A stretch of DNA of 64,000 nucleotides. It comes from Deltaproteobacteria bacterium. Its GTDB lineage: Bacteria; Desulfobacterota; Binatia; Binatales; Binataceae. The stretch covers positions 1 to 64,000 of the forward strand of contig DAHVFB010000003.1 in NCBI GenBank assembly GCA_027317185.1. The letters are read 5' to 3'. Positions 1 to 64,000 of this stretch are shown here, one piece after another; positions within the stretch are counted from its first letter, which is position 1, and each line of letters opens with the position of its first letter. The notes below the pieces were generated by a model that worked only from the letters and a program-made list of their open reading frames with translations, was not told the origin of the DNA and searched no databases. A program made the translations under genes and the position numbers.

Positions 1-557
1 GCACCATCCCGCTGGTACTCGAATCGAAAGACTGGGTCCATGGCGTGATGATGGGTGCGACGATGGGATCAGAAACCACCGCCGCCGCCGCTGGCGCGGT
101 GGGCGTGCTGCGGCGCGATCCGATGGCGATGCTGCCGTTTTGCGGTTACAACATCGGCAATTATTTCGATCACTGGCTGAAGATGGGCCGCGCAATCAAA
201 CGTCCGCCGAAAATTTTTATGGTCAACTGGTTCCGCAAAGATGCCGAGGGCCGCTTCCTGTGGCCCGGCTATGGCGAGAACCTGCGCGTGCTTCGATGGA
301 TGATCGATCGAATAAATGGCCGCGCGCGCGGGGTCGATACTCCGGTCGGGATTGTGCCCGATTCCGCCGATCTGGATCTGGAACATCTGAATTTATCAAA
401 CGACGCGATTGCGCGGACGCTGAAGATCGAGCCTGGCGAATGGCGACGCGAAATCGACTCTGCGGACGAGTGTGTCGGGAAAATTGGCGCGACGCTGCCG
501 GCGGAGTTGGAGCATCGGCGCAAATCGATAGCCGCCGCGCTTAACCAGTGCAGCTAG
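1..557 (+). CDS. pckG: Phosphoenolpyruvate carboxykinase (GTP), C-terminal part
   Basis: This is the last ~185 codons of a GTP-dependent PEP carboxykinase, which interconverts oxaloacetate and PEP in the cytosol at the start of gluconeogenesis. The 5' end lies outside the window; the reading frame is open from base 3, and the ATG at 45 in the ORF track is internal. Diagnostic family stretches are visible: GSETTAAAA, FCGYNIGNYFDHWL, PKIFMVNWFRKD and FLWPGYGEN. These belong to the GTP class and not to the ATP-type PckA. The C-terminus looks complete and ends at TAG. It is followed by an inverted dispersed repeat, not by another gene in operon spacing. Confidence 0.95.
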   Translation, partial: TIPLVLESKDWVHGVMMGATMGSETTAAAAGAVGVLRRDPMAMLPFCGYNIGNYFDHWLKMGRAIKRPPKIFMVNWFRKDAEGRFLWPGYGENLRVLRWMIDRINGRARGVDTPVGIVPDSADLDLEHLNLSNDAIARTLKIEPGEWRREIDSADECVGKIGATLPAELEHRRKSIAAALNQCS

Positions 558-581
558 GAAAACTCCATACCGGGCCCATCC

Positions 582-696
582 TGTCATGCTGAGCCCATTC
601 GCTCCGCTCAGGATAAACTCCGCATCCTTCGCCGAAGCCCTGAGCGCCTGGCGAAGGGGGAAAATTCCGGGATTCTTCGCTGCGCTCAAAATGACA
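582..696. repeat. Imperfect inverted dispersed repeat (MITE-like)
   Basis: The intergenic stretch after pckG begins with TGTCATGCTGAGC and ends with GCTCAAAATGACA, whose reverse complement matches the start at 11 of 13 positions. Internal pieces (GCTCAGGATAAACTCCGC, GAAGGGGG, GATTCTTCGCTGCGCTC) resemble the TGTCATxCTGAGC-type repeats scattered through many soil-bacterial genomes. No coding potential is evident. The remaining bases to 830 show nothing recognisable apart from the ribosome-binding site of the next gene. Confidence 0.6.
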
Positions 697-832
697 ACCG
701 GCTTGGCGCAGCAGTTCCTTGGGTCAGCTAACTAAACCAAATCGGCGAAACGAATATCCGCTGGTCTTTACGGATTGAATCCCGTCGTGTTCGATGGGTG
801 CATAGGCAGCCTGGCTGCATCGGAGGTGGTTG

Positions 833-1984
833 ATGGCCACGGTTAATCAGACCCGGCTTAAGGATCTTTTGCTCGAACTGGTTCAGATCGATTCGCTGTC
901 GCGCAAGGAGCGCAACGTCGCCATGCGTTTACAGCGCGAGATCGAAAGCGCCGGCGCCGTATGCCGTTACGATCGCGCGGGCGAAAAAGTTGGCGGCAAT
1001 ACCGGCAATCTTATAGGACGCATCGCCGCCACCGCGCCCGGAGTCGCCCCGCTCCTGCTCTGCGCGCATATGGATACCGTCGTTCCCGGCGAAGGCGTCA
1101 AGCCGATCGTCGAGGGCGATATCATCCGCACCGACGGCACCACGGTATTGGGCGGCGACGATAAATCAGGCTGCGCGGTGATCTGCGAGACGCTCCATCA
1201 ACTCAAGGCCCTGAACATCCCGCATGGACCGATCGACGTGGTGTTTACCATCTGCGAGGAGGTCGGTCTGCTCGGCGCGAAACATCTGGAAGTCGATCTG
1301 TTTGAAGCGCGTGAAGGACTGGTCTTCGATAGCGACGCGCCGGGATTGCTGTTCGTGCGCGCGCCCGGTGCGCAGTCGCTTTCGTTTACGGTGAAGGGCT
1401 ACGAGGCGCACGCCGGGATGGCGCCCGAGCGCGGCATTTCGGCGATCAAGATTGCCGCCGAAGCGGTCGCCGCGATGCGTCTGGGACGAGTCGACGACGA
1501 GACCACCGCGAATCTTGGAATTATTCAGGGCGGGCGCGCGGTCAATATCGTGCCGAACGAAGTGACTATTCGCGGGGAGGCCCGTTCGCGCGATTCCGGG
1601 AAGCTCACGGCGCAGGTCAATCACATGATCGAATGCTTCAAAAAGGCGGTCGCCAAAGCGTCAATTGCGGTTGACGGCAAGGCGATCATGGCCTCGTTCG
1701 ATTACTCAGCCGACGCCCAATACCAGGCGATGAACATTCCGGAGGACGCGCCGATCGTACGCAAGGTGGTGGAGGCCGCCAAACGCACCGGTCGCACCGT
1801 GTCCACCGCGGCTACCGGCGGCGGCTGCGATGCCAACATCTTCAATCAGCGCGGATTTACCGTCGCGAATCTCGGCACCGGCATGCGCGACATCCATACC
1901 GTGCGGGAATGGCTCGATATCAAGGATATGGTGGCCACCTCCGAAGTGACCGTCGAGCTGCTCAAACTGCACGCCGGGCAATAG
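833..1984 (+). CDS. M20-family metallopeptidase, PepT/YqjE-like
   Basis: A cytosolic dizinc aminopeptidase or deacylase of the M20 family, closest in pattern to tripeptidase T-like proteins. Metal-site motifs appear in order: AHMDTVVPG (HxD, ~residue 80), LGGDDKSGCA (bridging Asp), CEEVGLLGAKH (catalytic EE), FDSDAPG, and a late GTGMRDIHT carrying the last His. The central dimerisation insert begins at YEAHAGMAPERG. Length (383 aa) fits the family. The ATG at 833 is preferred over the TTG at 830 because GGAGGT at 822-827 then has suitable spacing. The exact substrate cannot be told from sequence. The TAG stop lies inside a downstream repeat unit. Confidence 0.88.
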   Translation: MATVNQTRLKDLLLELVQIDSLSRKERNVAMRLQREIESAGAVCRYDRAGEKVGGNTGNLIGRIAATAPGVAPLLLCAHMDTVVPGEGVKPIVEGDIIRTDGTTVLGGDDKSGCAVICETLHQLKALNIPHGPIDVVFTICEEVGLLGAKHLEVDLFEAREGLVFDSDAPGLLFVRAPGAQSLSFTVKGYEAHAGMAPERGISAIKIAAEAVAAMRLGRVDDETTANLGIIQGGRAVNIVPNEVTIRGEARSRDSGKLTAQVNHMIECFKKAVAKASIAVDGKAIMASFDYSADAQYQAMNIPEDAPIVRKVVEAAKRTGRTVSTAATGGGCDANIFNQRGFTVANLGTGMRDIHTVREWLDIKDMVATSEVTVELLKLHAGQ

Positions 1985-2030
1985 TCTCGATCAGCGTTTT
2001 TTTCAGCTTCTTCTGCTTGTGGAAAAGCTG
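1981..2030 (+). repeat. Hairpin-bearing direct repeat, copy 1
   Basis: This unit begins ATAGTCTCGA and contains CAGCTT (2004-2009) pairing with AAGCTG (2025-2030) around a loop that includes GCTTGTGG. A second, diverged copy starts 100 bp downstream. The stem sequences differ between copies while the start and the TTGTGG loop are kept, as expected of a conserved hairpin. It overlaps the stop codon of the M20 peptidase gene and may act as its 3' processing or termination element. Confidence 0.45.
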
Positions 2031-2080
2031 TTGATTCCCTTGTCGCTCAAACTCCCGTTGCTTTAGCGCGTACCTGCCTT

Positions 2081-2132
2081 ATAGTCTCGAAGACGCGCTT
2101 TATTCCCGCTCTTTGCCTTGTGGGTAAACGGG
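2081..2132 (+). repeat. Hairpin-bearing direct repeat, copy 2
   Basis: Second copy of the ATAGTCTCGA unit. Its stem is CCCG (2105-2108) with CGGG (2129-2132), and the loop contains GCCTTGTGG. It sits in the 187-bp convergent gap between the M20 peptidase and the FAH-family gene. No other copy was noticed in the window. Confidence 0.45.
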
Positions 2133-2171
2133 ATCGTCAAGGGCTTCGCGATCGCTAAAGATTCCCCGCGA

Positions 2172-3086
2172 TCAAACAAAAGTGTTGATCAGGGTGCCGA
2201 TCCGCTCGATCCATAGCCGCACCGTATCGCCCGGCCGGATGAATTCATTGCGCGCCAGGCCAACCCCCGCCGGCGTTCCGGTTAGGATGATATCGCCGGG
2301 ATAGAGCGTCATCCGCGTCGATAAAAACTCGATCTGATCGGCGACCGTGAAAATCATCTTGCTGGTGTGCGAATCCTGTTTGATCACGTCGTTCACCCAC
2401 AGCCGGATTCCAAGCTGTTGAGGATCGGGAATCTCGCTGGCCGGTACAATCCAGGGACCGATCGGGCAGGCGGCGTCGAAGCATTTCTGACTGACCCAGT
2501 CGTAGCGAAACGGCGAGGTCGCCGCCATCTGCGGACGGGCGGTAAAATCGCGTGCCGATAAATCGTTTGCGATGGTATAACCGGCGACGTAGTCGAGCGC
2601 CCGGCTGCCCTCGACGTTCTTCGCTTTGCGGCCGATCACAACCGCCAGCTCGACCTCCCAATCCACCATTTTCGAATAGCCGGGAAGCTCGATCCGGGCC
2701 CCGCTCTCGACGATCGATCGCGCGGCCTTGATGAAATGCCAGGGCTTCAGTCCGCGGCTGCGTGGATCGGCTTCCAGCTCAAGATTCTGCACCCGCGCCA
2801 TTTCCTGCACGTGATCGACATAATTTGCGCCGGCGCAATAAATCGACGAGGGATACAATACCGGCGCCAGCAACTTGACAGACTTCAGCGGCTTTCCGGC
2901 GATGCGGGCGGTCGTTCGATTTTCGATCAGCGCATGGGCGCGATCCCAATCATCGAGCACGTCGGGCATCGTGCGATAAGGCGAACCTGCACCCAACTCA
3001 TCGAAGCCGAAAACCTGGCCGTCCGCCACCACCGCAGGACGCGGCCCCTGTTCCGATTCGTAAGTGACGAGTCTGTAATTTGGCAT
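2172..3086 (-). CDS. Fumarylacetoacetate hydrolase (FAH) family protein
   Basis: A metal-dependent hydrolase, isomerase or decarboxylase of the FAH superfamily, which acts on 2-oxo acids or acylpyruvates, typically in aromatic catabolism. The family signature is clear: MVDWEVELAVVIG (metal-binding acidic residues), GYTIANDLSARDF, and the C-terminal ILTGTPAGVG with RPGDTV. The ORF track extends to 3230, but that would run into the tRNA gene. The ATG at 3086 follows GGGAGGTCAGGAGC, an excellent ribosome-binding site, and gives a normal-sized 304-aa protein starting MPNYRLVTYE. No pathway partners lie beside it, so the substrate is undefined. Confidence 0.9.
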   Translation of the reverse strand: MPNYRLVTYESEQGPRPAVVADGQVFGFDELGAGSPYRTMPDVLDDWDRAHALIENRTTARIAGKPLKSVKLLAPVLYPSSIYCAGANYVDHVQEMARVQNLELEADPRSRGLKPWHFIKAARSIVESGARIELPGYSKMVDWEVELAVVIGRKAKNVEGSRALDYVAGYTIANDLSARDFTARPQMAATSPFRYDWVSQKCFDAACPIGPWIVPASEIPDPQQLGIRLWVNDVIKQDSHTSKMIFTVADQIEFLSTRMTLYPGDIILTGTPAGVGLARNEFIRPGDTVRLWIERIGTLINTFV

Positions 3087-3203
3087 GCTCCTGACCTCCC
3101 ACGGCACGATGACAATGACATTTCTCGCGGATAAACACCCGATCCGCGCCGGCCATCGTCCCCAGTGACCCGCCGGTCGAGCGGCATCGAACCGGGCTGG
3201 AAT

Positions 3204-3289
<86 letters not shown>

Positions 3290-3623
3290 ACTGGCGATCT
3301 CCACGGCAAATCCGTTCCGCGACCGCGAGCGAGTGTAACCAAATCTCCTCAGATTTGCGATTTTCGCGATGAATTCAGACGCGGTCAAAGCCGCTGGATG
3401 CGATAGGCGGATCGATCTGCGATGTGGCCTCGCGATGCAAACAGACCCCCTTGGCGGCAGGCTGCCCCCGCAGAAGAACCGTTAATGACCTGCCGTCATA
3501 TCGTCGCTAATTGGATTTTTCGCCGCATAATTTAACTGCAGCGATGCTAATCAGGAAGATTCACGCAAGAAAGTTCACGGTCACGATTTGACCTTGTCCG
3601 TACCGGACATTAAGGTGCGTGAA

Positions 3624-3701
3624 GCCCTGCCGCGCGGCCTACCCAGAGCGCATCGGGGAGGGGGAGTGCCCAAAGCTCCTGGTTTCCTCTCGCGGCAGGG
3701 C
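3624..3701 (+). repeat. Structured intergenic repeat, copy 1
   Basis: A 78-bp unit bounded by GCCCTGCCG and CGGCAGGGC, a perfect 9-bp terminal inverted repeat. Its core CAGAGCGCATCGGGGAGGGG is shared with copy 2 at 3931. Inside, GCATC can pair with GA(g)TGC around GGGGAGGGG. The matched ends, conserved core and inner hairpin suggest either a mobile REP-like element or a small structured RNA. Confidence 0.5.
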
Positions 3702-3930
3702 TAGTCCAATACTTAATTCAAAATCTTTAATTTCAGTGACGTTAATTCCGAGAGTCTTTGTGATTTCCCTTTTGAAAAGAAAAGCCTCGCCTATCCATGT
3801 GGCTGAGCATTTCCTCGTCGTGTCGCCATCAAACTATATAAAAGCCGTTAGTGGCTAATTAAAAATGACTTTCCACCATTGGCAATCAGTTTTTAAGAAC
3901 AGAATGTGGCTTCTTCCCGGCTTCTAAGGC

Positions 3931-4006
3931 GCCCTGCCGGGCGGCTTGCACAGAGCGCATCGGGGAGGGGGATGCCCTCGCACTTGTGGATCCGACTCGG
4001 CAGGGC
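3931..4006 (+). repeat. Structured intergenic repeat, copy 2
   Basis: A 76-bp unit in the same orientation as copy 1, with the same terminal GCCCTGCCG/CGGCAGGGC arms and the same CAGAGCGCATCGGGGAGGGG core. The inner stem GCATC/GATGC is perfect here. The right half (GCACTTGTGGATCCGA) differs from copy 1. Confidence 0.5.
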
Positions 4007-4228
4007 CCGCCCAAGTCTCATATGTCCAATTATTTTTGCTGCAACCATCTATAAACGTCGATTGATAGGAGAGTGACGCAAGCAGCCTGCCAATCTGCTA
4101 CAACGATGCCCCGCTCCGGCAACTTGGCACGAAATCGATTCTTCGCCTCCGGTAAACTGCTTCCTTGATGATGCGCTGATGCAGGGATTGTAAATCTTAC
4201 TTCAGAACTTCAGATTTTTACGCTTCTT

Positions 4229-6601
4229 TCAAGCGACCGCGCGATGCCATTCAGGTGACTTTTCGAGCATCGCGAAAACCCTTCCGGGCGTGAGCGGGAA
4301 TTCGTTGATCGTGACCTCAAATGGCGCCAGCGCGTTCTCGACCGCCGCGACGATTGCCGCCGGCGCCGGAATCGTGCCGCCCTCCCCGGCTCCTTTGACG
4401 CCCAACGGATTGATTGGGGTGGGCGTATGCAGGTGTACGGTTTCGACCGCGGGCACCGCCGATGCGGTCGGCAGCGTGTAGTCGGCGAAATTCGCGGTGA
4501 GCGGCTGACCGGCGTCGTCATAGGCCATCAGCTCGAACAGTGCATTGCCGATTCCATGCGCCACCCCGCCTTGAATCTGCCCCTCGACGATCATCGGATT
4601 AATCACATTGCCGCAATCGTGAGCCACGATATAGCGCACGACGCGCACCGCCCCGGTGTAGATATCCACCTCGACCTCGGCCACATGCGCGCCATTGCAA
4701 AAGGTTGACGCACTGGGCACGAAATTAACGCTTGCCTCGAGGCCGGGGCTGATGCCGTGCGGCATCCATCCGCCCAACCGCCCGCCAGACAATGAGTTGG
4801 TGAACAACTCCTGCAGCGAAATACCCGCCTTCGGATCGCCCTTGAGATGAACCCGGCCGTTGGACAATTCGAGATCATCCTCGAGCGCCTCGAGCTCGTT
4901 CGCCGCGAGCTTAATCAGTTTGTTGCGAATCTCGATGGAGGCCATATGCACGGCCGATCCGGCATTGGCGCCCGACCGGCTCGAAATTGTCCCGACTCCC
5001 ATCGTGATCGCGCCGGTATCTCCGCAGGTAACCGAAACATCGTCGAGCTTCACGCCGAGCTGATCGGCGCAGACCTGGGCCAGAGTGGTCTGATGACCCT
5101 GGCCTTGTGGGCATGAGCCGGTATAGACCCGAATCTTGCCGCTTGGGAGCACGCGAACGATGGCCGACTCGAAGGGTCCGAGTCCGGTGCCTTCAACAAA
5201 ATTGGCGAGACCGATTCCGAGGTAACGCCCGTCCGCACGCGCGGCACGCTGGCGCTGCGCAAAGCCGGCATAGTCCGCCAGTTCGATCGCCTTGGCCTGG
5301 CATTGCGGATAATCGCCGCTGTCGTAAGTAAGCGTCTCGCCATGACGATAAGGAAGTCCCAGCGAATACGGCATCTGTTCCGGTTGAATGAAATTGCGGC
5401 GGCGCAGTTCGGCCGGATCGAGGCCCATCCCGGCGGCCGCTCGATCGAGCATCCGCTCCATCGCGAAAACGCCCTGTATCCGCCCGGCGCCGCGCACCAC
5501 GGTGTTGGGGACGGTGTTGGAAAAAGCCACCGTCACCTGCAGATTCAGATTCGGAATGATGTAGGGACCATGCATCGTGGCGGCGGCCGTATGCGGCGCG
5601 ATAATACCGATCGGCAGATATGCGCCGTTGTCGTGGACCATCGACCCGCGCACACCCAGAATCCTGCCGTTGGCGTCGAGCGCGATTTCCGTATCCCAGA
5701 ACTGGTCCCCCTCACGCGTGGTGGCCAGAAAGTGCTCGCGGCGATCTTCGATCCAGCGCACCGGCGCACCCAGCATCAAGGCCGCGATCGCGATCACGCC
5801 CTCTTCGGCATAAAACGGCGCCTTGGGTCCGAAACCGCCGCCGACGTCGGGGGCGACAACCCGAATCGTTTCGAGGCTGCGATCGAGCATCTGCGCCAGC
5901 ACGCGCTGATTGTTATGCGGCGCCTGACACGATGACCATACGGTGAGCAGGCCATCGACCGGATTCACCATCGCCGCCACCGCCCGCCCTTCCATCGAAC
6001 TGGCATTGCCGCGGTGGGTTCGCAGCGAAACGCTAAAGACGTGCGGCGCACTTCGGAAAGCGGCATCGGTGTCACCTTTAACCAGCGACAGGGTGCAGGC
6101 GATATTGGACGAGAGGGTTTGACGCACGCGCGGCGCATCGCTTTTCAGGCCGCTGCGCGCATCGCCAACCGGGACAGCTTCCTCGTATTCCACTTCGATC
6201 AGTTCGGCGGCGTCCTCGGCGATATAGCGGTTCTCGGCGATCACGACCGCGACTGCCTGGCCGACGTAGCAAACCTCGTCATGCGCCAGTAGTGATTGCG
6301 TTGCCTCCTGCTCCGACGGATAGGCGGTATTCACCACCCGCGGAATCACCGATCCCATCGGAATCGAAGTGCGGGCGCTCGGCGGAAGATCGTCGAAGAC
6401 GATCACCGCCCTGACCCCGGCAAGCGCTCGCGCGTGATGGGTATCGATCGAGCGAATAAAGGCATGCGCATAGGGGCTGCGCAGAAATGCGGCATGCAGT
6501 GTACCCGGCAGCCGCAGATCGCCGACGTAAGTCCCGCGGCCGGTCAGCAGCTTCAAATCTTCAGTCCGCTTTACCCGCGCGCCCAGTTCTTTCGCACCCA
6601 T
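4229..6601 (-). CDS. Xanthine dehydrogenase/CO dehydrogenase-family molybdopterin-binding large subunit
   Basis: A 790-aa molybdenum hydroxylase catalytic subunit that binds Mo-cytosine-dinucleotide and hydroxylates an unknown carbon substrate. The N-terminal a/b hammerhead domain (~1-130) is followed by the Mo-binding domains with DVGGGFGPK. The active-site loop reads VVRGAGR, close to the AYRGAGR of form II CoxL-like proteins and not the Cys-bearing AYRCSFR of true CO dehydrogenase. The catalytic Glu lies in KGAGEGGTIP near the C-terminus. The [2Fe-2S] and FAD subunits that normally accompany it are absent on both sides, so it must use partners encoded elsewhere or be an orphan. CO oxidation should not be assumed. 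Confidence 0.88.
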   Translation of the reverse strand: MGAKELGARVKRTEDLKLLTGRGTYVGDLRLPGTLHAAFLRSPYAHAFIRSIDTHHARALAGVRAVIVFDDLPPSARTSIPMGSVIPRVVNTAYPSEQEATQSLLAHDEVCYVGQAVAVVIAENRYIAEDAAELIEVEYEEAVPVGDARSGLKSDAPRVRQTLSSNIACTLSLVKGDTDAAFRSAPHVFSVSLRTHRGNASSMEGRAVAAMVNPVDGLLTVWSSCQAPHNNQRVLAQMLDRSLETIRVVAPDVGGGFGPKAPFYAEEGVIAIAALMLGAPVRWIEDRREHFLATTREGDQFWDTEIALDANGRILGVRGSMVHDNGAYLPIGIIAPHTAAATMHGPYIIPNLNLQVTVAFSNTVPNTVVRGAGRIQGVFAMERMLDRAAAGMGLDPAELRRRNFIQPEQMPYSLGLPYRHGETLTYDSGDYPQCQAKAIELADYAGFAQRQRAARADGRYLGIGLANFVEGTGLGPFESAIVRVLPSGKIRVYTGSCPQGQGHQTTLAQVCADQLGVKLDDVSVTCGDTGAITMGVGTISSRSGANAGSAVHMASIEIRNKLIKLAANELEALEDDLELSNGRVHLKGDPKAGISLQELFTNSLSGGRLGGWMPHGISPGLEASVNFVPSASTFCNGAHVAEVEVDIYTGAVRVVRYIVAHDCGNVINPMIVEGQIQGGVAHGIGNALFELMAYDDAGQPLTANFADYTLPTASAVPAVETVHLHTPTPINPLGVKGAGEGGTIPAPAAIVAAVENALAPFEVTINEFPLTPGRVFAMLEKSPEWHRAVA

Positions 6602-6781
6602 AATCGATCCTCAATTGCGGCCATGAAACTGGAAACCGAAACATCGCCAGGGACCATATCAAGCATTCGCCAAAGGGTGAAAACGCCGATTTGTTCCGAT
6701 TAACAAAGTTTCCCCGGTTTGACGATTGTGCGGCAATTTGCGCGATCGCCGCCCAAGCCATTACAATTTGAGCTGGAAAAG

Positions 6782-7489
6782 ATGAAGTACGGCGTCATCA
6801 TCACGAAAATGCAATTCCATCGTATGAAGATCGCATCGTTTACGTTGACGGCAATAATTACCGCATTCGTGGGCGGATGCGCGGTGGCGCCCGCACCGTT
6901 GCCCGCGACACCCCACGTGGTCGCGACCCCGCAAAATGGGATGGTGAACGTAGCCGCGCAACCTTTGAAGCCGGTAGGCGATGTGCTGCCGGTGTACGTC
7001 TCGATCGCCAACGGCACCGAGATTCCGCGCATCGTCGCTCCCGACCAGGTGTTCGCGCTCAACGAAGGCGGTGAGCGCATCGCTCCAATACCGACGGGCG
7101 AAGCGGCGCGCCAGGCGGGCGGGGTCGGCGAGCTTAAGGCGGCGCTCGAAAGCGGCGCGATCAGCGGCGGGTTTGGGACCGGCATCGGCGCCGGACTTGG
7201 AGCGGCGGCCGGATCGGCTTTCGGCGCGGTCGGTTCCGGAGCGTTGCTGGGCGGCGCGATCGGGGGTGCGGAGGCGCTGTTCAGCGGCGTAAGCAGCGGC
7301 GTTAGATCGGCGCATCGGCAGGCGAATCAACAGATCGCCTCGGTGGCGCTCAAGCATGGCAAGGTCTATCGCGGTTTCACCCAAAGCGGTTATGTGTTTT
7401 TCCCCAAGGGTAATTACGCCAACCTTGAGTTCGTGCTGGTTAACCAGGAGACCGGCGACACGCAAGATATCAAGACGCCCTGGCGTTGA
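6782..7489 (+). CDS. Glycine-zipper lipoprotein, function unknown
   Basis: A predicted envelope lipoprotein. A hydrophobic signal ends in TAFVGGCAVAP, a fair lipobox, and the mature part has a surface-type domain (VYVSIANGTEIPRIV). A Gly/Ala-rich block (GTGIGAGLGAAAGSAFGA, continuing to GGAIGG) follows and resembles glycine-zipper membrane segments. The C-terminus (GYVFFPKGNYANLEFVLVN) looks like a small beta domain. The start is uncertain: ATG 6782 follows GGAAAAG closely, while ATGs at 6809 and 6824 give a more standard signal length. The track's TTG at 6719 is less likely. It ends 20 bp before the LLM gene, perhaps in one transcript. Confidence 0.6.
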   Translation: MKYGVIITKMQFHRMKIASFTLTAIITAFVGGCAVAPAPLPATPHVVATPQNGMVNVAAQPLKPVGDVLPVYVSIANGTEIPRIVAPDQVFALNEGGERIAPIPTGEAARQAGGVGELKAALESGAISGGFGTGIGAGLGAAAGSAFGAVGSGALLGGAIGGAEALFSGVSSGVRSAHRQANQQIASVALKHGKVYRGFTQSGYVFFPKGNYANLEFVLVNQETGDTQDIKTPWR

Positions 7490-7509
7490 TCGTCCATGCG
7501 AGGTCCAGC

Positions 7510-8565
7510 GTGAAATTCGCTATCGCCGCGCCCTGCTACGTGGATTTCTACAAGGACGCGATCGAGCTTGAGCAGCTCGGGTTCGATGGCTTATGGCTGT
7601 TTGACTCGCCGGTGGTCTATTCCGATGTTTACGCAACGCTCGCACTGATCGCTACCAATACCAGCCGGCTGCGGATCGCTCCCGGCGTGGCGGTGGCGCG
7701 CAATCGGGTGGCGCCGGTGACCGCCCATTCGATCGCCACTATCAATCGGCTCGCACCGGGGCGGGTGGCATTGGGCTTCGCGACCGGCAATACCGCACGC
7801 CGTGCGATGGGCATGCCGCCGGTCTCGCTGCGCGAGTTCACTGCCGAGGCGATCACTATCCGCGCGCTGCTCGGCGGTGGGACTGCGCCGTATCGTGAGG
7901 GCGATCGCGAGACGCTGGTCAAGCTTGGCAGTCCCAGTCGCGGGTTCATCAGTCTCGAACCGCGGATTCCGCTGATTATGGCAGCGACGGCCCCCAAGGC
8001 GCTCAAGATCGCGGGCGAAGTCGGCGATGGCCTGATCACCTCGGGCTCCAATCCCGATCAGCTCAAATCGTGGATCGAGATCGCCAAAGCCGCGCGACCG
8101 TCGGAACGCGCGCGCGATCCGTTCGAAGTGGTCGCGATGGTCGGGGTCTATGTCACCGCACCTGGCGAGAGCGCCGATTCCGCCGGCCCGCGCGCGGCGC
8201 TGGGCCCGTGGATATTGGCGCATCTGGGTTTACGGCTCGACACCTTCAAGGGGCCGGCGGATAAAATGGACCCGGTGCTGGCTGACTTCGCGCGCGAAGT
8301 GGCGAGCCGGCCGCATCCGAAGCATCTGTGGATTTATGAGACTTATCAGACCGGGGTGCCCGAGGATCTGCGGCGATTCGTCACACCCGCGGCGATCCAT
8401 GCCACCTGCCTGTGCGGTCCACCGGATTTTATCGCCGATGGAATCGGAAAGGTCGTGGCCGCCGGCGCCGACGAGATAATTTTGCGTCCGCACGGCGACG
8501 GACGCATGCTGGTCAACTATCGCCGCTTCGCGGAAACCGTGATGCGTCCGCTGCGCGGTAGGTAG
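7510..8565 (+). CDS. LLM-class flavin/F420-dependent oxidoreductase
   Basis: A luciferase-like TIM-barrel oxidoreductase of about 351 aa. Recognisable features are the N-terminal strand AIAAPCYVDFYKDA, GFDGLWLFDSP, the RLRIAPGVAVARNR segment, APGRVALGFATGN, and ISLEPRIPLIMAATAPKALK, with GDGLITSGS in the barrel's second half. GTG 7510 is chosen because GAGGT lies about six bases upstream; the tracked TTG at 7486 overlaps the preceding stop. Members use FMN or F420, and the cofC gene at 24 kb makes F420 plausible. Substrate unknown. Confidence 0.82.
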   Translation: MKFAIAAPCYVDFYKDAIELEQLGFDGLWLFDSPVVYSDVYATLALIATNTSRLRIAPGVAVARNRVAPVTAHSIATINRLAPGRVALGFATGNTARRAMGMPPVSLREFTAEAITIRALLGGGTAPYREGDRETLVKLGSPSRGFISLEPRIPLIMAATAPKALKIAGEVGDGLITSGSNPDQLKSWIEIAKAARPSERARDPFEVVAMVGVYVTAPGESADSAGPRAALGPWILAHLGLRLDTFKGPADKMDPVLADFAREVASRPHPKHLWIYETYQTGVPEDLRRFVTPAAIHATCLCGPPDFIADGIGKVVAAGADEIILRPHGDGRMLVNYRRFAETVMRPLRGR

Positions 8566-8696
8566 CGCCCTGAATTCCCGCCGCAAATCAGGACCACCAA
8601 GCTTCAGGCTGCTTGCAAAGATCAGGTAAGCGGCAGCACCGTCCATTTTAACCATGTTGCCGGCAGTCCGATGGGCGTATTTGTGGCATCAGCGCC

Positions 8697-8924
8697 CTAC
8701 TTCCGCTGCTTTGCGATCAATTCATCCAGCGCTTGATTGACGAAATATGCCTGCGCCGGATCCGACCGATCGAGCTGCTCCCGCGATCGCGCCACCCACT
8801 GCCCGATAGCGATCGTTGCGGCTTCTTCGACGCTCGGAACTCCGCACGCAGCAGCCAGCCGCCGCAGTTGTTCCGCGATTTCATCCGGCAATTCAATTTG
8901 AATCTTCATACTTTTGGTCTTCAT
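8697..8924 (-). CDS. Small ribbon-helix-helix-like protein
   Basis: A 75-aa protein whose N-terminus (MKIQIELPDEIAEQLRRLA) has the strand-helix pattern of RHH DNA-binding proteins or antitoxins. A charged helical tail follows. No toxin gene adjoins it: the neighbours are an LLM oxidoreductase and a divergent ribonuclease. The start could be either the first Met or the Met at codon 6; neither has a clear ribosome-binding site. It could be a solitary regulator or a relic of a toxin-antitoxin pair. Confidence 0.5.
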   Translation of the reverse strand: MKTKSMKIQIELPDEIAEQLRRLAAACGVPSVEEAATIAIGQWVARSREQLDRSDPAQAYFVNQALDELIAKQRK

Positions 8925-8977
8925 ATAGTGTTAGGCCGCGCGCGGCGTCAAAATGAGAGCGCCGGAATGGGAAAGCA

Positions 8978-10942
8978 ATGGCGAGCGGCAACTCGAAATA
9001 CCTCGGTACAATCGTCGAATATCTCGATCAGGGTAAGCTGCGTCCTGCCCTGGTGGTGCGTGAAGGTGACAAACGCCTGGTGGTGGTCGATGCGAGCGGG
9101 CGTGAAAAAGCGGTGGCGCCCGATCTGGTGCTGGTGCGGCATCACGAATGCCGGGCGGATTTGACCAATCTTCAACCGGTGCTGTCCGAGATCGAGGCGG
9201 AGCGAGCAAAACTCGCCGCCGACCTCGACCTTAACCTGCTGTGGGAAGTGGTGCATGAGCACAACCGCGCCTTTGACCCGCAGGAATTGGCGGAATTGTT
9301 CTTTGGCCGGCGCTCGCCAACCGCGGTCGCCGTGCTGCTCGAAAACCTGCTCGACGATCGGCTCTACTTCACCCGCCGCCATATGGAATTCGTCGCGCGC
9401 AGCAGCGAGCAGGTCGAACGCTTACGAGTTCAGCATAGCCGCGAACGTTTGAAGACCGAGGGCGCGCGCCGCACCCGTGCGCTGATCAAAGAGGTGCTCG
9501 ATGGTGGCGCGGCGCCAACGGAGGCCGAGCGCACTGAACTGGCCGCGGAGCTGACCGCCTATCTGAAGAATCCGTTCACCCGGCGTCAGGAATTAGAGGC
9601 CCTGCTAACCTATGCGGTGCCCGAGGTGCCGCCGGCAGAAATCGCAATCGAAGTGCTGGAATGGCTGGGCGTCACGCTCGATACCCCACGTTTTGCGCTG
9701 ATCGGTGGCCTGCCGCGATCGTTCAATGAGGCGGCGATTCGCGAATCGATCGAGGTGATCGCGCCCGATCGTCCACTGCCGGATGCCGAGATTTTCGCGA
9801 TCACTATCGATGACGAGGAAACCCGCGAGATCGACGACGCGCTGAGCTGTACGCCGGAGCCGGACGGAATCCTGCGCGTCAGCGTGCATATCGCCTTGCC
9901 GGCCGATTTCGTGCCGCGCGACGGCGCCATGGATCGGGAAGCTGCGATGCGGGCGGCGACCGTTTATCTGCCGGAAACGATCGTCCGGATGCTGCCCGAC
10001 GAAATCTCATGCCAGCGCGCGAGTTTGATCGCCGGGGAGTTGCGGCCCGTGCTCACGACCGAGGTCCGGCTGGGCGCCGGCGGCGAGCTTATGTCGCATT
10101 CGATCCGGCCCGGCCTGATCCGGATCGGGGAACGACTCGACTACAAGCGCGCCGATCTGATGCTGGCGCAGACCGGCAAGGCGGGCGCGGCCGCAGTTGC
10201 GCTCGGACATCTGCACGACGCGGCGATGAAGTTGCGCGAACGGCGGCGTCAGGCCGGGGCGATAATTTTTCATCGGCGCGAGACCAAGGTGCGGGTGCAT
10301 CAGGATCGGATCGAAATCGAGCTGATCGACAACAACTCGCCGAGCCGCAACCTGGTCGCTGAGTTCATGGTGCTGAGCAATTATATCGCGGCCAAGTATG
10401 CGGCCGACAATCGGCTGCCGATCATCTATCGAGTGCAGCCCAACGAAGGCGGCGACGCTATCATGCAACGCGCCCGCCTGTCGCTTTATCCTGAATATCA
10501 TGCCGGAATCGGGCTGGAGTGCTACGCGCAGTTGAGTTCACCGCTGCGGCGCTATGCCGACCTGGTTCTGCAACGGCAGTTGCTGGCGGCGCTGGGCGAT
10601 TCAGGCGCGCGCGCGTATGACGCCAATGAACTGCTGACCATCCTCGCCAAGGTCGAGAATGCCGAAGCCGAGTCCAAGGAACTCGAGCGCCGCGCCAAGC
10701 GTTACTGGATTCTGCGCTATCTTGAACGCCATGCGCGCGAACAGCCGCTGGCCGCGACCATGTTACGCGATGGCTACAGCGCCGAACTCAGCGATTATGC
10801 AATTCGCGGTTCGCTGCACGGAACTCCGTCGTTTCTTCAGGAAACGCAGATCGCAGTGCAAATCGATCGTATCGATCCGCTGCGTGGATTGCTCGCGCTA
10901 CGTTATGCCGGCCCGGCCAACGAATTACACGACGCTGGTTGA
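8978..10942 (+). CDS. RNB-domain ribonuclease (RNase II/R family)
   Basis: A 654-aa 3'-5' exoribonuclease-type protein. An N-terminal small-barrel-like region and a helical linker (to ~residue 245) precede the RNB catalytic domain. The metal-binding motif reads AITIDDEETREIDDALS, equivalent to the acidic cluster of RNase II/R. Further on come the RNB-typical NLVAEFMVLSN, IYRVQPNEGG and SSPLRRYADLVLQRQL. The C-terminal S1 domain of RNase R is not obvious and the N-terminus lacks classic cold-shock motifs, so it fits the shorter RNB group found in deltaproteobacteria and cyanobacteria. GGGAAAG precedes the ATG. Confidence 0.85.
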   Translation: MASGNSKYLGTIVEYLDQGKLRPALVVREGDKRLVVVDASGREKAVAPDLVLVRHHECRADLTNLQPVLSEIEAERAKLAADLDLNLLWEVVHEHNRAFDPQELAELFFGRRSPTAVAVLLENLLDDRLYFTRRHMEFVARSSEQVERLRVQHSRERLKTEGARRTRALIKEVLDGGAAPTEAERTELAAELTAYLKNPFTRRQELEALLTYAVPEVPPAEIAIEVLEWLGVTLDTPRFALIGGLPRSFNEAAIRESIEVIAPDRPLPDAEIFAITIDDEETREIDDALSCTPEPDGILRVSVHIALPADFVPRDGAMDREAAMRAATVYLPETIVRMLPDEISCQRASLIAGELRPVLTTEVRLGAGGELMSHSIRPGLIRIGERLDYKRADLMLAQTGKAGAAAVALGHLHDAAMKLRERRRQAGAIIFHRRETKVRVHQDRIEIELIDNNSPSRNLVAEFMVLSNYIAAKYAADNRLPIIYRVQPNEGGDAIMQRARLSLYPEYHAGIGLECYAQLSSPLRRYADLVLQRQLLAALGDSGARAYDANELLTILAKVENAEAESKELERRAKRYWILRYLERHAREQPLAATMLRDGYSAELSDYAIRGSLHGTPSFLQETQIAVQIDRIDPLRGLLALRYAGPANELHDAG

Positions 10943-10970
10943 GCCGGCATAACTCCCCCTCCCCGGATCT

Positions 10971-11177
10971 TTAGTGCATCTGGCTGCCGAGCATCTCGGC
11001 CGCATCCTGCCCCAGCCGCCAGCGATCGATCGACTCGATATTGAACCGCCAATCACTGCCCACCTTGAAGGCCGGCAATCTGCCCCTTCTGAGCTGGCGA
11101 TAAATGGTCGATGGATGAACCTTGAGATAACCAGAGAGCTCTTTCACCGTCATTACTTTGCTTTCATCATAAGTCAT
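10971..11177 (-). CDS. Excisionase-family HTH DNA-binding protein
   Basis: A compact DNA-binding protein of about 68 aa carrying a single MerR/excisionase-type winged helix: MTVKELSGYLKVHPSTIYRQ followed by a wing ending VGSDWRF and a terminal IDRWRL. The ORF track begins at 11252, but ATG 11177 (MTYDESK) gives the usual family length and follows a purine-rich GGCGGGAAAAAA. No integrase or phage gene is nearby, so it is more likely a small transcription factor than a true Xis. The region towards rnhB contains a perfect 14-bp palindrome that could be its operator. Confidence 0.7.
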   Translation of the reverse strand: MTYDESKVMTVKELSGYLKVHPSTIYRQLRRGRLPAFKVGSDWRFNIESIDRWRLGQDAAEMLGSQMH

Positions 11178-11358
11178 CGTTTTTTCCCGCCTCTCCTCTT
11201 CCGCATCCGGATTTCCCCCGGTCTGCTCTCGAAGTCCCCCGCAACTGAGCAAGGCTTATGCCGGAGCGACAGCAAAGACCGAATAAGACCAATCAGACTG
11301 CGCTTATCAAGCAGATCAGCGAGCTGCATTTGAATCCTGATGGGCGGCGCCAGCATGG

Positions 11359-11372
11359 CGTAAAGCTTTACG
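11359..11372. promoter_or_regulatory. Perfect 14-bp palindrome, possible operator
   Basis: CGTAAAGCTTTACG is fully self-complementary and sits in the divergent gap between the HTH gene and rnhB. Such palindromes are typical dimer-binding sites. A direct repeat ACATCTTT follows within 30 bp. Ownership by the adjacent HTH protein is inference. Confidence 0.35.
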
Positions 11373-11397
11373 TTTCAGATATTTTCACGAGCAATAA

Positions 11398-11425
11398 ACA
11401 TCTTTAAGCTACATTATACATCTTT
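11398..11425. repeat. ACATCTTT direct repeat in AT-rich promoter region
   Basis: Two copies of ACATCTTT, 20 bp apart, flank AAGCTACATTAT. This is the most AT-rich patch of the divergent region upstream of rnhB. Spacing of about two helical turns fits a regulatory or promoter role, not shown directly. Confidence 0.3.
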
Positions 11426-11527
11426 TGGCGACACAGGGTTTCGATTGCCAGAGGAAGCAATTTGCGTTTGATTTTAGGGCTGCCGTTCTGAATGATGGCA
11501 TCGCAGGATCGAGGAGGAGGCGGGGCC

Positions 11528-12154
11528 ATGAGCAAGCGGCCGGACTTGCGCTACGAGCGGAGGCTGTGGCGATTAGGCAACGAGACTGTTGCTGGATTGG
11601 ATGAAGCGGGGGTCGGACCGATGGCGGGGCCGGTGATCGCAGCCGCGGTTATTTTCCCGCCGGAGAGCTTTGTCCGCGGCGTTCATGACTCAAAACAGCT
11701 TACCCCGGAAAAGCGCGAGGAGCTTTACCCCCTAATCTTCGAGCAGGCGCGCGCGGTGGGAGTCGGGATCGCTGAACCTGAGGAAATCGACCAGCTCAAT
11801 ATCTACTGGGCCACGATGCTCGCCAGCCGCAGGGCGCTGGCCGCATTAACCCTCAAACCGCAGCATGTGCTGGTGGACGGCAGGCGTATTCCGGAAATCG
11901 AATATCAACAGACCGTGCTGGTTGGTGGCGACCGCAGGAGCTTCTGTATCGCCGCCGCCTCGATTATCGCGAAAGTCACCCGCGACCGGATCATGTGCGA
12001 GTACGATCAGAATCATCCGGGCTACGGCTTCGGACGGCATAAAGGCTACTGCACCGCAGATCATTTCGAAGCGCTGCAGCGCCTCGGCCCCTGTCCGATT
12101 CATCGGCGATCGTTCGCACCGGTGTTCGAGGCGGCGCAAATTCGGCTGTTATAA
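11528..12154 (+). CDS. rnhB: Ribonuclease HII
   Basis: Cleaves the RNA strand of RNA-DNA hybrids and single ribonucleotides embedded in DNA. The catalytic acidic residues are in GLDEAGVGPMAGP (DE), VHDSKQLTPEKRE and LVDGRRIP; the C-terminal HPGYGFGRHKGY is the RNase HII signature. Length of about 208 aa is normal. ATG 11528 is preferred over the tracked 11492 because it follows GGAGGAGGCGGGGCC. It is followed after about 140 bp by the pdh operon, which probably has its own promoter in that gap. Confidence 0.95.
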   Translation: MSKRPDLRYERRLWRLGNETVAGLDEAGVGPMAGPVIAAAVIFPPESFVRGVHDSKQLTPEKREELYPLIFEQARAVGVGIAEPEEIDQLNIYWATMLASRRALAALTLKPQHVLVDGRRIPEIEYQQTVLVGGDRRSFCIAAASIIAKVTRDRIMCEYDQNHPGYGFGRHKGYCTADHFEALQRLGPCPIHRRSFAPVFEAAQIRLL

Positions 12155-12295
12155 GGCCGGCTCGATCGCGGATACGGGAGATAAAATGTTGGCAACTGTG
12201 CGTATCGCGCTTAGCGGTCGCATTTACCCTGCCGTACAGCTTAAGCTAAACTTCCAAGTTGATATCAGCCACGAGTGCGTGGGAGTAACATAATT

Positions 12296-13318
12296 ATGGC
12301 GCTGGAACGTGACAAACTTACTGCCGAGCGGGCGCTTTTAACGCTAGGCGAAAGTGAACTGCTCGAACTCTATCGGCGCATGACCCTGATCCGGCGCTTT
12401 GAAGATCGGACTGCTGAAATGTACGCGCGCGGCAAGATCACGGGCTTCTGCCACCTGTATGCCGGCGAGGAAGCGGTGGCGGCAGGATCGATCTATGCCC
12501 TTTATGACAAGGATTATGTGGTCTCGACCTATCGCGAGCACGGCCATTGCCTGGCCAAAGGCGCCCCGCCGCGCAACGTGATGGCCGAGTTGTTCGGTAA
12601 GGAGACTGGCATCTCAAAGGGCCGCGGCGGCTCGATGCATCTGTTCGATCCGAATATGCGCTTCATGGGCGGCTACGCGATCGTGGGCGGCGGGCTGCCG
12701 CTGGCGGTGGGACTCGGGCTTTCAATCGCCTACAAGGAAGAGCCGGAAGTGGTGTGCTGCTTCTTCGGCGATGGTGCGCTGCCGCAGGGCGCATTTCATG
12801 AATCGCTCAATATGGCCTCGCTGTGGAAATTGCCCGTCATCTTTATCTGCGAGAACAATTTCTACGGCATGGGCACGCTGGTTCAGAATGCCATCTGCCA
12901 GCAGGAACTTTACCGCTTCGCAGAGCCATACAAGATGCCCGGCGTACGCGTCGATGGCATGGATGTACTCGAAGTCTACCAGGCGACGCTCGAAGCGGCC
13001 GCGCGCGCGCGCGAAGGCGACGGACCGTCGCTGATCGAAGCGGTAACTTACCGCTTCCGCGGACATTCGATGTCGGACCCGGCCGAATATCGTTCCAAAC
13101 GCGAAGAGCGGATATGGCAGGAGCGCGACCCGATCAAAAATTTGCGACGGCGCTTGCTGCGTGAACGCCGCGTGCCGGAGAGCCGGCTCGAAGCGATCGA
13201 ACTCGAGGTCAACGCGGTTATCGACGAGGCCGTCCGGTTCGCCGACGAAAGCCCGGAACCGCCAATTTCCGAACTGACCAAGAATGTTTACGTTGAACAA
13301 TCGGAGCGGCAGGGCTGA
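12296..13318 (+). CDS. pdhA: Pyruvate dehydrogenase E1 component, alpha subunit
   Basis: Alpha chain of the heterotetrameric thiamine-diphosphate E1 enzyme that decarboxylates pyruvate and passes the acetyl group to lipoyl-E2. The family pattern is complete: RRFEDRTAEMYARGKI, YREHGHCLAKG, SKGRGGSMHLFD, the ThDP-binding GDGALPQGAFHES extending to CENN, and the regulatory-loop region YRFRGHSMSDPAEYR. Start ATG 12296 follows GGGAG; the tracked start at 12275 adds seven residues without support. The last base of its stop codon is the first base of the pdhB start (TGATG), indicating translational coupling. Confidence 0.95.
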   Translation: MALERDKLTAERALLTLGESELLELYRRMTLIRRFEDRTAEMYARGKITGFCHLYAGEEAVAAGSIYALYDKDYVVSTYREHGHCLAKGAPPRNVMAELFGKETGISKGRGGSMHLFDPNMRFMGGYAIVGGGLPLAVGLGLSIAYKEEPEVVCCFFGDGALPQGAFHESLNMASLWKLPVIFICENNFYGMGTLVQNAICQQELYRFAEPYKMPGVRVDGMDVLEVYQATLEAAARAREGDGPSLIEAVTYRFRGHSMSDPAEYRSKREERIWQERDPIKNLRRRLLRERRVPESRLEAIELEVNAVIDEAVRFADESPEPPISELTKNVYVEQSERQG

Positions 13319-14289
13319 TGGCAAAGATCAGTTATCGTGAGGCGTTGAATCAGGCGCTCGTTGAAGAGATGACGCGTGATGATCGCGTCTTCATCATGGG
13401 CGAGGAAGTCGGCTATTTTGGCGGTGCCTTTAAGGTTACCGACGGACTGCTGGCGACCTTCGGCGAAAAGCGGGTGCGTGATACTCCGATTTCTGAACTG
13501 TCGATCGTCGGCGCTGGAATCGGCGCAGCGATGGCTGGGCTGAAGCCGGTGGTGGAGTTGATGACGGTTAACTTCGGCCTGCTGGCGATGGACCAGATCG
13601 TCAACCACGCCGCTAAGATTCATTACATGTTCGGCGGACAAGCCAAGGTGCCGATCGTGATTCGCGCGCCGCAAGGCGGCGGCCATCAGTTGGGCGCTCA
13701 GCATAGTCAAAGCCTCGAGTCTTATTTCCTCCACTGTCCCGGCCTGCGAGTGGTTATTCCGGCCACCGCGGCCGATGCCAAAGGGCTGCTCAAAACTGCG
13801 ATCCGCCAGGAGGATCCGGTGATCTTCCTCGAACATGAATCGCTGTACGGGATGAAGAGCGAGGTGCCCGAGGGCGAGCATCTGGTGCCCTTCGGCGTCG
13901 CCAATGTGGTGCGTCCCGGCAAAGACGTTACGATTATCACCTATGCCAAGTGCCTGTACGATTCGATGCGCGCGGCCGAAGCGCTCGAGAACGAAGGCAT
14001 CGACGCCGAGGTGATCGATCTTCGCACGCTTAATCCGCTCGACCTCAACAAGTGCGTCGAATCGGTCAAGAAAACCGGCAAGGCGATCATGGTTTACGAA
14101 GGCTGGCGCACGGGCGGAGCGGGCGCGGAAGTGGCGGCGCAATTATACGAAGCCTGCTTCGACGATCTCGATGCGCCGATCGAGCGTATCGCAACCAGAG
14201 ATACTCCGATGCCGTACAATGCGAAGCTCGAACGCGCGGCGCTGCCGAGTCCGTCGGATATCGTCAAGGTGGCCGAACGCCTGGTTTAG
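13318..14289 (+). CDS. pdhB: Pyruvate dehydrogenase E1 component, beta subunit
   Basis: Beta chain of E1, forming the a2b2 heterotetramer with PdhA. Typical segments are SYREALNQALVEEM, FIMGEEVGYFGGAFKVT, RVRDTPISELSIVGAGIGAA, MTVNFGLLAMDQIVNHAAK and RAPQGGGHQLGAQHSQS; the last holds the conserved catalytic His region. The C-terminal transketolase-like domain contains VIDLRTLNPLD. Length 323 aa is standard. A 178-bp gap separates it from pdhC, unusual in an otherwise tight operon; that gap contains an 18-bp repeated unit. Confidence 0.95.
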   Translation: MAKISYREALNQALVEEMTRDDRVFIMGEEVGYFGGAFKVTDGLLATFGEKRVRDTPISELSIVGAGIGAAMAGLKPVVELMTVNFGLLAMDQIVNHAAKIHYMFGGQAKVPIVIRAPQGGGHQLGAQHSQSLESYFLHCPGLRVVIPATAADAKGLLKTAIRQEDPVIFLEHESLYGMKSEVPEGEHLVPFGVANVVRPGKDVTIITYAKCLYDSMRAAEALENEGIDAEVIDLRTLNPLDLNKCVESVKKTGKAIMVYEGWRTGGAGAEVAAQLYEACFDDLDAPIERIATRDTPMPYNAKLERAALPSPSDIVKVAERLV

Positions 14290-14422
14290 GAATTTCCTTT
14301 ACCGGTGTTCACCGCCCCCTCCGGGATCACGCGAAAGAGCCGTGACGGCATTTCCATTTTTGGCGCACAATGCTGGTATTGAGACCGTGCGCCGCGTAGC
14401 GTAAGCCACAATTACCGAAAGA

Positions 14423-14449
14423 TTCGGAATCGCCACAAGGTTCGGAATC
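14423..14449. repeat. Short repeat before pdhC
   Basis: TTCGGAATC occurs at 14423 and again at 14441, an 18-bp period, in the 178-bp pdhB-pdhC spacer just ahead of the pdhC ribosome-binding site. The first copy is part of the palindrome GATTCGGAATC. It could be a regulator or RNA-processing site between the E1 and E2 cistrons. Confidence 0.3.
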
Positions 14450-14467
14450 ATCGAAAGGGTTCGATCA

Positions 14468-15916
14468 ATGAGCAACGAAATTACGATGCCGAAGCTCTCC
14501 GACACGATGGAAGAGGGCAAGATCATCCGCTGGCTTAAACGCGCGGGCGACTCGATCCGGCATGGCGAAGCGATCGCGGAAGTCGAAACCGACAAGGCCG
14601 ACATGGTGATGGAATCGTTCGACGAAGGCGTGATCGAGGAAATTCGCCTGCCCGAAGGACAAAGCGCGCATGTCGGCACTGTAATCGCGACCTTTCGCAA
14701 AGCGGGCGACCAGTCCGGCGCATCGGCCGAGCGGGAAGAGCCGGTCACGGCGATTCCAACCTCACGCGAGGAGGAGGACGAAGAGCCGGCCACCGCAATT
14801 CCGACCGCGCGCGAACCCGAGCAACCCGCGCGTTATCAACCGCAATCGGAATCTTTCGGCGAAGTGGCGCGCGAGCGTCAGCCATCGTCCGATTCTGAAG
14901 GCGATCGCGCCAACGGCCTCGCCACTCCCCCGCAGTTTCATCCGGCTCTGAGCGGTCATCCGTCCGCCGCACCGACCGGAATCGCGATGCCGCCGCCACG
15001 CCTGGTGCAGCCGGAACAGCGGCCGGCAGTTCGTCAGATCGAGTCCGGGGATGCCTCGAAGGTGAAGGCCTCGCCATTGGCCCGGCGCGCCGCCGAGGAA
15101 GCCGGTCTCGATTTGTCGGCTGTGCGCGGCACCGGCCCGGACAACCGGGTAACCAAGCGCGATATCGACAACTTCCTGCGCGAGCAGCAGATGTTCCGCT
15201 TCCGCCGCTTGATTGCGCCGCGTGAAGGCGCTCCCGGCACGCGCGAGGAACTGACCGCGATGCGCAAGACGATCGCCAACCGGATGGCGATCTCCAAGCG
15301 CGAGATTCCGCACTTCTACGTCACCATCGAAGTGGACATGGAAGAGGCGGTGCGCTTCAAGAACTCGCTGGAGGCGGTCGAGCTTTTCGACGAAGATATC
15401 TCCTACAACGACATCATCATCAAAGCCACCGCGCTGGCCCTGAGCCGCTTCACGCGGATGAACGCCGCGTTCGAGAACGAGGGCATCTCGATCTATCCGC
15501 ACATCAATATTGGCGTCGCGGTTGCGGTTGAAGATGGGCTTATCGTCCCGGTTATCCACGGCTGCGAGCGCAAGGCGCTGCCCGAAATCGCCCGTAGTGC
15601 TCATCGGCTGGTCTCGAAGGCCGCGCAGGGTGGCTTTACCGCCGAAGAACTGTCCGGCGGCACTTTCACCATTTCGAACATGGGCATGCTGGGGATCGAG
15701 CATTTTTCGGCGGTGATCGTGCCGGGTCAGGCGGCCATCCTCGCCGTGAGCGCAATCAAGGATCGTCCGGTCGTCCGCAATGGCCAGATCACGATCGGCA
15801 AAACCATGATGGTCACCGTGTCGTGCGACCATCGGGTAATCGATGGTGTGGTGGCGGGACGCTTCCTGCAGGATCTTAAACGCTTCCTGGAAAATCCCGC
15901 GAGCCTGCTGGTCTAA
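14468..15916 (+). CDS. pdhC: Pyruvate dehydrogenase E2, dihydrolipoamide acetyltransferase
   Basis: Core subunit of the PDH complex, transferring acetyl from lipoate to CoA. Domain order: one N-terminal lipoyl domain with the lipoylated Lys in VETDKADMVMES (~residue 43); a long Glu/Pro/Ala-rich flexible linker; a peripheral-subunit-binding domain at SPLARRAAEEAGLDLS through NRVTKRDID; and the catalytic domain ending with the active-site SCDHRVIDG motif (HxxxDG). At 482 aa with a single lipoyl domain it resembles alphaproteobacterial-type E2. The a2b2 E1 genes upstream and lpdA/lipB/lipA downstream favour pyruvate over branched-chain keto acids as substrate, but the latter is not strictly excluded. 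Confidence 0.92.
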   Translation: MSNEITMPKLSDTMEEGKIIRWLKRAGDSIRHGEAIAEVETDKADMVMESFDEGVIEEIRLPEGQSAHVGTVIATFRKAGDQSGASAEREEPVTAIPTSREEEDEEPATAIPTAREPEQPARYQPQSESFGEVARERQPSSDSEGDRANGLATPPQFHPALSGHPSAAPTGIAMPPPRLVQPEQRPAVRQIESGDASKVKASPLARRAAEEAGLDLSAVRGTGPDNRVTKRDIDNFLREQQMFRFRRLIAPREGAPGTREELTAMRKTIANRMAISKREIPHFYVTIEVDMEEAVRFKNSLEAVELFDEDISYNDIIIKATALALSRFTRMNAAFENEGISIYPHINIGVAVAVEDGLIVPVIHGCERKALPEIARSAHRLVSKAAQGGFTAEELSGGTFTISNMGMLGIEHFSAVIVPGQAAILAVSAIKDRPVVRNGQITIGKTMMVTVSCDHRVIDGVVAGRFLQDLKRFLENPASLLV

Positions 15917-15991
15917 CCGGAGCATCGGCGCGGCCGCTCACAACGATCGCAAAACGATCGCTCGCCTGTCCGCCGCCGGAAAGGATAAAAC

Positions 15992-17404
15992 TTGGCTAGC
16001 CAGCGATACGACCTGGTGGTAATCGGATCGGGCCCCGGCGGCTACGTCGCGGCGATCCGCGCGAGTCAGCTCGAGATGCGCGTCGCCGTGATCGAACGCG
16101 ATAATCCCGGCGGTGTGTGCCTGAACTGGGGTTGCATCCCCTCCAAGGCGCTACTGAATTCGGCCGAAACCATGGAGGCGATTCGCGGCGCCGCGAGCGA
16201 ACATGGGATCGAGGTGGGCGAAATCCGCTTCGATTTCAAACGCGTTATCGCACGTTCGCGCGAAGCTGCCGACAAGCTCTCGCGCGGCGTCCGCTATCTG
16301 CTGCGCAAAAACAATATCGATCTCTATGAAGCCGAAGGCGTTCTGACCGGACCGCACACTATCGCTTTGAAGCCGGTCGCCGGTAAGCCCACGCCCGCCG
16401 CACCATTGTTGGAAGCGGAGAAAATCCTGATCGCCACCGGCTCCGGTGAACGCTTGTTCCCCGGCATGGCGATCGGCGACGGCGTAATGACCAGTCATGA
16501 AGCGCTGATCAACGATCAGCTACCTAAATCGATTGTCGTGATTGGTGCGGGCGCGGTGGGACTTGAATTCGCCTATTTTTATCGCGCTTTCGGCGTCGAG
16601 GTGACTATCGTCGAACTGGAGCAACAGATGCTGCCCGGCTTCGACACCGAGGTCGCCGCGGAGTTGCATCGTTCATTCGTCAAACGCGGGATGAAAGTGC
16701 TCCTGGGCCATCGCTATAAATCGATGGAAAAGCGCGGCGGCAACTGGTCGATTGTGCTGGAAGCCGGCGGCGCCGCCAGCAGCGTCGAGGCGGAGGCGGT
16801 GCTGATCGCGGTCGGACGGGTGCCCCTGAGCAGTTTAATCGGGCTCGACAAGGTCGGGGTCGAGGCGGGGCGCGGCGGTTTTATCACAATCGACGATTCG
16901 TTCCGCACCACCTGCCCCAGTATCTATGCGATTGGCGATGTCGCCCGCACTCCCTTGCTGGCGCACAAGGCTTCGGCCGAGGGCGTCGCGGCGGTCGAAA
17001 TCATGGCGGGCGAACGCGAACCGGGATTCGATCTCGATACCATTGCGGGATGCATTTACTGCGAGCCCGAGGTTGCCACCGTGGGATTGACCGAGGCGCA
17101 GGCGCGCGCGCGGGGAATCGAGGTTAAGATCGGAAAGATTCCTTTCCGCGCAATCGGCAAGGCGGTAGCGGTCAATCAGACCGAAGGGTTCGTCAAGCTG
17201 GTAGCGAGCAAAAAATACGGCGAAGTGCTCGGATGCCAGATTATAGGCCATCGCGCCACCGACTTGATTTCGGAAGTGGTGCTGGGCCGTACGCTGGAAA
17301 CCACCACCGCCGAAATCGGCAAGACCGCCCATCCGCATCCCACGCTCTCGGAAGCTATAATGGAAGCCGCGCTCGCCGCCGAAGGCGAGGCCATCAACTA
17401 TTGA
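15992..17404 (+). CDS. lpdA: Dihydrolipoyl dehydrogenase (E3)
   Basis: FAD disulfide oxidoreductase that reoxidises dihydrolipoyl-E2 with NAD+. Visible are the FAD Rossmann motif VVIGSGPGGYVAAI, the redox disulfide GGVCLNWGCIPSKALL, the NAD-binding IVVIGAGAVGLEFAYF, the second FAD segment IYAIGDV, and the C-terminal catalytic His-Glu pair in HPHPTLSEA. The start is TTG at 15992, preceded by GGAAAGGATAAAAC; no better ATG exists. It lies 75 bp after pdhC and 7 bp before lipB, so it reads as part of one transcript. Confidence 0.95.
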   Translation: MASQRYDLVVIGSGPGGYVAAIRASQLEMRVAVIERDNPGGVCLNWGCIPSKALLNSAETMEAIRGAASEHGIEVGEIRFDFKRVIARSREAADKLSRGVRYLLRKNNIDLYEAEGVLTGPHTIALKPVAGKPTPAAPLLEAEKILIATGSGERLFPGMAIGDGVMTSHEALINDQLPKSIVVIGAGAVGLEFAYFYRAFGVEVTIVELEQQMLPGFDTEVAAELHRSFVKRGMKVLLGHRYKSMEKRGGNWSIVLEAGGAASSVEAEAVLIAVGRVPLSSLIGLDKVGVEAGRGGFITIDDSFRTTCPSIYAIGDVARTPLLAHKASAEGVAAVEIMAGEREPGFDLDTIAGCIYCEPEVATVGLTEAQARARGIEVKIGKIPFRAIGKAVAVNQTEGFVKLVASKKYGEVLGCQIIGHRATDLISEVVLGRTLETTTAEIGKTAHPHPTLSEAIMEAALAAEGEAINY

Positions 17405-17411
17405 CGCACGG

Positions 17412-18128
17412 ATGAACGGCGGCCGCAAACTCAGCCTTGCACGACTCGGAACAGTCGAGTATCAGCCCGCGTTGCGGCTGCAGGAAGCGATTGTGCGCGC
17501 GCGCCTGGACAATCGCATCGCCGACACCTTGCTGATGCTCGAGCATCCGCACGTCTTCACGCTTGGGCGCGGCGGTGACGATCGTTTTCTGATTGATCGC
17601 CCCGAGATGGTGCCGATCCATCGAGTGTCGCGGGGCGGGCAGATTACCTATCACGGACCCGGTCAACTGATTGGCTATCCGATTCTGAAGCTTGAGGGCG
17701 CGGGGCGCGATATCGCGCTCTATCTGCGCAAGCTCGAGGCGGCGATGATCGACGCGCTGGGGCGGATCGGAATTGCGGCAAACCGGCGCGATGGTCTTAC
17801 CGGGGTATGGGTCGGTGACAGGAAAATCGCCTCGATCGGCGTCGGCTTGCGGCGCTGGGTAACCTACCATGGTATGGCGCTGAACGTGGCGAGCGATCTG
17901 CGATTTTTTGACGCCATCGTGCCGTGCGGAATCGCCGGCTGCCAGATGACCTCGATCGCCGCACTCGGTTATCCGGGGGTCTCGCAAGTTCACTTCGCGC
18001 GGATAATGGAAGAAAGCTTCGCCTCGCGGTTCGGATACGATTTTATCGAACCCGCCGATCCGGCTGCGCTGTGGGACCTGATTGACGCGCCAACCTCCGC
18101 TTGCGAAGCTCAACCTGAGCACAGATGA
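17412..18128 (+). CDS. lipB: Octanoyltransferase
   Basis: Transfers octanoate from acyl carrier protein to lipoyl domains, the first step of de novo lipoylation. The signature RGGQITYHGPGQLIGYPI and the catalytic Cys-Lys dyad (KIASIG and VPCGIAGC) are present. Length of 238 aa is usual. Its position between lpdA and lipA supplies cofactor assembly to the E2 encoded upstream. Confidence 0.95.
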   Translation: MNGGRKLSLARLGTVEYQPALRLQEAIVRARLDNRIADTLLMLEHPHVFTLGRGGDDRFLIDRPEMVPIHRVSRGGQITYHGPGQLIGYPILKLEGAGRDIALYLRKLEAAMIDALGRIGIAANRRDGLTGVWVGDRKIASIGVGLRRWVTYHGMALNVASDLRFFDAIVPCGIAGCQMTSIAALGYPGVSQVHFARIMEESFASRFGYDFIEPADPAALWDLIDAPTSACEAQPEHR

Positions 18129-18142
18129 CCGGCTGAGCAAAG

Positions 18143-19039
18143 ATGACCGAGCGTAAACATCCCGACTGGATCAAGGTGCGCGCCCCGGTATCGCCCGAAT
18201 ACTTCCGCACCAGGGCGATACTCGGCGAACTGCGGCTTCATACCGTATGCCAGGAGGCGGCCTGCCCCAATATCGGTGAGTGTTTCTCCCATCGCACCGC
18301 GACTTTCATGCTGATGGGCGACGTATGTACGCGAAATTGCCCATATTGCGCGGTGACTCACGGCAGGGTGCGCCCGCTCGATCCGGATGAACCGCGGCGT
18401 ATCGCCGAGGCGGCAGCGCGTCTCGACCTGAAACATGTGGTGGTCACTTCGGTCGATCGCGACGATCTGCCCGATGGTGGCGCGGCGCATTTCGCGGCGA
18501 CCGCGCGGGCGATCAAACAACTTCAGCCTACCGCGCGCGTCGAGGTGCTGGTGCCGGACTTCAAGGGCGACCATCGCAGCGTCGAAACCGTGGTGGACTC
18601 GCCGATCGACATCTACAACCACAATATCGAAACCGTTCCGCGGCTGTATCGGACCGCGCGCCCGGGAGGCCATTACGAGCTCTCACTTGACGTGCTGGAT
18701 CATGCGCGTAAGCTGCCGGCTGTCGCTTCGCGGGTTCTACTGACCAAGGCCGGTGTGATGCTCGGACTGGGCGAGGAAATCGACGAAGTGATCGGCGTGA
18801 TGCGCGATCTACGGGCGGTGCAGTGCGACATTCTGACGCTCGGGCAATACCTGCGGCCGTCTTCAGATCATCTGCCGGTCGCCCGCTATGTCAATCCAGC
18901 GGAATTTGCCGATTTGCGCAGAATTGGACTGGGCTTGGGCTTCATGCACGTGGAATCCGGGCCGCTGGTGCGCAGCTCCTATCATGCGTGGGAACACGTC
19001 ACGCCTAACCCGCCTGCTCACGCGACCGTTCAGGAATAA
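18143..19039 (+). CDS. lipA: Lipoyl synthase
   Basis: Radical SAM enzyme that inserts two sulfurs into protein-bound octanoyl chains. The auxiliary-cluster cysteines lie in CQEAACPNIGECF, and the radical SAM cluster in CTRNCPYC. Also typical are VVTSVDRDDLPDGGA, YNHNIETVPRLY and the terminal VRSSYHAWE. At 298 aa it is a normal LipA, preceded by lipB with a 14-bp gap. Two hairpin arms immediately downstream may end the pdh-lip transcript. Confidence 0.96.
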   Translation: MTERKHPDWIKVRAPVSPEYFRTRAILGELRLHTVCQEAACPNIGECFSHRTATFMLMGDVCTRNCPYCAVTHGRVRPLDPDEPRRIAEAAARLDLKHVVVTSVDRDDLPDGGAAHFAATARAIKQLQPTARVEVLVPDFKGDHRSVETVVDSPIDIYNHNIETVPRLYRTARPGGHYELSLDVLDHARKLPAVASRVLLTKAGVMLGLGEEIDEVIGVMRDLRAVQCDILTLGQYLRPSSDHLPVARYVNPAEFADLRRIGLGLGFMHVESGPLVRSSYHAWEHVTPNPPAHATVQE

Positions 19040-19047
19040 GCAAAAAT

Positions 19048-19085
19048 CGTTGCAGTTCCGCCAGGGGCGGCTCATTGCTGCAACG
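19048..19085 (+). terminator. Hairpin after lipA, possible terminator or 3' stabiliser
   Basis: CGTTGCAG and CTGCAACG form an 8-bp outer stem enclosing CCGCC-AGG-GGCGG as an inner stem-loop, starting 8 bp after the lipA stop. There is no U-tract, so intrinsic termination is uncertain; Rho-dependent ending or mRNA stabilisation is possible. Confidence 0.4.
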
Positions 19086-19168
19086 CAGCGGCGGCCTGGT
19101 CGCTTACCGGCACTCGAAACGGGCGAATCGGGACGATCTAGTATGCTAAAAGCAGCTATCGGCTGTAT

Positions 19169-19196
19169 TTGACGCTGACTTAATCAATTCTACCTT
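19169..19196 (+). promoter_or_regulatory. Possible sigma70-type promoter
   Basis: TTGACG, 16 bp, then TACCTT lies about 130 bp upstream of the repeat-protein gene at 19324. The -35 matches consensus at five of six positions; the -10 is weak. This is pattern matching only. Confidence 0.3.
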
Positions 19197-19323
19197 CTTA
19201 CTCATCGAAGATACCGGGGCGAATGATTTTCTCGAAGGCCGTCAGCGGGCTGTCTGCCGCCATCCCAGGATTGGAACACCTATTGCTTCACCAACCACTG
19301 AGAATACGCGGTGGGGGTGGAGA

Positions 19324-20073
19324 ATGAACTTGAAACTTGACGAACTGCGAAAATTACTGCTCCAGCCTGAACCGCCAACGATGAACGTGCAGGAACGACG
19401 CAGTGGAAGCCTCGGAGCGTTCCCATCGAGCCGGAACCGCGAGGCGGAGGATGATGACGACCTGCCAAATACAACGGGGGAGAATAGTTCCATGCCGAAT
19501 TCGCTAGCCAGCGAAGTGCTCCAGTACGTTTCCGCTGCCGGTCCGCAGGAATCCGACGGAAAACCACATTATCAACTGGCGCACGCAGTGGCCAAAGTAT
19601 TCGAGCCGACGCGAACTTTTCACGAGTCGCTCGCCCGCTTAAGCAAGTCGTTTGAACAGGTCGATATTTTGGGGCAGAGCGCGGCTCGCGCGCTGGCGCC
19701 GATGAAGGCGTTTCAGGATCAGGTTGCGCAAATCTCGCAGAACTTCGGACCGATGAAGGCCTTCCAGGATCAGCTCGCTCAATTGGCGCAGAACTTCGAA
19801 CCGATGAAGGGTCTGCACGAGCAGCTCTCGCAGATCGGGCATGCGTTCCATGACCATCTACTTGAATTGTCGCGCACGCTGGAGCCTGCCAAAAAGCTTC
19901 AGCACAAGGTGGCGGAACTGGCGCACAGCCTGGAGTCTGTCAGTGCGCTGCAGGAGGATTTCCTCCGCCTAGCCGACAGCTTCAAGGTGCCACCCGCCCC
20001 GGTCACTGGTGCGGGAGAGGCTCTATCCAGTGATGCCAATGGTTACCCATCCGGAGCTTCCCGCGCCGCCTGA
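19324..20073 (+). CDS. Helical repeat protein of unknown function
   Basis: A 249-aa protein without a recognised family. Its centre (~residues 118-200) is built from about four degenerate 17-residue units, such as PMKAFQDQVAQISQNFG and PMKAFQDQLAQLAQNFE, then PMKGLHEQLSQIGHAF and a PAKKLQHKVAELAHSLE unit. This is an amphipathic helical or coiled-coil array with Pro at unit starts. The N-terminal 60 residues are polar and disordered-looking, with no signal peptide. The pattern recalls phasins or other self-assembling helical proteins, but that is only a resemblance. GGTGGAG precedes the ATG, and a strong hairpin terminator follows. Confidence 0.7.
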   Translation: MNLKLDELRKLLLQPEPPTMNVQERRSGSLGAFPSSRNREAEDDDDLPNTTGENSSMPNSLASEVLQYVSAAGPQESDGKPHYQLAHAVAKVFEPTRTFHESLARLSKSFEQVDILGQSAARALAPMKAFQDQVAQISQNFGPMKAFQDQLAQLAQNFEPMKGLHEQLSQIGHAFHDHLLELSRTLEPAKKLQHKVAELAHSLESVSALQEDFLRLADSFKVPPAPVTGAGEALSSDANGYPSGASRAA

Positions 20074-20101
20074 GTCGGCGGCTCCATATCGCCCAAAAAA
20101 G

Positions 20102-20135
20102 ACCGCCCGCCCAGGTTACCTGAGCGGGCGGTTTC
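20102..20135. terminator. Bidirectional Rho-independent terminator
   Basis: ACCGCCCGC pairs with GCGGGCGGT (9 bp), and the loop itself contains the palindrome CAGGTTACCTG. An A-run precedes it and TTT follows, so it can serve both the plus-strand repeat protein and the minus-strand mlaA, which converge here. Confidence 0.75.
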
Positions 20136-20161
20136 ATCTTCGCTTCTATGCCATCGACGAA

Positions 20162-20983
20162 CTACTCTCCAAATAATGTCCCTTCATCAACTTTTTTCAG
20201 TTGGTTGGCCCGCCGCTGCAGGTAGCCGTCCTGCACCGCGCCGTACATATCGATCGCGTAGCGATCGACGTCCGCGAAAAGATTCAGGTGCAACGAACGA
20301 TAATTGATCGCGGAAACCGCATCCTGGGTGGCATTCGTTGGGATGTAAATGTACCACGGCACAAAATAATCGAGCGGATTCATCGCGCCGTCCGCGAACA
20401 AGCCGGCCGTATCGCGGATCGATGAGGGTCCAAAGAACGGCAGCACCAGATAAGGTCCGGTTGGAACTCCATAATGGCCGAGCGTCAGGCCAAAATCATC
20501 GGGATGTTCCTTTAAGCCGAACCATTTGTCGGCCACGTCGAACAAACCCGCCACGCCGAGGGTGCTGTTGATGCCAAAGCGTGCCACTTCGGTGCCCGCC
20601 CGGGTGAAATGAAGCTGGAACAGATTGTTCGCGAAGCGGGGGACGACGCCTACGTTATTGAGAAAATTGCCCACGCTTTCGCGCGCCGGCTGCGGAACTG
20701 CCGACGCATAGGCCTTGGCGATCGGGAAGACCACGTAATGATCGAGATGGAGGTTGAAGTTCAACATCGAATTGTTGAACGGCTCCAGCGGATCGCTATA
20801 AGGCTGATCGTTGTTGGGACCGGCAGGCGGACCCGAGTCCTGTGGCGGCACCGAAACCGCCCCGCTCTCACCCGCCATTGCGGGTGAAACGCACAACAAC
20901 CCCGTCATCAGGAGCGACGCCAAAATCGCGAGCGGCACTGCGATCGGCAGCCACGCGTGTGCTCCGCTTCTCATCTTTAGCAT
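20162..20983 (-). CDS. mlaA: MlaA (VacJ)-family outer-membrane lipid-asymmetry protein
   Basis: Outer-membrane component of the Mla phospholipid transport system. Family motifs are clear: SDPLEPFNNSMLNFN, the VGNFLNNVGVVPRFANNLFQ region, TLGVAGLFDVADKWFG, GLTLGHYGV, and GPYLVLPFFGPSSIRDTAG. The signal peptide ends in a type-I-like SPAMA-G context, and the nearby Cys lacks a good lipobox, so it may not be a lipoprotein as in E. coli. The track's start at 21055 is too long; ATG 20983 or 20974 lies behind AGAGGT. It is the last gene of the mla operon. Confidence 0.9.
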   Translation of the reverse strand: MLKMRSGAHAWLPIAVPLAILASLLMTGLLCVSPAMAGESGAVSVPPQDSGPPAGPNNDQPYSDPLEPFNNSMLNFNLHLDHYVVFPIAKAYASAVPQPARESVGNFLNNVGVVPRFANNLFQLHFTRAGTEVARFGINSTLGVAGLFDVADKWFGLKEHPDDFGLTLGHYGVPTGPYLVLPFFGPSSIRDTAGLFADGAMNPLDYFVPWYIYIPTNATQDAVSAINYRSLHLNLFADVDRYAIDMYGAVQDGYLQRRANQLKKVDEGTLFGE

Positions 20984-21075
20984 TACCTCTTCTACCCAAC
21001 TAAACTCTAGTAGTCTAAACGTATCACGGATGGCAATATAGCCACTAGTTCTCAAAATTACGTACGCGACTCGCT

Positions 21076-21750
21076 TCAGTTGCCGCTGCGTGGCTGTCCC
21101 AACGAATCCGCCAATTGCTGGCTCTTGGCGCGCAGGTCGGCCAGCAGGGTCGGGAATCCCCGATCGTTGATCACGCGGTTAAACTGATTGCGATAGTTGG
21201 CCACGATACTGATCGCATCCACCGTCACATCATATATTTTCCACTGATCGTTTTCCTGTTTGAGCAAGTAGTTAAGTACGATCGGCCGCCCCCCATTGGG
21301 CGAGGTAACATGGCTGCCGACCTGAACATAGCCCGGCGAAAGCTGGCTCTGTCCGGTAAAATGGACGGCCTGTCCCCGGTAATCGGAAATCTTGCTCAAA
21401 TATGAATCTTCGATGAAGGTGGTGAACACGTTGGTGAATTCGGTGCGCTGATTCGCCGACAGGGTCCGCCAGTGAATACCGAGCGCCGAACGCGACATTT
21501 CCGCAAAGTCGAAATTGTTCGCTACCAGATTCCGCAGCGTCTCCTGCTTTTGCTTGAGCGGTAGCTGATTGTTACGCAAGGTCGAGAGCGCCTGGTCAAC
21601 CACGTTTTTCACCACCGCCGCCGGATCACCCGCCGCGCGCGATGGAGCCGCCGCGATCACAATCGCAAACAAGGCTGCGGCAATAAGTCCACCCGCGACG
21701 CCAATGCGCCGCGATCTCGAGGTAACAAGCTCTAAATTCCTGTGTTTCAT
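21076..21750 (-). CDS. mlaC: MlaC-family periplasmic phospholipid-binding protein
   Basis: Periplasmic shuttle that carries phospholipid between MlaA and the MlaFEDB complex. A signal peptide with an AAPSRA-A cleavage context precedes the Ttg2D/MlaC domain: FDFAEMSRSALGIHWRTLS, FTNVFTTFIEDSYLSKI and WKIYDVTVDAISIVANYR are all family-typical. Length of 224 aa is normal. It lies 9 bp after mlaD on the same strand. Confidence 0.92.
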   Translation of the reverse strand: MKHRNLELVTSRSRRIGVAGGLIAAALFAIVIAAAPSRAAGDPAAVVKNVVDQALSTLRNNQLPLKQKQETLRNLVANNFDFAEMSRSALGIHWRTLSANQRTEFTNVFTTFIEDSYLSKISDYRGQAVHFTGQSQLSPGYVQVGSHVTSPNGGRPIVLNYLLKQENDQWKIYDVTVDAISIVANYRNQFNRVINDRGFPTLLADLRAKSQQLADSLGQPRSGN

Positions 21751-21759
21751 ATAGACTAA

Positions 21760-22356
21760 CTACTTATCCTTCCCTCTGTTGATGCCCGCGCCGGGACCAG
21801 GTTGGCTGGGCATGATGCTCGGAAATTTGCTCGCCGCGCTCGAACCGCCGGCGCTCGAATTGTTCGGCGCTGAATTGTTTGCGCCTGAGCTACCGGATCC
21901 GCCATTCGGACCCGAGTTATTAATTAGCTGACCAATTGCATCTTCCAGCACGAAAGCCGATTGGGTCTGCACGATCACGCCATCATTGGCCAGCATCTTT
22001 TCGCCCGCTCCGGGCTGAATCGCGACGTACTTATCGCCAATTATTCCGCTGGTTTTAATTGACGCGATCGCCTCGTCATCGACCTTAACCCCGGTTTTGA
22101 CGAACAATCCGACGTGCGCCCGGTAATTCTCCTCATTCAGCGCGATCGAACTGACATGGCCGATCGGAACCCCGGCCACCTCGATCCGATCGTTAGTTTT
22201 GAGTCCCGCGATATTATCGAAATCGGCGTACAACGTATATCCGGTGCGCTGAAACAGATCGACGCGCCCGAGCCGCAGAGACAAAAAGGCCAGCGCGGCG
22301 ATTCCCACGATCGCGAACAGCCCGACAATTAATTGCGTGGTCCGTGTAGCGTACAT
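21760..22356 (-). CDS. mlaD: MlaD-family MCE protein
   Basis: Inner-membrane-anchored, periplasmic MCE-domain protein that forms the hexameric lipid channel of the Mla system. One N-terminal membrane helix (LIVGLFAIVGIAALAFLS) precedes the MCE core, YTLYADFDNIAGLKTNDRIE, followed by VAGVPIGHVSSI and IKTSGIIGDKYVAI. The last ~55 residues are Gly/Ser/Asn-rich and low in complexity, longer than in E. coli MlaD and probably disordered. Confidence 0.93.
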   Translation of the reverse strand: MYATRTTQLIVGLFAIVGIAALAFLSLRLGRVDLFQRTGYTLYADFDNIAGLKTNDRIEVAGVPIGHVSSIALNEENYRAHVGLFVKTGVKVDDEAIASIKTSGIIGDKYVAIQPGAGEKMLANDGVIVQTQSAFVLEDAIGQLINNSGPNGGSGSSGANNSAPNNSSAGGSSAASKFPSIMPSQPGPGAGINRGKDK

Positions 22357-22364
22357 TTTAAACT

Positions 22365-23159
22365 TTATCCGGCCGCCGCCGGGCTTTCCTCCCCTGATGC
22401 TTTGCCTGCCAGAAAACGTTCAAAAAGCTCGTCATGCGCTGAGGTCACTTCCGCTACCGTTCCATAAACACGGATTTTACCTTCATGCATGAAGGCCACA
22501 TGGTCGGAAATCTCGAACACCGCCGGCACATCGTGACTGACCAGCGCGGCGGTTAAACCGAAGCGCTGCTGGGTCTGGCGCACCAAAGCATGAATCGCTC
22601 TCGTTCGCGATGGATCTAGTCCGGTGGTCGGCTCATCGAGCATGAGGATGCTGGGACGCCGAATCAAAGCCCGCGCCAGCGCCGCCCGTTTTTGCATTCC
22701 GCCGCTCAATTCCGATGGGTACTTATCGTCCATCCCTTCAAGCCCCACCGCCGCCAGCGTCTCGCGCACCCGGCTGGCTATCTCATCGCGGCTGAGCCTG
22801 GTCTTCTCCACCAGCGGAAAGGCGACGTTGTCGAACACCGGCATGGAGTCAAACAACGCGCCGGCCTGGAACAGCATGCCGAACTTCTCTCGCACCGCGT
22901 CGAGCCCGCCTCGGCTAACCGATGTCACATCGATACCATCAATAACGATCTTCCCTGAGTCAGGACGCAGCAAAGTGTTCAGATGCTTGAGAAATACCGT
23001 CTTGCCACATCCGCTGGGCCCCACGATGGTGGTGACTTTACCGCGCGGAAAATCGATGTTGACGCCGCGTAATACCTCCTGATGGCCAAAACTCCGCCGC
23101 AGATCGCGGATGCTAATCGAAATCGGAGAGGCTTTGCCGGCGGAGGTCGCGTTGGTCAT
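22365..23159 (-). CDS. mlaF: MlaF, ABC transporter ATP-binding protein
   Basis: Cytosolic ATPase of the Mla lipid transporter. Walker A is GPSGCGKTVFLK, the ABC signature LSGGMQKRAALARAL, Walker B ILMLDEPTTGLD, and the H-loop ALVSHD. Length (264 aa) and the neighbouring permease and MCE genes identify it as MlaF and not a generic ABC protein. No MlaB (STAS) gene is seen in the operon. Confidence 0.94.
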   Translation of the reverse strand: MTNATSAGKASPISISIRDLRRSFGHQEVLRGVNIDFPRGKVTTIVGPSGCGKTVFLKHLNTLLRPDSGKIVIDGIDVTSVSRGGLDAVREKFGMLFQAGALFDSMPVFDNVAFPLVEKTRLSRDEIASRVRETLAAVGLEGMDDKYPSELSGGMQKRAALARALIRRPSILMLDEPTTGLDPSRTRAIHALVRQTQQRFGLTAALVSHDVPAVFEISDHVAFMHEGKIRVYGTVAEVTSAHDELFERFLAGKASGEESPAAAG

Positions 23160-23175
23160 TTCAGGTAAAAGATCG

Positions 23176-23952
23176 TTACAGAAGAACAGATGTGAGGAAA
23201 TAGTCCCAAAGCAGGATAAGTATGCTCGACATAACCACGGCCTCGGTGGTCGCGCGGCTCACGCCGGTCGCCATACGTTGCGCGTGATAGCCTTTATAAC
23301 AGCAGATCCACATTACCACGATTCCAAAAACGATTGACTTGTAGAGTCCGGTCATAATGTCGTGCGCGGTAAGGTTCTGGCTGATGCCATTCATGTAACT
23401 TGATCCCGGCGCGCCCATCAAATCGACCCCGATCACATAGCCACCGATAATCCCAATCGAATCGAACATTCCGGTCAGCAGGGGAAAGCTGATTAGACCG
23501 GCCAGTATCCGTGGCGATACCAGGTACTGCACCGGATTGATCGCCATCACCGTAAGCGCGTCGATCTGCTCGGTCGCCTGCATGGAACCCAGTTCCGCGG
23601 CCATCGCCGAACCGGCCCGCGCCGCGATCATCAGCGCCGCCAATACCGGTCCCAACTCGCGCACCAGCGTCAGCGCTACAACCGATCCCAGCGCCCCCTC
23701 CGAAGCGAAGCGGCTCAAGGTATTGTAGCCCTGCAGACCCAGCACCATCCCCGTGAACGCACCAATCAGCAGAATCAGGAAACTGGAGTCGGCCCCAATG
23801 GACCGCAACTGCCGGATCGCGAGCCGCGGCTTGTAGGGCGGCATCACGATGTAAAACACAGCGGTAAAGAGAAAAAAAACAAAGTTACCCAGGGTCTCGA
23901 TCTGGTCTATAATCCACGCCCCCAGGCGCTCGATTGATCGCACCATCTTCAT
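23176..23952 (-). CDS. mlaE: MlaE, lipid-transport permease
   Basis: Integral membrane permease of the Mla ABC transporter, with about five to six hydrophobic segments. Family patterns include GAFTGMVLGLQGYNTLSRF, ELGPVLAALMIAARAGSAMA, the cytosolic coupling helix ELGSMQATEQIDALTVM, and GIVVMWICCYKGYHA near the C-terminus. It is the first mla gene of the operon and begins 10 bp after the cofC stop, so cofC and mla may be co-transcribed. Confidence 0.94.
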   Translation of the reverse strand: MKMVRSIERLGAWIIDQIETLGNFVFFLFTAVFYIVMPPYKPRLAIRQLRSIGADSSFLILLIGAFTGMVLGLQGYNTLSRFASEGALGSVVALTLVRELGPVLAALMIAARAGSAMAAELGSMQATEQIDALTVMAINPVQYLVSPRILAGLISFPLLTGMFDSIGIIGGYVIGVDLMGAPGSSYMNGISQNLTAHDIMTGLYKSIVFGIVVMWICCYKGYHAQRMATGVSRATTEAVVMSSILILLWDYFLTSVLL

Positions 23953-23962
23953 CGAGCTTGAC

Positions 23963-24607
23963 TCAGGCTGGAGTGAGTCCGAGGCGCGACAGGTGATTGA
24001 AGGTATGAGTTGAACTTGGAATGCGCACGAAATCGGCCAGATCGCTCATCAAATCCAGATCCATCGCCGGACCCGCCAACCGCACCAACTGGCATCGCAA
24101 TCCAGCCTGTTCGCAACTTTCGAGATGCCGCATAAGACTTTGACGTCCAAATCGTGTCGGTATCGCATCGGGCGGCATCCGCGCAATCATATTGGTTCCG
24201 GAAAGCTCACGCGAGGGAACCATCGCCACCCCTTTTTCATTTGAGAGCGCGGCGAAGACTGTATCGATATCCGAACCTCTGATCAGAGGTATATCGGACA
24301 ACGCCACGCAGACGGCTTCGGCCCCCTGCGCGATCAGGAGTTCGGTGCCGAGCCGGACCGCGGCGTTCAAGCCGCGAGGAAACTGCTCATCGATTGTGAT
24401 CGCTCCTGCCCCTCGCGCGATCGCGAGCAGGCGTTCATCCGAACTGACCAACGCCACCTGGTCGGGGGTCCGCGCCGCAATCGCAGCCGCCAGCACATCA
24501 CGAAACATCGCTTCCGCGAGCAACTGGCGCTCGGCCGCCGGCATCGCCGGACCGAGGCGCGTCTTCGCGAACTCAAGTTGCTTGGCGGCTATCAGTGCAA
24601 CACGCAC
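23963..24607 (-). CDS. cofC: 2-phospho-L-lactate/PEP guanylyltransferase, F420 biosynthesis
   Basis: Nucleotidyltransferase of the CofC/FbiD family, which activates 2-phospholactate or PEP with GTP for coenzyme F420 assembly. The N-terminal signature AAKQLEFAKTRLGP with nearby LLAEAMFRDVL, the ALSDIPLI metal-binding segment, and FGRQSLMRHLE all fit. Length of 214 aa is standard. No cofD, cofE or fbiC is in the window. Its presence supports F420 use by the LLM-class oxidoreductases at 7.5, 29 and 55 kb. It reads into mlaE. Confidence 0.85.
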   Translation of the reverse strand: MRVALIAAKQLEFAKTRLGPAMPAAERQLLAEAMFRDVLAAAIAARTPDQVALVSSDERLLAIARGAGAITIDEQFPRGLNAAVRLGTELLIAQGAEAVCVALSDIPLIRGSDIDTVFAALSNEKGVAMVPSRELSGTNMIARMPPDAIPTRFGRQSLMRHLESCEQAGLRCQLVRLAGPAMDLDLMSDLADFVRIPSSTHTFNHLSRLGLTPA

Positions 24608-24773
24608 GGCGTTCTCTTATAACTTAAGCTTCATATCGCGCCAAGGCGTCAACGTTTTTTTAATGGATTCGGATTTCATTCCGGCTCCCGGCATTAACCG
24701 GCAGGCCATGATCGAGTATTGTGGCCGAAGCGCCTTCGAGATACGACGAAATTCAGCAAAAAGGAGTATGGGC

Positions 24774-25646
24774 ATGCGCGATTCGCGGGGATGGCGGTGG
24801 ACTGCGGCGGTGATGACGGTCGGTGTAATGGCGGTCGGCCTCGCGGGCTGCGGCCATAAATCGGCGGATGACTACCTGAAATCCGGCGATCAGGCGATGC
24901 AAGCGTCGCAATTCGCACAAGCCGACGCCGATTATCAACAGGCGATCAATATCGCGCCCAACGATCCGCGAACCCACATCGCGCTGGCCAATGCCTGCAT
25001 GGCGGAAAAAAAGCCCGACCAGGCGCGCTCCGAATTGATGAGGGCGCTCGACCTCGATCCACGCAATTCGCAAGCGCATGCGGCGCTGGGCGACCTGTAT
25101 CTGAGCGGATCGGAATTCGGGGCGGCCGAGGAGCAGTATCGCGCGGCGGTGGTGTTGCGCCCGGCCGATACCGCCTATCGGATCAAGCTGGCGCAGGTGT
25201 TGACCCGCGCCAATAAGCTCGGTGCGGCCGAAGTCGAATTACGCACCGCAATCGGGTTGCAGCCGCGCAATGCCGCCGCCCACTATGCGCTGGCCTCGAT
25301 GCTATTCACTGAACTCAATCGCCAGGACGAAGCGCGCACCGAGATGGCCGAGGCCCAGGCGCTGAACCCAAGTCTCGCCACCCCAACCCCGGCAGCGACA
25401 CCAGCCCCCGGATCGGGTTTCTCCGCGATGCCTTCGGCGCCGGCGGTCAGGGTCAGGCCGCTGAACAAGCATTTTCAGTTAACCAAGAATTCGCCGGTCT
25501 TTCAGAACCCGGATCAGAACAGCGCTGTGGTCGGTCAGGTCCATCGCCGCAGATGGGTGAACGTGACCGGCATCGCCGGCAACTGGCTTCAGATCAGATT
25601 GCGTAACGGCACCGTCGGTTTCATCCCGACCGCGGCCGCCGAGTAA
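24774..25646 (+). CDS. TPR lipoprotein with C-terminal SH3-like domain
   Basis: An envelope lipoprotein of about 290 aa. The signal peptide ends in a clear lipobox (GLAGCGHK). Four or so TPR units follow (for example DYLKSGDQAMQASQFAQADA and AHAALGDLYLSGSEFGAAEE), then an Ala/Pro/Thr linker. A bacterial SH3 domain ends the protein (FQNPDQNSAVVGQV, WVNVTGIAGNWLQIRL, GTVGFIP). ATG 24774 is chosen because AAGGAG lies seven bases upstream; the tracked ORF from 24192 runs antisense through cofC and is not real. The domain mix suggests a peptidoglycan- or complex-scaffolding role. Confidence 0.85.
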   Translation: MRDSRGWRWTAAVMTVGVMAVGLAGCGHKSADDYLKSGDQAMQASQFAQADADYQQAINIAPNDPRTHIALANACMAEKKPDQARSELMRALDLDPRNSQAHAALGDLYLSGSEFGAAEEQYRAAVVLRPADTAYRIKLAQVLTRANKLGAAEVELRTAIGLQPRNAAAHYALASMLFTELNRQDEARTEMAEAQALNPSLATPTPAATPAPGSGFSAMPSAPAVRVRPLNKHFQLTKNSPVFQNPDQNSAVVGQVHRRRWVNVTGIAGNWLQIRLRNGTVGFIPTAAAE

Positions 25647-25677
25647 GTCGTTAAAGATCAGCCGGAGACGGCCGCCA

Positions 25678-27582
25678 CTAGTCAATCGTCGCAGCGGTGG
25701 CCGCCTCCGGCCCCAGCGCAATACGCGCAAGCGCATCGGCCGTGACGAACGGGCCGCTGAGGTAAACCAGATGGCCTTCGCGCGGTTCGCGCTCGCGCAG
25801 CCATCGCGCGACGATCGTCATCTCTTCCAATTCTTCACGCGCCACCGGCCGCGCCTTGAATCGCTCATAATTGTTGGTGACGAACTGCGCGATCTCCCCG
25901 GCCACTCCGCTTGAATCGAAATTGCGCGTAAGCACCAGCCGTCCGCTGAGCACGACGTAGGCGGCGCGATCGTTTTCGACCCCGGTGACGATAATCAGGT
26001 TGTTCTCGGTCACCGCCTGCGACAGCCGCGCGACCCGCGAGGTGAGCGTCACCAATGATTCGAGTTCGCGATGATGCCGTTTGGCTTCCTCATAACGCAT
26101 CGCGGATGACGCCTGATCGCGCGCCCTGGCTAACTCACCCAGCATCGGACCGCTTTTGCCGCGCAGGAATTCGAGCGCCTTGCGCACGCGCTCGCCATAG
26201 CGTTCCTCGTCTTCACTCTCGTTGCAGGGCATCGCGCAGCGGCCCATCTGACCGTAAATGCACGGCGAAAATTCCGGATCGGGACGGAGCTTGCCGGCGC
26301 ATACGCGCAAGCCCAGCATCCGCGACAGCGCCCGCACTGAGCGTTCGAGGCCCCCGCGCCCGACGAATGGCCCGAGCTGCATCACGCTGCGCCGGTTAGT
26401 CAATTTCGTGGTCGCGACGACACGCGGAAACGGATCCGCTAAATCGATTTTGAGGAAATGCGCGTTCGGCCCGCTTTTCAACATCCGGTTGTACGGCGGT
26501 TTGAGCTCGCGAATCAGGCGCGCTTCGAGCAGCGCGGCTTCAAGCGTCGAGCGGGTGTCGCGGGTTTCGATCGCATGGACATGGCTGACCAGTTCCGCCA
26601 CTTTCGGCTTGGTGCCCATCCCGCCGTTGAAATACGATCCGACGCGATCGCGCAGGCGGCGCGCTTTGCCGATATAAAGCAACTCGCCGCGTTCATTGCG
26701 CATCAGATAAACGCCGGGAGTCCGCGGCAGCGCCGCAACCACCTCGGGCGCCACATGACGCTCAAGCCGCTGGCCGGCCGGTCCACGGCTATGGAGATCG
26801 AGCAAACGATCGAGCCGCGCCACGCCGGACTGGGTGGACATCTCGAGAAAAATCGCGAGTAGCTCGGCCGCCATCCGGGCATCGCCCAATCCGCGATGAC
26901 GGCCGGCGGTCGAGAGCCCGAAATGATCCGCCAGCGCATCGAGCCGCCGGCGCTTGACCGACGGCAGCATCCGCCGCGACATCCGCAAGGTGCACAACAC
27001 CGGATTGGTCAGTCCGATTCCGAAAATCCGGCGGAACTCGAAATCGAGAAAAGCAAAATCGAACTGCGCATTATGCGCGACGAACACCGCATCGCCCAGG
27101 AAATCGCGAAAGGCAGGCAGCACTTCCTCGATCGGCGGCGCACCGGCCGCCATCTCATCGGTGATCGAGGTCAGGCGCGTTACAAATCGCGGAATCGGAG
27201 TTTTGGGCCGCACCAAAGTTTGGAACGAATCGAGGATTTTCGGCCCGCTCATACGATAGGCGCCGATGTCTATGATTGCGCCGGGACCGGCGCGGCCGCC
27301 GGTGGTCTCCAGATCGACCACCACGAACGGCGCCGCATCGAGGGCGATCTTGAGCGCAGGGCGCTCGCGCAGCGACCACATCCCGGTCGCCGCTTCAAAA
27401 GTAAAATGCGGATCGCTGCCGATTAAGTTACTGAGGATGCGCGGGCCGATTTCCGGATCGGAGCCGATACCGCGGAACAGCAGGCCGAGGATTTCGTCGG
27501 ATCGCGCACCGCCGGGCCGTGCGGCAAGAAAGGCATGGATTCGCTCGCGTGCGGTACCGCCCGAAGTCTCGCCCTCAATCAT
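25678..27582 (-). CDS. DEDDh exonuclease/GIY-YIG/UvrC-like fusion protein
   Basis: A 634-aa probable DNA-repair nuclease. Domain order: an N-terminal helical region (1-75); a DnaQ-type DEDDh exonuclease (VVDLETTGG, AHNAQFDFAFLDFE, HRGLGDARM); a GIY-YIG domain (PGVYLMRN, LLYIGKARRLRDRVGSYF); the UvrC cysteine region (CIYGQMGRCAMPC); and a UVR-like helix (MRYEEAKRHHRELE). The second UvrC nuclease (RNase H-like) and HhH domains are missing. It matches the exonuclease-UvrC architecture known from actinobacteria such as Rv2191. It could incise or trim damaged DNA; no partner genes adjoin it. Confidence 0.85.
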   Translation of the reverse strand: MIEGETSGGTARERIHAFLAARPGGARSDEILGLLFRGIGSDPEIGPRILSNLIGSDPHFTFEAATGMWSLRERPALKIALDAAPFVVVDLETTGGRAGPGAIIDIGAYRMSGPKILDSFQTLVRPKTPIPRFVTRLTSITDEMAAGAPPIEEVLPAFRDFLGDAVFVAHNAQFDFAFLDFEFRRIFGIGLTNPVLCTLRMSRRMLPSVKRRRLDALADHFGLSTAGRHRGLGDARMAAELLAIFLEMSTQSGVARLDRLLDLHSRGPAGQRLERHVAPEVVAALPRTPGVYLMRNERGELLYIGKARRLRDRVGSYFNGGMGTKPKVAELVSHVHAIETRDTRSTLEAALLEARLIRELKPPYNRMLKSGPNAHFLKIDLADPFPRVVATTKLTNRRSVMQLGPFVGRGGLERSVRALSRMLGLRVCAGKLRPDPEFSPCIYGQMGRCAMPCNESEDEERYGERVRKALEFLRGKSGPMLGELARARDQASSAMRYEEAKRHHRELESLVTLTSRVARLSQAVTENNLIIVTGVENDRAAYVVLSGRLVLTRNFDSSGVAGEIAQFVTNNYERFKARPVAREELEEMTIVARWLREREPREGHLVYLSGPFVTADALARIALGPEAATAATID

Positions 27583-27717
27583 CTACCGCCCCCACCACCC
27601 ATCGGCTTCACCCGGTTTCCGCTTTAACAGACCGCTGGCAGTATCTGCAAGGAACCAATTCACCATCTGGTTTTCAGGTTCGGTGACGCGATACAATCCA
27701 GGCACAGGTTAAAATAT

Positions 27718-28248
27718 ATGGAACGAATTGAATTGGCGCGCGACTGCGAAGCCACGCAGGTGCCGGCGGGCGATCGCACGGTACTCGAAAAGGGCTGTGA
27801 AGTGTTTATCACGCAGTCGCTCGGCGGCACTTTCACAGTACAGGTTCCCGCTTACAACGGTTTGTTCCGGATCGCGGGCAAAGATGCTGACGCGCTGGGC
27901 CGCAAGCCCGAAGAAGCGGTTTCGGAGATCAGCAGCGGCGACATGGAATCGATGGTCTGGGAGTCGCTCAAGACCTGTTACGATCCTGAAATTCCGGTGA
28001 ATATTGTCGATCTGGGTCTGGTCTATGGGATGGACATCCATCCGGAGACTCAAGGTAACCGGGTCGAGGTCAAGATGACGTTGACCGCGCAGGGCTGCGG
28101 GATGGGCGCGTCGATCGCGCTCGATGCGCGGCAAAAGCTGATGATGCTGCCGGGCGTGAACGAGGCCAACGTCGAGCTGGTCTGGGATCCGCCATGGAAT
28201 CCGCAAATGATTTCGCCCGAAGGCCGCGAACGTCTGGGGCTGGATTAA
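27718..28248 (+). CDS. sufT: SufT-family Fe-S cluster assembly protein
   Basis: A DUF59/MIP18-type accessory factor for iron-sulfur protein maturation. The N-terminal extension (TVLEKGCEVFITQSLGGTFT) and the DUF59 core (LKTCYDPEIPVNIVDLGLVY, then TLTAQGCGMG and NVELVWDPPW) match the longer SufT type and not the short SufA neighbours. Length of 176 aa is right. No suf operon is present; the gene stands divergent from the exonuclease fusion and just ahead of the ribosomal-protein operon. Confidence 0.9.
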   Translation: MERIELARDCEATQVPAGDRTVLEKGCEVFITQSLGGTFTVQVPAYNGLFRIAGKDADALGRKPEEAVSEISSGDMESMVWESLKTCYDPEIPVNIVDLGLVYGMDIHPETQGNRVEVKMTLTAQGCGMGASIALDARQKLMMLPGVNEANVELVWDPPWNPQMISPEGRERLGLD

Positions 28249-28267
28249 ATTGCGTCCGCGATTGACA

Positions 28268-28296
28268 TTGACTTGGAGCATTCTGTCCGTTATTTA
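28268..28296 (+). promoter_or_regulatory. Probable sigma70-type promoter for rplU-rpmA
   Basis: TTGACT is separated by exactly 17 bp from TATTTA, ending about 20 bp before the rplU start. An overlapping TTGACA lies six bases upstream but lacks a matching -10. The position is as expected for the ribosomal-protein operon; the distance to rplU leaves only a short leader. Confidence 0.4.
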
Positions 28297-28316
28297 AGTG
28301 GGTTCCGGTTGAAAAC

Positions 28317-28634
28317 ATGTTTGCAATCTTAAAGACTGGCGGAAAACAGTACCGCGTTGCGGTAGGTGGCCAGATTATCGTCGAGCGGATCGCGGGCGAG
28401 GTCGGCAGCCAGGTCGAGTTGTCCGAGGTGCTTGCGTTGGGCGATACCGAAGCTCCGGTAATCGGCACCCCGACCGTGACGGGCAGCTCGGTGCGCGCCA
28501 CGATCGTGCAGCAACCGCGCAGCACCAAGGTGATCGTCTTCAAAAAGAAGCGGCGTAAGAATTATCGCCGCAAGCATGGCCATCGACAGGAATTGACGGT
28601 CCTCAAAATCGAGGAGATCAGCCGTGGCGCATAA
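28317..28634 (+). CDS. rplU: 50S ribosomal protein L21
   Basis: Large-subunit ribosomal protein binding 23S rRNA. The 105-aa sequence begins [15 protein letters not shown] and ends with the basic [18 protein letters not shown] region typical of L21. Its end overlaps the rpmA start by 11 bp, giving the standard rplU-rpmA coupling. Confidence 0.97.
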
Positions 28635-28920
28635 GAAAGGGCAAGGTTCGACGCGCAACGGACGCGATAGTCCGGGGCAACATCGGGGCATCAAGATTTA
28701 CGCCGGCCAGCGCGTGAAGGCCGGAAATATCATCGTGCGCCAACTCGGCACTCTGATTCATCCGGGCCGCAATGTCGGCATGGGCCGCGACTATACGATC
28801 TACGCCCGGATCGCCGGAATCGTGAAATACGAACCCTATCGCGGCGGACGCCGGCAGGTCAGCGTCGAGGCTATCGCGCAGCCGGTCGCCGTCAGCGAAC
28901 TGGCTGCCGCCGGGGGCTGA
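28624..28920 (+). CDS. rpmA: 50S ribosomal protein L27
   Basis: Ribosomal protein whose N-terminus reaches the peptidyl-transferase centre. [15 protein letters not shown] and [19 protein letters not shown] are diagnostic. The start is GTG at 28624, preceded by GAGGAG within rplU. There is no cleavable N-terminal extension of the Firmicutes type. A strong terminator follows. Confidence 0.97.
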
Positions 28921-28947
28921 CCGCGGATTTTTCATCACCGATTAGAG

Positions 28948-28978
28948 AAAGCCTCGTGGACATCCACGGGGCTTTTTT
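28948..28978 (+). terminator. Rho-independent terminator after rpmA
   Basis: AAAGCC/CGTGG pairs with CCACG/GGCTTTTTT around a four-base ACAT loop, with a six-base T-run. It ends the rplU-rpmA transcript before the LLM gene and obgE, which therefore need their own promoter. Confidence 0.85.
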
Positions 28979-29014
28979 GTATCTGCAATAATACGCCACC
29001 GCAGGAGGTGTCCG

Positions 29015-30043
<1,029 letters not shown>

Positions 30044-30103
30044 GCGGGCAAGCTTCGCCAGCAAGCGGTACGGATTGGCAGCCTGCTGCTATAATGCCGG
30101 GCT

Positions 30104-31123
30104 GTGGCGCGCTTCATCGATGAAACTCGTGTATTTGTCCGGGCCGGCAATGGCGGCGACGGCGCGATTGCGTTCCTGCGCGAAAAGTATCGCCCCTTCG
30201 GCGGACCTTCGGGCGGCGACGGCGGACGCGGCGGCGATGTGATCCTCGAAGTCGATGAGGGCCTCATGACCCTGCTCGATTTCAAGTACAAGCCGCGGTT
30301 GATCGCGGGCAACGGCGAACCCGGGCGCGGCAAGCATCAAAACGGCCACGGCGGCGCAGATCTGATCGTGCGGGTACCGCCGGGAACCCTCGCCTTCGAC
30401 GAAGACAGCGGGGAATTGCTCGCCGACCTGGTGCTGCCCGGTGCGCGGCAGATAATCGCGCCTGGCGGCGGCGGTGGCAGCGGCAATATGCATTTCGTCA
30501 CCTCCACTCGCCGCGCGCCGCGAATCGCAACCCCCGGCGGCGCGGGCGTGCAGCGCACGGTGCGGCTCGAATTGCGATTGGTGGCGGAGGTCGGCCTGAT
30601 CGGATTGCCCAATGCCGGCAAATCGACTCTGCTGGCCGCGATGACCGCCGCGCATCCGAAGATCGCGCCCTACCCTTTCACCACCCTGACGCCCAACCTC
30701 GGCCGCGTCATCACCGGTATCGGCGAGCACAGCTTTTCGATCGCCGATATTCCCGGCCTGATAGAGGGCGCTCATGTCGGTCACGGGCTTGGAATCCGCT
30801 TCCTGCGCCATCTGTCGCGCACACGCCTGCTGCTGTACGTGCTTGATCTGAGCGGCGACCCGGAAAAGGATTTCACCATCGTGCGCAATGAAATCGGCGC
30901 CTTCGACGCCAACCTGATCGAGCGGCCCGCCATGATCGCGCTCAACAAAATCGATCTGCTCTCGAATTCCGACGCCGCCGCTGCTGCGCGCACGCTCGGC
31001 GCCCACACCGGCTTACCCGTCTTCGAAATTTCCGCGATGAAGCGTACCGGCCTGGAGCCGCTGCTCGCGGAGCTTGAGCGGATGCTCGGGCTCGGCGCAC
31101 CAGTCCTCGAATGTCGCAACTGA
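30104..31123 (+). CDS. obgE: Obg-family GTPase (CgtA)
   Basis: Ribosome-associated GTPase acting in 50S assembly and stress control. The glycine-rich Obg domain (NGGDGAIAFLREKYRPFGGP, GGDGGRGGDV) is followed by the G domain: G1 GLPNAGKST, switch/G3 DIPGLIEGAHVGHGLG, and G4 NKID. At 339 aa it lacks the C-terminal OCT extension. The start is GTG 30104 (MARFIDE). Its last 13 bp overlap proB. Confidence 0.96.
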   Translation: MARFIDETRVFVRAGNGGDGAIAFLREKYRPFGGPSGGDGGRGGDVILEVDEGLMTLLDFKYKPRLIAGNGEPGRGKHQNGHGGADLIVRVPPGTLAFDEDSGELLADLVLPGARQIIAPGGGGGSGNMHFVTSTRRAPRIATPGGAGVQRTVRLELRLVAEVGLIGLPNAGKSTLLAAMTAAHPKIAPYPFTTLTPNLGRVITGIGEHSFSIADIPGLIEGAHVGHGLGIRFLRHLSRTRLLLYVLDLSGDPEKDFTIVRNEIGAFDANLIERPAMIALNKIDLLSNSDAAAAARTLGAHTGLPVFEISAMKRTGLEPLLAELERMLGLGAPVLECRN

Positions 31124-32250
31124 ACTACAAACCGGCCCTGCTCGATCGCGCCCGCCGTATCGTGGTGAAGGTGGGCAGCGCGGTGCTGTCCGACGGCAGT
31201 GGCTTGAAAAGCGGCGTAATCGACGATCTCGCCGCGCAAATCGATAGCGCAATCAGCGGTGGACGCGAGGTGGTGCTGGTCACCTCGGGCGCGATCGCCG
31301 CCGGTCGCGCACGGCTCGGAAAGCTCGGCGGCGCTACTATCGCGGCGCGCCAGGCCGCCGCGGCGGCCGGACAGATCGAACTGATGGCATCGTGGGCGAA
31401 AGCCTTTACCGCGCGCGGACGCACGATCGCTCAGCTTTTGCTGACGCATCAGGATCTGGCGGAACGGCGGCGGCGCAACAACGCGCGGCAAACGTTTCAG
31501 ACCCTGATCGCCGCTGGCGTGATTCCGATCGTCAACGAGAACGACACCATTTCGGTCGACGAAATCCGGCTGGGCGACAATGACATGCTCTCGTCGCTGG
31601 TGGCGACGATGGTCGGCGCGCAGCTCTTGATTATCCTGACCGACGTCGCCGGCGTGCTGTCCGGCGATCCGCGCAAGCGGCCCGATGCGCGGCTGATTCC
31701 ACTGATCGCCGACGTCGAAGCACCGATGCGTGGACTGGTGGCCGAGAGCGCAGGACCGCTCGGCAGCGGCGGGATGGCCACCAAGATCAAGGCCGCGCGT
31801 CAGGCGGTTCGCTCCGGCATTACGACCGTTATCACTGCGGGCCACGGTCCAGCGAGCATCACCTCGGTGCTCGATCCTGCGCTCGACACCGGCACTTTGA
31901 TCCTGCCGGCGGCGGCGCGGCTTAAGAGCCGCAAGCATTGGATCGCCTACGCACTGCGGCCGGCCGGTGCGATTACAATCGACAAGGGCGCGACCGAGGC
32001 GCTGCGCAATGCGGGTCGCAGCCTGCTGGCGTCGGGCATCCGCGAAGTCAGCGGTGAGTTTGCCGGCGGCGATTGCGTCAGCCTGATGGACCCCGAGGGC
32101 GTGGAGTTCGGGCGCGGAATCGTCAATTACCCCGCCGCCGATGTGCTAAAGGTTAAGGGACGCCATTCCTATGAGATTCCGCGTCTGCTCGGGTACAAGG
32201 TGGCGGATGAGATTATCCATCGCGATAACCTGGTGCTGTTGAGAAATTGA
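31111..32250 (+). CDS. proB: Glutamate 5-kinase
   Basis: First enzyme of proline biosynthesis, phosphorylating glutamate with ATP. The kinase domain shows VVKVGSAVLS, VTSGAIAAGRARLG, IVNENDTISVDEI and LLIILTDVAGVLSGDP; a C-terminal PUA domain (~residues 275-370) is present. Length 379 aa is normal. It overlaps obgE at its start and proA at its end (TTGA), so the three are translationally coupled. Confidence 0.96.
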   Translation: MSQLNYKPALLDRARRIVVKVGSAVLSDGSGLKSGVIDDLAAQIDSAISGGREVVLVTSGAIAAGRARLGKLGGATIAARQAAAAAGQIELMASWAKAFTARGRTIAQLLLTHQDLAERRRRNNARQTFQTLIAAGVIPIVNENDTISVDEIRLGDNDMLSSLVATMVGAQLLIILTDVAGVLSGDPRKRPDARLIPLIADVEAPMRGLVAESAGPLGSGGMATKIKAARQAVRSGITTVITAGHGPASITSVLDPALDTGTLILPAAARLKSRKHWIAYALRPAGAITIDKGATEALRNAGRSLLASGIREVSGEFAGGDCVSLMDPEGVEFGRGIVNYPAADVLKVKGRHSYEIPRLLGYKVADEIIHRDNLVLLRN

Positions 32251-33503
32251 CTACGCTCGAGAATGAAATCGTCGCGCAACTGAGTCAGACCCGCGCCGCG
32301 GCCCGGCGGCTGGCGCTGGTTCCGACGTCACGCAAGAACGCGATGCTGCTCGCGCTGGCCGATGCAATCCGCGTCTCGGCCGCCGGCATTATCGAGGCGA
32401 ACCGTCAGGACCTCGAAACCGCTGAGCAGGCGGGCCGTGGCGGCGCATTCATCGAGCGTCTGACGCTGAACCAGGCTCGCATCGACGCGATGGCGCGCAG
32501 TGTCGAGGAAGTGGCGGCGCTGCCTGACCCGGTCGGTGAAGCGATCGAGCGCTGGACGCGGCCCAATGGACTCGAAATCAACAAAATACGGGTGCCGCTC
32601 GGTGTGATTGCGATCATTTACGAGTCGCGGCCCAACGTCACGATCGATGCGGCGGCGCTCACCTTGAAATCCGGCAACGCGGTGGTGCTGCGTGGCGGGC
32701 GCGAAGCGATCGCGGCCAACAGTTTTCTGGCGGGGCTGATCAATCAATCGCTGGAACGCGCGGAGTTGCCAACCGCGGCAGCCTGGTTGGTTGCGAATCC
32801 CGATCGCGAGGCGGTGCAAATCCTCAAGCGCCATCCCGAGTTTATCGATCTGATAATCCCGCGCGGCGGCAATGCGCTCAAGCAGGCCTTGGCCGGATCG
32901 GCGGTCGCGATTCTGCCGCATTTCGACGGCATCTGTCATACCTATGTCGATCGCGCCGCCGACCTCCAGATGGCCGAAGAGATATGTTTCAACGCCAAGT
33001 GCAGCCGTCCGTCGGTCTGCAATGCGATGGAGAATCTGCTGGTGCATGCCGGAATCGCCAACACTTTCCTGCCCGCCCTCGCCCGGCGGATGGCGGCCGC
33101 CGGGGTTGAACTACGCGGCGACGAGCGCGTGCGCGCGATCGTCCCCGGAGCAAAGCCGGCTTCGGCCGAGGATTGGGATACCGAATATCTTGACCTGATT
33201 CTGTCGATCAAAATCGTCGATTCGATCGATGAAGCGATCGAATTTATCGCGCGTCACGGATCGCAGCTCGCCGATGCAATCGTAACCGGCGATCGCGAAG
33301 CGGCCCTGCGCTTTGAACGCGAGGTCGATTCGGCTACGGTTTACGTTAATGCCTCAACCCGTTTCACCGACGGTTTCGAGTTCGGCTTCGGTGCCGAGAC
33401 CGGTATCTCGACTAATCGCCTGCACGCCCGGGGTCCGATGGGATTACGGGAACTGACCACCTACAAGTACGTGATCGATGGCCACGGACAGGTACGTAAC
33501 TGA
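32247..33503 (+). CDS. proA: Gamma-glutamyl phosphate reductase
   Basis: NADPH-dependent reductase making glutamate-5-semialdehyde, the second proline step. Family marks include LGVIAIIYESRPNVTIDAA, ALTLKSGNAVVLRGG, the active-site Cys in KCSRPSVCNAME, and NASTRFTDGFEFGFGAE. The start is TTG at 32247, overlapping the proB stop by 4 bp. The 418-aa length is standard. Confidence 0.96.
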   Translation: MTTLENEIVAQLSQTRAAARRLALVPTSRKNAMLLALADAIRVSAAGIIEANRQDLETAEQAGRGGAFIERLTLNQARIDAMARSVEEVAALPDPVGEAIERWTRPNGLEINKIRVPLGVIAIIYESRPNVTIDAAALTLKSGNAVVLRGGREAIAANSFLAGLINQSLERAELPTAAAWLVANPDREAVQILKRHPEFIDLIIPRGGNALKQALAGSAVAILPHFDGICHTYVDRAADLQMAEEICFNAKCSRPSVCNAMENLLVHAGIANTFLPALARRMAAAGVELRGDERVRAIVPGAKPASAEDWDTEYLDLILSIKIVDSIDEAIEFIARHGSQLADAIVTGDREAALRFEREVDSATVYVNASTRFTDGFEFGFGAETGISTNRLHARGPMGLRELTTYKYVIDGHGQVRN

Positions 33504-33536
33504 TCCGGACTGTGCGGACCGGAGGCTGGTGGCGCG

Positions 33537-34175
33537 ATGCGGGTAGGACTGTTCGGCGGCAGTTTCAACCCGATCCACTTCGGCCATTTGCGATCGGCCG
33601 AAGAGGATCGCGAGGCGCTCAAGCTCGATCTGGTGTACTTCGTCCCGGCCGCGTCGCCGCCGCATAAGGCGGAAGGCGAACTCGCCCCGGCCGAGCATCG
33701 GCTCCAGTTGGTACGGCTCGCCACCAAAGGCAACCGTCATTTCATGGTCTCCGATGTCGAGGTGCGGCGCGTCGGGCGATCTTACACGATCGATACGGCT
33801 CGCCATTTCCTCCAGACCCTGCGCCAGCCCGCGACCTTGTTCCTGATCATGGGGGCGGACGCGTTCGCCGATCTCGAAACCTGGAAGGAAGCCGATGCGC
33901 TGGTTACGCTGTGCAGCTTGGTAGTGCATGCACGGTTGGACGAACGCGAATTTACTCACGGTGGCGGTCCGGTTGCCGTGCTCCAACGGTTTGGCTACAG
34001 TAAAGTTCAAGACCATTACGTGCATCCAAGCGGCCAAACGCTGTCGTTCCTGCAAACCACGATTTTGCCCATCTCCGCCACCAGTATCCGAGAGAAGTTG
34101 CGTCGCAAGGAATCGATCCGTTATCTGATGCCGGGCGATGCCGAGGATTACATCGAACGTCATTCACTCTATTAG
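33537..34175 (+). CDS. nadD: Nicotinate-nucleotide adenylyltransferase
   Basis: Adenylates nicotinate mononucleotide in NAD synthesis. The nucleotidyltransferase signature GLFGGSFNPIHFGHL opens the protein, IMGADAFADLETWK is mid-sequence, and the C-terminal ISATSIREKL motif is intact. The 212-aa length fits. It continues the usual obgE-proBA-nadD-rsfS order. Confidence 0.95.
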   Translation: MRVGLFGGSFNPIHFGHLRSAEEDREALKLDLVYFVPAASPPHKAEGELAPAEHRLQLVRLATKGNRHFMVSDVEVRRVGRSYTIDTARHFLQTLRQPATLFLIMGADAFADLETWKEADALVTLCSLVVHARLDEREFTHGGGPVAVLQRFGYSKVQDHYVHPSGQTLSFLQTTILPISATSIREKLRRKESIRYLMPGDAEDYIERHSLY

Positions 34176-34207
34176 GCGCACTCTATTAAGCGGTTGTCAT
34201 TGAGATA

Positions 34208-34603
34208 GTGAATTCCCTGGAGAAGGCATTTGCGTCCGCCGAGGCGGCGCTCGACAAGAAAGCGTACGACCTGGTCGTGCTCGAAGTCGAGCATCTAAAC
34301 TCGATCGCGGACTATTTTATCGTCGCAACCGGGCGTTCGGACGTACAGGTACAGGCGATCGCGCGCGGTATCGAAGAACGGCTGCGCGGCGACAATGCGC
34401 GCCCGCTCGCGGTCGAAGGTTTCAACGTCGGGCATTGGGTGGTGCTCGATTACGACGACGTGGTGGTGCATATCTTCTTCGAGCCGACGCGGGAATTTTA
34501 CCGGCTGGAGAAGAACTGGCTCGACGCGCGCGAGATCACGCTGCCCGAGCCCTGGCGCACGCAAGCCCGCGATCTGCGACTAAGCACTGCGGTCCGCGCC
34601 TGA
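34208..34603 (+). CDS. rsfS: Ribosomal silencing factor RsfS
   Basis: Binds L14 and blocks subunit joining during starvation. The domain reads AYDLVVLEVEHLNSIADYF followed by IVATGRSDVQVQAIARGIEE and VVHIFFEPTREFYRLE. The start is GTG 34208 and the length 131 aa. Its last 24 bp overlap, tail to tail, the THUMP methyltransferase gene on the other strand. Confidence 0.93.
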   Translation: MNSLEKAFASAEAALDKKAYDLVVLEVEHLNSIADYFIVATGRSDVQVQAIARGIEERLRGDNARPLAVEGFNVGHWVVLDYDDVVVHIFFEPTREFYRLEKNWLDAREITLPEPWRTQARDLRLSTAVRA

Positions 34604-35800
34604 TTTAGCGATCGCCGACCATACGTATATTTCGGCATAGGTGCCGAGAATTTCCACCTTGATAATGTGATCGGGCGCGATTTTTCTTGCCGCGGTCAAT
34701 TCGCGCATCAGGGCGCGCTCGCCCGTGAGCATCACCGCTTTGCCGCCCGGCGCCATCACGCGATTTAATTCCGAAATGAAGCGCGGATACGCATGCCGGT
34801 TATCGCTATGCGATCCGAAGCGTATTCCCCACGGCAGATTGGTGACGACTTTTGTCACGCTGCGATCCGGTAGCGGCAATTCGGCGGCGTCCCAGGGCCG
34901 CAACTCGATAGGTTTGTAGCGTGGGCCCACATTGATTCGCGCCACTGCGAGCGCTTCGGGATCGTTATCGCCGCCGAGCAGCATCGCATAGCGGCCCAGG
35001 TGCGCGCGTTCGATCAGCGTCGTCGCGGTTCCACAAAACGGGTCGAGCACCACATCGCCGGGATTCGGATCGGACAGCCATGCCAGCGCAGCCGCCACCG
35101 CCGGACGCAACGAACCGGGCCGGTCGGCGTGTTTGTATCCGCGCTGACGCATCAGATCGTCGCTCAGCCGGATCATCATGATGAACTCGCTGTCGAGCAG
35201 CGTGACCCAGACCTCGACTTCGGGATGCTCTTCATCGAGCCGCCAGTTACGATCCTCACGTTCGACCAGGGCCTGCTCGACGGCGCGCTTGAAATCGACG
35301 CGGCGAAACTCGTGCTCGCCGGTCATGCGCGCGATCACGCGAAAATGCATTCGCCGGCCCGCCTTGCTTCCCGGCATCAGGCGAACCCGCGCATCCAGCG
35401 CCCAATCGATATGACGAGTTCCGCGCACCGCCGCGCTTATCTTCTCGAGCGACGGATCGGGTGCGGCATGATAGCCGATGACCGCGAACAGATCTTCCGC
35501 GCATCGCAGTTTCATCAATGCCGGCGCGGCGGGGGCGGTGAAAATGCCGATGCCCGATCGCTCGCGAATCACCCGTGATCCAAGCACCCGCGCCTGCGCA
35601 CGTTTAGCCGCTTCGTCGAGCGCGATCTGCTCGAAGCCGGGCTGCGTTTGCAGGGCGTAGAGATTCGCGCCGAGCCTGAGCGGCCGCAGCGGAAGCGTGA
35701 ATTCTTCACGCGGCTGAGATTTCTGGTTTTTGGACAAGGACCGCTGCGGCCCTCGTTCGGTACGCGCAGGCAGTTTACTTCGCCCGTCCCGCGTACTCAT
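34580..35800 (-). CDS. THUMP-domain RNA methyltransferase
   Basis: A predicted SAM-dependent rRNA or tRNA methyltransferase of the RlmL/Trm14 type. A basic N-terminal tail (~1-40) and a THUMP region (to ~190) precede the Rossmann domain, with motif I DVVLDPFCGTATTLIE and the catalytic NLPWG motif, which marks base N-methylation (often guanine N2). Length is 406 aa. Its start lies inside the 3' end of efp (26-bp overlap), implying coupled translation. Which RNA and base it modifies cannot be told from sequence alone. Confidence 0.83.
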   Translation of the reverse strand: MSTRDGRSKLPARTERGPQRSLSKNQKSQPREEFTLPLRPLRLGANLYALQTQPGFEQIALDEAAKRAQARVLGSRVIRERSGIGIFTAPAAPALMKLRCAEDLFAVIGYHAAPDPSLEKISAAVRGTRHIDWALDARVRLMPGSKAGRRMHFRVIARMTGEHEFRRVDFKRAVEQALVEREDRNWRLDEEHPEVEVWVTLLDSEFIMMIRLSDDLMRQRGYKHADRPGSLRPAVAAALAWLSDPNPGDVVLDPFCGTATTLIERAHLGRYAMLLGGDNDPEALAVARINVGPRYKPIELRPWDAAELPLPDRSVTKVVTNLPWGIRFGSHSDNRHAYPRFISELNRVMAPGGKAVMLTGERALMRELTAARKIAPDHIIKVEILGTYAEIYVWSAIAKSGADRSA

Positions 35801-36338
35801 GCGATTCAGTGTTGATCGCGATTACGTCGCCTTCCGAAACGAAGTGCGGAACCTGCACCACCAGGCCGGTCTCCATCGTGGCCGGCTTGAGCGAGTTGGT
35901 CACCGCCGCGGTTTTGATCCCGGGGTCGGTCTGAGCCACCCGCAGATGGACCGTTTTAGGCAGCCTGACGTTGAGCGGAGTGGTCTCATATGACTCGACT
36001 TCGACCTTCATGTTCGGGGTCAGGAACTTCGCGACATCCTCGATCAGTTCGGCCTGTATCGCGATCTGATCGAAGGTCTCCGTATTCATGAAGTGGTACT
36101 GGTCGCCGTCGGCGTACAGGAATTCCATCTCCGCCTGATTGAGAATCGTGCGCTCGACGCGATCTTCTGAACGGAAGCGGTTTTCGGTCTGCGAGCCGGT
36201 CTTGAGGTTGCGCAGCTTGGTTTGCACCATTCCGCGCCAGTTCCCGGGCGTGACATGATTGACCAACATCACGCGCCAAAGGTCTTTGTTATGCTCGATT
36301 ACCATCCCGGGACGAATCTGGGTTGCCTGGATTAACAT
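35775..36338 (-). CDS. efp: Elongation factor P
   Basis: Relieves ribosome stalling at polyproline. All three beta-barrel domains are present in 187 aa, with RNLKTGSQTENRFRSEDRVE and the C-terminal GLVVQVPHFVSEGDVI. The domain I tip loop reads VTPGNWRGM: the position normally holding a modified Lys or Arg is Asn. That differs from EpmA-lysylated, rhamnosylated and aminopentanol-type EF-Ps, so activity may not depend on these modifications. Confidence 0.95.
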   Translation of the reverse strand: MLIQATQIRPGMVIEHNKDLWRVMLVNHVTPGNWRGMVQTKLRNLKTGSQTENRFRSEDRVERTILNQAEMEFLYADGDQYHFMNTETFDQIAIQAELIEDVAKFLTPNMKVEVESYETTPLNVRLPKTVHLRVAQTDPGIKTAAVTNSLKPATMETGLVVQVPHFVSEGDVIAINTESHEYAGRAK

Positions 36339-36409
36339 ATGTAGATTTCTTTTCGGAAAGCAGTTGAGAATTCATGAACTTAACCGAGTGGCGCGATGCG
36401 AGCAAGCTG

Positions 36410-37879
36410 CTATGGCATCAAACGCTGCCACCACGGCGCATTCATCGCAGGGTTACCGTAACCATTTCCGTACGGGCTTCCATACGGTGCGGCGCCATAT
36501 CCATATGGATTAGGCCGATAGCCGTAAGGACTGCCGTAGGGACTCCCGGCGTATGGATTCGCGCCATAGCCGTATGGGTTTGCGCCATATGGACTGACGT
36601 AGGGGTTTGCGCCGTACGCATAAGGATTGACCACCATCGGACCGGAGTACATCGGCATATTCGAAGTGCCGAGGTTCACCGCCGTTTCGACGAAGTTTCC
36701 GCCCAATCCGTAGGCCCGGATGGTAGCCCCGCCGCCCATCATCTGAAACGTGGTGTCGAAGTTGTTAATGCCTGCCCCGTTGGTAATCGAGATGGGCGAC
36801 ACTAACCGTCCATTCACGTATATTCCCGCCCGTCTGACGCCGGGACCACTGATCTGGCCGGTCACTTCGTACTGACCGGGGATCGATTGGTTGACGCTGA
36901 TCACGTTGATCCTGACGCCGGTCAATGTCCCCCCGCCCAAACGATTATGCGGTCTGCTACGCGAGCTGTAGCTCGGAATCTCGGCCGTATTGCCGGAGCC
37001 GGACTCGCCGCCTTCCGGGCCGCCGGATTCGGGCGCGGATGTCATACGATCGCCGCGCGTCACCTCGACCCCCGATGACGCCATGCGCGATCCCGATTCC
37101 AGTGGTGCTTCCGAAGTATCGCCGTTGCCGGTGATGATCCGCAGCGTCATGCCGGGCCGCACACCGGATAGCTTGAGATCGAAATTAACCCGCTGCAGGC
37201 CGGTTATCCGATCAACGTGGATCGCTTCGAGCCGCTGGGCACCGTCGTAGATGCCCGCCGAGCTGATATCGTTGCCTTCAAAAAATCCTTTGACGCGCAG
37301 CTCACCACCGCGGCGGGATCGCGAATTGATCACCACGCGCGGCGCACCGGATGGCGGCGCTCCGGCCGGCTCGGCAAGGCCCGTTGGAGCCGCGCCAGCG
37401 ACCGAGCCGGCATCCGAACCGAGAGCCGAAGCTGGTGGCGGCGGCGAGCCGGCCGCTGGCGCCGATCCAGGTTTCACGTAACTGGCGAGCGTATTGAGCT
37501 GATTCTTGAGCGCGGCCCAGCCTGCAGCTTGAGCTGGATCCGGATGGGCCCGCAAAGCCGAGTCGACGGCCGTGCGATCGGCCTGCAACGAAGCCATCGC
37601 ACCGGCCGCGCCCTGATTGTCGCCATGTTTCAGCGCACTGGCGAGCGTTTGGGCATCGCCTGCGAAACCCGCCACCGGTCCGATCAGAGGATTGTTCGCC
37701 CCGCCGCTGCCGGTGATCGCATTGAGGAAAGTGAAAGACTGGTCGCTCAGGCGGCCCGCTTCAGCGGCGGGATCGGCAGCCCGCGCCGCGATGGCATAGA
37801 GTCCCAGCATCAGCAACGCGATCGCAATCCATTTTGGCGCGGGCCGATTCGCGGCATGCGCATGCCGGAACTCTTCCAT
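36410..37879 (-). CDS. Secreted protein with two repeated domains and a Tyr/Gly/Pro-rich tail
   Basis: A 489-aa exported protein of unknown function. A signal peptide or anchor (WIAIALLMLGLYAIAARA) leads into a helical region and a Pro/Ala linker. Two similar beta-rich domains then follow; both contain the pattern AGIY-x-G-R/Q-L (SSAGIYDGAQRLEAI near 210, RRAGIYVNGRLVSPI near 350). The last ~75 residues are built from NPYG/SPYG/YGANPY units. Such tails occur in surface-exposed or phase-separating proteins. The gene's end lies 71 bp from the efp start. Confidence 0.7.
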   Translation of the reverse strand: MEEFRHAHAANRPAPKWIAIALLMLGLYAIAARAADPAAEAGRLSDQSFTFLNAITGSGGANNPLIGPVAGFAGDAQTLASALKHGDNQGAAGAMASLQADRTAVDSALRAHPDPAQAAGWAALKNQLNTLASYVKPGSAPAAGSPPPPASALGSDAGSVAGAAPTGLAEPAGAPPSGAPRVVINSRSRRGGELRVKGFFEGNDISSAGIYDGAQRLEAIHVDRITGLQRVNFDLKLSGVRPGMTLRIITGNGDTSEAPLESGSRMASSGVEVTRGDRMTSAPESGGPEGGESGSGNTAEIPSYSSRSRPHNRLGGGTLTGVRINVISVNQSIPGQYEVTGQISGPGVRRAGIYVNGRLVSPISITNGAGINNFDTTFQMMGGGATIRAYGLGGNFVETAVNLGTSNMPMYSGPMVVNPYAYGANPYVSPYGANPYGYGANPYAGSPYGSPYGYRPNPYGYGAAPYGSPYGNGYGNPAMNAPWWQRLMP

Positions 37880-37888
37880 AATCAGGCT

Positions 37889-38041
37889 TCAGCTTAGCCC
37901 CGTGCGCTGAGGCTCCTTATAGCGGGTCACAACCGATTTGATTTGACGCGCGAGCTTAAGAAAAACTTCACCTTCATCGTAGATGAAGAGCATCACGGTG
38001 AGTGCGATGCCGATGATCAACCCAATAACAAAGGCTCCCAT
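37889..38041 (-). CDS. Small single-pass membrane protein
   Basis: A 50-aa protein starting MGAFVIGLIIGIALTVMLFI, one membrane helix, followed by a short charged tail (YDEGEVFLKLARQIKSVV). ATG 38041 is favoured over the tracked 38131 because it begins the hydrophobic segment and follows GGGAGGG. It lies 9 bp upstream of the repeat-tailed secreted protein on the same strand, so the two are probably co-transcribed. Confidence 0.55.
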   Translation of the reverse strand: MGAFVIGLIIGIALTVMLFIYDEGEVFLKLARQIKSVVTRYKEPQRTGLS

Positions 38042-38220
38042 AAGGCGCGGCCCTCCCTGCCATTGTTCAGTATATGAAAATTCGATGGCGGATAGAACAA
38101 CGGCGAAAGGCGGGGGCGAACAAATGAACAAATACCGCGCGGCATTGTGGTGCCAGTCGTTAGTTTGTTAATTTTATGCGGCTACCTTTCTGTCCGCGTC
38201 GCAAAATGGAAAGCATTGAA

Positions 38221-39198
38221 ATGAACGAAATTGCCGATCGCGTTCCATCGCCCGATTCTGCGTACGGAGCCGTACGCGGTCGCGTCGCATGGCGAATGGT
38301 GAACGATCGGGTGCTGATTCGCGTTTTCGGCGCTGATCGGATTTCGTTTCTGCATGGCATGTGCAGCAACGATATCCGCGCGATGAAAACCGGTGAGGTC
38401 GCGCCCACGCTGCTGCTGACCGATCATGCGCACGTGGTGGCGGATATGTTCATCTACGCCGATGCGGACGCCTTCCTGATTGAGATCGAACGTTCGGCGT
38501 GGGATCGCGCGCGCGCCCATCTCGATCGCTTTCTGGTGGCTGACGAGGTCGAATTCGAGCAACTGGAAGAGCTTGCGATGCTCGATTTGGAAGGACCGCG
38601 CGCGGCGGAACTGATCGCCGGCCTGATTTCGCAATTCAACGAGCTGCCGCCCTGGCGCTTCGCTATCGCTGGCGGTCTCCGGATCGCTAATCTGCCGCGC
38701 TTAGATTGGCCGGCTCTGACAATCATCGGCAGCCAGCAGGAAATCACGGAATTGGTCCGGCAACTTAAGGATCGCGGGGAAATCGAGGCTAGCGACGAGA
38801 CGCTGGAGGCTGTCCGCATCGAGCAAGGCGTGGCGCGGGCCGGAATCGATACCGGCGAACGGACCCTGGCGCTCGAAGTACGCCTGGAGCGCGCGATTTC
38901 ACTCAACAAGGGTTGTTATATCGGACAGGAGACGCTGGAACGCGCGACGGCCCACGGCGCACTGAAGAAGAAGCTGTACGGCTTGCGCTTGCCAGCGGGA
39001 CAGATTCCGCCAATCGGCGCTCCGGTAAAGCTCGCGGGGCGCGAGGTGGGCAGAATCACCAGCACCGCCCAGTCGCCGGCACGCGGCGGAATCGCGCTGG
39101 CGATTCTGCATCACGACGCGTGGACGCCCGGCACCGCGGTGACGGTCGGGGAAGATGGCGGACTGGCGGCCGCGGTAACTGATCTTCCTTTCGAGTAA
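38221..39198 (+). CDS. ygfZ: YgfZ/GcvT-like folate-binding protein
   Basis: Tetrahydrofolate-dependent factor that helps assemble or repair certain Fe-S enzymes. The GcvT-like fold is visible, with ISFLHGMCSNDI near the N-terminus and the diagnostic NKGCYIGQETLERATAHG carrying the conserved Cys. The E. coli KGCYTGQE motif is closely matched. ATG 38221 follows GGAAAG; the tracked 38176 start adds 15 unsupported residues. It is followed after 27 bp by a desulforedoxin-like microprotein. Confidence 0.88.
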   Translation: MNEIADRVPSPDSAYGAVRGRVAWRMVNDRVLIRVFGADRISFLHGMCSNDIRAMKTGEVAPTLLLTDHAHVVADMFIYADADAFLIEIERSAWDRARAHLDRFLVADEVEFEQLEELAMLDLEGPRAAELIAGLISQFNELPPWRFAIAGGLRIANLPRLDWPALTIIGSQQEITELVRQLKDRGEIEASDETLEAVRIEQGVARAGIDTGERTLALEVRLERAISLNKGCYIGQETLERATAHGALKKKLYGLRLPAGQIPPIGAPVKLAGREVGRITSTAQSPARGGIALAILHHDAWTPGTAVTVGEDGGLAAAVTDLPFE

Positions 39199-39225
39199 TA
39201 CTTTAAGGAAATGAGAGGAAATTGA

Positions 39226-39369
39226 ATGCCTAACGCATTGGGGAAGCGCTATCAGTGCGACAAGTGCGGCACCGAAGTGCTCTGCAACAAGGCCGGCGAT
39301 GGGCTGGTTGAATGCTGCGATACGCCGATGAAACTCAAGGAAGTGAAGCCTTTGCCCTCCTCCGACTAG
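39226..39369 (+). CDS. Desulforedoxin-like rubredoxin-fold microprotein
   Basis: A 47-aa protein too short for the ORF track. Its sequence contains YQCDKCGTEVLC and later ECCDTPMKL, which is the CxxC...CC iron-binding pattern of desulforedoxin and of the N-terminal domain of desulfoferrodoxin. It should bind one Fe(Cys)4 centre and act in electron transfer or superoxide/peroxide defence. GAGGAAATTGA precedes the ATG. It lies directly after ygfZ and before the amidohydrolase gene. A second such gene occurs at 44050. Confidence 0.8.
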   Translation: MPNALGKRYQCDKCGTEVLCNKAGDGLVECCDTPMKLKEVKPLPSSD

Positions 39370-39418
39370 TTCATTTTTCACTTGAACTCTGTGCTTTGCT
39401 GCGGGACGGGCTAAAAAA

Positions 39419-40963
39419 ATGGAAAAGGCTGATCTGGTCCTGCATGAAGGACGGATCCTGGAACACCCGGAAAGCGATTCGGTCGCGGTGGCGGCAGGTT
39501 CGATCGTCGCGCTCGGCCCCTTTAACGAACTGAAGGCGCTGGTCGGGCCGCGGACTCATCTTGTCCGTCTCGCCGGACGCACCGTCGCCCCCGGCTTCAT
39601 CGATTCGCACCTGCACTATCTGGAAGCGGCCGCTGCCTCTTCTGGAGTCTCGCTATGGCGCTGCCATACGATCGCCGACCTGCTGGCCGAACTACGGGTC
39701 GCGGCCAGCAAGACTCCGCCGGGAAACTGGTTGCGCGCGTTCGGCTGCGATGAGACCCTGCTGCGTGAAGGCCGCGGTCCGACGCTGGCGGAGCTTGATC
39801 GGACGGTGCCGCGCAACCCATTGCGGCTGCGGCATCAGACGCTTCATGCCTCATGGCTCAACTCGCGCGCGATTAAACAATTCAGGTTCGACAATCCGGA
39901 TTTCAAACCTCCCGCGGGCGGCTTTATCGAACGCGACGAGGCCGGCCGGCCCACCGGATTTTGCGCCGCGATGGAAGAACTGATCGGCGCGGGGTTGCCG
40001 CTGGTGACCGCGGCCGAGCTCGAATCGCGCGCACGATTTTTCAGCCGCGAACTGGCCGCTGCCGGCATCACCGCGTTTACCGATGCGACCGTTCGCAACG
40101 GCCCCGATGACGTGCAGCTTTTCGCGAAGCTGGTGAGCAGCGGCGCGATCAGCCAGCGGGTTGGACTGATGGCGGGCGCGCGCTATCTGGAAGCGATCGA
40201 TCAGATGGCGGCTGCGGCGCATCCAGGTGGCATCCGGATCGCGGGCGTCAAGTTCATGCCGAACGCCGCTCACGGCTCCGGTTCTCTGCCGCGGCGGGTG
40301 GCGACCGCGTTGTCCAAGGGACTGGACTGCGCCTTCCATGTCACCGAAGTCGAGGAACTTGAGTGGGCTCTCAGCGCGATCGAGGAAGCGCGCGGCAACT
40401 TTGGCGATCCCGGCACGGCGATCTGCCGGATTGAGCACGGCGGCCTGATACCTTCCGATTACATTGAAAGAATTGCCGCGGCCGGCGCGTGGGTGGTGAC
40501 CAATCCCGGATTCATCCACTATCGTGGGAGCAAATATGCGGGCGAACCTGGGCTGCTGCCTTCGACCTACCGCGCGCGCAGCCTGGCGGCGGCAGGCATT
40601 AACCTGGCCGGCGCCAGCGACGCGCCGGTCACTCCCGCGCGTCCACTGACCGCGATCGCGGCCGCTATCTCACGCACCTCGGTCGAAGGCTACGAACTTG
40701 CCCCCGCTGAAGGCCTCGACCCGCACGATGCCTTCGCATTGTTCACCAGCGACGCAGCCCGGCTGGCGCGGCTTGAGGCGGGCCGGATCGCTACCGGCTG
40801 TCTGGCCGATCTGATCGTGCTGGCCAAAGATCCGGCCGGACTAAATGCGGCCGAGTTGATGAATCTGCCGGTTGATATCACGATCATCGGCGGTCGCGTG
40901 GTATATGAGCGCGGACGTCCAGCGCTGGCCAGCAGCGCCAGTGCGGAACTTCACTCGACCTGA
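39419..40963 (+). CDS. Amidohydrolase family protein (YtcJ-like)
   Basis: A metal-dependent hydrolase of 514 aa. The N-terminal beta-sandwich (ADLVLHEGRIL) leads to the HxH motif in APGFIDSHLHYLE; the barrel carries HVTEVEEL, CRIEHGGLIP and the final metal Asp in GASDAPVTPARPL. The pattern fits the amidohydrolase-3 subgroup (NfdA/YtcJ-like formamide or amide hydrolases). Its stop overlaps the next start (TGATG), so it heads a four-gene operon with CoA enzymes; it may release a carboxylic acid that is then activated. Confidence 0.85.
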   Translation: MEKADLVLHEGRILEHPESDSVAVAAGSIVALGPFNELKALVGPRTHLVRLAGRTVAPGFIDSHLHYLEAAAASSGVSLWRCHTIADLLAELRVAASKTPPGNWLRAFGCDETLLREGRGPTLAELDRTVPRNPLRLRHQTLHASWLNSRAIKQFRFDNPDFKPPAGGFIERDEAGRPTGFCAAMEELIGAGLPLVTAAELESRARFFSRELAAAGITAFTDATVRNGPDDVQLFAKLVSSGAISQRVGLMAGARYLEAIDQMAAAAHPGGIRIAGVKFMPNAAHGSGSLPRRVATALSKGLDCAFHVTEVEELEWALSAIEEARGNFGDPGTAICRIEHGGLIPSDYIERIAAAGAWVVTNPGFIHYRGSKYAGEPGLLPSTYRARSLAAAGINLAGASDAPVTPARPLTAIAAAISRTSVEGYELAPAEGLDPHDAFALFTSDAARLARLEAGRIATGCLADLIVLAKDPAGLNAAELMNLPVDITIIGGRVVYERGRPALASSASAELHST

Positions 40964-41694
40964 TGGCGGAAACCTTCCCCACGGTGCGTTTTGAGAAGCG
41001 GGGCGCGATCGCGTGGGTTATTCTCAATCGGCCGGAATTTCTCAACGCTTACAACCTTGCGATGCGCGACGACCTCGACCAGGTCCTGAGCGCAATTCAC
41101 GACGACCGCGAAATCCGCGCGATGATTCTGACCGGCGCCGGACGCGCCTTCGCGACGGGCGGCGACCTGACCGAGTTCGGCTCGGCGCCTTCGCCGTTAA
41201 CTGCACGATGGGTTCGATTCCGGCGCGACGTATGGGGCAAGCTGCTCGCGCTGCCGATTCCGACGGTGGCGGCCGTGCATGGTTTCACGGTCGGCGGAGG
41301 ACTCGAGATGGCGCTGCTGTGCGACCTGGTGATCGCGGCGGACAACACCCGAGTCTGTCTGCCTGAAACCGGCCTCGGTATGATTCCAGGCGTCGGCGGA
41401 ACGCAGACCTTGAGCCGGCGGGCCGGAATCGGGCGGGCGCTCGATCTATGCATCAGCGGACGCTGGATTGACGCGCGCGAGTCCCTGCTTATAGGACTGT
41501 TCGATAAATTGGTGGCGAAGAGCCGGCTTTTGCGATCGTCCGAGCAGATCGCAGAGGCGCTCGCCACCGCGCCGCGTGCGATGGTTGCGATGATCAAAAC
41601 CGCCGTTCACGATGGCCTCGATATGACCATGCGCGAAGGGCTCGCGCTGGAGCGGCGGCTGGCCGCGATAAGACAACCAACGGAAGCGAATTGA
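40963..41694 (+). CDS. Enoyl-CoA hydratase/isomerase family protein (1)
   Basis: Crotonase-fold enzyme of 243 aa. Oxyanion-hole segments AFATGGDLTEF and GFTVGGGLEMALLCD and both catalytic-type Glu residues (GGGLEMALL, LPETGLGMIPGVGGTQ) are present, consistent with true hydratase activity. It starts in the amidohydrolase stop and ends overlapping the acyl-CoA synthetase start, so all three are coupled. Confidence 0.88.
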   Translation: MAETFPTVRFEKRGAIAWVILNRPEFLNAYNLAMRDDLDQVLSAIHDDREIRAMILTGAGRAFATGGDLTEFGSAPSPLTARWVRFRRDVWGKLLALPIPTVAAVHGFTVGGGLEMALLCDLVIAADNTRVCLPETGLGMIPGVGGTQTLSRRAGIGRALDLCISGRWIDARESLLIGLFDKLVAKSRLLRSSEQIAEALATAPRAMVAMIKTAVHDGLDMTMREGLALERRLAAIRQPTEAN

Positions 41695-43235
41695 ATACCG
41701 TCAACTTCATATCCATTCCAGGCTCGATCGTACCTGAACAGGAAATCGTGGTGTTCGGTGGCGTCCGGCTTACATACGCGCAGCTCAATAGCATGATGGC
41801 CCGCCTCGCGGCCGGCCTGCACGCGATCGGACTGCGGCCAGGCGACGTGCTCGCGGCACTCGATACCAATTCCCATCTGTATGTCGCCGCATACTACGCC
41901 GCGGCGCGCGCCGGGCTCACCTTCCTGCCGCTGAATTATCGCGCGCGCGAACCCGAGCTCGAGTACATGATTAATTCGGCGCGGGCGCGGGTGCTGCTGG
42001 TCGGTGATCGCTATCTTGAATTGGCGGCGCGTCTGCGTCCTCAACTGAAGCTACAGGAAGTGATCGCGCTGGGTGCGGGCATCGGCGAGATCCGTCCGCT
42101 CAGCTCAATCATGGCGCCGGTGGCGGCCGAGGATAGCGAGGCCGAGGTTGAGGTTGACGACGAGGAAACTTCGGTCCTGATGTATACCAGCGGGACCACC
42201 TCGCGTCCCAAGGGCGTGATGCTGACGCATCGCGATTTCACCGCCTACGTCACGGCCAACATCGAAATGGCCGACGGCAGCGATCGCGGCGTCGCGCTGG
42301 TGTGCGTGCCCTTTTATCACATCGCGGGGATGACCGCCCTGATGACCAACCTGTGGACCGGCCGCAAGATGGTCGTGATGCCGCAGTTCGAGGCGGGCGA
42401 ATGGCTGAGGCTGGTGGCGAGCGAGCGGATCACGCATGCTTTTGTCGTACCCACCATGATGAAGCAGTTGCTCGACCATCCCGGTTTTACCCGGACCGAT
42501 CTGTCGAGTCTGCGCAATCTCGCCTACGGCGGCGCGCCGATGCCGTTCGCTGTTATCCGCCGTGCGATCGAAAGTTTTCCCGCCCATGTCGGCTTCGTCA
42601 ACGCCTACGGTCAGACCGAAACCACATCTTCGCTGACGGTGCTCGGCCCGGATGACCATCGCCTTGAAGGTAGCGCCGAACAGATTCAGCTTAAGCTCAA
42701 GCGGCTTAATTCAATTGGCCGTCCTCTGCCCGATGTCGAAGTGCGCGTCCGCGATGATAACGGTGAATGGCTGGGCAACGACAAAGTCGGCGAAATCGTG
42801 ATTCGCACCGCCCGAATCATGAAAGGTTATGCGGGCCGCGATGACGACGCGGCGCTGGGCGACGGCTGGCGGGCGACCGGCGATCTCGGCTGGATCGATG
42901 GCGACGGTTACATCTTCTTTGCCGGACGCAAGGACGACATGATAATCCGCGGTGGCGAGAATATCGCTCCGGCTGAAGTTGAAACTGTTTTGATGAGTCA
43001 TCCTGGGGTTGACGAGGCCGCGGTGGTTGGCGTGCCATCGCTCGAATGGGGACAGACGATTAAAGCTTTCGTGGTGATTCGCCCGCAAACGCCCGTCACC
43101 ATCGAAGATCTGATCAGCTTCTGCGGCACCCGTCTGGCCAGCTTCAAACGCCCGGAGCAGATCGAATTCGTCGCCGAATTGCCAAAGAATGCGCTCGGCA
43201 AGATCTTACGCCAGAGCTTGCGGCAAGGGGCCTGA
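41691..43235 (+). CDS. Acyl-CoA synthetase (AMP-forming)
   Basis: An ANL-superfamily ligase of 514 aa that activates a carboxylate as acyl-AMP and then acyl-CoA. Core motifs: the P-loop YTSGTTSRPKGVMLTHRDF, AYGQTETTS, TGDLGWIDGDGY, FAGRKDDMIIRGGENIAP and the C-terminal catalytic Lys in PKNALGKILR. The start is TTG 41691 within the preceding stop. Chain-length preference cannot be told. With its two crotonases it forms a small catabolic module. Confidence 0.9.
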   Translation: MNTVNFISIPGSIVPEQEIVVFGGVRLTYAQLNSMMARLAAGLHAIGLRPGDVLAALDTNSHLYVAAYYAAARAGLTFLPLNYRAREPELEYMINSARARVLLVGDRYLELAARLRPQLKLQEVIALGAGIGEIRPLSSIMAPVAAEDSEAEVEVDDEETSVLMYTSGTTSRPKGVMLTHRDFTAYVTANIEMADGSDRGVALVCVPFYHIAGMTALMTNLWTGRKMVVMPQFEAGEWLRLVASERITHAFVVPTMMKQLLDHPGFTRTDLSSLRNLAYGGAPMPFAVIRRAIESFPAHVGFVNAYGQTETTSSLTVLGPDDHRLEGSAEQIQLKLKRLNSIGRPLPDVEVRVRDDNGEWLGNDKVGEIVIRTARIMKGYAGRDDDAALGDGWRATGDLGWIDGDGYIFFAGRKDDMIIRGGENIAPAEVETVLMSHPGVDEAAVVGVPSLEWGQTIKAFVVIRPQTPVTIEDLISFCGTRLASFKRPEQIEFVAELPKNALGKILRQSLRQGA

Positions 43236-43239
43236 TGCG

Positions 43240-44025
43240 GTGCAGCATGCAAGAGCGCAGACATCACCCCGGATTCGCGTGCCGCGCAGATTGAAAGCGC
43301 CAGACGCCGCCGGAGTGATTATCCAACGGCGCGACCGCTGCGTCACGGCGATTCTTGGCCATCCGCGAATCAGCGCCGCCGTCGCGCGAAAGCTAATCGA
43401 ACTGATCGAAGAGATCGAAGACGACGACGCCATCCTGATGCTCGCCATCACCAGCGCCGGTTCGACCTTCTGCACCGGCTTCGATCGCGAGGTCGATCCG
43501 AACCTGGTTGAAACTATCGCGGCGCTGGCCAAGCCTACGCTTGCAATCATCAATGGTGATGCCTTCGATGAAGGACTTGAACTGGCGCTGGCGCTCGACC
43601 TGCGAATCGCCGCCGGGAGCGCACGCTTCGCAATCACGCAGCCGCGGCGCGGCCTGATGCCGCACTTCGGCGGCACGCAACGCCTGCCGCGTATCGTGGG
43701 TGCGCCGGCCGCGCTCACGATGCTGCTCACCGGTGAACCGATCAACGCACGCGAGGCTGTTCGGCTCGGGCTGGTTACGCGCAGCGCACGAACCGCAGCT
43801 GAATTTCGGCGCCTCGCCGATCGGACAAAAAAGGAAATTCTAAGCCGTGGCCCGCTCTCAGCCCTGATGGTAAAGGAAGCGGTGCTGAAGGGCTACGATA
43901 TGACGCTCGCGCAAGGTATAAGGCTGGAGGAAGATCTCTACGCGCTCCTGCAGACCACGGCTGACCGCAGCGCGGGAATCGACGCATTTTTGAACAAGCG
44001 CAAACCGTTGTTCAAAGGCGTCTGA
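43240..44025 (+). CDS. Enoyl-CoA hydratase/isomerase family protein (2)
   Basis: A second crotonase, about 261 aa, unlike the first in its active site. The oxyanion segment reads TFCTGFDREVD, GLELALALDLRIAA keeps one Glu, but the second Glu position (PE in hydratases) is Arg in ITQPRRGLMPHFGGTQ. It may therefore be an isomerase, hydrolase or dehydrogenase-like crotonase. The tracked start 43189 lies inside the synthetase gene; GTG 43240, nine bases after AAGGGG, is more likely. Confidence 0.8.
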   Translation: MQHARAQTSPRIRVPRRLKAPDAAGVIIQRRDRCVTAILGHPRISAAVARKLIELIEEIEDDDAILMLAITSAGSTFCTGFDREVDPNLVETIAALAKPTLAIINGDAFDEGLELALALDLRIAAGSARFAITQPRRGLMPHFGGTQRLPRIVGAPAALTMLLTGEPINAREAVRLGLVTRSARTAAEFRRLADRTKKEILSRGPLSALMVKEAVLKGYDMTLAQGIRLEEDLYALLQTTADRSAGIDAFLNKRKPLFKGV

Positions 44026-44049
44026 GAGACGATGGAGAACTGAATCAGG

Positions 44050-44166
44050 ATGGCAAACCAGCTCGGCAAGATTTACGAGTGCGTCAAGTGCGGCTCGCGT
44101 GTGATCGTAACCAAGGGCGGCACCGGCGCGCTGAAATGCTGCGGCGAAGCGATGCAACAGAAATGA
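44050..44166 (+). CDS. Desulforedoxin-like microprotein (2)
   Basis: A 38-aa protein below the ORF-track limit: MANQLGKIYECVKCGSRVIV continues to GALKCCGEAMQQK. It shows the same CxxC...CC pattern as the 39226 gene, with the same short Leu-Gly-Lys lead-in. It lies 24 bp after the second crotonase, with AGGA just ahead of the ATG, so it is probably the last gene of that operon. Fe(Cys)4 binding is expected from the family; the partner is unknown. Confidence 0.78.
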   Translation: MANQLGKIYECVKCGSRVIVTKGGTGALKCCGEAMQQK

Positions 44167-44187
44167 CATGCGCCATATGCGATCGCA

Positions 44188-45087
44188 TCAGATGGCGTTG
44201 AAACCTGCGCGGCTGAACAGCACGCGATCGCGGCCGAGTTGTTGGCGCAGTGCATCCATTAGTTCCGCTTCCGCGCCGGGTTGGAACCACCCCTCGTAGC
44301 CCAGCCGCTGATACAGATCGCCCAGCTTGAGCGCGCGGGATCGGCGACCGTTGGCCCCATCGCCATCGAAGTAGGTATCCACAATTACCCGATCAGCCGC
44401 CCCGTCCAGCATCGCGGCGAATCTTTCAGCGTGATTCGGCATCATCGGGGCAACCGCGATCTGCACGAACAGGCCCGCGGCTCTCATCCGGCGGGCGCAG
44501 GCCAGCCGCCGCTCGACCGACGGCGAGGTTGGCGTGATCGCGCGCCGCACGGAATCGTCATCGGTTTCCAGCGTAATCGAGATGATAACCCTGGTGCCGA
44601 GCTGGCCGAACAAATCGAGGTCGCGTTCGATCAGGGGACTGCGCGTCTGCATCAGGATGCGTCGTGGCGGATAGTCGATAAACCGCTCCAGCGCGGCGCG
44701 CGTGATTCGCATCCGCCGCTCGATTCCCTGGTAGGGGTCGGTCGCACTGGCCATGAAAATGGTCGTTTGATCGAGCCGTCCTTGGCCGGCCAGGGCCCGC
44801 AGTTCGCGTTCGAGTAACTCGGCCAGGTTGCGCTTTACGATCACCCAGTTCCCCCATGGACCATCAGCCGCGCGCGCAACCGGCAGCGCGCGCACGTAGC
44901 AGAAAGGACAGCCGCCACTGTCACCGAAGGCGCATCCGATGTAGGGATTCAGGCTGAATCCGAACCCCCTAAGAAAGCCGCCGGTGGGCGTCAAGGCTCG
45001 CGAAACATCCCGGACGATGTAACGCCGTGGGTCCTTGGATGCGGCGGGCCGGGTATCGTCCGGCAGGGTTTTACGCCCATGATTCAT
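44188..45087 (-). CDS. Radical SAM protein, SPL-like, with expanded Cys motif
   Basis: A 299-aa protein of the spore-photoproduct-lyase-like radical SAM group. FSLNPYIGCAFGDSGGCPFC shows the family NPYxGC start, but the cluster cysteines are spaced Cx7CxxC, not Cx3CxxC. Typical downstream parts are ATDPYQGIERRM, RRILMQTRSPLIERD and VIISITLETDDD. Function of this subgroup is uncharacterised; DNA photoproduct repair is not implied. It converges with the acyl-CoA operon. Confidence 0.82.
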   Translation of the reverse strand: MNHGRKTLPDDTRPAASKDPRRYIVRDVSRALTPTGGFLRGFGFSLNPYIGCAFGDSGGCPFCYVRALPVARAADGPWGNWVIVKRNLAELLERELRALAGQGRLDQTTIFMASATDPYQGIERRMRITRAALERFIDYPPRRILMQTRSPLIERDLDLFGQLGTRVIISITLETDDDSVRRAITPTSPSVERRLACARRMRAAGLFVQIAVAPMMPNHAERFAAMLDGAADRVIVDTYFDGDGANGRRSRALKLGDLYQRLGYEGWFQPGAEAELMDALRQQLGRDRVLFSRAGFNAI

Positions 45088-45194
45088 GATAAATTTTCCG
45101 GTCTATTGTACGCGTCTGGATGGCGGACCGATGCCATAGTCGAATCGACCAGTCGAGCTTGACTTCGCGGCGCGGCCACACCAAAGTTAAGCGT

Positions 45195-45620
45195 ATGCGG
45201 CGCGTGGCTATTGGTTTGAGTTTGGCCTTGATCCTCGGTTTTTCGCCGATCGTACATGCGCAATATCACGAGAATCAGCAGAATCCGGCCGATTACAACG
45301 AAGATGATTCGCAGCCCTTGAAAATCGCATCCTACTTTATCGCGCCAATTGGGTTCGCGCTGGAATGGACGGTCGCGCGTCCGCTGAATTATCTCGCCAA
45401 TCGCACGCCGCTCGCTCCCGCTCTCAATCCCGACGCCGATCAATTATACAAGCCGCCGAAGATGGCCGATCTGCCGCCCCCCGATGAGTTTCCGCCCGAG
45501 CCATATGAAAAGAATCCGTCCGAGGCGAGCGTCCCGGTCGTCGGCACCCCGATGCACAGTTCAAGTATCCAGTCCGGTTCGCACAATTCGCATGATTCGA
45601 ATCAGACGGCGATGCATTGA
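45195..45620 (+). CDS. Small secreted protein, function unknown
   Basis: A 141-aa exported protein. A signal peptide (RRVAIGLSLALILGFSPIVHA) precedes a polar region and the sequence KIASYFIAPIGFALEWTVAR, which may be a short amphipathic or membrane-associated segment. The rest is Pro-rich and disordered-looking (PPKMADLPPPDEFPPEPYE), ending His/Ser-rich. Start ATG 45195 begins the signal; the tracked 45120 start has a charged lead without support. No family is recognised. Confidence 0.65.
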   Translation: MRRVAIGLSLALILGFSPIVHAQYHENQQNPADYNEDDSQPLKIASYFIAPIGFALEWTVARPLNYLANRTPLAPALNPDADQLYKPPKMADLPPPDEFPPEPYEKNPSEASVPVVGTPMHSSSIQSGSHNSHDSNQTAMH

Positions 45621-45718
45621 ATCGGCGGTTCGCCCGGTCATTGTAAACTTGATCGTTCGCGCTGGACTGATCGCCAGCGCCTAACGACGTCCGCCTAACC
45701 ACTCCTGCCGGGAGCACC

Positions 45719-46522
45719 ATGCCGAAAATCAAGGCCGGAAATATCAATTTGAGCTATCAGACTTTCGGCAGCGGCGATCCCCTGCTGCTGATTATGGGAT
45801 TTGGGATGCCGGGAATCGCATGGACGCCTGCCCTGCCCTTCCTGAGCAGCTTCAAATGTATCTATTACGACAATCGGGGCACCGGAAATTCCGATCGGCC
45901 CGAAGGGGCTTACACGATCAACGCGATGGCGGAGGATGCGGCCGCACTGCTTGACGCGCTGGAGATTCCCAAAGCCCGGGTTTACGGCATCTCGATGGGC
46001 GGAATGATCGCGCAGGAGTTGGCTTTACGTTACCCGAATCGGGTCGAGAAGCTGGTTCTCGGCTGCACTGCGGCGGGTGGATCCTCAGCTAAGATGGCGC
46101 CGCTCGAGGTGCTCGAAAAGCTGATCGCTAGCGTAAAATTGATGGCGTCGAAACCGGAAGAAGCACTCGAGGTGCTGGTACCGCTGCTTTATCCGGCCGA
46201 ATTCATCGAAAAGCATCCGGAGATAAAGCCCCTGATGCTGGCAGGTCTTAAAATGGCTCCGCCGACGCCGCCGGAAACCGCCGACCGCACGATCGCGGGT
46301 TTAATCCAGTTCAATACTCACGATCGGCTGCCTCAGATCAAGTGCCCTGTGCTGATTGTGCATGGCGACAAGGACCTGCTCATCCCACCGGTTAATGCAG
46401 ATATTATGAAAGCCCGGCTGCCGCAGGCGGAATTGATGACGATCGCCGATGCGGGTCATGGCTATTGGGCCGCCGACCCGATCGGAATCCATCAGAAAAT
46501 TTCAAACTGGCTTAAAACGTAA
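45719..46522 (+). CDS. Alpha/beta hydrolase
   Basis: A 267-aa alpha/beta-fold hydrolase. The nucleophile Ser is in GISMGGMIAQELA, the oxyanion/HG region in GSGDPLLLIMGFGMPG, the acid Asp in LIVHGDKDLLIPP, and the His in ADAGHGYWA. It resembles 3-oxoadipate enol-lactonase-like and related carboxylic-ester hydrolases, but that family is broad and the substrate unknown. GGGAGCACC precedes the ATG. Confidence 0.88.
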   Translation: MPKIKAGNINLSYQTFGSGDPLLLIMGFGMPGIAWTPALPFLSSFKCIYYDNRGTGNSDRPEGAYTINAMAEDAAALLDALEIPKARVYGISMGGMIAQELALRYPNRVEKLVLGCTAAGGSSAKMAPLEVLEKLIASVKLMASKPEEALEVLVPLLYPAEFIEKHPEIKPLMLAGLKMAPPTPPETADRTIAGLIQFNTHDRLPQIKCPVLIVHGDKDLLIPPVNADIMKARLPQAELMTIADAGHGYWAADPIGIHQKISNWLKT

Positions 46523-46594
46523 GCGAGATCGGGGTCTCATCAAACCGACGTACGCGATTATCGACGAGCGTACACTCTATATTTTGCGCCAGGT

Positions 46595-47026
46595 TTAAGC
46601 CTGATGCGCACGCCGACTATCACGCCGAACGCGGATGCTGATTTTTCCATTGCGCACCACCGGTGAACGACGCGCCAATCGCCGAGTTGCGATACCGCGA
46701 AGCTGTTCTTCGCGCCATTGGCGTAATCCACCACGCAGATATTGCGGTTCTATTCCGAGGGTCTCGCAGACCGTATTGAACGAAAACGGACCGTCGCTTT
46801 CGTCGGCGCACAACCATTCCTCGGCCTCGGCAAAAAGCCGCTGTCGTGGGCCGCTGCGAGTGGCGCTGTTATTCTGGAAGCATCGCAACGCATCCTCCAG
46901 CACCGCCATCATCAAGCGCTTGACCGGACGGAGCGCACTGTCGTCGCGCCGCTCGTCATAATATTGTTCGGGAGTCAAAACCTCGGGCGTGAACAGCGCG
47001 CCTAGTACTCCACTTTCCCAGTCCAT
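46595..47026 (-). CDS. Conserved-looking hypothetical protein
   Basis: A 143-aa cytosolic protein without a recognised domain. The N-terminal half is acidic and helical (PVKRLMMAVLEDALRCF, RQRLFAEAEEWLCADES). A putative helix-turn-helix-like patch follows (FNTVCETLGIEPQYLRGGLR), and the tail is Arg-rich, suggesting nucleic-acid binding. GGATAGG lies near the ATG. A role in regulation is a guess from these features only. Confidence 0.55.
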   Translation of the reverse strand: MDWESGVLGALFTPEVLTPEQYYDERRDDSALRPVKRLMMAVLEDALRCFQNNSATRSGPRQRLFAEAEEWLCADESDGPFSFNTVCETLGIEPQYLRGGLRQWREEQLRGIATRRLARRSPVVRNGKISIRVRRDSRRAHQA

Positions 47027-47623
47027 GTGAGCCTATCCTCTTCGCCTTGCCGTAGTTTGGCCATGTCGAGGCGTCAACCGCACGCCGTTAACCAAAGCCT
47101 GATCAGGTCAGGGAGCAATGCGCGTGCCGCAAGTGCGAGAGTAGCGAAGCGGCACTTAATCGGTTGAAATCGAGTGCGATTCGATGGCCCGCTTCGAGTC
47201 AGGCGGATTTCGCACGAGATTAGCCGGAAAGGATGTATGAACGGGACAAAACCGGGGACAATCAGGGTTTTGCAATCGCGAGCCTAGGTGATTTCTACGG
47301 TTTTAGCCCAAATTAACCGTACCTTAGTTCACTAATCGATCGCACATAAAGACTGCCTGACGATCGAAAAATTTGCGGTCTTATGCTCTCTTTAGCCGAA
47401 GTAGGACCGTCAGGCTATGGTGTAAAAGTTACACCTGTGTTGCATATTTGCATCGTTCCGCGAGCCGGAGGGACGTTTTCGGGTCAACACAGCGTGAACC
47501 CTAAGGTGACAACGGTTCGGCATACGTACAATTTTGAGACACTGATTTTTGGTCGCAGCGCCGGAATTTCTGACATCTGCAGTAAATTCCGCCAGCGCTT
47601 AATTCTTAGATAGGCGGCGCCGT
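47027..47623. other. Gene-free region with inverted repeats
   Basis: About 600 bp without a convincing gene; the ORF at 47383..47613 has no recognisable family and awkward composition. The segment is AT-richer than its neighbours. It contains GCCTGACG (47355) facing CGTCAGGC (47408) and a near-perfect operator-like palindrome at 47419. Confidence 0.5.
47419..47435. promoter_or_regulatory. 17-bp operator-like palindrome
   Basis: GGTGTAA-AAG-TTACACC has seven-base perfect arms around a three-base centre. This is the typical form of a homodimeric regulator site. The target gene is unclear because the nearest coding starts are several hundred bases away. Confidence 0.35.
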
Positions 47624-48274
47624 TTACTGCATCACACGGCCGCCAGGACCATTGGGTCCCAGCTTCCGTTCTTCGATCTTGAAAGTCAGAATGTCGATCA
47701 GACATCCAATTCGTTCTGCCCGCGACTCTAACAGGGTCTGTTTTTCGATCGGCGCAACATCAAGATGGAAACACAGAAAATTGACCAGCGACGCGCCGGT
47801 CAATCCGCGTTCCTCGACCAGCGTGTTCCAGGCCTGCTCGGCCGGCTCGGTACCGAGGTAGTTGAATAACAGTTCGCGCAAAGTTTCCATCATTTCGGGA
47901 TCGGTCACCAGCGCGGGAGCGCTGACCGGAGTCCACTCTACATCCGCCCGCCGGTACATCCGGTCGCGAAGTTCACGGACCACGCGGAACTCGGCGGTGC
48001 CCTCGAGAATCAAGTTGAAGCGGCCATCGGGCAGCTTTTCAATTTCCTCAATTTTGCCGGCGCATCCAATTTCGAAAATGTCGGGACGCGTTTCGTAATC
48101 CTCCTCCCAATCCTCCTTGAGCAGGACCATTCCGATCACTCCGTCGGTCTGCTCGATGTCGGCGATCATCTGACGATAACGTGGCTCGAAGATATGCAGC
48201 GGGACCCGCAAGCCGGGAAACATCACGAGGTTCGGCAGCGGAAAGAGCGGAATTATTTTGGGCAAATCAGGCAC
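47624..48274 (-). CDS. LON peptidase substrate-binding-domain protein
   Basis: A 216-aa stand-alone Lon N-terminal (PUA-like) domain protein with no protease. IIPLFPLPNLVMFPGLRVPL, then HIFEPRYRQMIADI, IGMVLLKEDWEE and GCAGKIEEIEKLPDGRFNLI are the expected family blocks. Such proteins are common but poorly understood, and may bind proteins or peptides. No protease gene adjoins it. Confidence 0.88.
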   Translation of the reverse strand: MPDLPKIIPLFPLPNLVMFPGLRVPLHIFEPRYRQMIADIEQTDGVIGMVLLKEDWEEDYETRPDIFEIGCAGKIEEIEKLPDGRFNLILEGTAEFRVVRELRDRMYRRADVEWTPVSAPALVTDPEMMETLRELLFNYLGTEPAEQAWNTLVEERGLTGASLVNFLCFHLDVAPIEKQTLLESRAERIGCLIDILTFKIEERKLGPNGPGGRVMQ

Positions 48275-48458
48275 GATGAGGCGGCTCCGAGGTTACGGGT
48301 CGGCCATCAGCCGACAGGTTACGAGCGATCTCGAATATCGTCAAGGCGCTCACAGTGGATGCACGAAGTTCATTCGGGAAATCGATTCGATCGAGTAGCC
48401 GTCAACTTCACCATGTGCAACCCTACCAGACCTTCGGCAAGGGTAAAGAGCGGGGATA

Positions 48459-49667
48459 ATGGCTAATCCACCAGCATCTGATTTCCTTGGCAAGCGGGCG
48501 CTGCTGCTTCAACCTTTACGCGACGTGAAGGCTTCCGCGCATCTCGATGCCCTGCGCGGGATCGCGGCAATCGCGGTGCTGGGTTTTCATTTTAGAGGAA
48601 CTTTTTTTGTCGACCTCGATCCTGCACGTGCCGGATGGCTATTGCGATTGTTCTACTTCATGACCGATCTCGGTCATCAGGCGGTCATGATTTTTTTCGT
48701 TTTGAGCGGGTACCTGATCGGCGCCAGCGTTTTACGGAACTTTCACGAGCAGCGGTGGAGCTGGCAGCCATACCTGATCAATCGTCTATCCCGGCTGTGG
48801 ACCGTGCTGATTCCCGCTCTGGTGCTGGGTGCGCTTTGGGATCGGGGTGGGATGTTTTGGTTCGGAACCGGGGGAATTTACGGCGGCAAAGTTGTAAATG
48901 CATCGATAAGCGCTCCGATACTTCCGGCTTCAAACGCGATAACGATGCTGGGAAATGCGCTTTTCCTTCAGCGCGTCCTGGTGCCGACGTTCGGCTCGAA
49001 CGGTCCGCTTTGGAGCCTGACCTATGAGTTCTGGTACTACATTCTGTTTCCGTTGTTGCTGCTGATGGTTTGGCCGGGAAATCGAAAGGACAGCCGGATA
49101 GCCGGATTGGCCGGTTTCAGCATCGTCGTGGTTGGATTGGGTTCGACAATCAGCCGAGCTTTCGCGATTTGGCTCATGGGCGCGGGACTAAATTTTCTTC
49201 CCACAATTGAAAAGCTGAATCGCAAAACGATTCGGCTCGGAACGCTGGCGCTGTTTTTCCCCGCGCTGGTGCCTTCCGCTCATCACGCGCCGTTTCTGCG
49301 CTACTCGCTGCTCAACGATTTATGGGTTGGAGGGTTTACCACCCTTCTGATCTACATATTGCTGCAGGATCGCCGCACGAGCGTTGGCGGGCGCTATCCT
49401 GACTTGGACGCGCGCGTGGCTGGCTTTTCCTACACGCTCTATTTGGTACATCTTCCACTACTGGTTTTTCTGAAGGCGCTGATCCTGCCCCATAGCAGAT
49501 GGCAGATGGATGTGTGGTCTATTCTTACCGGCGGAATCATAATCGCTGCGATACTCGGCTATGCGCTTGCCGTCGCCAGCCAAACTGAAGCGCGAACCTC
49601 CGAAGTGCGGGGTATGGTTATGAAAGTGCTTGGCAGGCGGCTGGCGCCCGGCGGCTCAATCGCCTGA
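48459..49667 (+). CDS. Acyltransferase family 3 (OafA/OpgC-like)
   Basis: A 402-aa integral membrane acyltransferase with about ten hydrophobic segments. The N-terminal HLDALRGIAAIAVLGFHF contains the family R-G pair and catalytic His region; FFVLSGYLIGASVLRNF, SLTYEFWYYILFPLLLL and SYTLYLVHLPLLVF are further signatures. It probably O-acylates a cell-surface glycan or small molecule. GGGGAT precedes the ATG. No glycosyltransferase genes are nearby to suggest the acceptor. Confidence 0.88.
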   Translation: MANPPASDFLGKRALLLQPLRDVKASAHLDALRGIAAIAVLGFHFRGTFFVDLDPARAGWLLRLFYFMTDLGHQAVMIFFVLSGYLIGASVLRNFHEQRWSWQPYLINRLSRLWTVLIPALVLGALWDRGGMFWFGTGGIYGGKVVNASISAPILPASNAITMLGNALFLQRVLVPTFGSNGPLWSLTYEFWYYILFPLLLLMVWPGNRKDSRIAGLAGFSIVVVGLGSTISRAFAIWLMGAGLNFLPTIEKLNRKTIRLGTLALFFPALVPSAHHAPFLRYSLLNDLWVGGFTTLLIYILLQDRRTSVGGRYPDLDARVAGFSYTLYLVHLPLLVFLKALILPHSRWQMDVWSILTGGIIIAAILGYALAVASQTEARTSEVRGMVMKVLGRRLAPGGSIA

Positions 49668-49995
49668 AATCGGCCAACTCTGGCCGAGCGAACGCAGTCG
49701 CCATCTTTCGATTGCGCCGAAACCCTGACCGTTGCGGCCAAAGGATGCAGGTGGCTGCTGGACATGGAGTGCGGCGTGCAGTGCTATCGCCGGCCATCAG
49801 CTATGATACGAGCGATTTTGCTTTGGTGATCAGATAAAGTGGCAAGTGCCTTAGCGGACAATACAAATTTCAAACCGTCGGCTGGCGCGTGAAAGCGTTT
49901 TTGCGGCGGGCGGATTGACTCCGGGCGAGACGGCGCAAGGCGAAGAATTTCTGCCTTGACGCGCTATCCCGATATCACACAAACGGATTAGTTGA
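49668..49995. other. Gene-free spacer
   Basis: About 330 bp between the acyltransferase and trmB. No ORF, repeat or RNA structure stood out; it presumably contains the trmB promoter. Confidence 0.4.
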
Positions 49996-50646
49996 ATGGC
50001 ACGATTGCGCAAGGCGGGGCGCGTATGGCGGGACGCGACCGCGCGCGCGGACGCCGAGCGGATACTGATCGGCGACGCGGCTGCATCGGCGCTGACGATC
50101 GATCTTCCGGCGCTGTTTCCTTCGAAGGCGCTGCTCGAGGTCGAATTGGGCGCGGGACGCGGCGATTTTATCATGGCGCGGGCGATGGCCTGTCCCGACC
50201 GCAATTTTCTCGCCGTGGAACTGGCCGCCTCGGTCGCGCGGGTGTTTGCGGCTCGCGCGGGACGGCGCGGCTTGAATAATTTAAGAATCATCCGGGCGGA
50301 TGCGCGGACCCTGGTGAATCTGTTGCTTCCCGATGGAAGCGTCAGCGTCTATCACATCTACTTCCCTGACCCGTGGCCCAAAGCGCGGCACGAAAAACAT
50401 CGGATGGTATCGCCGTCGATGGTTGCCGCACTGGCGCGGACGCTGGCGACGGCTGGGCTGATTCATGTCGCGAGCGACGTCGAGCCCTGGGCGCGCCAGA
50501 TGTTCTCGATGCTGACGGCGGGTGGTTTCAGCGAAAGTCCGGCGGAAGTTCCCGGCGCGCGGTTTTCCGGCTTCGGGCGCAAGTACCTTGCGGCGGGCCG
50601 GCCGATTTTCGCTAGCAGTTTTAGGCGCCCTGATCTGACAGAATAA
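49996..50646 (+). CDS. trmB: tRNA (guanine-N7-)-methyltransferase
   Basis: Methylates G46 in the tRNA variable loop. LEVELGAGRGDFIMARA is the SAM-binding motif, and the signature YFPDPWPKARHEKHRM carries the catalytic acid and tRNA-binding residues. Length of 216 aa is normal. The start ATG lacks an obvious ribosome-binding site. It is followed by the BamD-like gene after about 70 bp. Confidence 0.93.
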   Translation: MARLRKAGRVWRDATARADAERILIGDAAASALTIDLPALFPSKALLEVELGAGRGDFIMARAMACPDRNFLAVELAASVARVFAARAGRRGLNNLRIIRADARTLVNLLLPDGSVSVYHIYFPDPWPKARHEKHRMVSPSMVAALARTLATAGLIHVASDVEPWARQMFSMLTAGGFSESPAEVPGARFSGFGRKYLAAGRPIFASSFRRPDLTE

Positions 50647-50714
50647 CCGTGCGCTGGCGCAAGAGATGATAGCTTGCGCTGCTGGATTTGGATGTTTAAC
50701 CTGATCAGAATTCG

Positions 50715-52184
50715 ATGAAACGTGCTCTGTTTATAAGCTGGACGCTGGTTTTGGTGTATGCCTGCGCGGGATGCAGTACGCGCAAAATTCCCACCGGTCA
50801 GGATTACTATAGTCAGGCCCAAGCTTACTATTCGATGGGTGAATATCGCGGCGCGATCGATAATTACCAGCATCTTATCGATCAGTATCCGTTCAGCCCG
50901 TACGCCGAAGACGCCGAACTGCGTATCGGTCTCGCTTACTACAAGATGGGCGAGTATGCGCAGGCGGTTCAGTCGCTCAACGATTTTCAGCGGATGCATC
51001 CGACCAGCAAGAATCTGGCGCTGGCCACTTATTACCTCGGCATGACCTACTATAACCGGACTGGCGAGCCGGACCGTGACCAAAGCAACACGACGCTGGC
51101 GCTGCGGCAATTTGATCTGATCGAGCAACGTTTTCCCGAGAGCGAATTCGGTGAACTGGCGCGGCAGCGGATTGTCATCTGCCGAGAACTGCTCGCGCGC
51201 AACGAGCTGTACATCGGCGACTACTATTCCTCGATCGCCAATTACCGGGCCAGCGAGTCGCGAATGGCCGAGCTGATGGAGAAGTATCCGGACTCGCCGG
51301 TCGCGCCCGAGGCGTTATACAAGCTGGGCGTCGCGCTTTCCAAAGAGGGCAAGAAGTACTCGGCGGCGCAGGCCTTCACCGCGCTGACGATGCATTATCC
51401 TAAAAGCAAATACGCTGCGCCGGCCAAACAGGCGCTTGCCAAGCTGAATCAGCCGGTCGATACCGAAGACGACCCGCTGCGGATGGTGCTGGCCGAAAGC
51501 GGGTTCAATCCGGATCAGAGTTCGGCGTTCGATCGGCAGGTGGTAAAAGCCCGCATGGCTTCGGCCGCCAATATGGCCGAGGGCGCTGCCTATGGAAGCG
51601 ACGGCCTGCCCAATCTGAATCGCGCGGCCTCGGCAACCCATGTGCAGATCGCATCGGCGGGATACGGAAAAACGCCGGTGACGCTGCGAACTATCCGGCT
51701 TTCGTCCGCCGACCCACCCCTGTCGGTAATTTTCGACCTGAGCGGACCGGTGATGTATTCAAAGGAATTCCAGGCCAGTTCGAATTCCGACACCCTAACG
51801 ATAATGCTTAAGAACACCTCCCCCGGTACCCATCTCGATCAGCATCTGGTGTTCGACAAGTCGATTTTCCGCGACGTACAGGTAAGCCCGCAGGGAAACG
51901 ATACCGAGGTAACCGTAAATACGACTGCGATCTCCCGTTTTGCGATTGTGCCATTGGAGGAGCCGGCCCGCTTGCTGGTCACCTTCACACCGCCTGATAA
52001 CGACTCGAGTACTACCACATCGGATATGGAAACCCCGCCGCCGCAGATGCCCGAAGCTCCGCCGGATGCGGGGGTGACCAATTCACCGGATACCGGAGAT
52101 GACAGCGCACCACCCGCCGCGGCAGCGGGTGCCGATGAAGGCGCCCCGCAGTTACCGCCGGGCAGTCCACCGCCGGTGCTCTGA
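50715..52184 (+). CDS. bamD: BamD-like lipoprotein with C-terminal AMIN-like extension
   Basis: An outer-membrane assembly lipoprotein of 489 aa. The signal ends in YACAGCSTRK (lipidated Cys). TPR units typical of BamD follow: YYSQAQAYYSMGEYRGAIDN, then YQHLIDQYPFSPYAEDAELR, the GMTYYNRTGEPDRDQ region and FDLIEQRFPESEF. After ~residue 265 the chain continues with a linker and an AMIN-like beta domain (PPLSVIFDLSGPVMYSKEF, then LDQHLVFDKSIFRDVQV). It ends in a Pro/Ala-rich tail. Ordinary BamD stops near 250-290 aa, so the second half is an addition that may bind peptidoglycan or a secretion partner. Confidence 0.82.
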   Translation: MKRALFISWTLVLVYACAGCSTRKIPTGQDYYSQAQAYYSMGEYRGAIDNYQHLIDQYPFSPYAEDAELRIGLAYYKMGEYAQAVQSLNDFQRMHPTSKNLALATYYLGMTYYNRTGEPDRDQSNTTLALRQFDLIEQRFPESEFGELARQRIVICRELLARNELYIGDYYSSIANYRASESRMAELMEKYPDSPVAPEALYKLGVALSKEGKKYSAAQAFTALTMHYPKSKYAAPAKQALAKLNQPVDTEDDPLRMVLAESGFNPDQSSAFDRQVVKARMASAANMAEGAAYGSDGLPNLNRAASATHVQIASAGYGKTPVTLRTIRLSSADPPLSVIFDLSGPVMYSKEFQASSNSDTLTIMLKNTSPGTHLDQHLVFDKSIFRDVQVSPQGNDTEVTVNTTAISRFAIVPLEEPARLLVTFTPPDNDSSTTTSDMETPPPQMPEAPPDAGVTNSPDTGDDSAPPAAAAGADEGAPQLPPGSPPPVL

Positions 52185-52199
52185 GTTCCAATCTTTCAG

Positions 52200-53483
52200 T
52201 TATTCGAACACCGAATCGAATTCGAGGCCGAGGAAGTTCAGCACCACTTCCGCGTACAGCCGCAGACCCCAATAAAATCCGTCGATTGGCAGCCGTTCGT
52301 CATTGCCATGATAAAGCGATCCGAACGGCGTCATCGGGCCAAGTTTGACCGGCGAAAAGCCGTAACAGACCGCTCCCAGCCGCGCGAAAAACTTGCTATC
52401 GGTGGCGCCCGGCAACATCCAGGGTATCGCCGCCGCGCCGGGGTCGGCGGCCGCGATGTTCTCGGCGATCAGCCGGTATAGAGGCGTATCGGTGCTCGAC
52501 TCAGCCGGCGGCGCGCTCTTGATCACTTCGAGGGCCGGCTCGGGACCGACGATCGTGCGCAACTCGGCAATGAAGCTGGCGACATCCTCCCCCGGCAGCG
52601 TGCGCCCATCAATTACCACCGAAGCCTCGCCCGGTATTACATTATCCTTATAACCGGCGCTGACGATGGTCGGGGTCGCCGTGTTCGATAGCATCGGACG
52701 GAACAATGGCGGCGCGGTTTCGCGGCTGAGACCGAGGGCGGCGAACGTCTGGCTGACCGGCCGGGTGATACGAATTCGCATTTGCGCATTGGCGATTCGG
52801 GTGATCAATTCCGCCAGACGGGTTATCGCCGTGACCGGACGGGGAATCGATCCATGGCCCGGCGCGGCGGATACCGTCAAGCGCACCGTGACAAAACCTT
52901 TTTCGGCCACCTGGATCGGATAGAACCGGCGGCCGCCCATATACATAGTAAAGCCGCCCACTTCGTTGAGCACGAAGCCGGCCCGCACCAAATCGGGATG
53001 GCGTTCGACCAGGAACTGCGCGCCGAAGCGGGATCCTGATTCTTCGTCCGCGGTCGCCGCTACAATCAAGTCGCGATTGGGGATTATCCCGGCCCGCACC
53101 AGCGCCACCGCGATCGCAAGGTCCATCGCGCACTTCGATTTCATGTCGATCGCGCCGCGGCCCCACACGTATCCCTCGGCTATCTCCGCGCCAAAGGGAT
53201 CGCGGGTCCAGTGTTGCGGCTCCGCCGGAACCACGTCGGTATGCGACGCCAGCATCAGGGGGGCCTCGCTCGACCGGCTGCCGCGAATTCGTGCGATTAA
53301 ATTGGTCCGATCCGGCGCGGCCTCCAGACTCACGGTCTCGATGCCGTTGGCGGCGTAAACGCCGGCCAGGTACTCGGCGGCAATCCGCTCATTGCCCGGC
53401 GGACTGGTGGTATCGAGGCGAACCAGGTCACGAAACCAGGACAGCGTCTGACGCTCGCAAGCGTCCCATGGGGTACGCATCAA
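52200..53483 (-). CDS. M20-family peptidase/deacylase (ArgE/DapE/CPG2-like)
   Basis: A 427-aa dizinc hydrolase. Motifs: LASHTDVVPAEPQHW (HxD), YVWGRGAIDMKSKCA (bridging Asp), ADEESGSRFGAQFL (catalytic EE), and a late SLYHGNDERLP (His ligand). The dimerisation domain begins after VRLTVSAAPGHGSIPRP. The substrate could be an N-acyl amino acid or a dipeptide. It differs clearly from the PepT-like M20 at 833. It converges with the BamD-like gene. Confidence 0.88.
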   Translation of the reverse strand: MMRTPWDACERQTLSWFRDLVRLDTTSPPGNERIAAEYLAGVYAANGIETVSLEAAPDRTNLIARIRGSRSSEAPLMLASHTDVVPAEPQHWTRDPFGAEIAEGYVWGRGAIDMKSKCAMDLAIAVALVRAGIIPNRDLIVAATADEESGSRFGAQFLVERHPDLVRAGFVLNEVGGFTMYMGGRRFYPIQVAEKGFVTVRLTVSAAPGHGSIPRPVTAITRLAELITRIANAQMRIRITRPVSQTFAALGLSRETAPPLFRPMLSNTATPTIVSAGYKDNVIPGEASVVIDGRTLPGEDVASFIAELRTIVGPEPALEVIKSAPPAESSTDTPLYRLIAENIAAADPGAAAIPWMLPGATDSKFFARLGAVCYGFSPVKLGPMTPFGSLYHGNDERLPIDGFYWGLRLYAEVVLNFLGLEFDSVFE

Positions 53484-53516
53484 ATTAGCATTCCAGCCAC
53501 CGTCAGCTGCGGACGA

Positions 53517-54197
53517 TCAGGGTTCAAGCGCAGCCTGAAAGATGCGGCTGGGCGCCGCCTCTTCCGTCACCACCCGGTTCAGCGCCGTCAGCATGATTTG
53601 GGGGTCCTGCGCACCGGAGAGCGCATAGCGACCGTTGAGGATGAAGAACGGGACACCGCTGATGCCCAGACCGCGGGCCAGTTCCGCTTCCGCGCGCACT
53701 TCCGCAACGCCCTTTTCACTTTCGAGAAACAGTTCAGCTTCGCTCGCGTCAATCCCGGCCACGCCCGCGATGGCGGCAAGCGCCGCGCGATCGCCGAGAT
53801 CCTTGCCCTCGATGAAATAACCGTGGAACAGCGCCTCCGCCAGCGCATTCTGATCGCCTTCACATTGCGCCATCCAGAGCAGCCGATGCGCATCGAAGGT
53901 GTTGGGGGTCTTCTCGATTAGATCGTAGCGGAACGCGATGCCCTCCGCCGCGCCGGTCTGCGTCATGCGATCATAAATCTCTTTGGCGCGCTCGGGTCCG
54001 CCGAATTTCGCCGCCACATAGCGATCGCGATCCATCCCGCCGCGCGGCAGATCGGGATTCAGCTCGAAGGGACGCCAGATGATATGGACCCGATGGCCCT
54101 TGAACAGCGTCAGCGCCTTTTCAAGCCGGCGCTTGCCGATAAAGCACCACGGGCAGACCACATCGGATACGATGTCGATACTGATATCCATCGCCAT
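53517..54197 (-). CDS. DsbA-family oxidoreductase (FrnE-like)
   Basis: A 226-aa cytosolic thioredoxin-fold protein; no signal peptide is seen. IVSDVVCPWCFIGKRRLEKA carries the CPWC redox motif near the N-terminus, followed by the helical insert and GISGVPFFILNGRYALSGAQ with the cis-Pro. FrnE-type proteins act as disulfide isomerases or in polyketide/stress contexts, and some members isomerise 2-hydroxychromene-2-carboxylate. Exact role unknown. Confidence 0.88.
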   Translation of the reverse strand: MAMDISIDIVSDVVCPWCFIGKRRLEKALTLFKGHRVHIIWRPFELNPDLPRGGMDRDRYVAAKFGGPERAKEIYDRMTQTGAAEGIAFRYDLIEKTPNTFDAHRLLWMAQCEGDQNALAEALFHGYFIEGKDLGDRAALAAIAGVAGIDASEAELFLESEKGVAEVRAEAELARGLGISGVPFFILNGRYALSGAQDPQIMLTALNRVVTEEAAPSRIFQAALEP

Positions 54198-54280
54198 CTC
54201 CTTTGAAAATCAGCCTACCGCTTCACGCTCTTCTATTGTACCGCAGACCCGCGCTCGTCATTGAAGATGCCGCCGTCGGG

Positions 54281-54862
54281 CTACTGCTTGCGCGCGGCGA
54301 GCGGAATCGGGCCGAGGTAGCCGTCCGCGTTCGAGGTCAGCACGCGCATCTTCAATACCGCCGCGGCGAGCGCTTTCAGATCGCTCCGCGCATTCTCCGC
54401 CGGTTCGCCCTGCTCGAAATCCGACGAGGCGAGATACACGCTGGTGGGCGCGGTCAGCGCCCCGAACCAGGTCAGCACATCGCGCAAATGCCATTCCGCG
54501 CCGAGGTAATGATGCAGCGTCGCGCCCATCGCAACAATCCCGCATGGCTTGCCCATCAAGGCTTCGATCGGAAGCTGGTCGAGCAAATTTTTTAAGGCTC
54601 CGGTCATTGAGCCGCGGTAAACCGGGGTCGCGATCACCACCGCGTCGGCGGCCATCACGCGAGCGACCACACTGGCGGTGTCGTCGCCGTAGTCTTGCGG
54701 TGCGCGACCGTCGGCGAACGCCACTTTGCAATCGGCGAGATTAATCAGGTCGGTTTCGACCCCGGCTTCGGCCTCGCTCGCAAGCTCGCACATCCGGGTC
54801 ATCGCCTTGTTCAGCCGTCCGGGTTTGGTAACGGCTCCGAGTATCACAACGAACCTTGCCAT
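54281..54862 (-). CDS. NAD(P)H-dependent FMN reductase
   Basis: A flavodoxin-fold reductase of about 193 aa. The FMN phosphate loop lies in VVILGAVTKPGRLNKAM, and IATPVYRGSMTGALKNLLDQ is the family signature. ATG 54862 (MARFVVIL) follows AAAGGTG; the tracked start 54913 is too far upstream. It could supply reduced FMN to monooxygenases such as the divergently transcribed LLM enzyme at 55045, whose start is about 180 bp away. Confidence 0.85.
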   Translation of the reverse strand: MARFVVILGAVTKPGRLNKAMTRMCELASEAEAGVETDLINLADCKVAFADGRAPQDYGDDTASVVARVMAADAVVIATPVYRGSMTGALKNLLDQLPIEALMGKPCGIVAMGATLHHYLGAEWHLRDVLTWFGALTAPTSVYLASSDFEQGEPAENARSDLKALAAAVLKMRVLTSNADGYLGPIPLAARKQ

Positions 54863-55044
54863 CGACGCACCTTTTTCGTTCAAGTTATGCCGCGCGATTA
54901 TCCTTGCGGTCATGGACCGCGGTCAAGCGCGCGGCAGTTGCCGTCAAGCTGTGCTTATGAACGATAGGTGGGCAGTTAAGCGCGTACTTGTATAAGTTCG
55001 CGGCATTAGTTAGTAGTCGCCTATATACCTAGCGAGGTGCTTGA

Positions 55045-56259
55045 ATGAAATTTGTGTTCCATATTCTCCCGGCTTATCCGGCCACTCCGGAGGAACGTCA
55101 GCGGTTGGCGCCGATTGCGCACCGGACCGACAAAACCCAGGAAATGCTCGACGAGATGCTCGACATCACGCAGCATTGCGAAAATCTGGGCTTCGACGTT
55201 GTGACGTTCTCCGAGCATCACTTCTATACTGAAGGATGCGAAGCCGGGGCGACTCCCACACCGCATCTGATTCGTCTGCTGCAGAACACGAAAAGAATCA
55301 AAATTGGACCTTTGGGATTTGTACTGCCGACGTGGGATCCGATCCGGCTGGCGCTCGACGTCGCCTGGGCCGATCAGATGAGCCAGGGACGCGTGATTTG
55401 CGGTCTCGCGCGCGGCGTATTTCCGCGCTGGGTCAACGTGCTCGGCCAGCATTATGGAGTCAAGCTTGGCGGGTCAGGCACGGAAGCCGACGACCACAAT
55501 CGCGAGGTGTTCGAGGAACTGTTCCAGGTCATCAAGCTGGCATGGAAAGATGAACCGTTCTCGTTCAACGGCAAGTACTACAAGGTTCCCAACCCTCCCG
55601 AGGGTCACTTCTGGGCGCCGCATGAGGCCACCAAGCGTTTTGGCGCAGCGGGCGAGTTGACGGGCGACCAGCTAACCAAGCTCTCCGCGGTTCCCAAGCC
55701 CTATCAGAAGCCGCATCCGGAAGTCTGGCAGGCGTTCACCGCCAGCGACAAAACCATCCGATGGGACGCTCGTCAAGGCGTCGCGCCAATGGTGTTTGCG
55801 CCCTTCCCCGACGGTACGCTCAAGGCCTTCCGCGCCTATCAGGAGGAAGCCGAGAAGGCGGGTCGCTCCCTGAAGCTTGGTCAGGGCATCGGCACCTGCC
55901 AGTTCGTCTATATTGCGAACGATCGTACCGAGGCGCGGCGTCTGATGGACAGCGGGTCGTACTTTGTCTTCGAGAATTTTCATAGCAAGGTCGACAAGAA
56001 CATCCCGCCAAAAGCGGAAGCGCTGCTCGGTCTGAAGATGGCGGTAGCCGGAACCGTGGATGATGTGCGGCGGCGCCTGGCGGAGATTCAGGAAACGCTC
56101 AATCCCGAGTACTTTCTGTGGCTCGGCGATCAGGGCTACCTGACCCGCGATGAGATGAAGCGCGAACTCGAATTGTTCGCCACCAAGGTGATGCCGGAGT
56201 TCCAGGAGCGGGAAACTCCGCGGTCAGCATCGCTGGAGCAGGCGGGCGCGAGCAAGTAA
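55045..56259 (+). CDS. LLM-class flavin-dependent oxidoreductase
   Basis: A 404-aa bacterial-luciferase-like enzyme, longer than the two others in the window. KFVFHILPAYPATPEER, GFDVVTFSEHHFYTEGC, IKIGPLGFVLPTWDPIRLA, MSQGRVICGLARGVFPRW and VAGTVDDVRRRLAEI mark the fold. SEHH with the following loop resembles FMN-using alkanal or alkane-type monooxygenases. The neighbouring FMN reductase suggests a two-component system. GAGGTGCTTGA precedes the ATG. It precedes the grd cluster on the same strand but is separated by a hairpin and tandem repeats. Confidence 0.86.
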   Translation: MKFVFHILPAYPATPEERQRLAPIAHRTDKTQEMLDEMLDITQHCENLGFDVVTFSEHHFYTEGCEAGATPTPHLIRLLQNTKRIKIGPLGFVLPTWDPIRLALDVAWADQMSQGRVICGLARGVFPRWVNVLGQHYGVKLGGSGTEADDHNREVFEELFQVIKLAWKDEPFSFNGKYYKVPNPPEGHFWAPHEATKRFGAAGELTGDQLTKLSAVPKPYQKPHPEVWQAFTASDKTIRWDARQGVAPMVFAPFPDGTLKAFRAYQEEAEKAGRSLKLGQGIGTCQFVYIANDRTEARRLMDSGSYFVFENFHSKVDKNIPPKAEALLGLKMAVAGTVDDVRRRLAEIQETLNPEYFLWLGDQGYLTRDEMKRELELFATKVMPEFQERETPRSASLEQAGASK

Positions 56260-56292
56260 TCCAGGCCACTGGCCGGTCGAGCGGGTTATCCC

Positions 56293-56329
56293 CTCGGCCG
56301 GCCGGTGGATCGATTGGGAATCGGCCGAG
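56293..56329 (+). terminator. GC-rich hairpin between the LLM gene and grdB
   Basis: CTCGGCCG and CGGCCGAG form an 8-bp perfect stem around a 21-base loop that holds another GGCCGG. No T-run follows. It could separate the LLM transcript from grdB or be part of the grd leader. Confidence 0.4.
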
Positions 56330-56335
56330 ATCACC

Positions 56336-56381
56336 TTTGAGCGAAATTCTCAGTCAAATTTGAGCGAAATTCTCAGTCAAA
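56336..56381 (+). repeat. Perfect tandem 23-bp repeat upstream of grdB
   Basis: Two identical, adjoining 23-bp units, each opening TTTGAGCGAAATTC and closing CAGTCAAA, so every unit has TTTGA/TCAAA inverted ends. The array ends about 20 bp before the grdB ATG. Being perfect and placed here, it looks like a double operator or a leader-RNA element that controls the selenoprotein cluster. Confidence 0.6.
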
Positions 56382-56402
56382 GCCGAACGAGTTCAGATCC
56401 AT

Positions 56403-57704
56403 ATGGAACCGATCAGAATCGTTCACTATCTCAATCAGTTCTTCGGTCAACTCGGCGGCGAGGAGTTGGCCGGGATCAAACCTCAAATCAAATCCGAAGC
56501 GATCGGGCCCGGCCGCGTTTTGCAAGCGCGGCTCGGCGCGAGCTTCGAGGTGGTGGCCACCGCGATTTGCGGCGACAACACCTTTGCCGATAATCCAGAA
56601 GCCGCTGCCGAAGACCTTACCGCACTGATTTCCGAATTTCGTCCGCAAATCTTAATCGCCGGGCCGGCGTTCAATTCAGGCCGTTACGGACAAGCCTGCG
56701 GCCAGCTTTGCGCTTCAATCCAGGAGAAGCTCGCGATCCCGGCGATCACCGGGATGTACCAGGAGAATCCTGCCGTCGATCAGTTCCGCAACCGGGTCTT
56801 GATTGTGCGAACCGGCCCCACCGCCCGCACGATGGGCGAGGCGATAGACCAGATCGTGTCGCTGGTCAAACGGATCGCGGCCGGCGATCCGCTCGATCGT
56901 CCGGCGGAGCTCGGATGCTTCCCGCATGGAATGAAACGTCCGGTTGTGCGCGAACAGATCGCCGCGCGGCGCGCGATCGATATGCTGCTCAGCAAGCTCA
57001 CCGGTCAGCCTTTCACCACCGAAATGAGCGTGCCGGTCTTCGATCGCGTCGAGCCAACCAGGCTCAAGCTTCCATTGTCCGAGGCCACCGTCGCGCTGGT
57101 CACCGACGGCGGTCTGGTAGCCAAAGGCAATCCAGAGCGGATGCCTAATGGCTATACCGATCGCATCACCGCTATCCCGATTCATGGACTCGACCGATTC
57201 ACGACCGATATCGTCGAGGCTCACCACGGTGGCTACGATACGCAGTTCGTCAATCAGGATCTCAATCGGCTGACGCCATTGGACGCCGCCCGCGAACTTG
57301 AGCGCAACGGTGTGATCGGCAAGCTGCACGAGACGGTTTACGCCACCGCCGGACTCGGCATGTCGATCTCAAACGCAAAAAAAGTTGGACGGGAAATTGG
57401 ACGGCGACTGCTGGATCAAGGTGTTCAGGCGGTCATCCTCACCTCGACGTGAGGAACCAGCACGCGCTGCGGAGCGGCGCTGGCAAAGGAAATCGAGCGG
57501 ATGGGAATCGCGACTGCGCAAATCTGCTCGATGAAGCAGGTAGCCGCGATGGTCGGTTCGCCGCGTATCGTGACCGGCCGCAGCGTGCTGCATCCAACCG
57601 GAGATCCGGCGCTCGCTCCGGAAGCGGAGCAGATGCTCAGGCGCGGGATCGTTGCCGATGCGATCCGGGCGCTGGCCGCCGACGGCATCCCACATGCGGC
57701 TTGA
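56403..57704 (+). CDS. grdB: Glycine/sarcosine/betaine reductase component B, selenoprotein subunit (Sec at TGA 57450)
   Basis: Substrate-binding selenoprotein of a Grd-type reductase. The track ends it at the TGA 57450-57452, but the frame stays open and homologous: upstream ILTST, then Sec, then GTSTRCGAALAKEIERMG, matching the classical GrdB motif TSTUGTCTRCGA. Readthrough gives 433 aa with Sec at residue 350, close to the clostridial protein in size and position. Other family blocks are GPAFNSGRYGQACGQLC, GMYQENPAVDQFRNRV and VEAHHGGYDTQFVNQDLNRL. A hairpin right after the TGA can serve as SECIS. Substrate class (glycine, sarcosine, betaine or other) is open. Its end overlaps the grdE-like start by 11 bp. 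Confidence 0.9.
57457..57483 (+). promoter_or_regulatory. Putative bacterial SECIS element in grdB
   Basis: Starting four bases after the TGA, CCAGC pairs with GCTGG, and inside it CGCT pairs with AGCG around the loop GCGG. The apical loop lies about 19-20 bases from the TGA, the spacing seen in E. coli fdhF. The hairpin lies within the coding sequence, as bacterial SECIS elements must. Confidence 0.55.
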
Positions 57705-58965
57705 GATTAGAGCCGCTGCGGTCAATCGCGCCGTTTTCGGCATCAGCACCAACCTGAACGACCGCACGCTGACTGTCGCGCGCGACGAACTAGCTCGCCT
57801 GCTCGGGGCTGACTCGCGTCTGACCGAAATACAAATCGAATTGGCGAATCCCGGCGAGGATTGCCGGATAACCGGCATCTTCGATGTCTTCGAGCCGCGC
57901 TACAAAGCGACCGGGCCAAATTTCCCAGGCGTGATCGATCGCATCGGGCCCGTGGGCGATGGCGTCACGGCGGTGGCGCGCGGCGCCGCCATAATGGTTA
58001 TGAACGCGCTGCCCGATCGGCATAAGCTCACCGTCGATATGACCGGACCGGCCGCGGAATTCTCGCCCTACTCGCATACCGCCAATATCTGCGTGCGGGC
58101 TCAGCCGGCCGCCGGCGTCGAGCGCCCAGCCTATTACCGGGCGCTCAAGGAGATCGGCGTGAAGGCGTCGGGTTACCTCGGCGAGGCGGCCAATCGCGCG
58201 CAGGCCGATTCGGTCGAGGTGCTGGAGCTTCCCCATCAGTCGGATGATACCGGCAGACCGCGCGTCGCCTACATCTATATGCTGGCCTCGCAGCAGATGC
58301 CGACTGAGGCCGACGAACCCATCCTGTATGGCGATAACGTCCGCACGCTGCTACCGACAGTGATTCATCCGAACGAAATTCTCGACGGCGCCATTGTCGC
58401 GCCCTATTGGAATTTCGGCGGCGACACCTATGCGATCCAGAACCATCCGATGATTTGCGAGCTTTATCGCCGCCATCGCAACGATCTGGCCTTCGCCGGC
58501 GTGATCGCAATTATCGCAGCCGAAACCGAGGCCGGGCGAACGCGCACCGCAATCATGGCGGCGAACCTGGCCCGCGAGACGTTGCGCGCTGACGCGGTGG
58601 TGCTGACCAAGTACGGCGGCGGAATTCCGGAATCCGCCGCGATGGAAACCTACGACGCCTGCGAGGCGCTCGGAATGAAGGGTGCGATGGTGCTATGGAC
58701 GCATGGCGGCGACGGGCGAATTGAAGGATCGCTGACCTTCATGTCGCCGCGCGCCGACGCCGTCGTCACTTGCGGAATCAACGAACAGGCGATCGACTTG
58801 CCGCCCGTCTCCCGCGTGATCGGCAGTTCCACGATCGGGCCATTGATTATGGAATCGGAAGACGATGTTCGTCCCGCGAACGGTCCGCTTCATCTTCGTT
58901 TTCTGTTTCTGGCGGGCGCGGCCGATCAGCTCGGCGGTGGCCGCCGCTCAATCGAGGAATACTAG
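57694..58965 (+). CDS. grdE: GrdE-like component B subunit lacking the pyruvoyl-forming Cys
   Basis: A 423-aa homologue of the GrdE proprotein, the carbonyl-bearing partner of GrdB. GrdE-like blocks include the start MRLEIRAAAVNRAVFG, RVAYIYMLASQQMPTE, LPTVIHPNEILDGAIV and HPMICELYRRHRNDL. In clostridial GrdE the DGAIV block runs into a GNC sequence whose Cys (about 242) self-cleaves to give pyruvoyl. Here it reads APYWNFGGDTY, with Trp at residue 239 in that place, so cleavage by this route should not happen. ATG 57694 is favoured over the tracked 57652 because it begins the homology. It may act as an uncleaved structural subunit or bind substrate differently. Confidence 0.82.
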   Translation: MRLEIRAAAVNRAVFGISTNLNDRTLTVARDELARLLGADSRLTEIQIELANPGEDCRITGIFDVFEPRYKATGPNFPGVIDRIGPVGDGVTAVARGAAIMVMNALPDRHKLTVDMTGPAAEFSPYSHTANICVRAQPAAGVERPAYYRALKEIGVKASGYLGEAANRAQADSVEVLELPHQSDDTGRPRVAYIYMLASQQMPTEADEPILYGDNVRTLLPTVIHPNEILDGAIVAPYWNFGGDTYAIQNHPMICELYRRHRNDLAFAGVIAIIAAETEAGRTRTAIMAANLARETLRADAVVLTKYGGGIPESAAMETYDACEALGMKGAMVLWTHGGDGRIEGSLTFMSPRADAVVTCGINEQAIDLPPVSRVIGSSTIGPLIMESEDDVRPANGPLHLRFLFLAGAADQLGGGRRSIEEY

Positions 58966-59014
58966 CTTTCCGCGGCTCGATTCCAGGTCATAGTCGGACG
59001 GATCCGAACGAAAG

Positions 59015-60439
59015 ATGGCGAAACCGGTATTGATTGCGGCGGCCGCGGCGCTGGCCCACGCGCCCGGCCTGATCGCGCTGGGATCGAAACCGGCGCGCGA
59101 GATTGCGCGCGATCCAAGCGTGGCCGCGCGAATCCACGCCAATTTGCGCGGCTTCGATGCCGCAGTCGGTTACGCCCCCAATCAGGCATTTATCGGCAGC
59201 GTTCATCCGCGCGCGATGGGTCCGCGGCCGCATTTCAATCGTATCCTCGACGGCGGACAGCGTTTCGGACCCGATGGCGAAATCATGCCGGAAACTGAGT
59301 TTCTCGGCCTGATGGCGCTGGCCGATCAATTCAAGCTGATTCGGCTATCGCCACAACTTGCGCAAAGCTCGGCCGAGGCTTTGATGCGGCATCCGCTGCA
59401 TGATTTTTTCGATCCGGGCAAATTGCGCAGTGCGATCGGAGACCCGCAGGTGGAAGTGTCCAGGGGTGCGATTCCTCTGCACGTAACCGATACCGGAATC
59501 GCCGGCTCGCTCGCCGCCGGTCATCACGAGGACACCAATCTGATGGCCCATGTGCTGGCGGAAAATCTGGCCTGCAAAGCCAGCGGCGCGTTGGCGCTCG
59601 CCCATCTGCTGAAGCTGCACGACCTTGACCCGGCGAGTATCGATTATGTGATTGGATGCTCCGAAGAGGCGGTCGGCGATCGTTATCAGCGCGGCGGCGG
59701 CAACCTGGGCAAGGCGATCGCGGAGATGGCCGGTTGCGTGGAAGCCTCGGGCGCCGACGTCAAGAATTTCTGCGCGGCGCCAGTACCGGCGATAGTAATC
59801 GCCGCGAGCCTGGTGGCGGCCGGCGTTTTTCGCCGGGTAGCGGTGGTCGGCGGCGGCTCGTTACCGAAGCTGGGGATGAAGTTTGAAGGTCATTTGAAAA
59901 ACTCGATGCCTATTTTGGAGGACTCGCTGGGCGCGGTCGCGGCGCTGATCGGCGAGGATGACGGCCGCTCGCCGGTGATCCGACTCGATGCCATCGGGCG
60001 TCATCGCGTGAAATCGGGATCGTCGGCCGAAGCGATCATGGACGCACTGGTCACCGCGCCGCTCGATCAAATTGGCCTGAAAATCACCAGCATCGACGAC
60101 TATGCGACCGAATTGCACAATCCCGAACTGACCGAACCGCAGGGCAGCGGCAATGTGCCGGAACGTAATTACCGGATGCTGGCGGCGATGGCGGTGCGGC
60201 AGAAACTGATCGCGCGCGAAGAGATCGGCCGCTTCGTGGCCGATCACGGGATGCCCGGCTTCGCGCCTACGCAAGGCCACGTCGCCTCGGCCTTCTGCTA
60301 TCTCGCGCATGCCCGGCGCGGCCTGACCGACGGTGGCGCAGATCGAATCATGATGATGGCCAAGGGCTCGCTGTTCCTGGGTATGATGACGGGACAATCC
60401 GACGGCATGTCGTTTATACTGGAGCGCAACCGCGGCTGA
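59015..60439 (+). CDS. grdC: Glycine reductase component C, beta subunit-like
   Basis: A thiolase/KAS-III-like protein of 474 aa, corresponding to GrdC of component C, which receives the carboxymethyl group from GrdA as an acetyl thioester. Family blocks: [60 protein letters not shown] with a conserved Cys, [11 protein letters not shown], and the end [20 protein letters not shown]. GrdD, the subunit whose Cys completes acetyl-phosphate release in clostridia, is not found next to it. It stands between grdE and grdA. Confidence 0.88.
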
Positions 60440-60470
60440 AGTCCGCGTCACAGGAAGGGAAAAACAATCG

Positions 60471-60935
60471 ATGTTCGCGGGTAAAAAAATAATTGTAATC
60501 GGCGAGCGCGACGGCGTCGCCAGTCCGGCAATCGCGGCCTGCCTGGCAGCCACTGGCTGCGAGGTCGTTCTGATGGCGACCGAGTGCTTCGTCTGAACCG
60601 CCGCAGGTGCAATGGATCCGCATACGCAGCAAACGATCCTCGACGCGGTGCAACAGCACGGCAAGGAAAATCTGATCGTGATGCTGGGCACGCCGAGCCC
60701 GGAAGCCGCCGCGATCGCGGCGGAAACCGTGACCACCGGCGATCCAACTTATGCGGGACCATTGGCCGAGACCCGGTTGGGTCTCACCGTCTATCATATT
60801 CTCGAGGAGCAGGTTCGCGCGGCGATTGATCCGGAACTCTACGATCAGCAGGTAGGTCTGATGGCGGATACGCTCGATGGTCCGGCCATCGCGGCGGCCG
60901 TCGCGCAAGCACGCGCCGCCTTGGCGTCCGAATAA
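60471..60935 (+). CDS. grdA: Glycine reductase complex selenoprotein A (Sec at TGA 60594)
   Basis: Small selenoprotein that carries the Se-carboxymethyl group between components B and C. It begins [15 protein letters not shown] after AGGAAGGG. Codon 42 is TGA in the context TECFV-Sec-TAAGAMD, essentially identical to the GrdA active site (CxxU). The remainder ([48 protein letters not shown]) matches GrdA to its end; total 154 aa against about 158 in clostridia. The track shows only the fragment after the TGA (60612..60935). GTGC/GCAT at 60607-60623 is a weak candidate SECIS stem. Reduced thioredoxin would be its electron source. Confidence 0.93.
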
Positions 60936-60974
60936 GGGATCACCTCGCGCTGTGAACCCGAAAGTTACCGAGCC

Positions 60975-61733
60975 TCAAACCGCTTCGTGCGGATAATTGT
61001 CGGTCAGCGCCGGCCGGGTGAGCCCAAGCTGTTCGAGACGCCGCTCGATCATCGCGAGGTAAAGATCCGCCAATTCCTGATTGTCGCGGGATTTCAGACC
61101 GAATGTCAGGCAATCGAAAGTGAAGCCGCTGCCCGGCGGTCCAAAAAAGTTTACCGCCCGCGGCAGCCAGGTCCGGAGCGCGGCCTGCACGCGATCGGGG
61201 CCAAATCGATCGACAATCCAGCCGAGCGCCTCGAGACCGAAGCTTTCGTGCTCGGCCTCGTCATCGAGAATCGATTCCGCCGCCCGGGCATGCGGCCCAT
61301 AGCTCGAATCGCGATAGTTGATACCGATCATCAGCATCCCGGTCGCATCCAGACTGATGCTGCCCATCACCAGGTCGATTTCATCATCCACGCGATCGGC
61401 GAAACCGCGCGGGGCCGCAAACGAGGGGCCCTTGGCGGCCGAGACCATCAGCCGATCGGCTTGCGCTTCGCTGATTCCGATTTCCGCGAGGGCGGCGTAA
61501 ATCATCCGGGCGTGCCGGCGTTCCTCAGCCGCATTTTTCTCGATGGTCGATCGCAGCCGCGGACCTTCGATCGTCATCAACGCCTGCTGATAGCCCACGG
61601 CGGTCAACTTTTCGGCCAACGCGTGCGCCGCCATCAACCGCGCCAGCACTTTCGCATAGCGCGGTTCCACCCGTCCGGCACTGATGTCCTCGAGTTCCAG
61701 GCTGGCCGGCGCAAATCGTCGCCGCACAGGCAT
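60975..61733 (-). CDS. Ferritin-like diiron protein (PaaA/PaaC-like)
   Basis: A 252-aa four-helix-bundle protein resembling the phenylacetyl-CoA epoxidase family. Likely diiron ligands lie in NAAEERRHARMIYAAL and ILDDEAEHESFGLEAL, each an E..H pair. Others of the family hydroxylate, epoxidise or desaturate CoA-bound or ACP-bound substrates. GAGGT is near the ATG. It follows a MaoC pair by 10 bp on the same strand, so a role in acyl-chain metabolism is plausible. It converges with grdA. Confidence 0.75.
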   Translation of the reverse strand: MPVRRRFAPASLELEDISAGRVEPRYAKVLARLMAAHALAEKLTAVGYQQALMTIEGPRLRSTIEKNAAEERRHARMIYAALAEIGISEAQADRLMVSAAKGPSFAAPRGFADRVDDEIDLVMGSISLDATGMLMIGINYRDSSYGPHARAAESILDDEAEHESFGLEALGWIVDRFGPDRVQAALRTWLPRAVNFFGPPGSGFTFDCLTFGLKSRDNQELADLYLAMIERRLEQLGLTRPALTDNYPHEAV

Positions 61734-61742
61734 CGGGAAACC

Positions 61743-62180
61743 TCAGGCGCTTTGGCGCGAGGGCAACGCCACCGTCGCCGAGCCGGGGGTGGTCTTGTCG
61801 CCCTTTTCGTTTTCGATCCAAACTTCGCAGTCGATTAGATGCTCGCCGTTTTCGACGTACTTCTTCGTCACCCTGCCCTTGGCGAGCAGTTTGGCTCCCG
61901 GCATGTCCATCGCGCGATATTGCACCGACAGCTTGCGCAGCCATCCTGCGTCACCGGCGAAATCGGTCATCAACTGTCCGAGAAATGCGTTCTTCAGCGC
62001 GCCGTGCAGAATTACGCCAGACAGCTTATTGGCCAGGGCGAAGTCTTTATCGTAGTGGATTTGATAGAAGTCCCCGGATGCGCCAGCGTACTTGACCAAC
62101 TGCTGCGTGGTCGGATTTTTCTCGAGCGGAGCGATCTCGTATCCGACCTCTAGATCCTCAAAATAAAACTGCTGCGCCAT
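61743..62180 (-). CDS. MaoC-like dehydratase (HadB-like)
   Basis: A 145-aa hot-dog-fold protein. YAGASGDFYQIHYDKDFA contains the R-hydratase catalytic Asp/His pattern (D....H), and VILHGALKNAFLGQLMTDFA is the next helix block. It resembles the HadB subunit of (3R)-hydroxyacyl dehydratases. Its start is 15 bp after the stop of the HadA-like gene, and the two are expected to form a heterodimer. Confidence 0.83.
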   Translation of the reverse strand: MAQQFYFEDLEVGYEIAPLEKNPTTQQLVKYAGASGDFYQIHYDKDFALANKLSGVILHGALKNAFLGQLMTDFAGDAGWLRKLSVQYRAMDMPGAKLLAKGRVTKKYVENGEHLIDCEVWIENEKGDKTTPGSATVALPSRQSA

Positions 62181-62194
62181 GATATTCCTTCATT

Positions 62195-62644
62195 TTAGTA
62201 GCGGATCACGGTTGAGCGCTGCGTTACGCAGATCTGAGCGAATTGATTGGAGTAGCTGGTTTCAACCACGATGAAAACCATCGGACCGAGCCGTCCGGCC
62301 GTTTCGCGGATATCTGCGATTTTCGATTGCACGGTAATGCGATCGCCGGCGCGAATCGGTTTGAAATATTCCCAGTCCGATCCGCCGTCGAGGGCGCGAA
62401 AACCGGGCAGATCAAGCGCTACCTGCGGAATCGCGCTGCCCATCGAACGGCAAAAGGTTGGCGGCGCGATCATCCCGCCGAAGCGCGTCTCACGCGCAGC
62501 CGCTTCATCGTTAAAAATCGGATTAAGATCTCCAATCGCCTCGGCGAAACGGCGAATCGCGCCGCGTTCGACATCGTAAACGCGGGGCTCGCCCTGCTTC
62601 CCGACGTTCGCCCGCACCTCGTCAGTTACCACCTTGTTCGCCAT
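62195..62644 (-). CDS. MaoC N-terminal-type dehydratase subunit (HadA-like)
   Basis: A 149-aa hot-dog-fold protein of the FAS1-like/MaoC N-terminal group. YDVERGAIRRFAEAIGDLNP, then IAPPTFCRSMGSA, GGSDWEYFKPIRAGDRITVQ and VVETSYSNQFAQ are family-like. The catalytic Asp/His pair of HadB is absent, as in structural HadA subunits. It heads the three-gene minus-strand operon with HadB-like and diiron genes. Confidence 0.82.
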   Translation of the reverse strand: MANKVVTDEVRANVGKQGEPRVYDVERGAIRRFAEAIGDLNPIFNDEAAARETRFGGMIAPPTFCRSMGSAIPQVALDLPGFRALDGGSDWEYFKPIRAGDRITVQSKIADIRETAGRLGPMVFIVVETSYSNQFAQICVTQRSTVIRY

Positions 62645-62786
62645 CGGTTTTCCCTTTCGCCTCTAATCTCTAGCCTTTGACATAGCATATGCGGGTTGCC
62701 GGGCAATGGCGCGCCCTGCAAACCCGGCACACATGGATTAGAATGCAAAGCAGCGTTGCGAACTGAATTCCGGAGGCAATGCCATC

Positions 62787-63080
62787 ATGGCCAGACTCAG
62801 CGAATCGGAAATCATTACGCGCCTTGCAACCCTGCCCGGATGGAGTTTCAGTAACAACTCCATCAACAAGCTATTTCGCTTCAAGGCTTTTATGGCGGGA
62901 ATCGATTTCGTCAACCGGATCGCGCCGATCGCCGAGGCGGCCGACCATCATCCGGACATCCTGATCAATTACTCGCGTATAACGTTTTCATGCACCACTC
63001 ACAGCCAGGGCGGCGTGACCGAAAAAGATTTTGCGCTGGCCAACCAGATTGAAAAAGAATTCACCGCGGGCGGCGCTTAG
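62787..63080 (+). CDS. phhB: 4a-hydroxytetrahydrobiopterin dehydratase (PCD)
   Basis: Pterin-4a-carbinolamine dehydratase, 97 aa, which recycles the cofactor of aromatic amino acid hydroxylases. FKAFMAGIDFVNRIAPIAEA followed by DHHPDILINYSRITFSC and THSQGGVTEKDFALA contains the catalytic His residues and full PCD signature. CGGAGG lies ahead of the ATG 62787. No hydroxylase gene is in the window. Confidence 0.95.
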   Translation: MARLSESEIITRLATLPGWSFSNNSINKLFRFKAFMAGIDFVNRIAPIAEAADHHPDILINYSRITFSCTTHSQGGVTEKDFALANQIEKEFTAGGA

Positions 63081-63097
63081 CAATACCACACCGCGTC

Positions 63098-64000
63098 TCA
63101 GGGCTCGTCGGGATGAGCGAACAGCCACTCGACCAGCGGAGTTAACTCCCGCTCGGATGGCGCACTACCCCCGAACTTGCGCATGATCGAGCGCATCTCG
63201 GTTCCGGACCCGCCCGCCCGGGCGAGAATGAACGGAATATGACTGTCCTGCTCGCAGGCGCTTCCATGCCACGAATAATGCGTCATCGCGGCGAAGTAGA
63301 AGCGTTTATTGAGCGGCAACTTCATGCAAGCCCGCGACAGCAGCAAAATATCGCCAGCGCGATTTCCGTACGGTCCGGCCGAGAGCCAGTTCATCCTTTG
63401 TTCAAGATTGACCAGTTCGGGGCGCGGGTGATCCATCAGATAATCGTGAATCGAAATCAGATCGGTGCCATCGAAAATCTTGTATGGCCCGGGCGGTTTG
63501 CCGGGGCGGGCCGGTCGGCGCGAAAAAATGAGATCGATTTTACCCTTCAATCCCGGCACCGGATGGCCCCATCGATTGGAACGATACAGCGCCCTGAGTA
63601 CCGGCTTTACATCGTGTTTATAGCGTGGCGGTTTCGCCCAGTTGCATCGTTGATGTTCGTACGGGCAGGTCGATCGAGTGGGTAGATAGATATAGGCCAT
63701 GAAGCCCTGATAGGCGAGCACAGCCTGATAATCCCGATCGAGATCGGGCAGAAACAGCATCGGCTTGCGCACCCTGAAACCCGCGTAGTGTACCGCCGCG
63801 AAGGGCGAATCTTGCTTACCGGTACCCAGCTCGTTGCTTTCTTTATCGAGCGTGGGGATGTGTGAATGGTCGGAAATAAAAATTACGTAGGTGTCCTGCA
63901 GGACATTTTTCTTGCGGTACTCCTCGAGAATTCTACCCACGGTCGGATCGGTAACGTGCTCGAGGTAATGGGTTTGCTTCTCGAGCGGGGGATTGGCCTC
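63098..64000 (-). CDS. Sulfatase/alkaline-phosphatase-superfamily protein, C-terminal part
   Basis: The 3' portion, at least 300 codons, of a larger hydrolase; the frame is open past the window edge, so the tracked start at 63940 is internal. IFISDHSHIPTLDKE carries the metal-binding DH pair near the end of the sulfatase-like fold, followed by an extended C-terminal region (KPPRYKHDVKPVLRALYRSN, NWLSAGPYGNRAGDILLLSR). Enzymes of this fold hydrolyse sulfate, phosphate or phosphonate esters or transfer phosphoglycerol. The N-terminal catalytic Ser/Thr/Cys site is not visible, so subclass is undefined. Confidence 0.72.
   Translation of the reverse strand, partial: EANPPLEKQTHYLEHVTDPTVGRILEEYRKKNVLQDTYVIFISDHSHIPTLDKESNELGTGKQDSPFAAVHYAGFRVRKPMLFLPDLDRDYQAVLAYQGFMAYIYLPTRSTCPYEHQRCNWAKPPRYKHDVKPVLRALYRSNRWGHPVPGLKGKIDLIFSRRPARPGKPPGPYKIFDGTDLISIHDYLMDHPRPELVNLEQRMNWLSAGPYGNRAGDILLLSRACMKLPLNKRFYFAAMTHYSWHGSACEQDSHIPFILARAGGSGTEMRSIMRKFGGSAPSERELTPLVEWLFAHPDEP

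Follow-up and report, generated by a model that had tools for sequence, protein, structure and literature searches.

A sole BamD fused to an AMIN domain: a candidate link between outer-membrane protein assembly and peptidoglycan in one bacterial family

How bacteria coordinate the insertion of outer-membrane proteins with growth of the cell wall is under active study. In E. coli, this coordination goes through peptidoglycan (PG) contacts made by several subunits of the BAM complex, and mature PG inhibits BAM (PMC9242858). Elsewhere, it goes through added OmpA-domain subunits: the Caulobacter complex is anchored to PG by Pal, and RmpM associates with the BAM complex of Neisseria (PMC2797634). 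The BAM component BamD (YfiO/ComL) is a lipoprotein made of a TPR array. BamD proteins of solved structure, such as those of Rhodothermus marinus (3qky) and E. coli (2yhc), are 200-250 residues long and end soon after the TPRs. AMIN domains are found in other envelope proteins. The AMIN domain of the amidase AmiC binds septal PG, and targeting of the type IVa pilus machine to division sites and poles requires the AMIN domains of PilQ (PMC10653833, PMC5285504). FliO has acquired an AMIN domain in particular lineages, including Campylobacterota (PMC12403147). No published description of a BamD-AMIN fusion was found in a literature search. The protein described here, in which a BamD is extended by a conserved segment, a linker and an AMIN domain, is a new architecture assembled from two known parts.

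The fusion gene (50715-52184, +) is an uninterrupted open frame of 489 codons in the window, the 64,000-nucleotide stretch of DNA that was analysed. Its product is a 489-residue lipoprotein. By inspection, residues 1-20 (50715..50774) form a signal peptide with a lipobox cysteine, C20, which is presumed to be lipidated. A hydrophobic N-terminal stretch with a cysteine at the same position was seen by inspection in the family orthologues that have a complete start. The remaining parts, all on the + strand, are a BamD TPR region (residues 27-245; 50793..51449), a conserved post-TPR segment (residues 246-266; 51450..51512), a variable linker whose length differs among relatives (residues 267-319; 51513..51671), the AMIN domain (residues 320-426; 51672..51992) and a Pro/Ala/Asp-rich tail with low pLDDT (residues 427-489; 51993..52181). 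The tail is long only in this protein and a few relatives, and most relatives lack it. Upstream of bamD, across a 68-bp gap, lies a gene for a tRNA (guanine-N7) methyltransferase (49996..50646, +), named trmB-like from inspection of its sequence. A trmB match adjoins bamD in most loci of the taxonomic family and in none of the loci read from the class outside it, and the trmB-like gene is a probable operon partner of bamD. No promoter or terminator match was found in the bamD region.

Two other regions of the window were read. A GrdB/GrdF-type selenoprotein gene (56403-57704, +) has a TGA at 57450-57452, exactly in the motif ILTSTUGTSTRCG, and its frame reads on to 57704 if this codon is translated as selenocysteine. 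It is followed by a gene for a GrdG/FarE-like subunit (57652-58965). These sequences suggest that the organism uses selenocysteine and has a reductase of the sarcosine/betaine/fluoroacetate type. Judged by eye, the genes at 21076-24045 (-) resemble a lipid-transport operon of the Mla type, with a permease, an ATPase, an MCE protein and an MlaC-like protein.

The N-terminal half of the fusion protein is unambiguously BamD, as the original prediction of a standard TPR lipoprotein had stated. Residues 1-245 make up a full BamD (TIGR03302: 193.5 bits, E-value: 3.8e-57, cut-off 81.4 bits; PF13525: 143.5 bits), and the matches of the full-length model in Foldseek are BamD structures (3qky, 5waq, 2yhc and others). 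The prediction had also asked whether a normal BamD exists elsewhere in the genome. A PF13525 search of the 93%-complete assembly found no second BamD; it returned the fusion gene, which is thus the sole copy detected, and one weak place. The latter is a 321-residue TPR protein encoded on the same contig as, and near, a Pal-like OmpA-domain protein; because of this neighbor it is probably CpoB. The genome encodes two OmpA-domain proteins, as well as two Omp85-family proteins (C44 and C234) that are candidates for the BAM partner BamA. No part of the whole protein is better conserved than the post-TPR segment (DPL..VLAESGF). A shorter form of it (DPL..L) is present in some BamDs of the class that have no AMIN domain, and it possibly contacts BamA.

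The phylum contains amidases of similar layout. In L073, L075 and L077, which are apparently exported, a helical-repeat region is likewise followed by an AMIN domain, but these proteins carry a catalytic Amidase_3 domain and BamD-AMIN does not. An N-terminal region that looks TPR-like by eye, joined to AMIN and Amidase_3, was seen in L073, L075, L077, L078, L080, L083 and L084, so that the combination of repeats and AMIN recurs; this reading is by eye, and a scan of L073 gave no Pfam TPR or YfiO match. Given such proteins, the fusion could be imagined as a TPR-AMIN amidase that has lost its catalytic domain and not a BamD at all. This is highly improbable: the protein scores 193 bits with TIGR03302 and aligns with the AMIN-less BamDs of the class, no other BamD was found in the genome, and a separate AMIN-Amidase_3 protein is present there.

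The C-terminal domain is, on profile and model comparisons, an AMIN domain. Its score with PF11741 (AMIN; cut-off 20.5 bits) lies slightly under the cut-off when the full protein is scanned (18.2 bits) and above it for the isolated domain (22.2 bits, E-value: 1.5e-4). PF11741 matches 12 of 21 family members at E-values of 0.1 or less, the best being 1.1e-5. When an alignment of the 21 family domains was compared by hhalign with an alignment of 12 AMIN domains from the same phylum, 11 of them from Amidase_3 proteins, the two matched over 104 columns with a probability of 97.9% (E-value: 3.6e-13). AlphaFold2 predicts eight strands in 4+4 order; the model was built with two sequences in the alignment and is of moderate confidence (pLDDT 65). 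Its top Foldseek match in the PDB is AmiC (4bin; probability 1.00, TMq 0.67, E-value: 0.013), and the second is the B2 domain of PilQ (4aqz; probability 0.97). No match of this model falls below an E-value of 0.001, and the next matches are small heat-shock proteins, with similar E-values and much poorer rmsd. When PDB sequences were searched directly with a profile, only PilQ was retrieved, at a non-significant E-value of 0.61. The original prediction of an AMIN-like second half therefore holds for the fold; its boundaries (265-489) do not, since the domain covers residues 320-426. That prediction had named a separate canonical BamD together with a model lacking the AMIN fold as the outcome that would speak against it, and neither was found.

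In local HMMER alignments, the second half of the domain matched the first half of the PilQ AMIN and of the Pfam model. A circular permutation was considered and rejected: exchanging the two halves in five members did not improve the score overall, and there are matches along the full length in the native order. The crossed matches are explained by the pseudo-symmetry of AMIN. The domain is not the only AMIN of the genome. In a PF11741 search of the whole genome it was the sole match over the cut-off (21.5 bits), and the second match (C47, 13.2 bits) was below it. The single Amidase_3 protein, however, also carries an AMIN domain that exceeds the cut-off when scanned as protein (22.2 bits), so the genome search had missed one. 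No AMIN-bearing secretin was among the matches of that search.

The BamD domain shares with the AMIN domains of AmiC and PilQ the 4+4 strand fold and a full-length profile match. It differs from them in its C-terminal position and in lacking several residues conserved in amidase AMINs, and forms a subfamily of its own. The residues compared are those conserved in amidase AMINs (two R-V-V-x-D motifs, V-R-x-G-Q and P-x-R-L-x-x-D), which are not a formal defining feature of the domain. In the BamD domain, Ser replaces the Arg of TRVVLDL, Pro replaces the Gln of VR.GQ, and the first P.RLY.DL has lost its Asp. The Arg of VRVVLD is replaced by Glu or Thr, and the last Asp by Thr. The domain retains the terminal P-x-R-L, the P-V and the Asp of the first strand pair. 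The BamD AMINs of the family have a conserved motif of their own, HxVFDRSIFRDCD. As several of the amidase residues are replaced, the ligand could differ: the binding face may be changed, and AMIN might bind a protein or a modified form of the wall. The same replacements, together with the family motif, favor a domain that docks on a protein (another subunit of BAM, a partner in the outer membrane or a client) and not on PG. There is a precedent in Campylobacter jejuni, where FliO needs its AMIN domain to keep FlhB stable (PMC12403147). Protein docking is nevertheless rather unlikely, as the nearest profile relatives of the domain are the AMINs of peptidoglycan amidases.

The fusion is a property of one taxonomic family, whose members we take to be soil bacteria. 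A profile built from the family domains detects it in 39 of the family's 41 genomes. One of the remaining two (G018) has no detectable BamD, and the other (G005) has a contig that ends inside bamD. In the family loci that were read, the domain lies within the BamD frame, save for a few cuts at contig ends and for G070. In the latter, an apparent split gene was rejected: undetermined bases, read as X in both translations, lie where one frame gives way to the other and mark an assembly gap. The fusion was searched for within the phylum, and beyond the class by sample. BamDs were also read from nine families elsewhere in the class, and none has an AMIN domain; the only other matches of the profile in the class are AMIN-Amidase_3 proteins, from family f12. 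Among 395 sampled genomes of the phylum, 12 matches outside the family were read; 11 are Amidase_3 proteins, most of them with the N-terminal region that looks TPR-like by eye, and in the twelfth AMIN is joined to a long C-terminal part rich in beta structure. This distribution looks like, and probably reflects, one acquisition of the domain by the ancestor of the family. FliO is likewise a core component of a machine in the cell envelope and has gained AMIN in a lineage-specific manner, but it belongs to flagellar export in the inner membrane and BamD-AMIN to outer-membrane protein assembly.

Within the family, pairwise identity averages 61% for the TPR region, 70% for the post-TPR segment, 26% for the linker and 57% for the AMIN domain, which has 16 columns that are invariant across the family alignment. 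Conservation of the domain while the linker diverges points to purifying selection on it. It is thus scarcely credible that the AMIN domain is an unselected passenger on BamD: an unselected domain would hardly keep this level of identity and these invariant columns beside a linker and tail that have diverged.

The proposed model for BamD-AMIN, to which we give a probability of about 0.6 from the sequence comparisons and from analogy with AmiC, PilQ and BAM complexes elsewhere, is as follows. The TPR part would act as an ordinary BamD within the BAM complex, anchored in the outer membrane by its lipid. The linker, if flexible, would let the AMIN domain reach the PG layer. There, AMIN would attach the complex either to the wall as such or to PG of one kind, septal PG for instance, and the insertion of outer-membrane proteins would thereby be coupled to the cell wall. 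The original prediction had suggested such a coupling to PG, or else to a secretin-like partner; the former is plausible from what is published on AMIN function. PG is proposed as the ligand because the domain profile, elsewhere in the class and phylum, finds mostly the AMINs of Amidase_3 peptidoglycan amidases. The role would be the one proposed for Pal in Caulobacter and RmpM in Neisseria. Those are separate OmpA-domain subunits, whereas the candidate anchor of this BamD is fused in cis and has another fold. The two OmpA-domain proteins of the genome count against the need for such an anchor, since wall anchoring is not otherwise missing.

Within this wall-anchor model, the AMIN domain may serve less to hold BAM mechanically than to steer it to the division site or the poles. 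The binding of AmiC to septal PG, and the proposal that the PilQ AMINs bind septal and polar PG (PMC10653833, PMC5285504), would fit such a role, and the AMIN of the single Amidase_3 protein could read the same mark as that of BamD. In E. coli, however, BAM has no such domain and yet is most active at division sites (PMC9242858), and we regard localisation as the main function as doubtful. In a further, tentative proposal, less likely than not, an entire family has made a core BAM subunit a sensor of the cell wall: the AMIN domain of BamD would read the condition or location of PG and so direct where outer-membrane proteins are inserted.

If the AMIN domain does bind the wall in the manner that we propose, this natural fusion would be a direct, covalent form of the link between BAM and the cell wall. 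It would also offer a simple construct with which to ask whether tethering BAM to the wall alters the place and rate of outer-membrane protein insertion.
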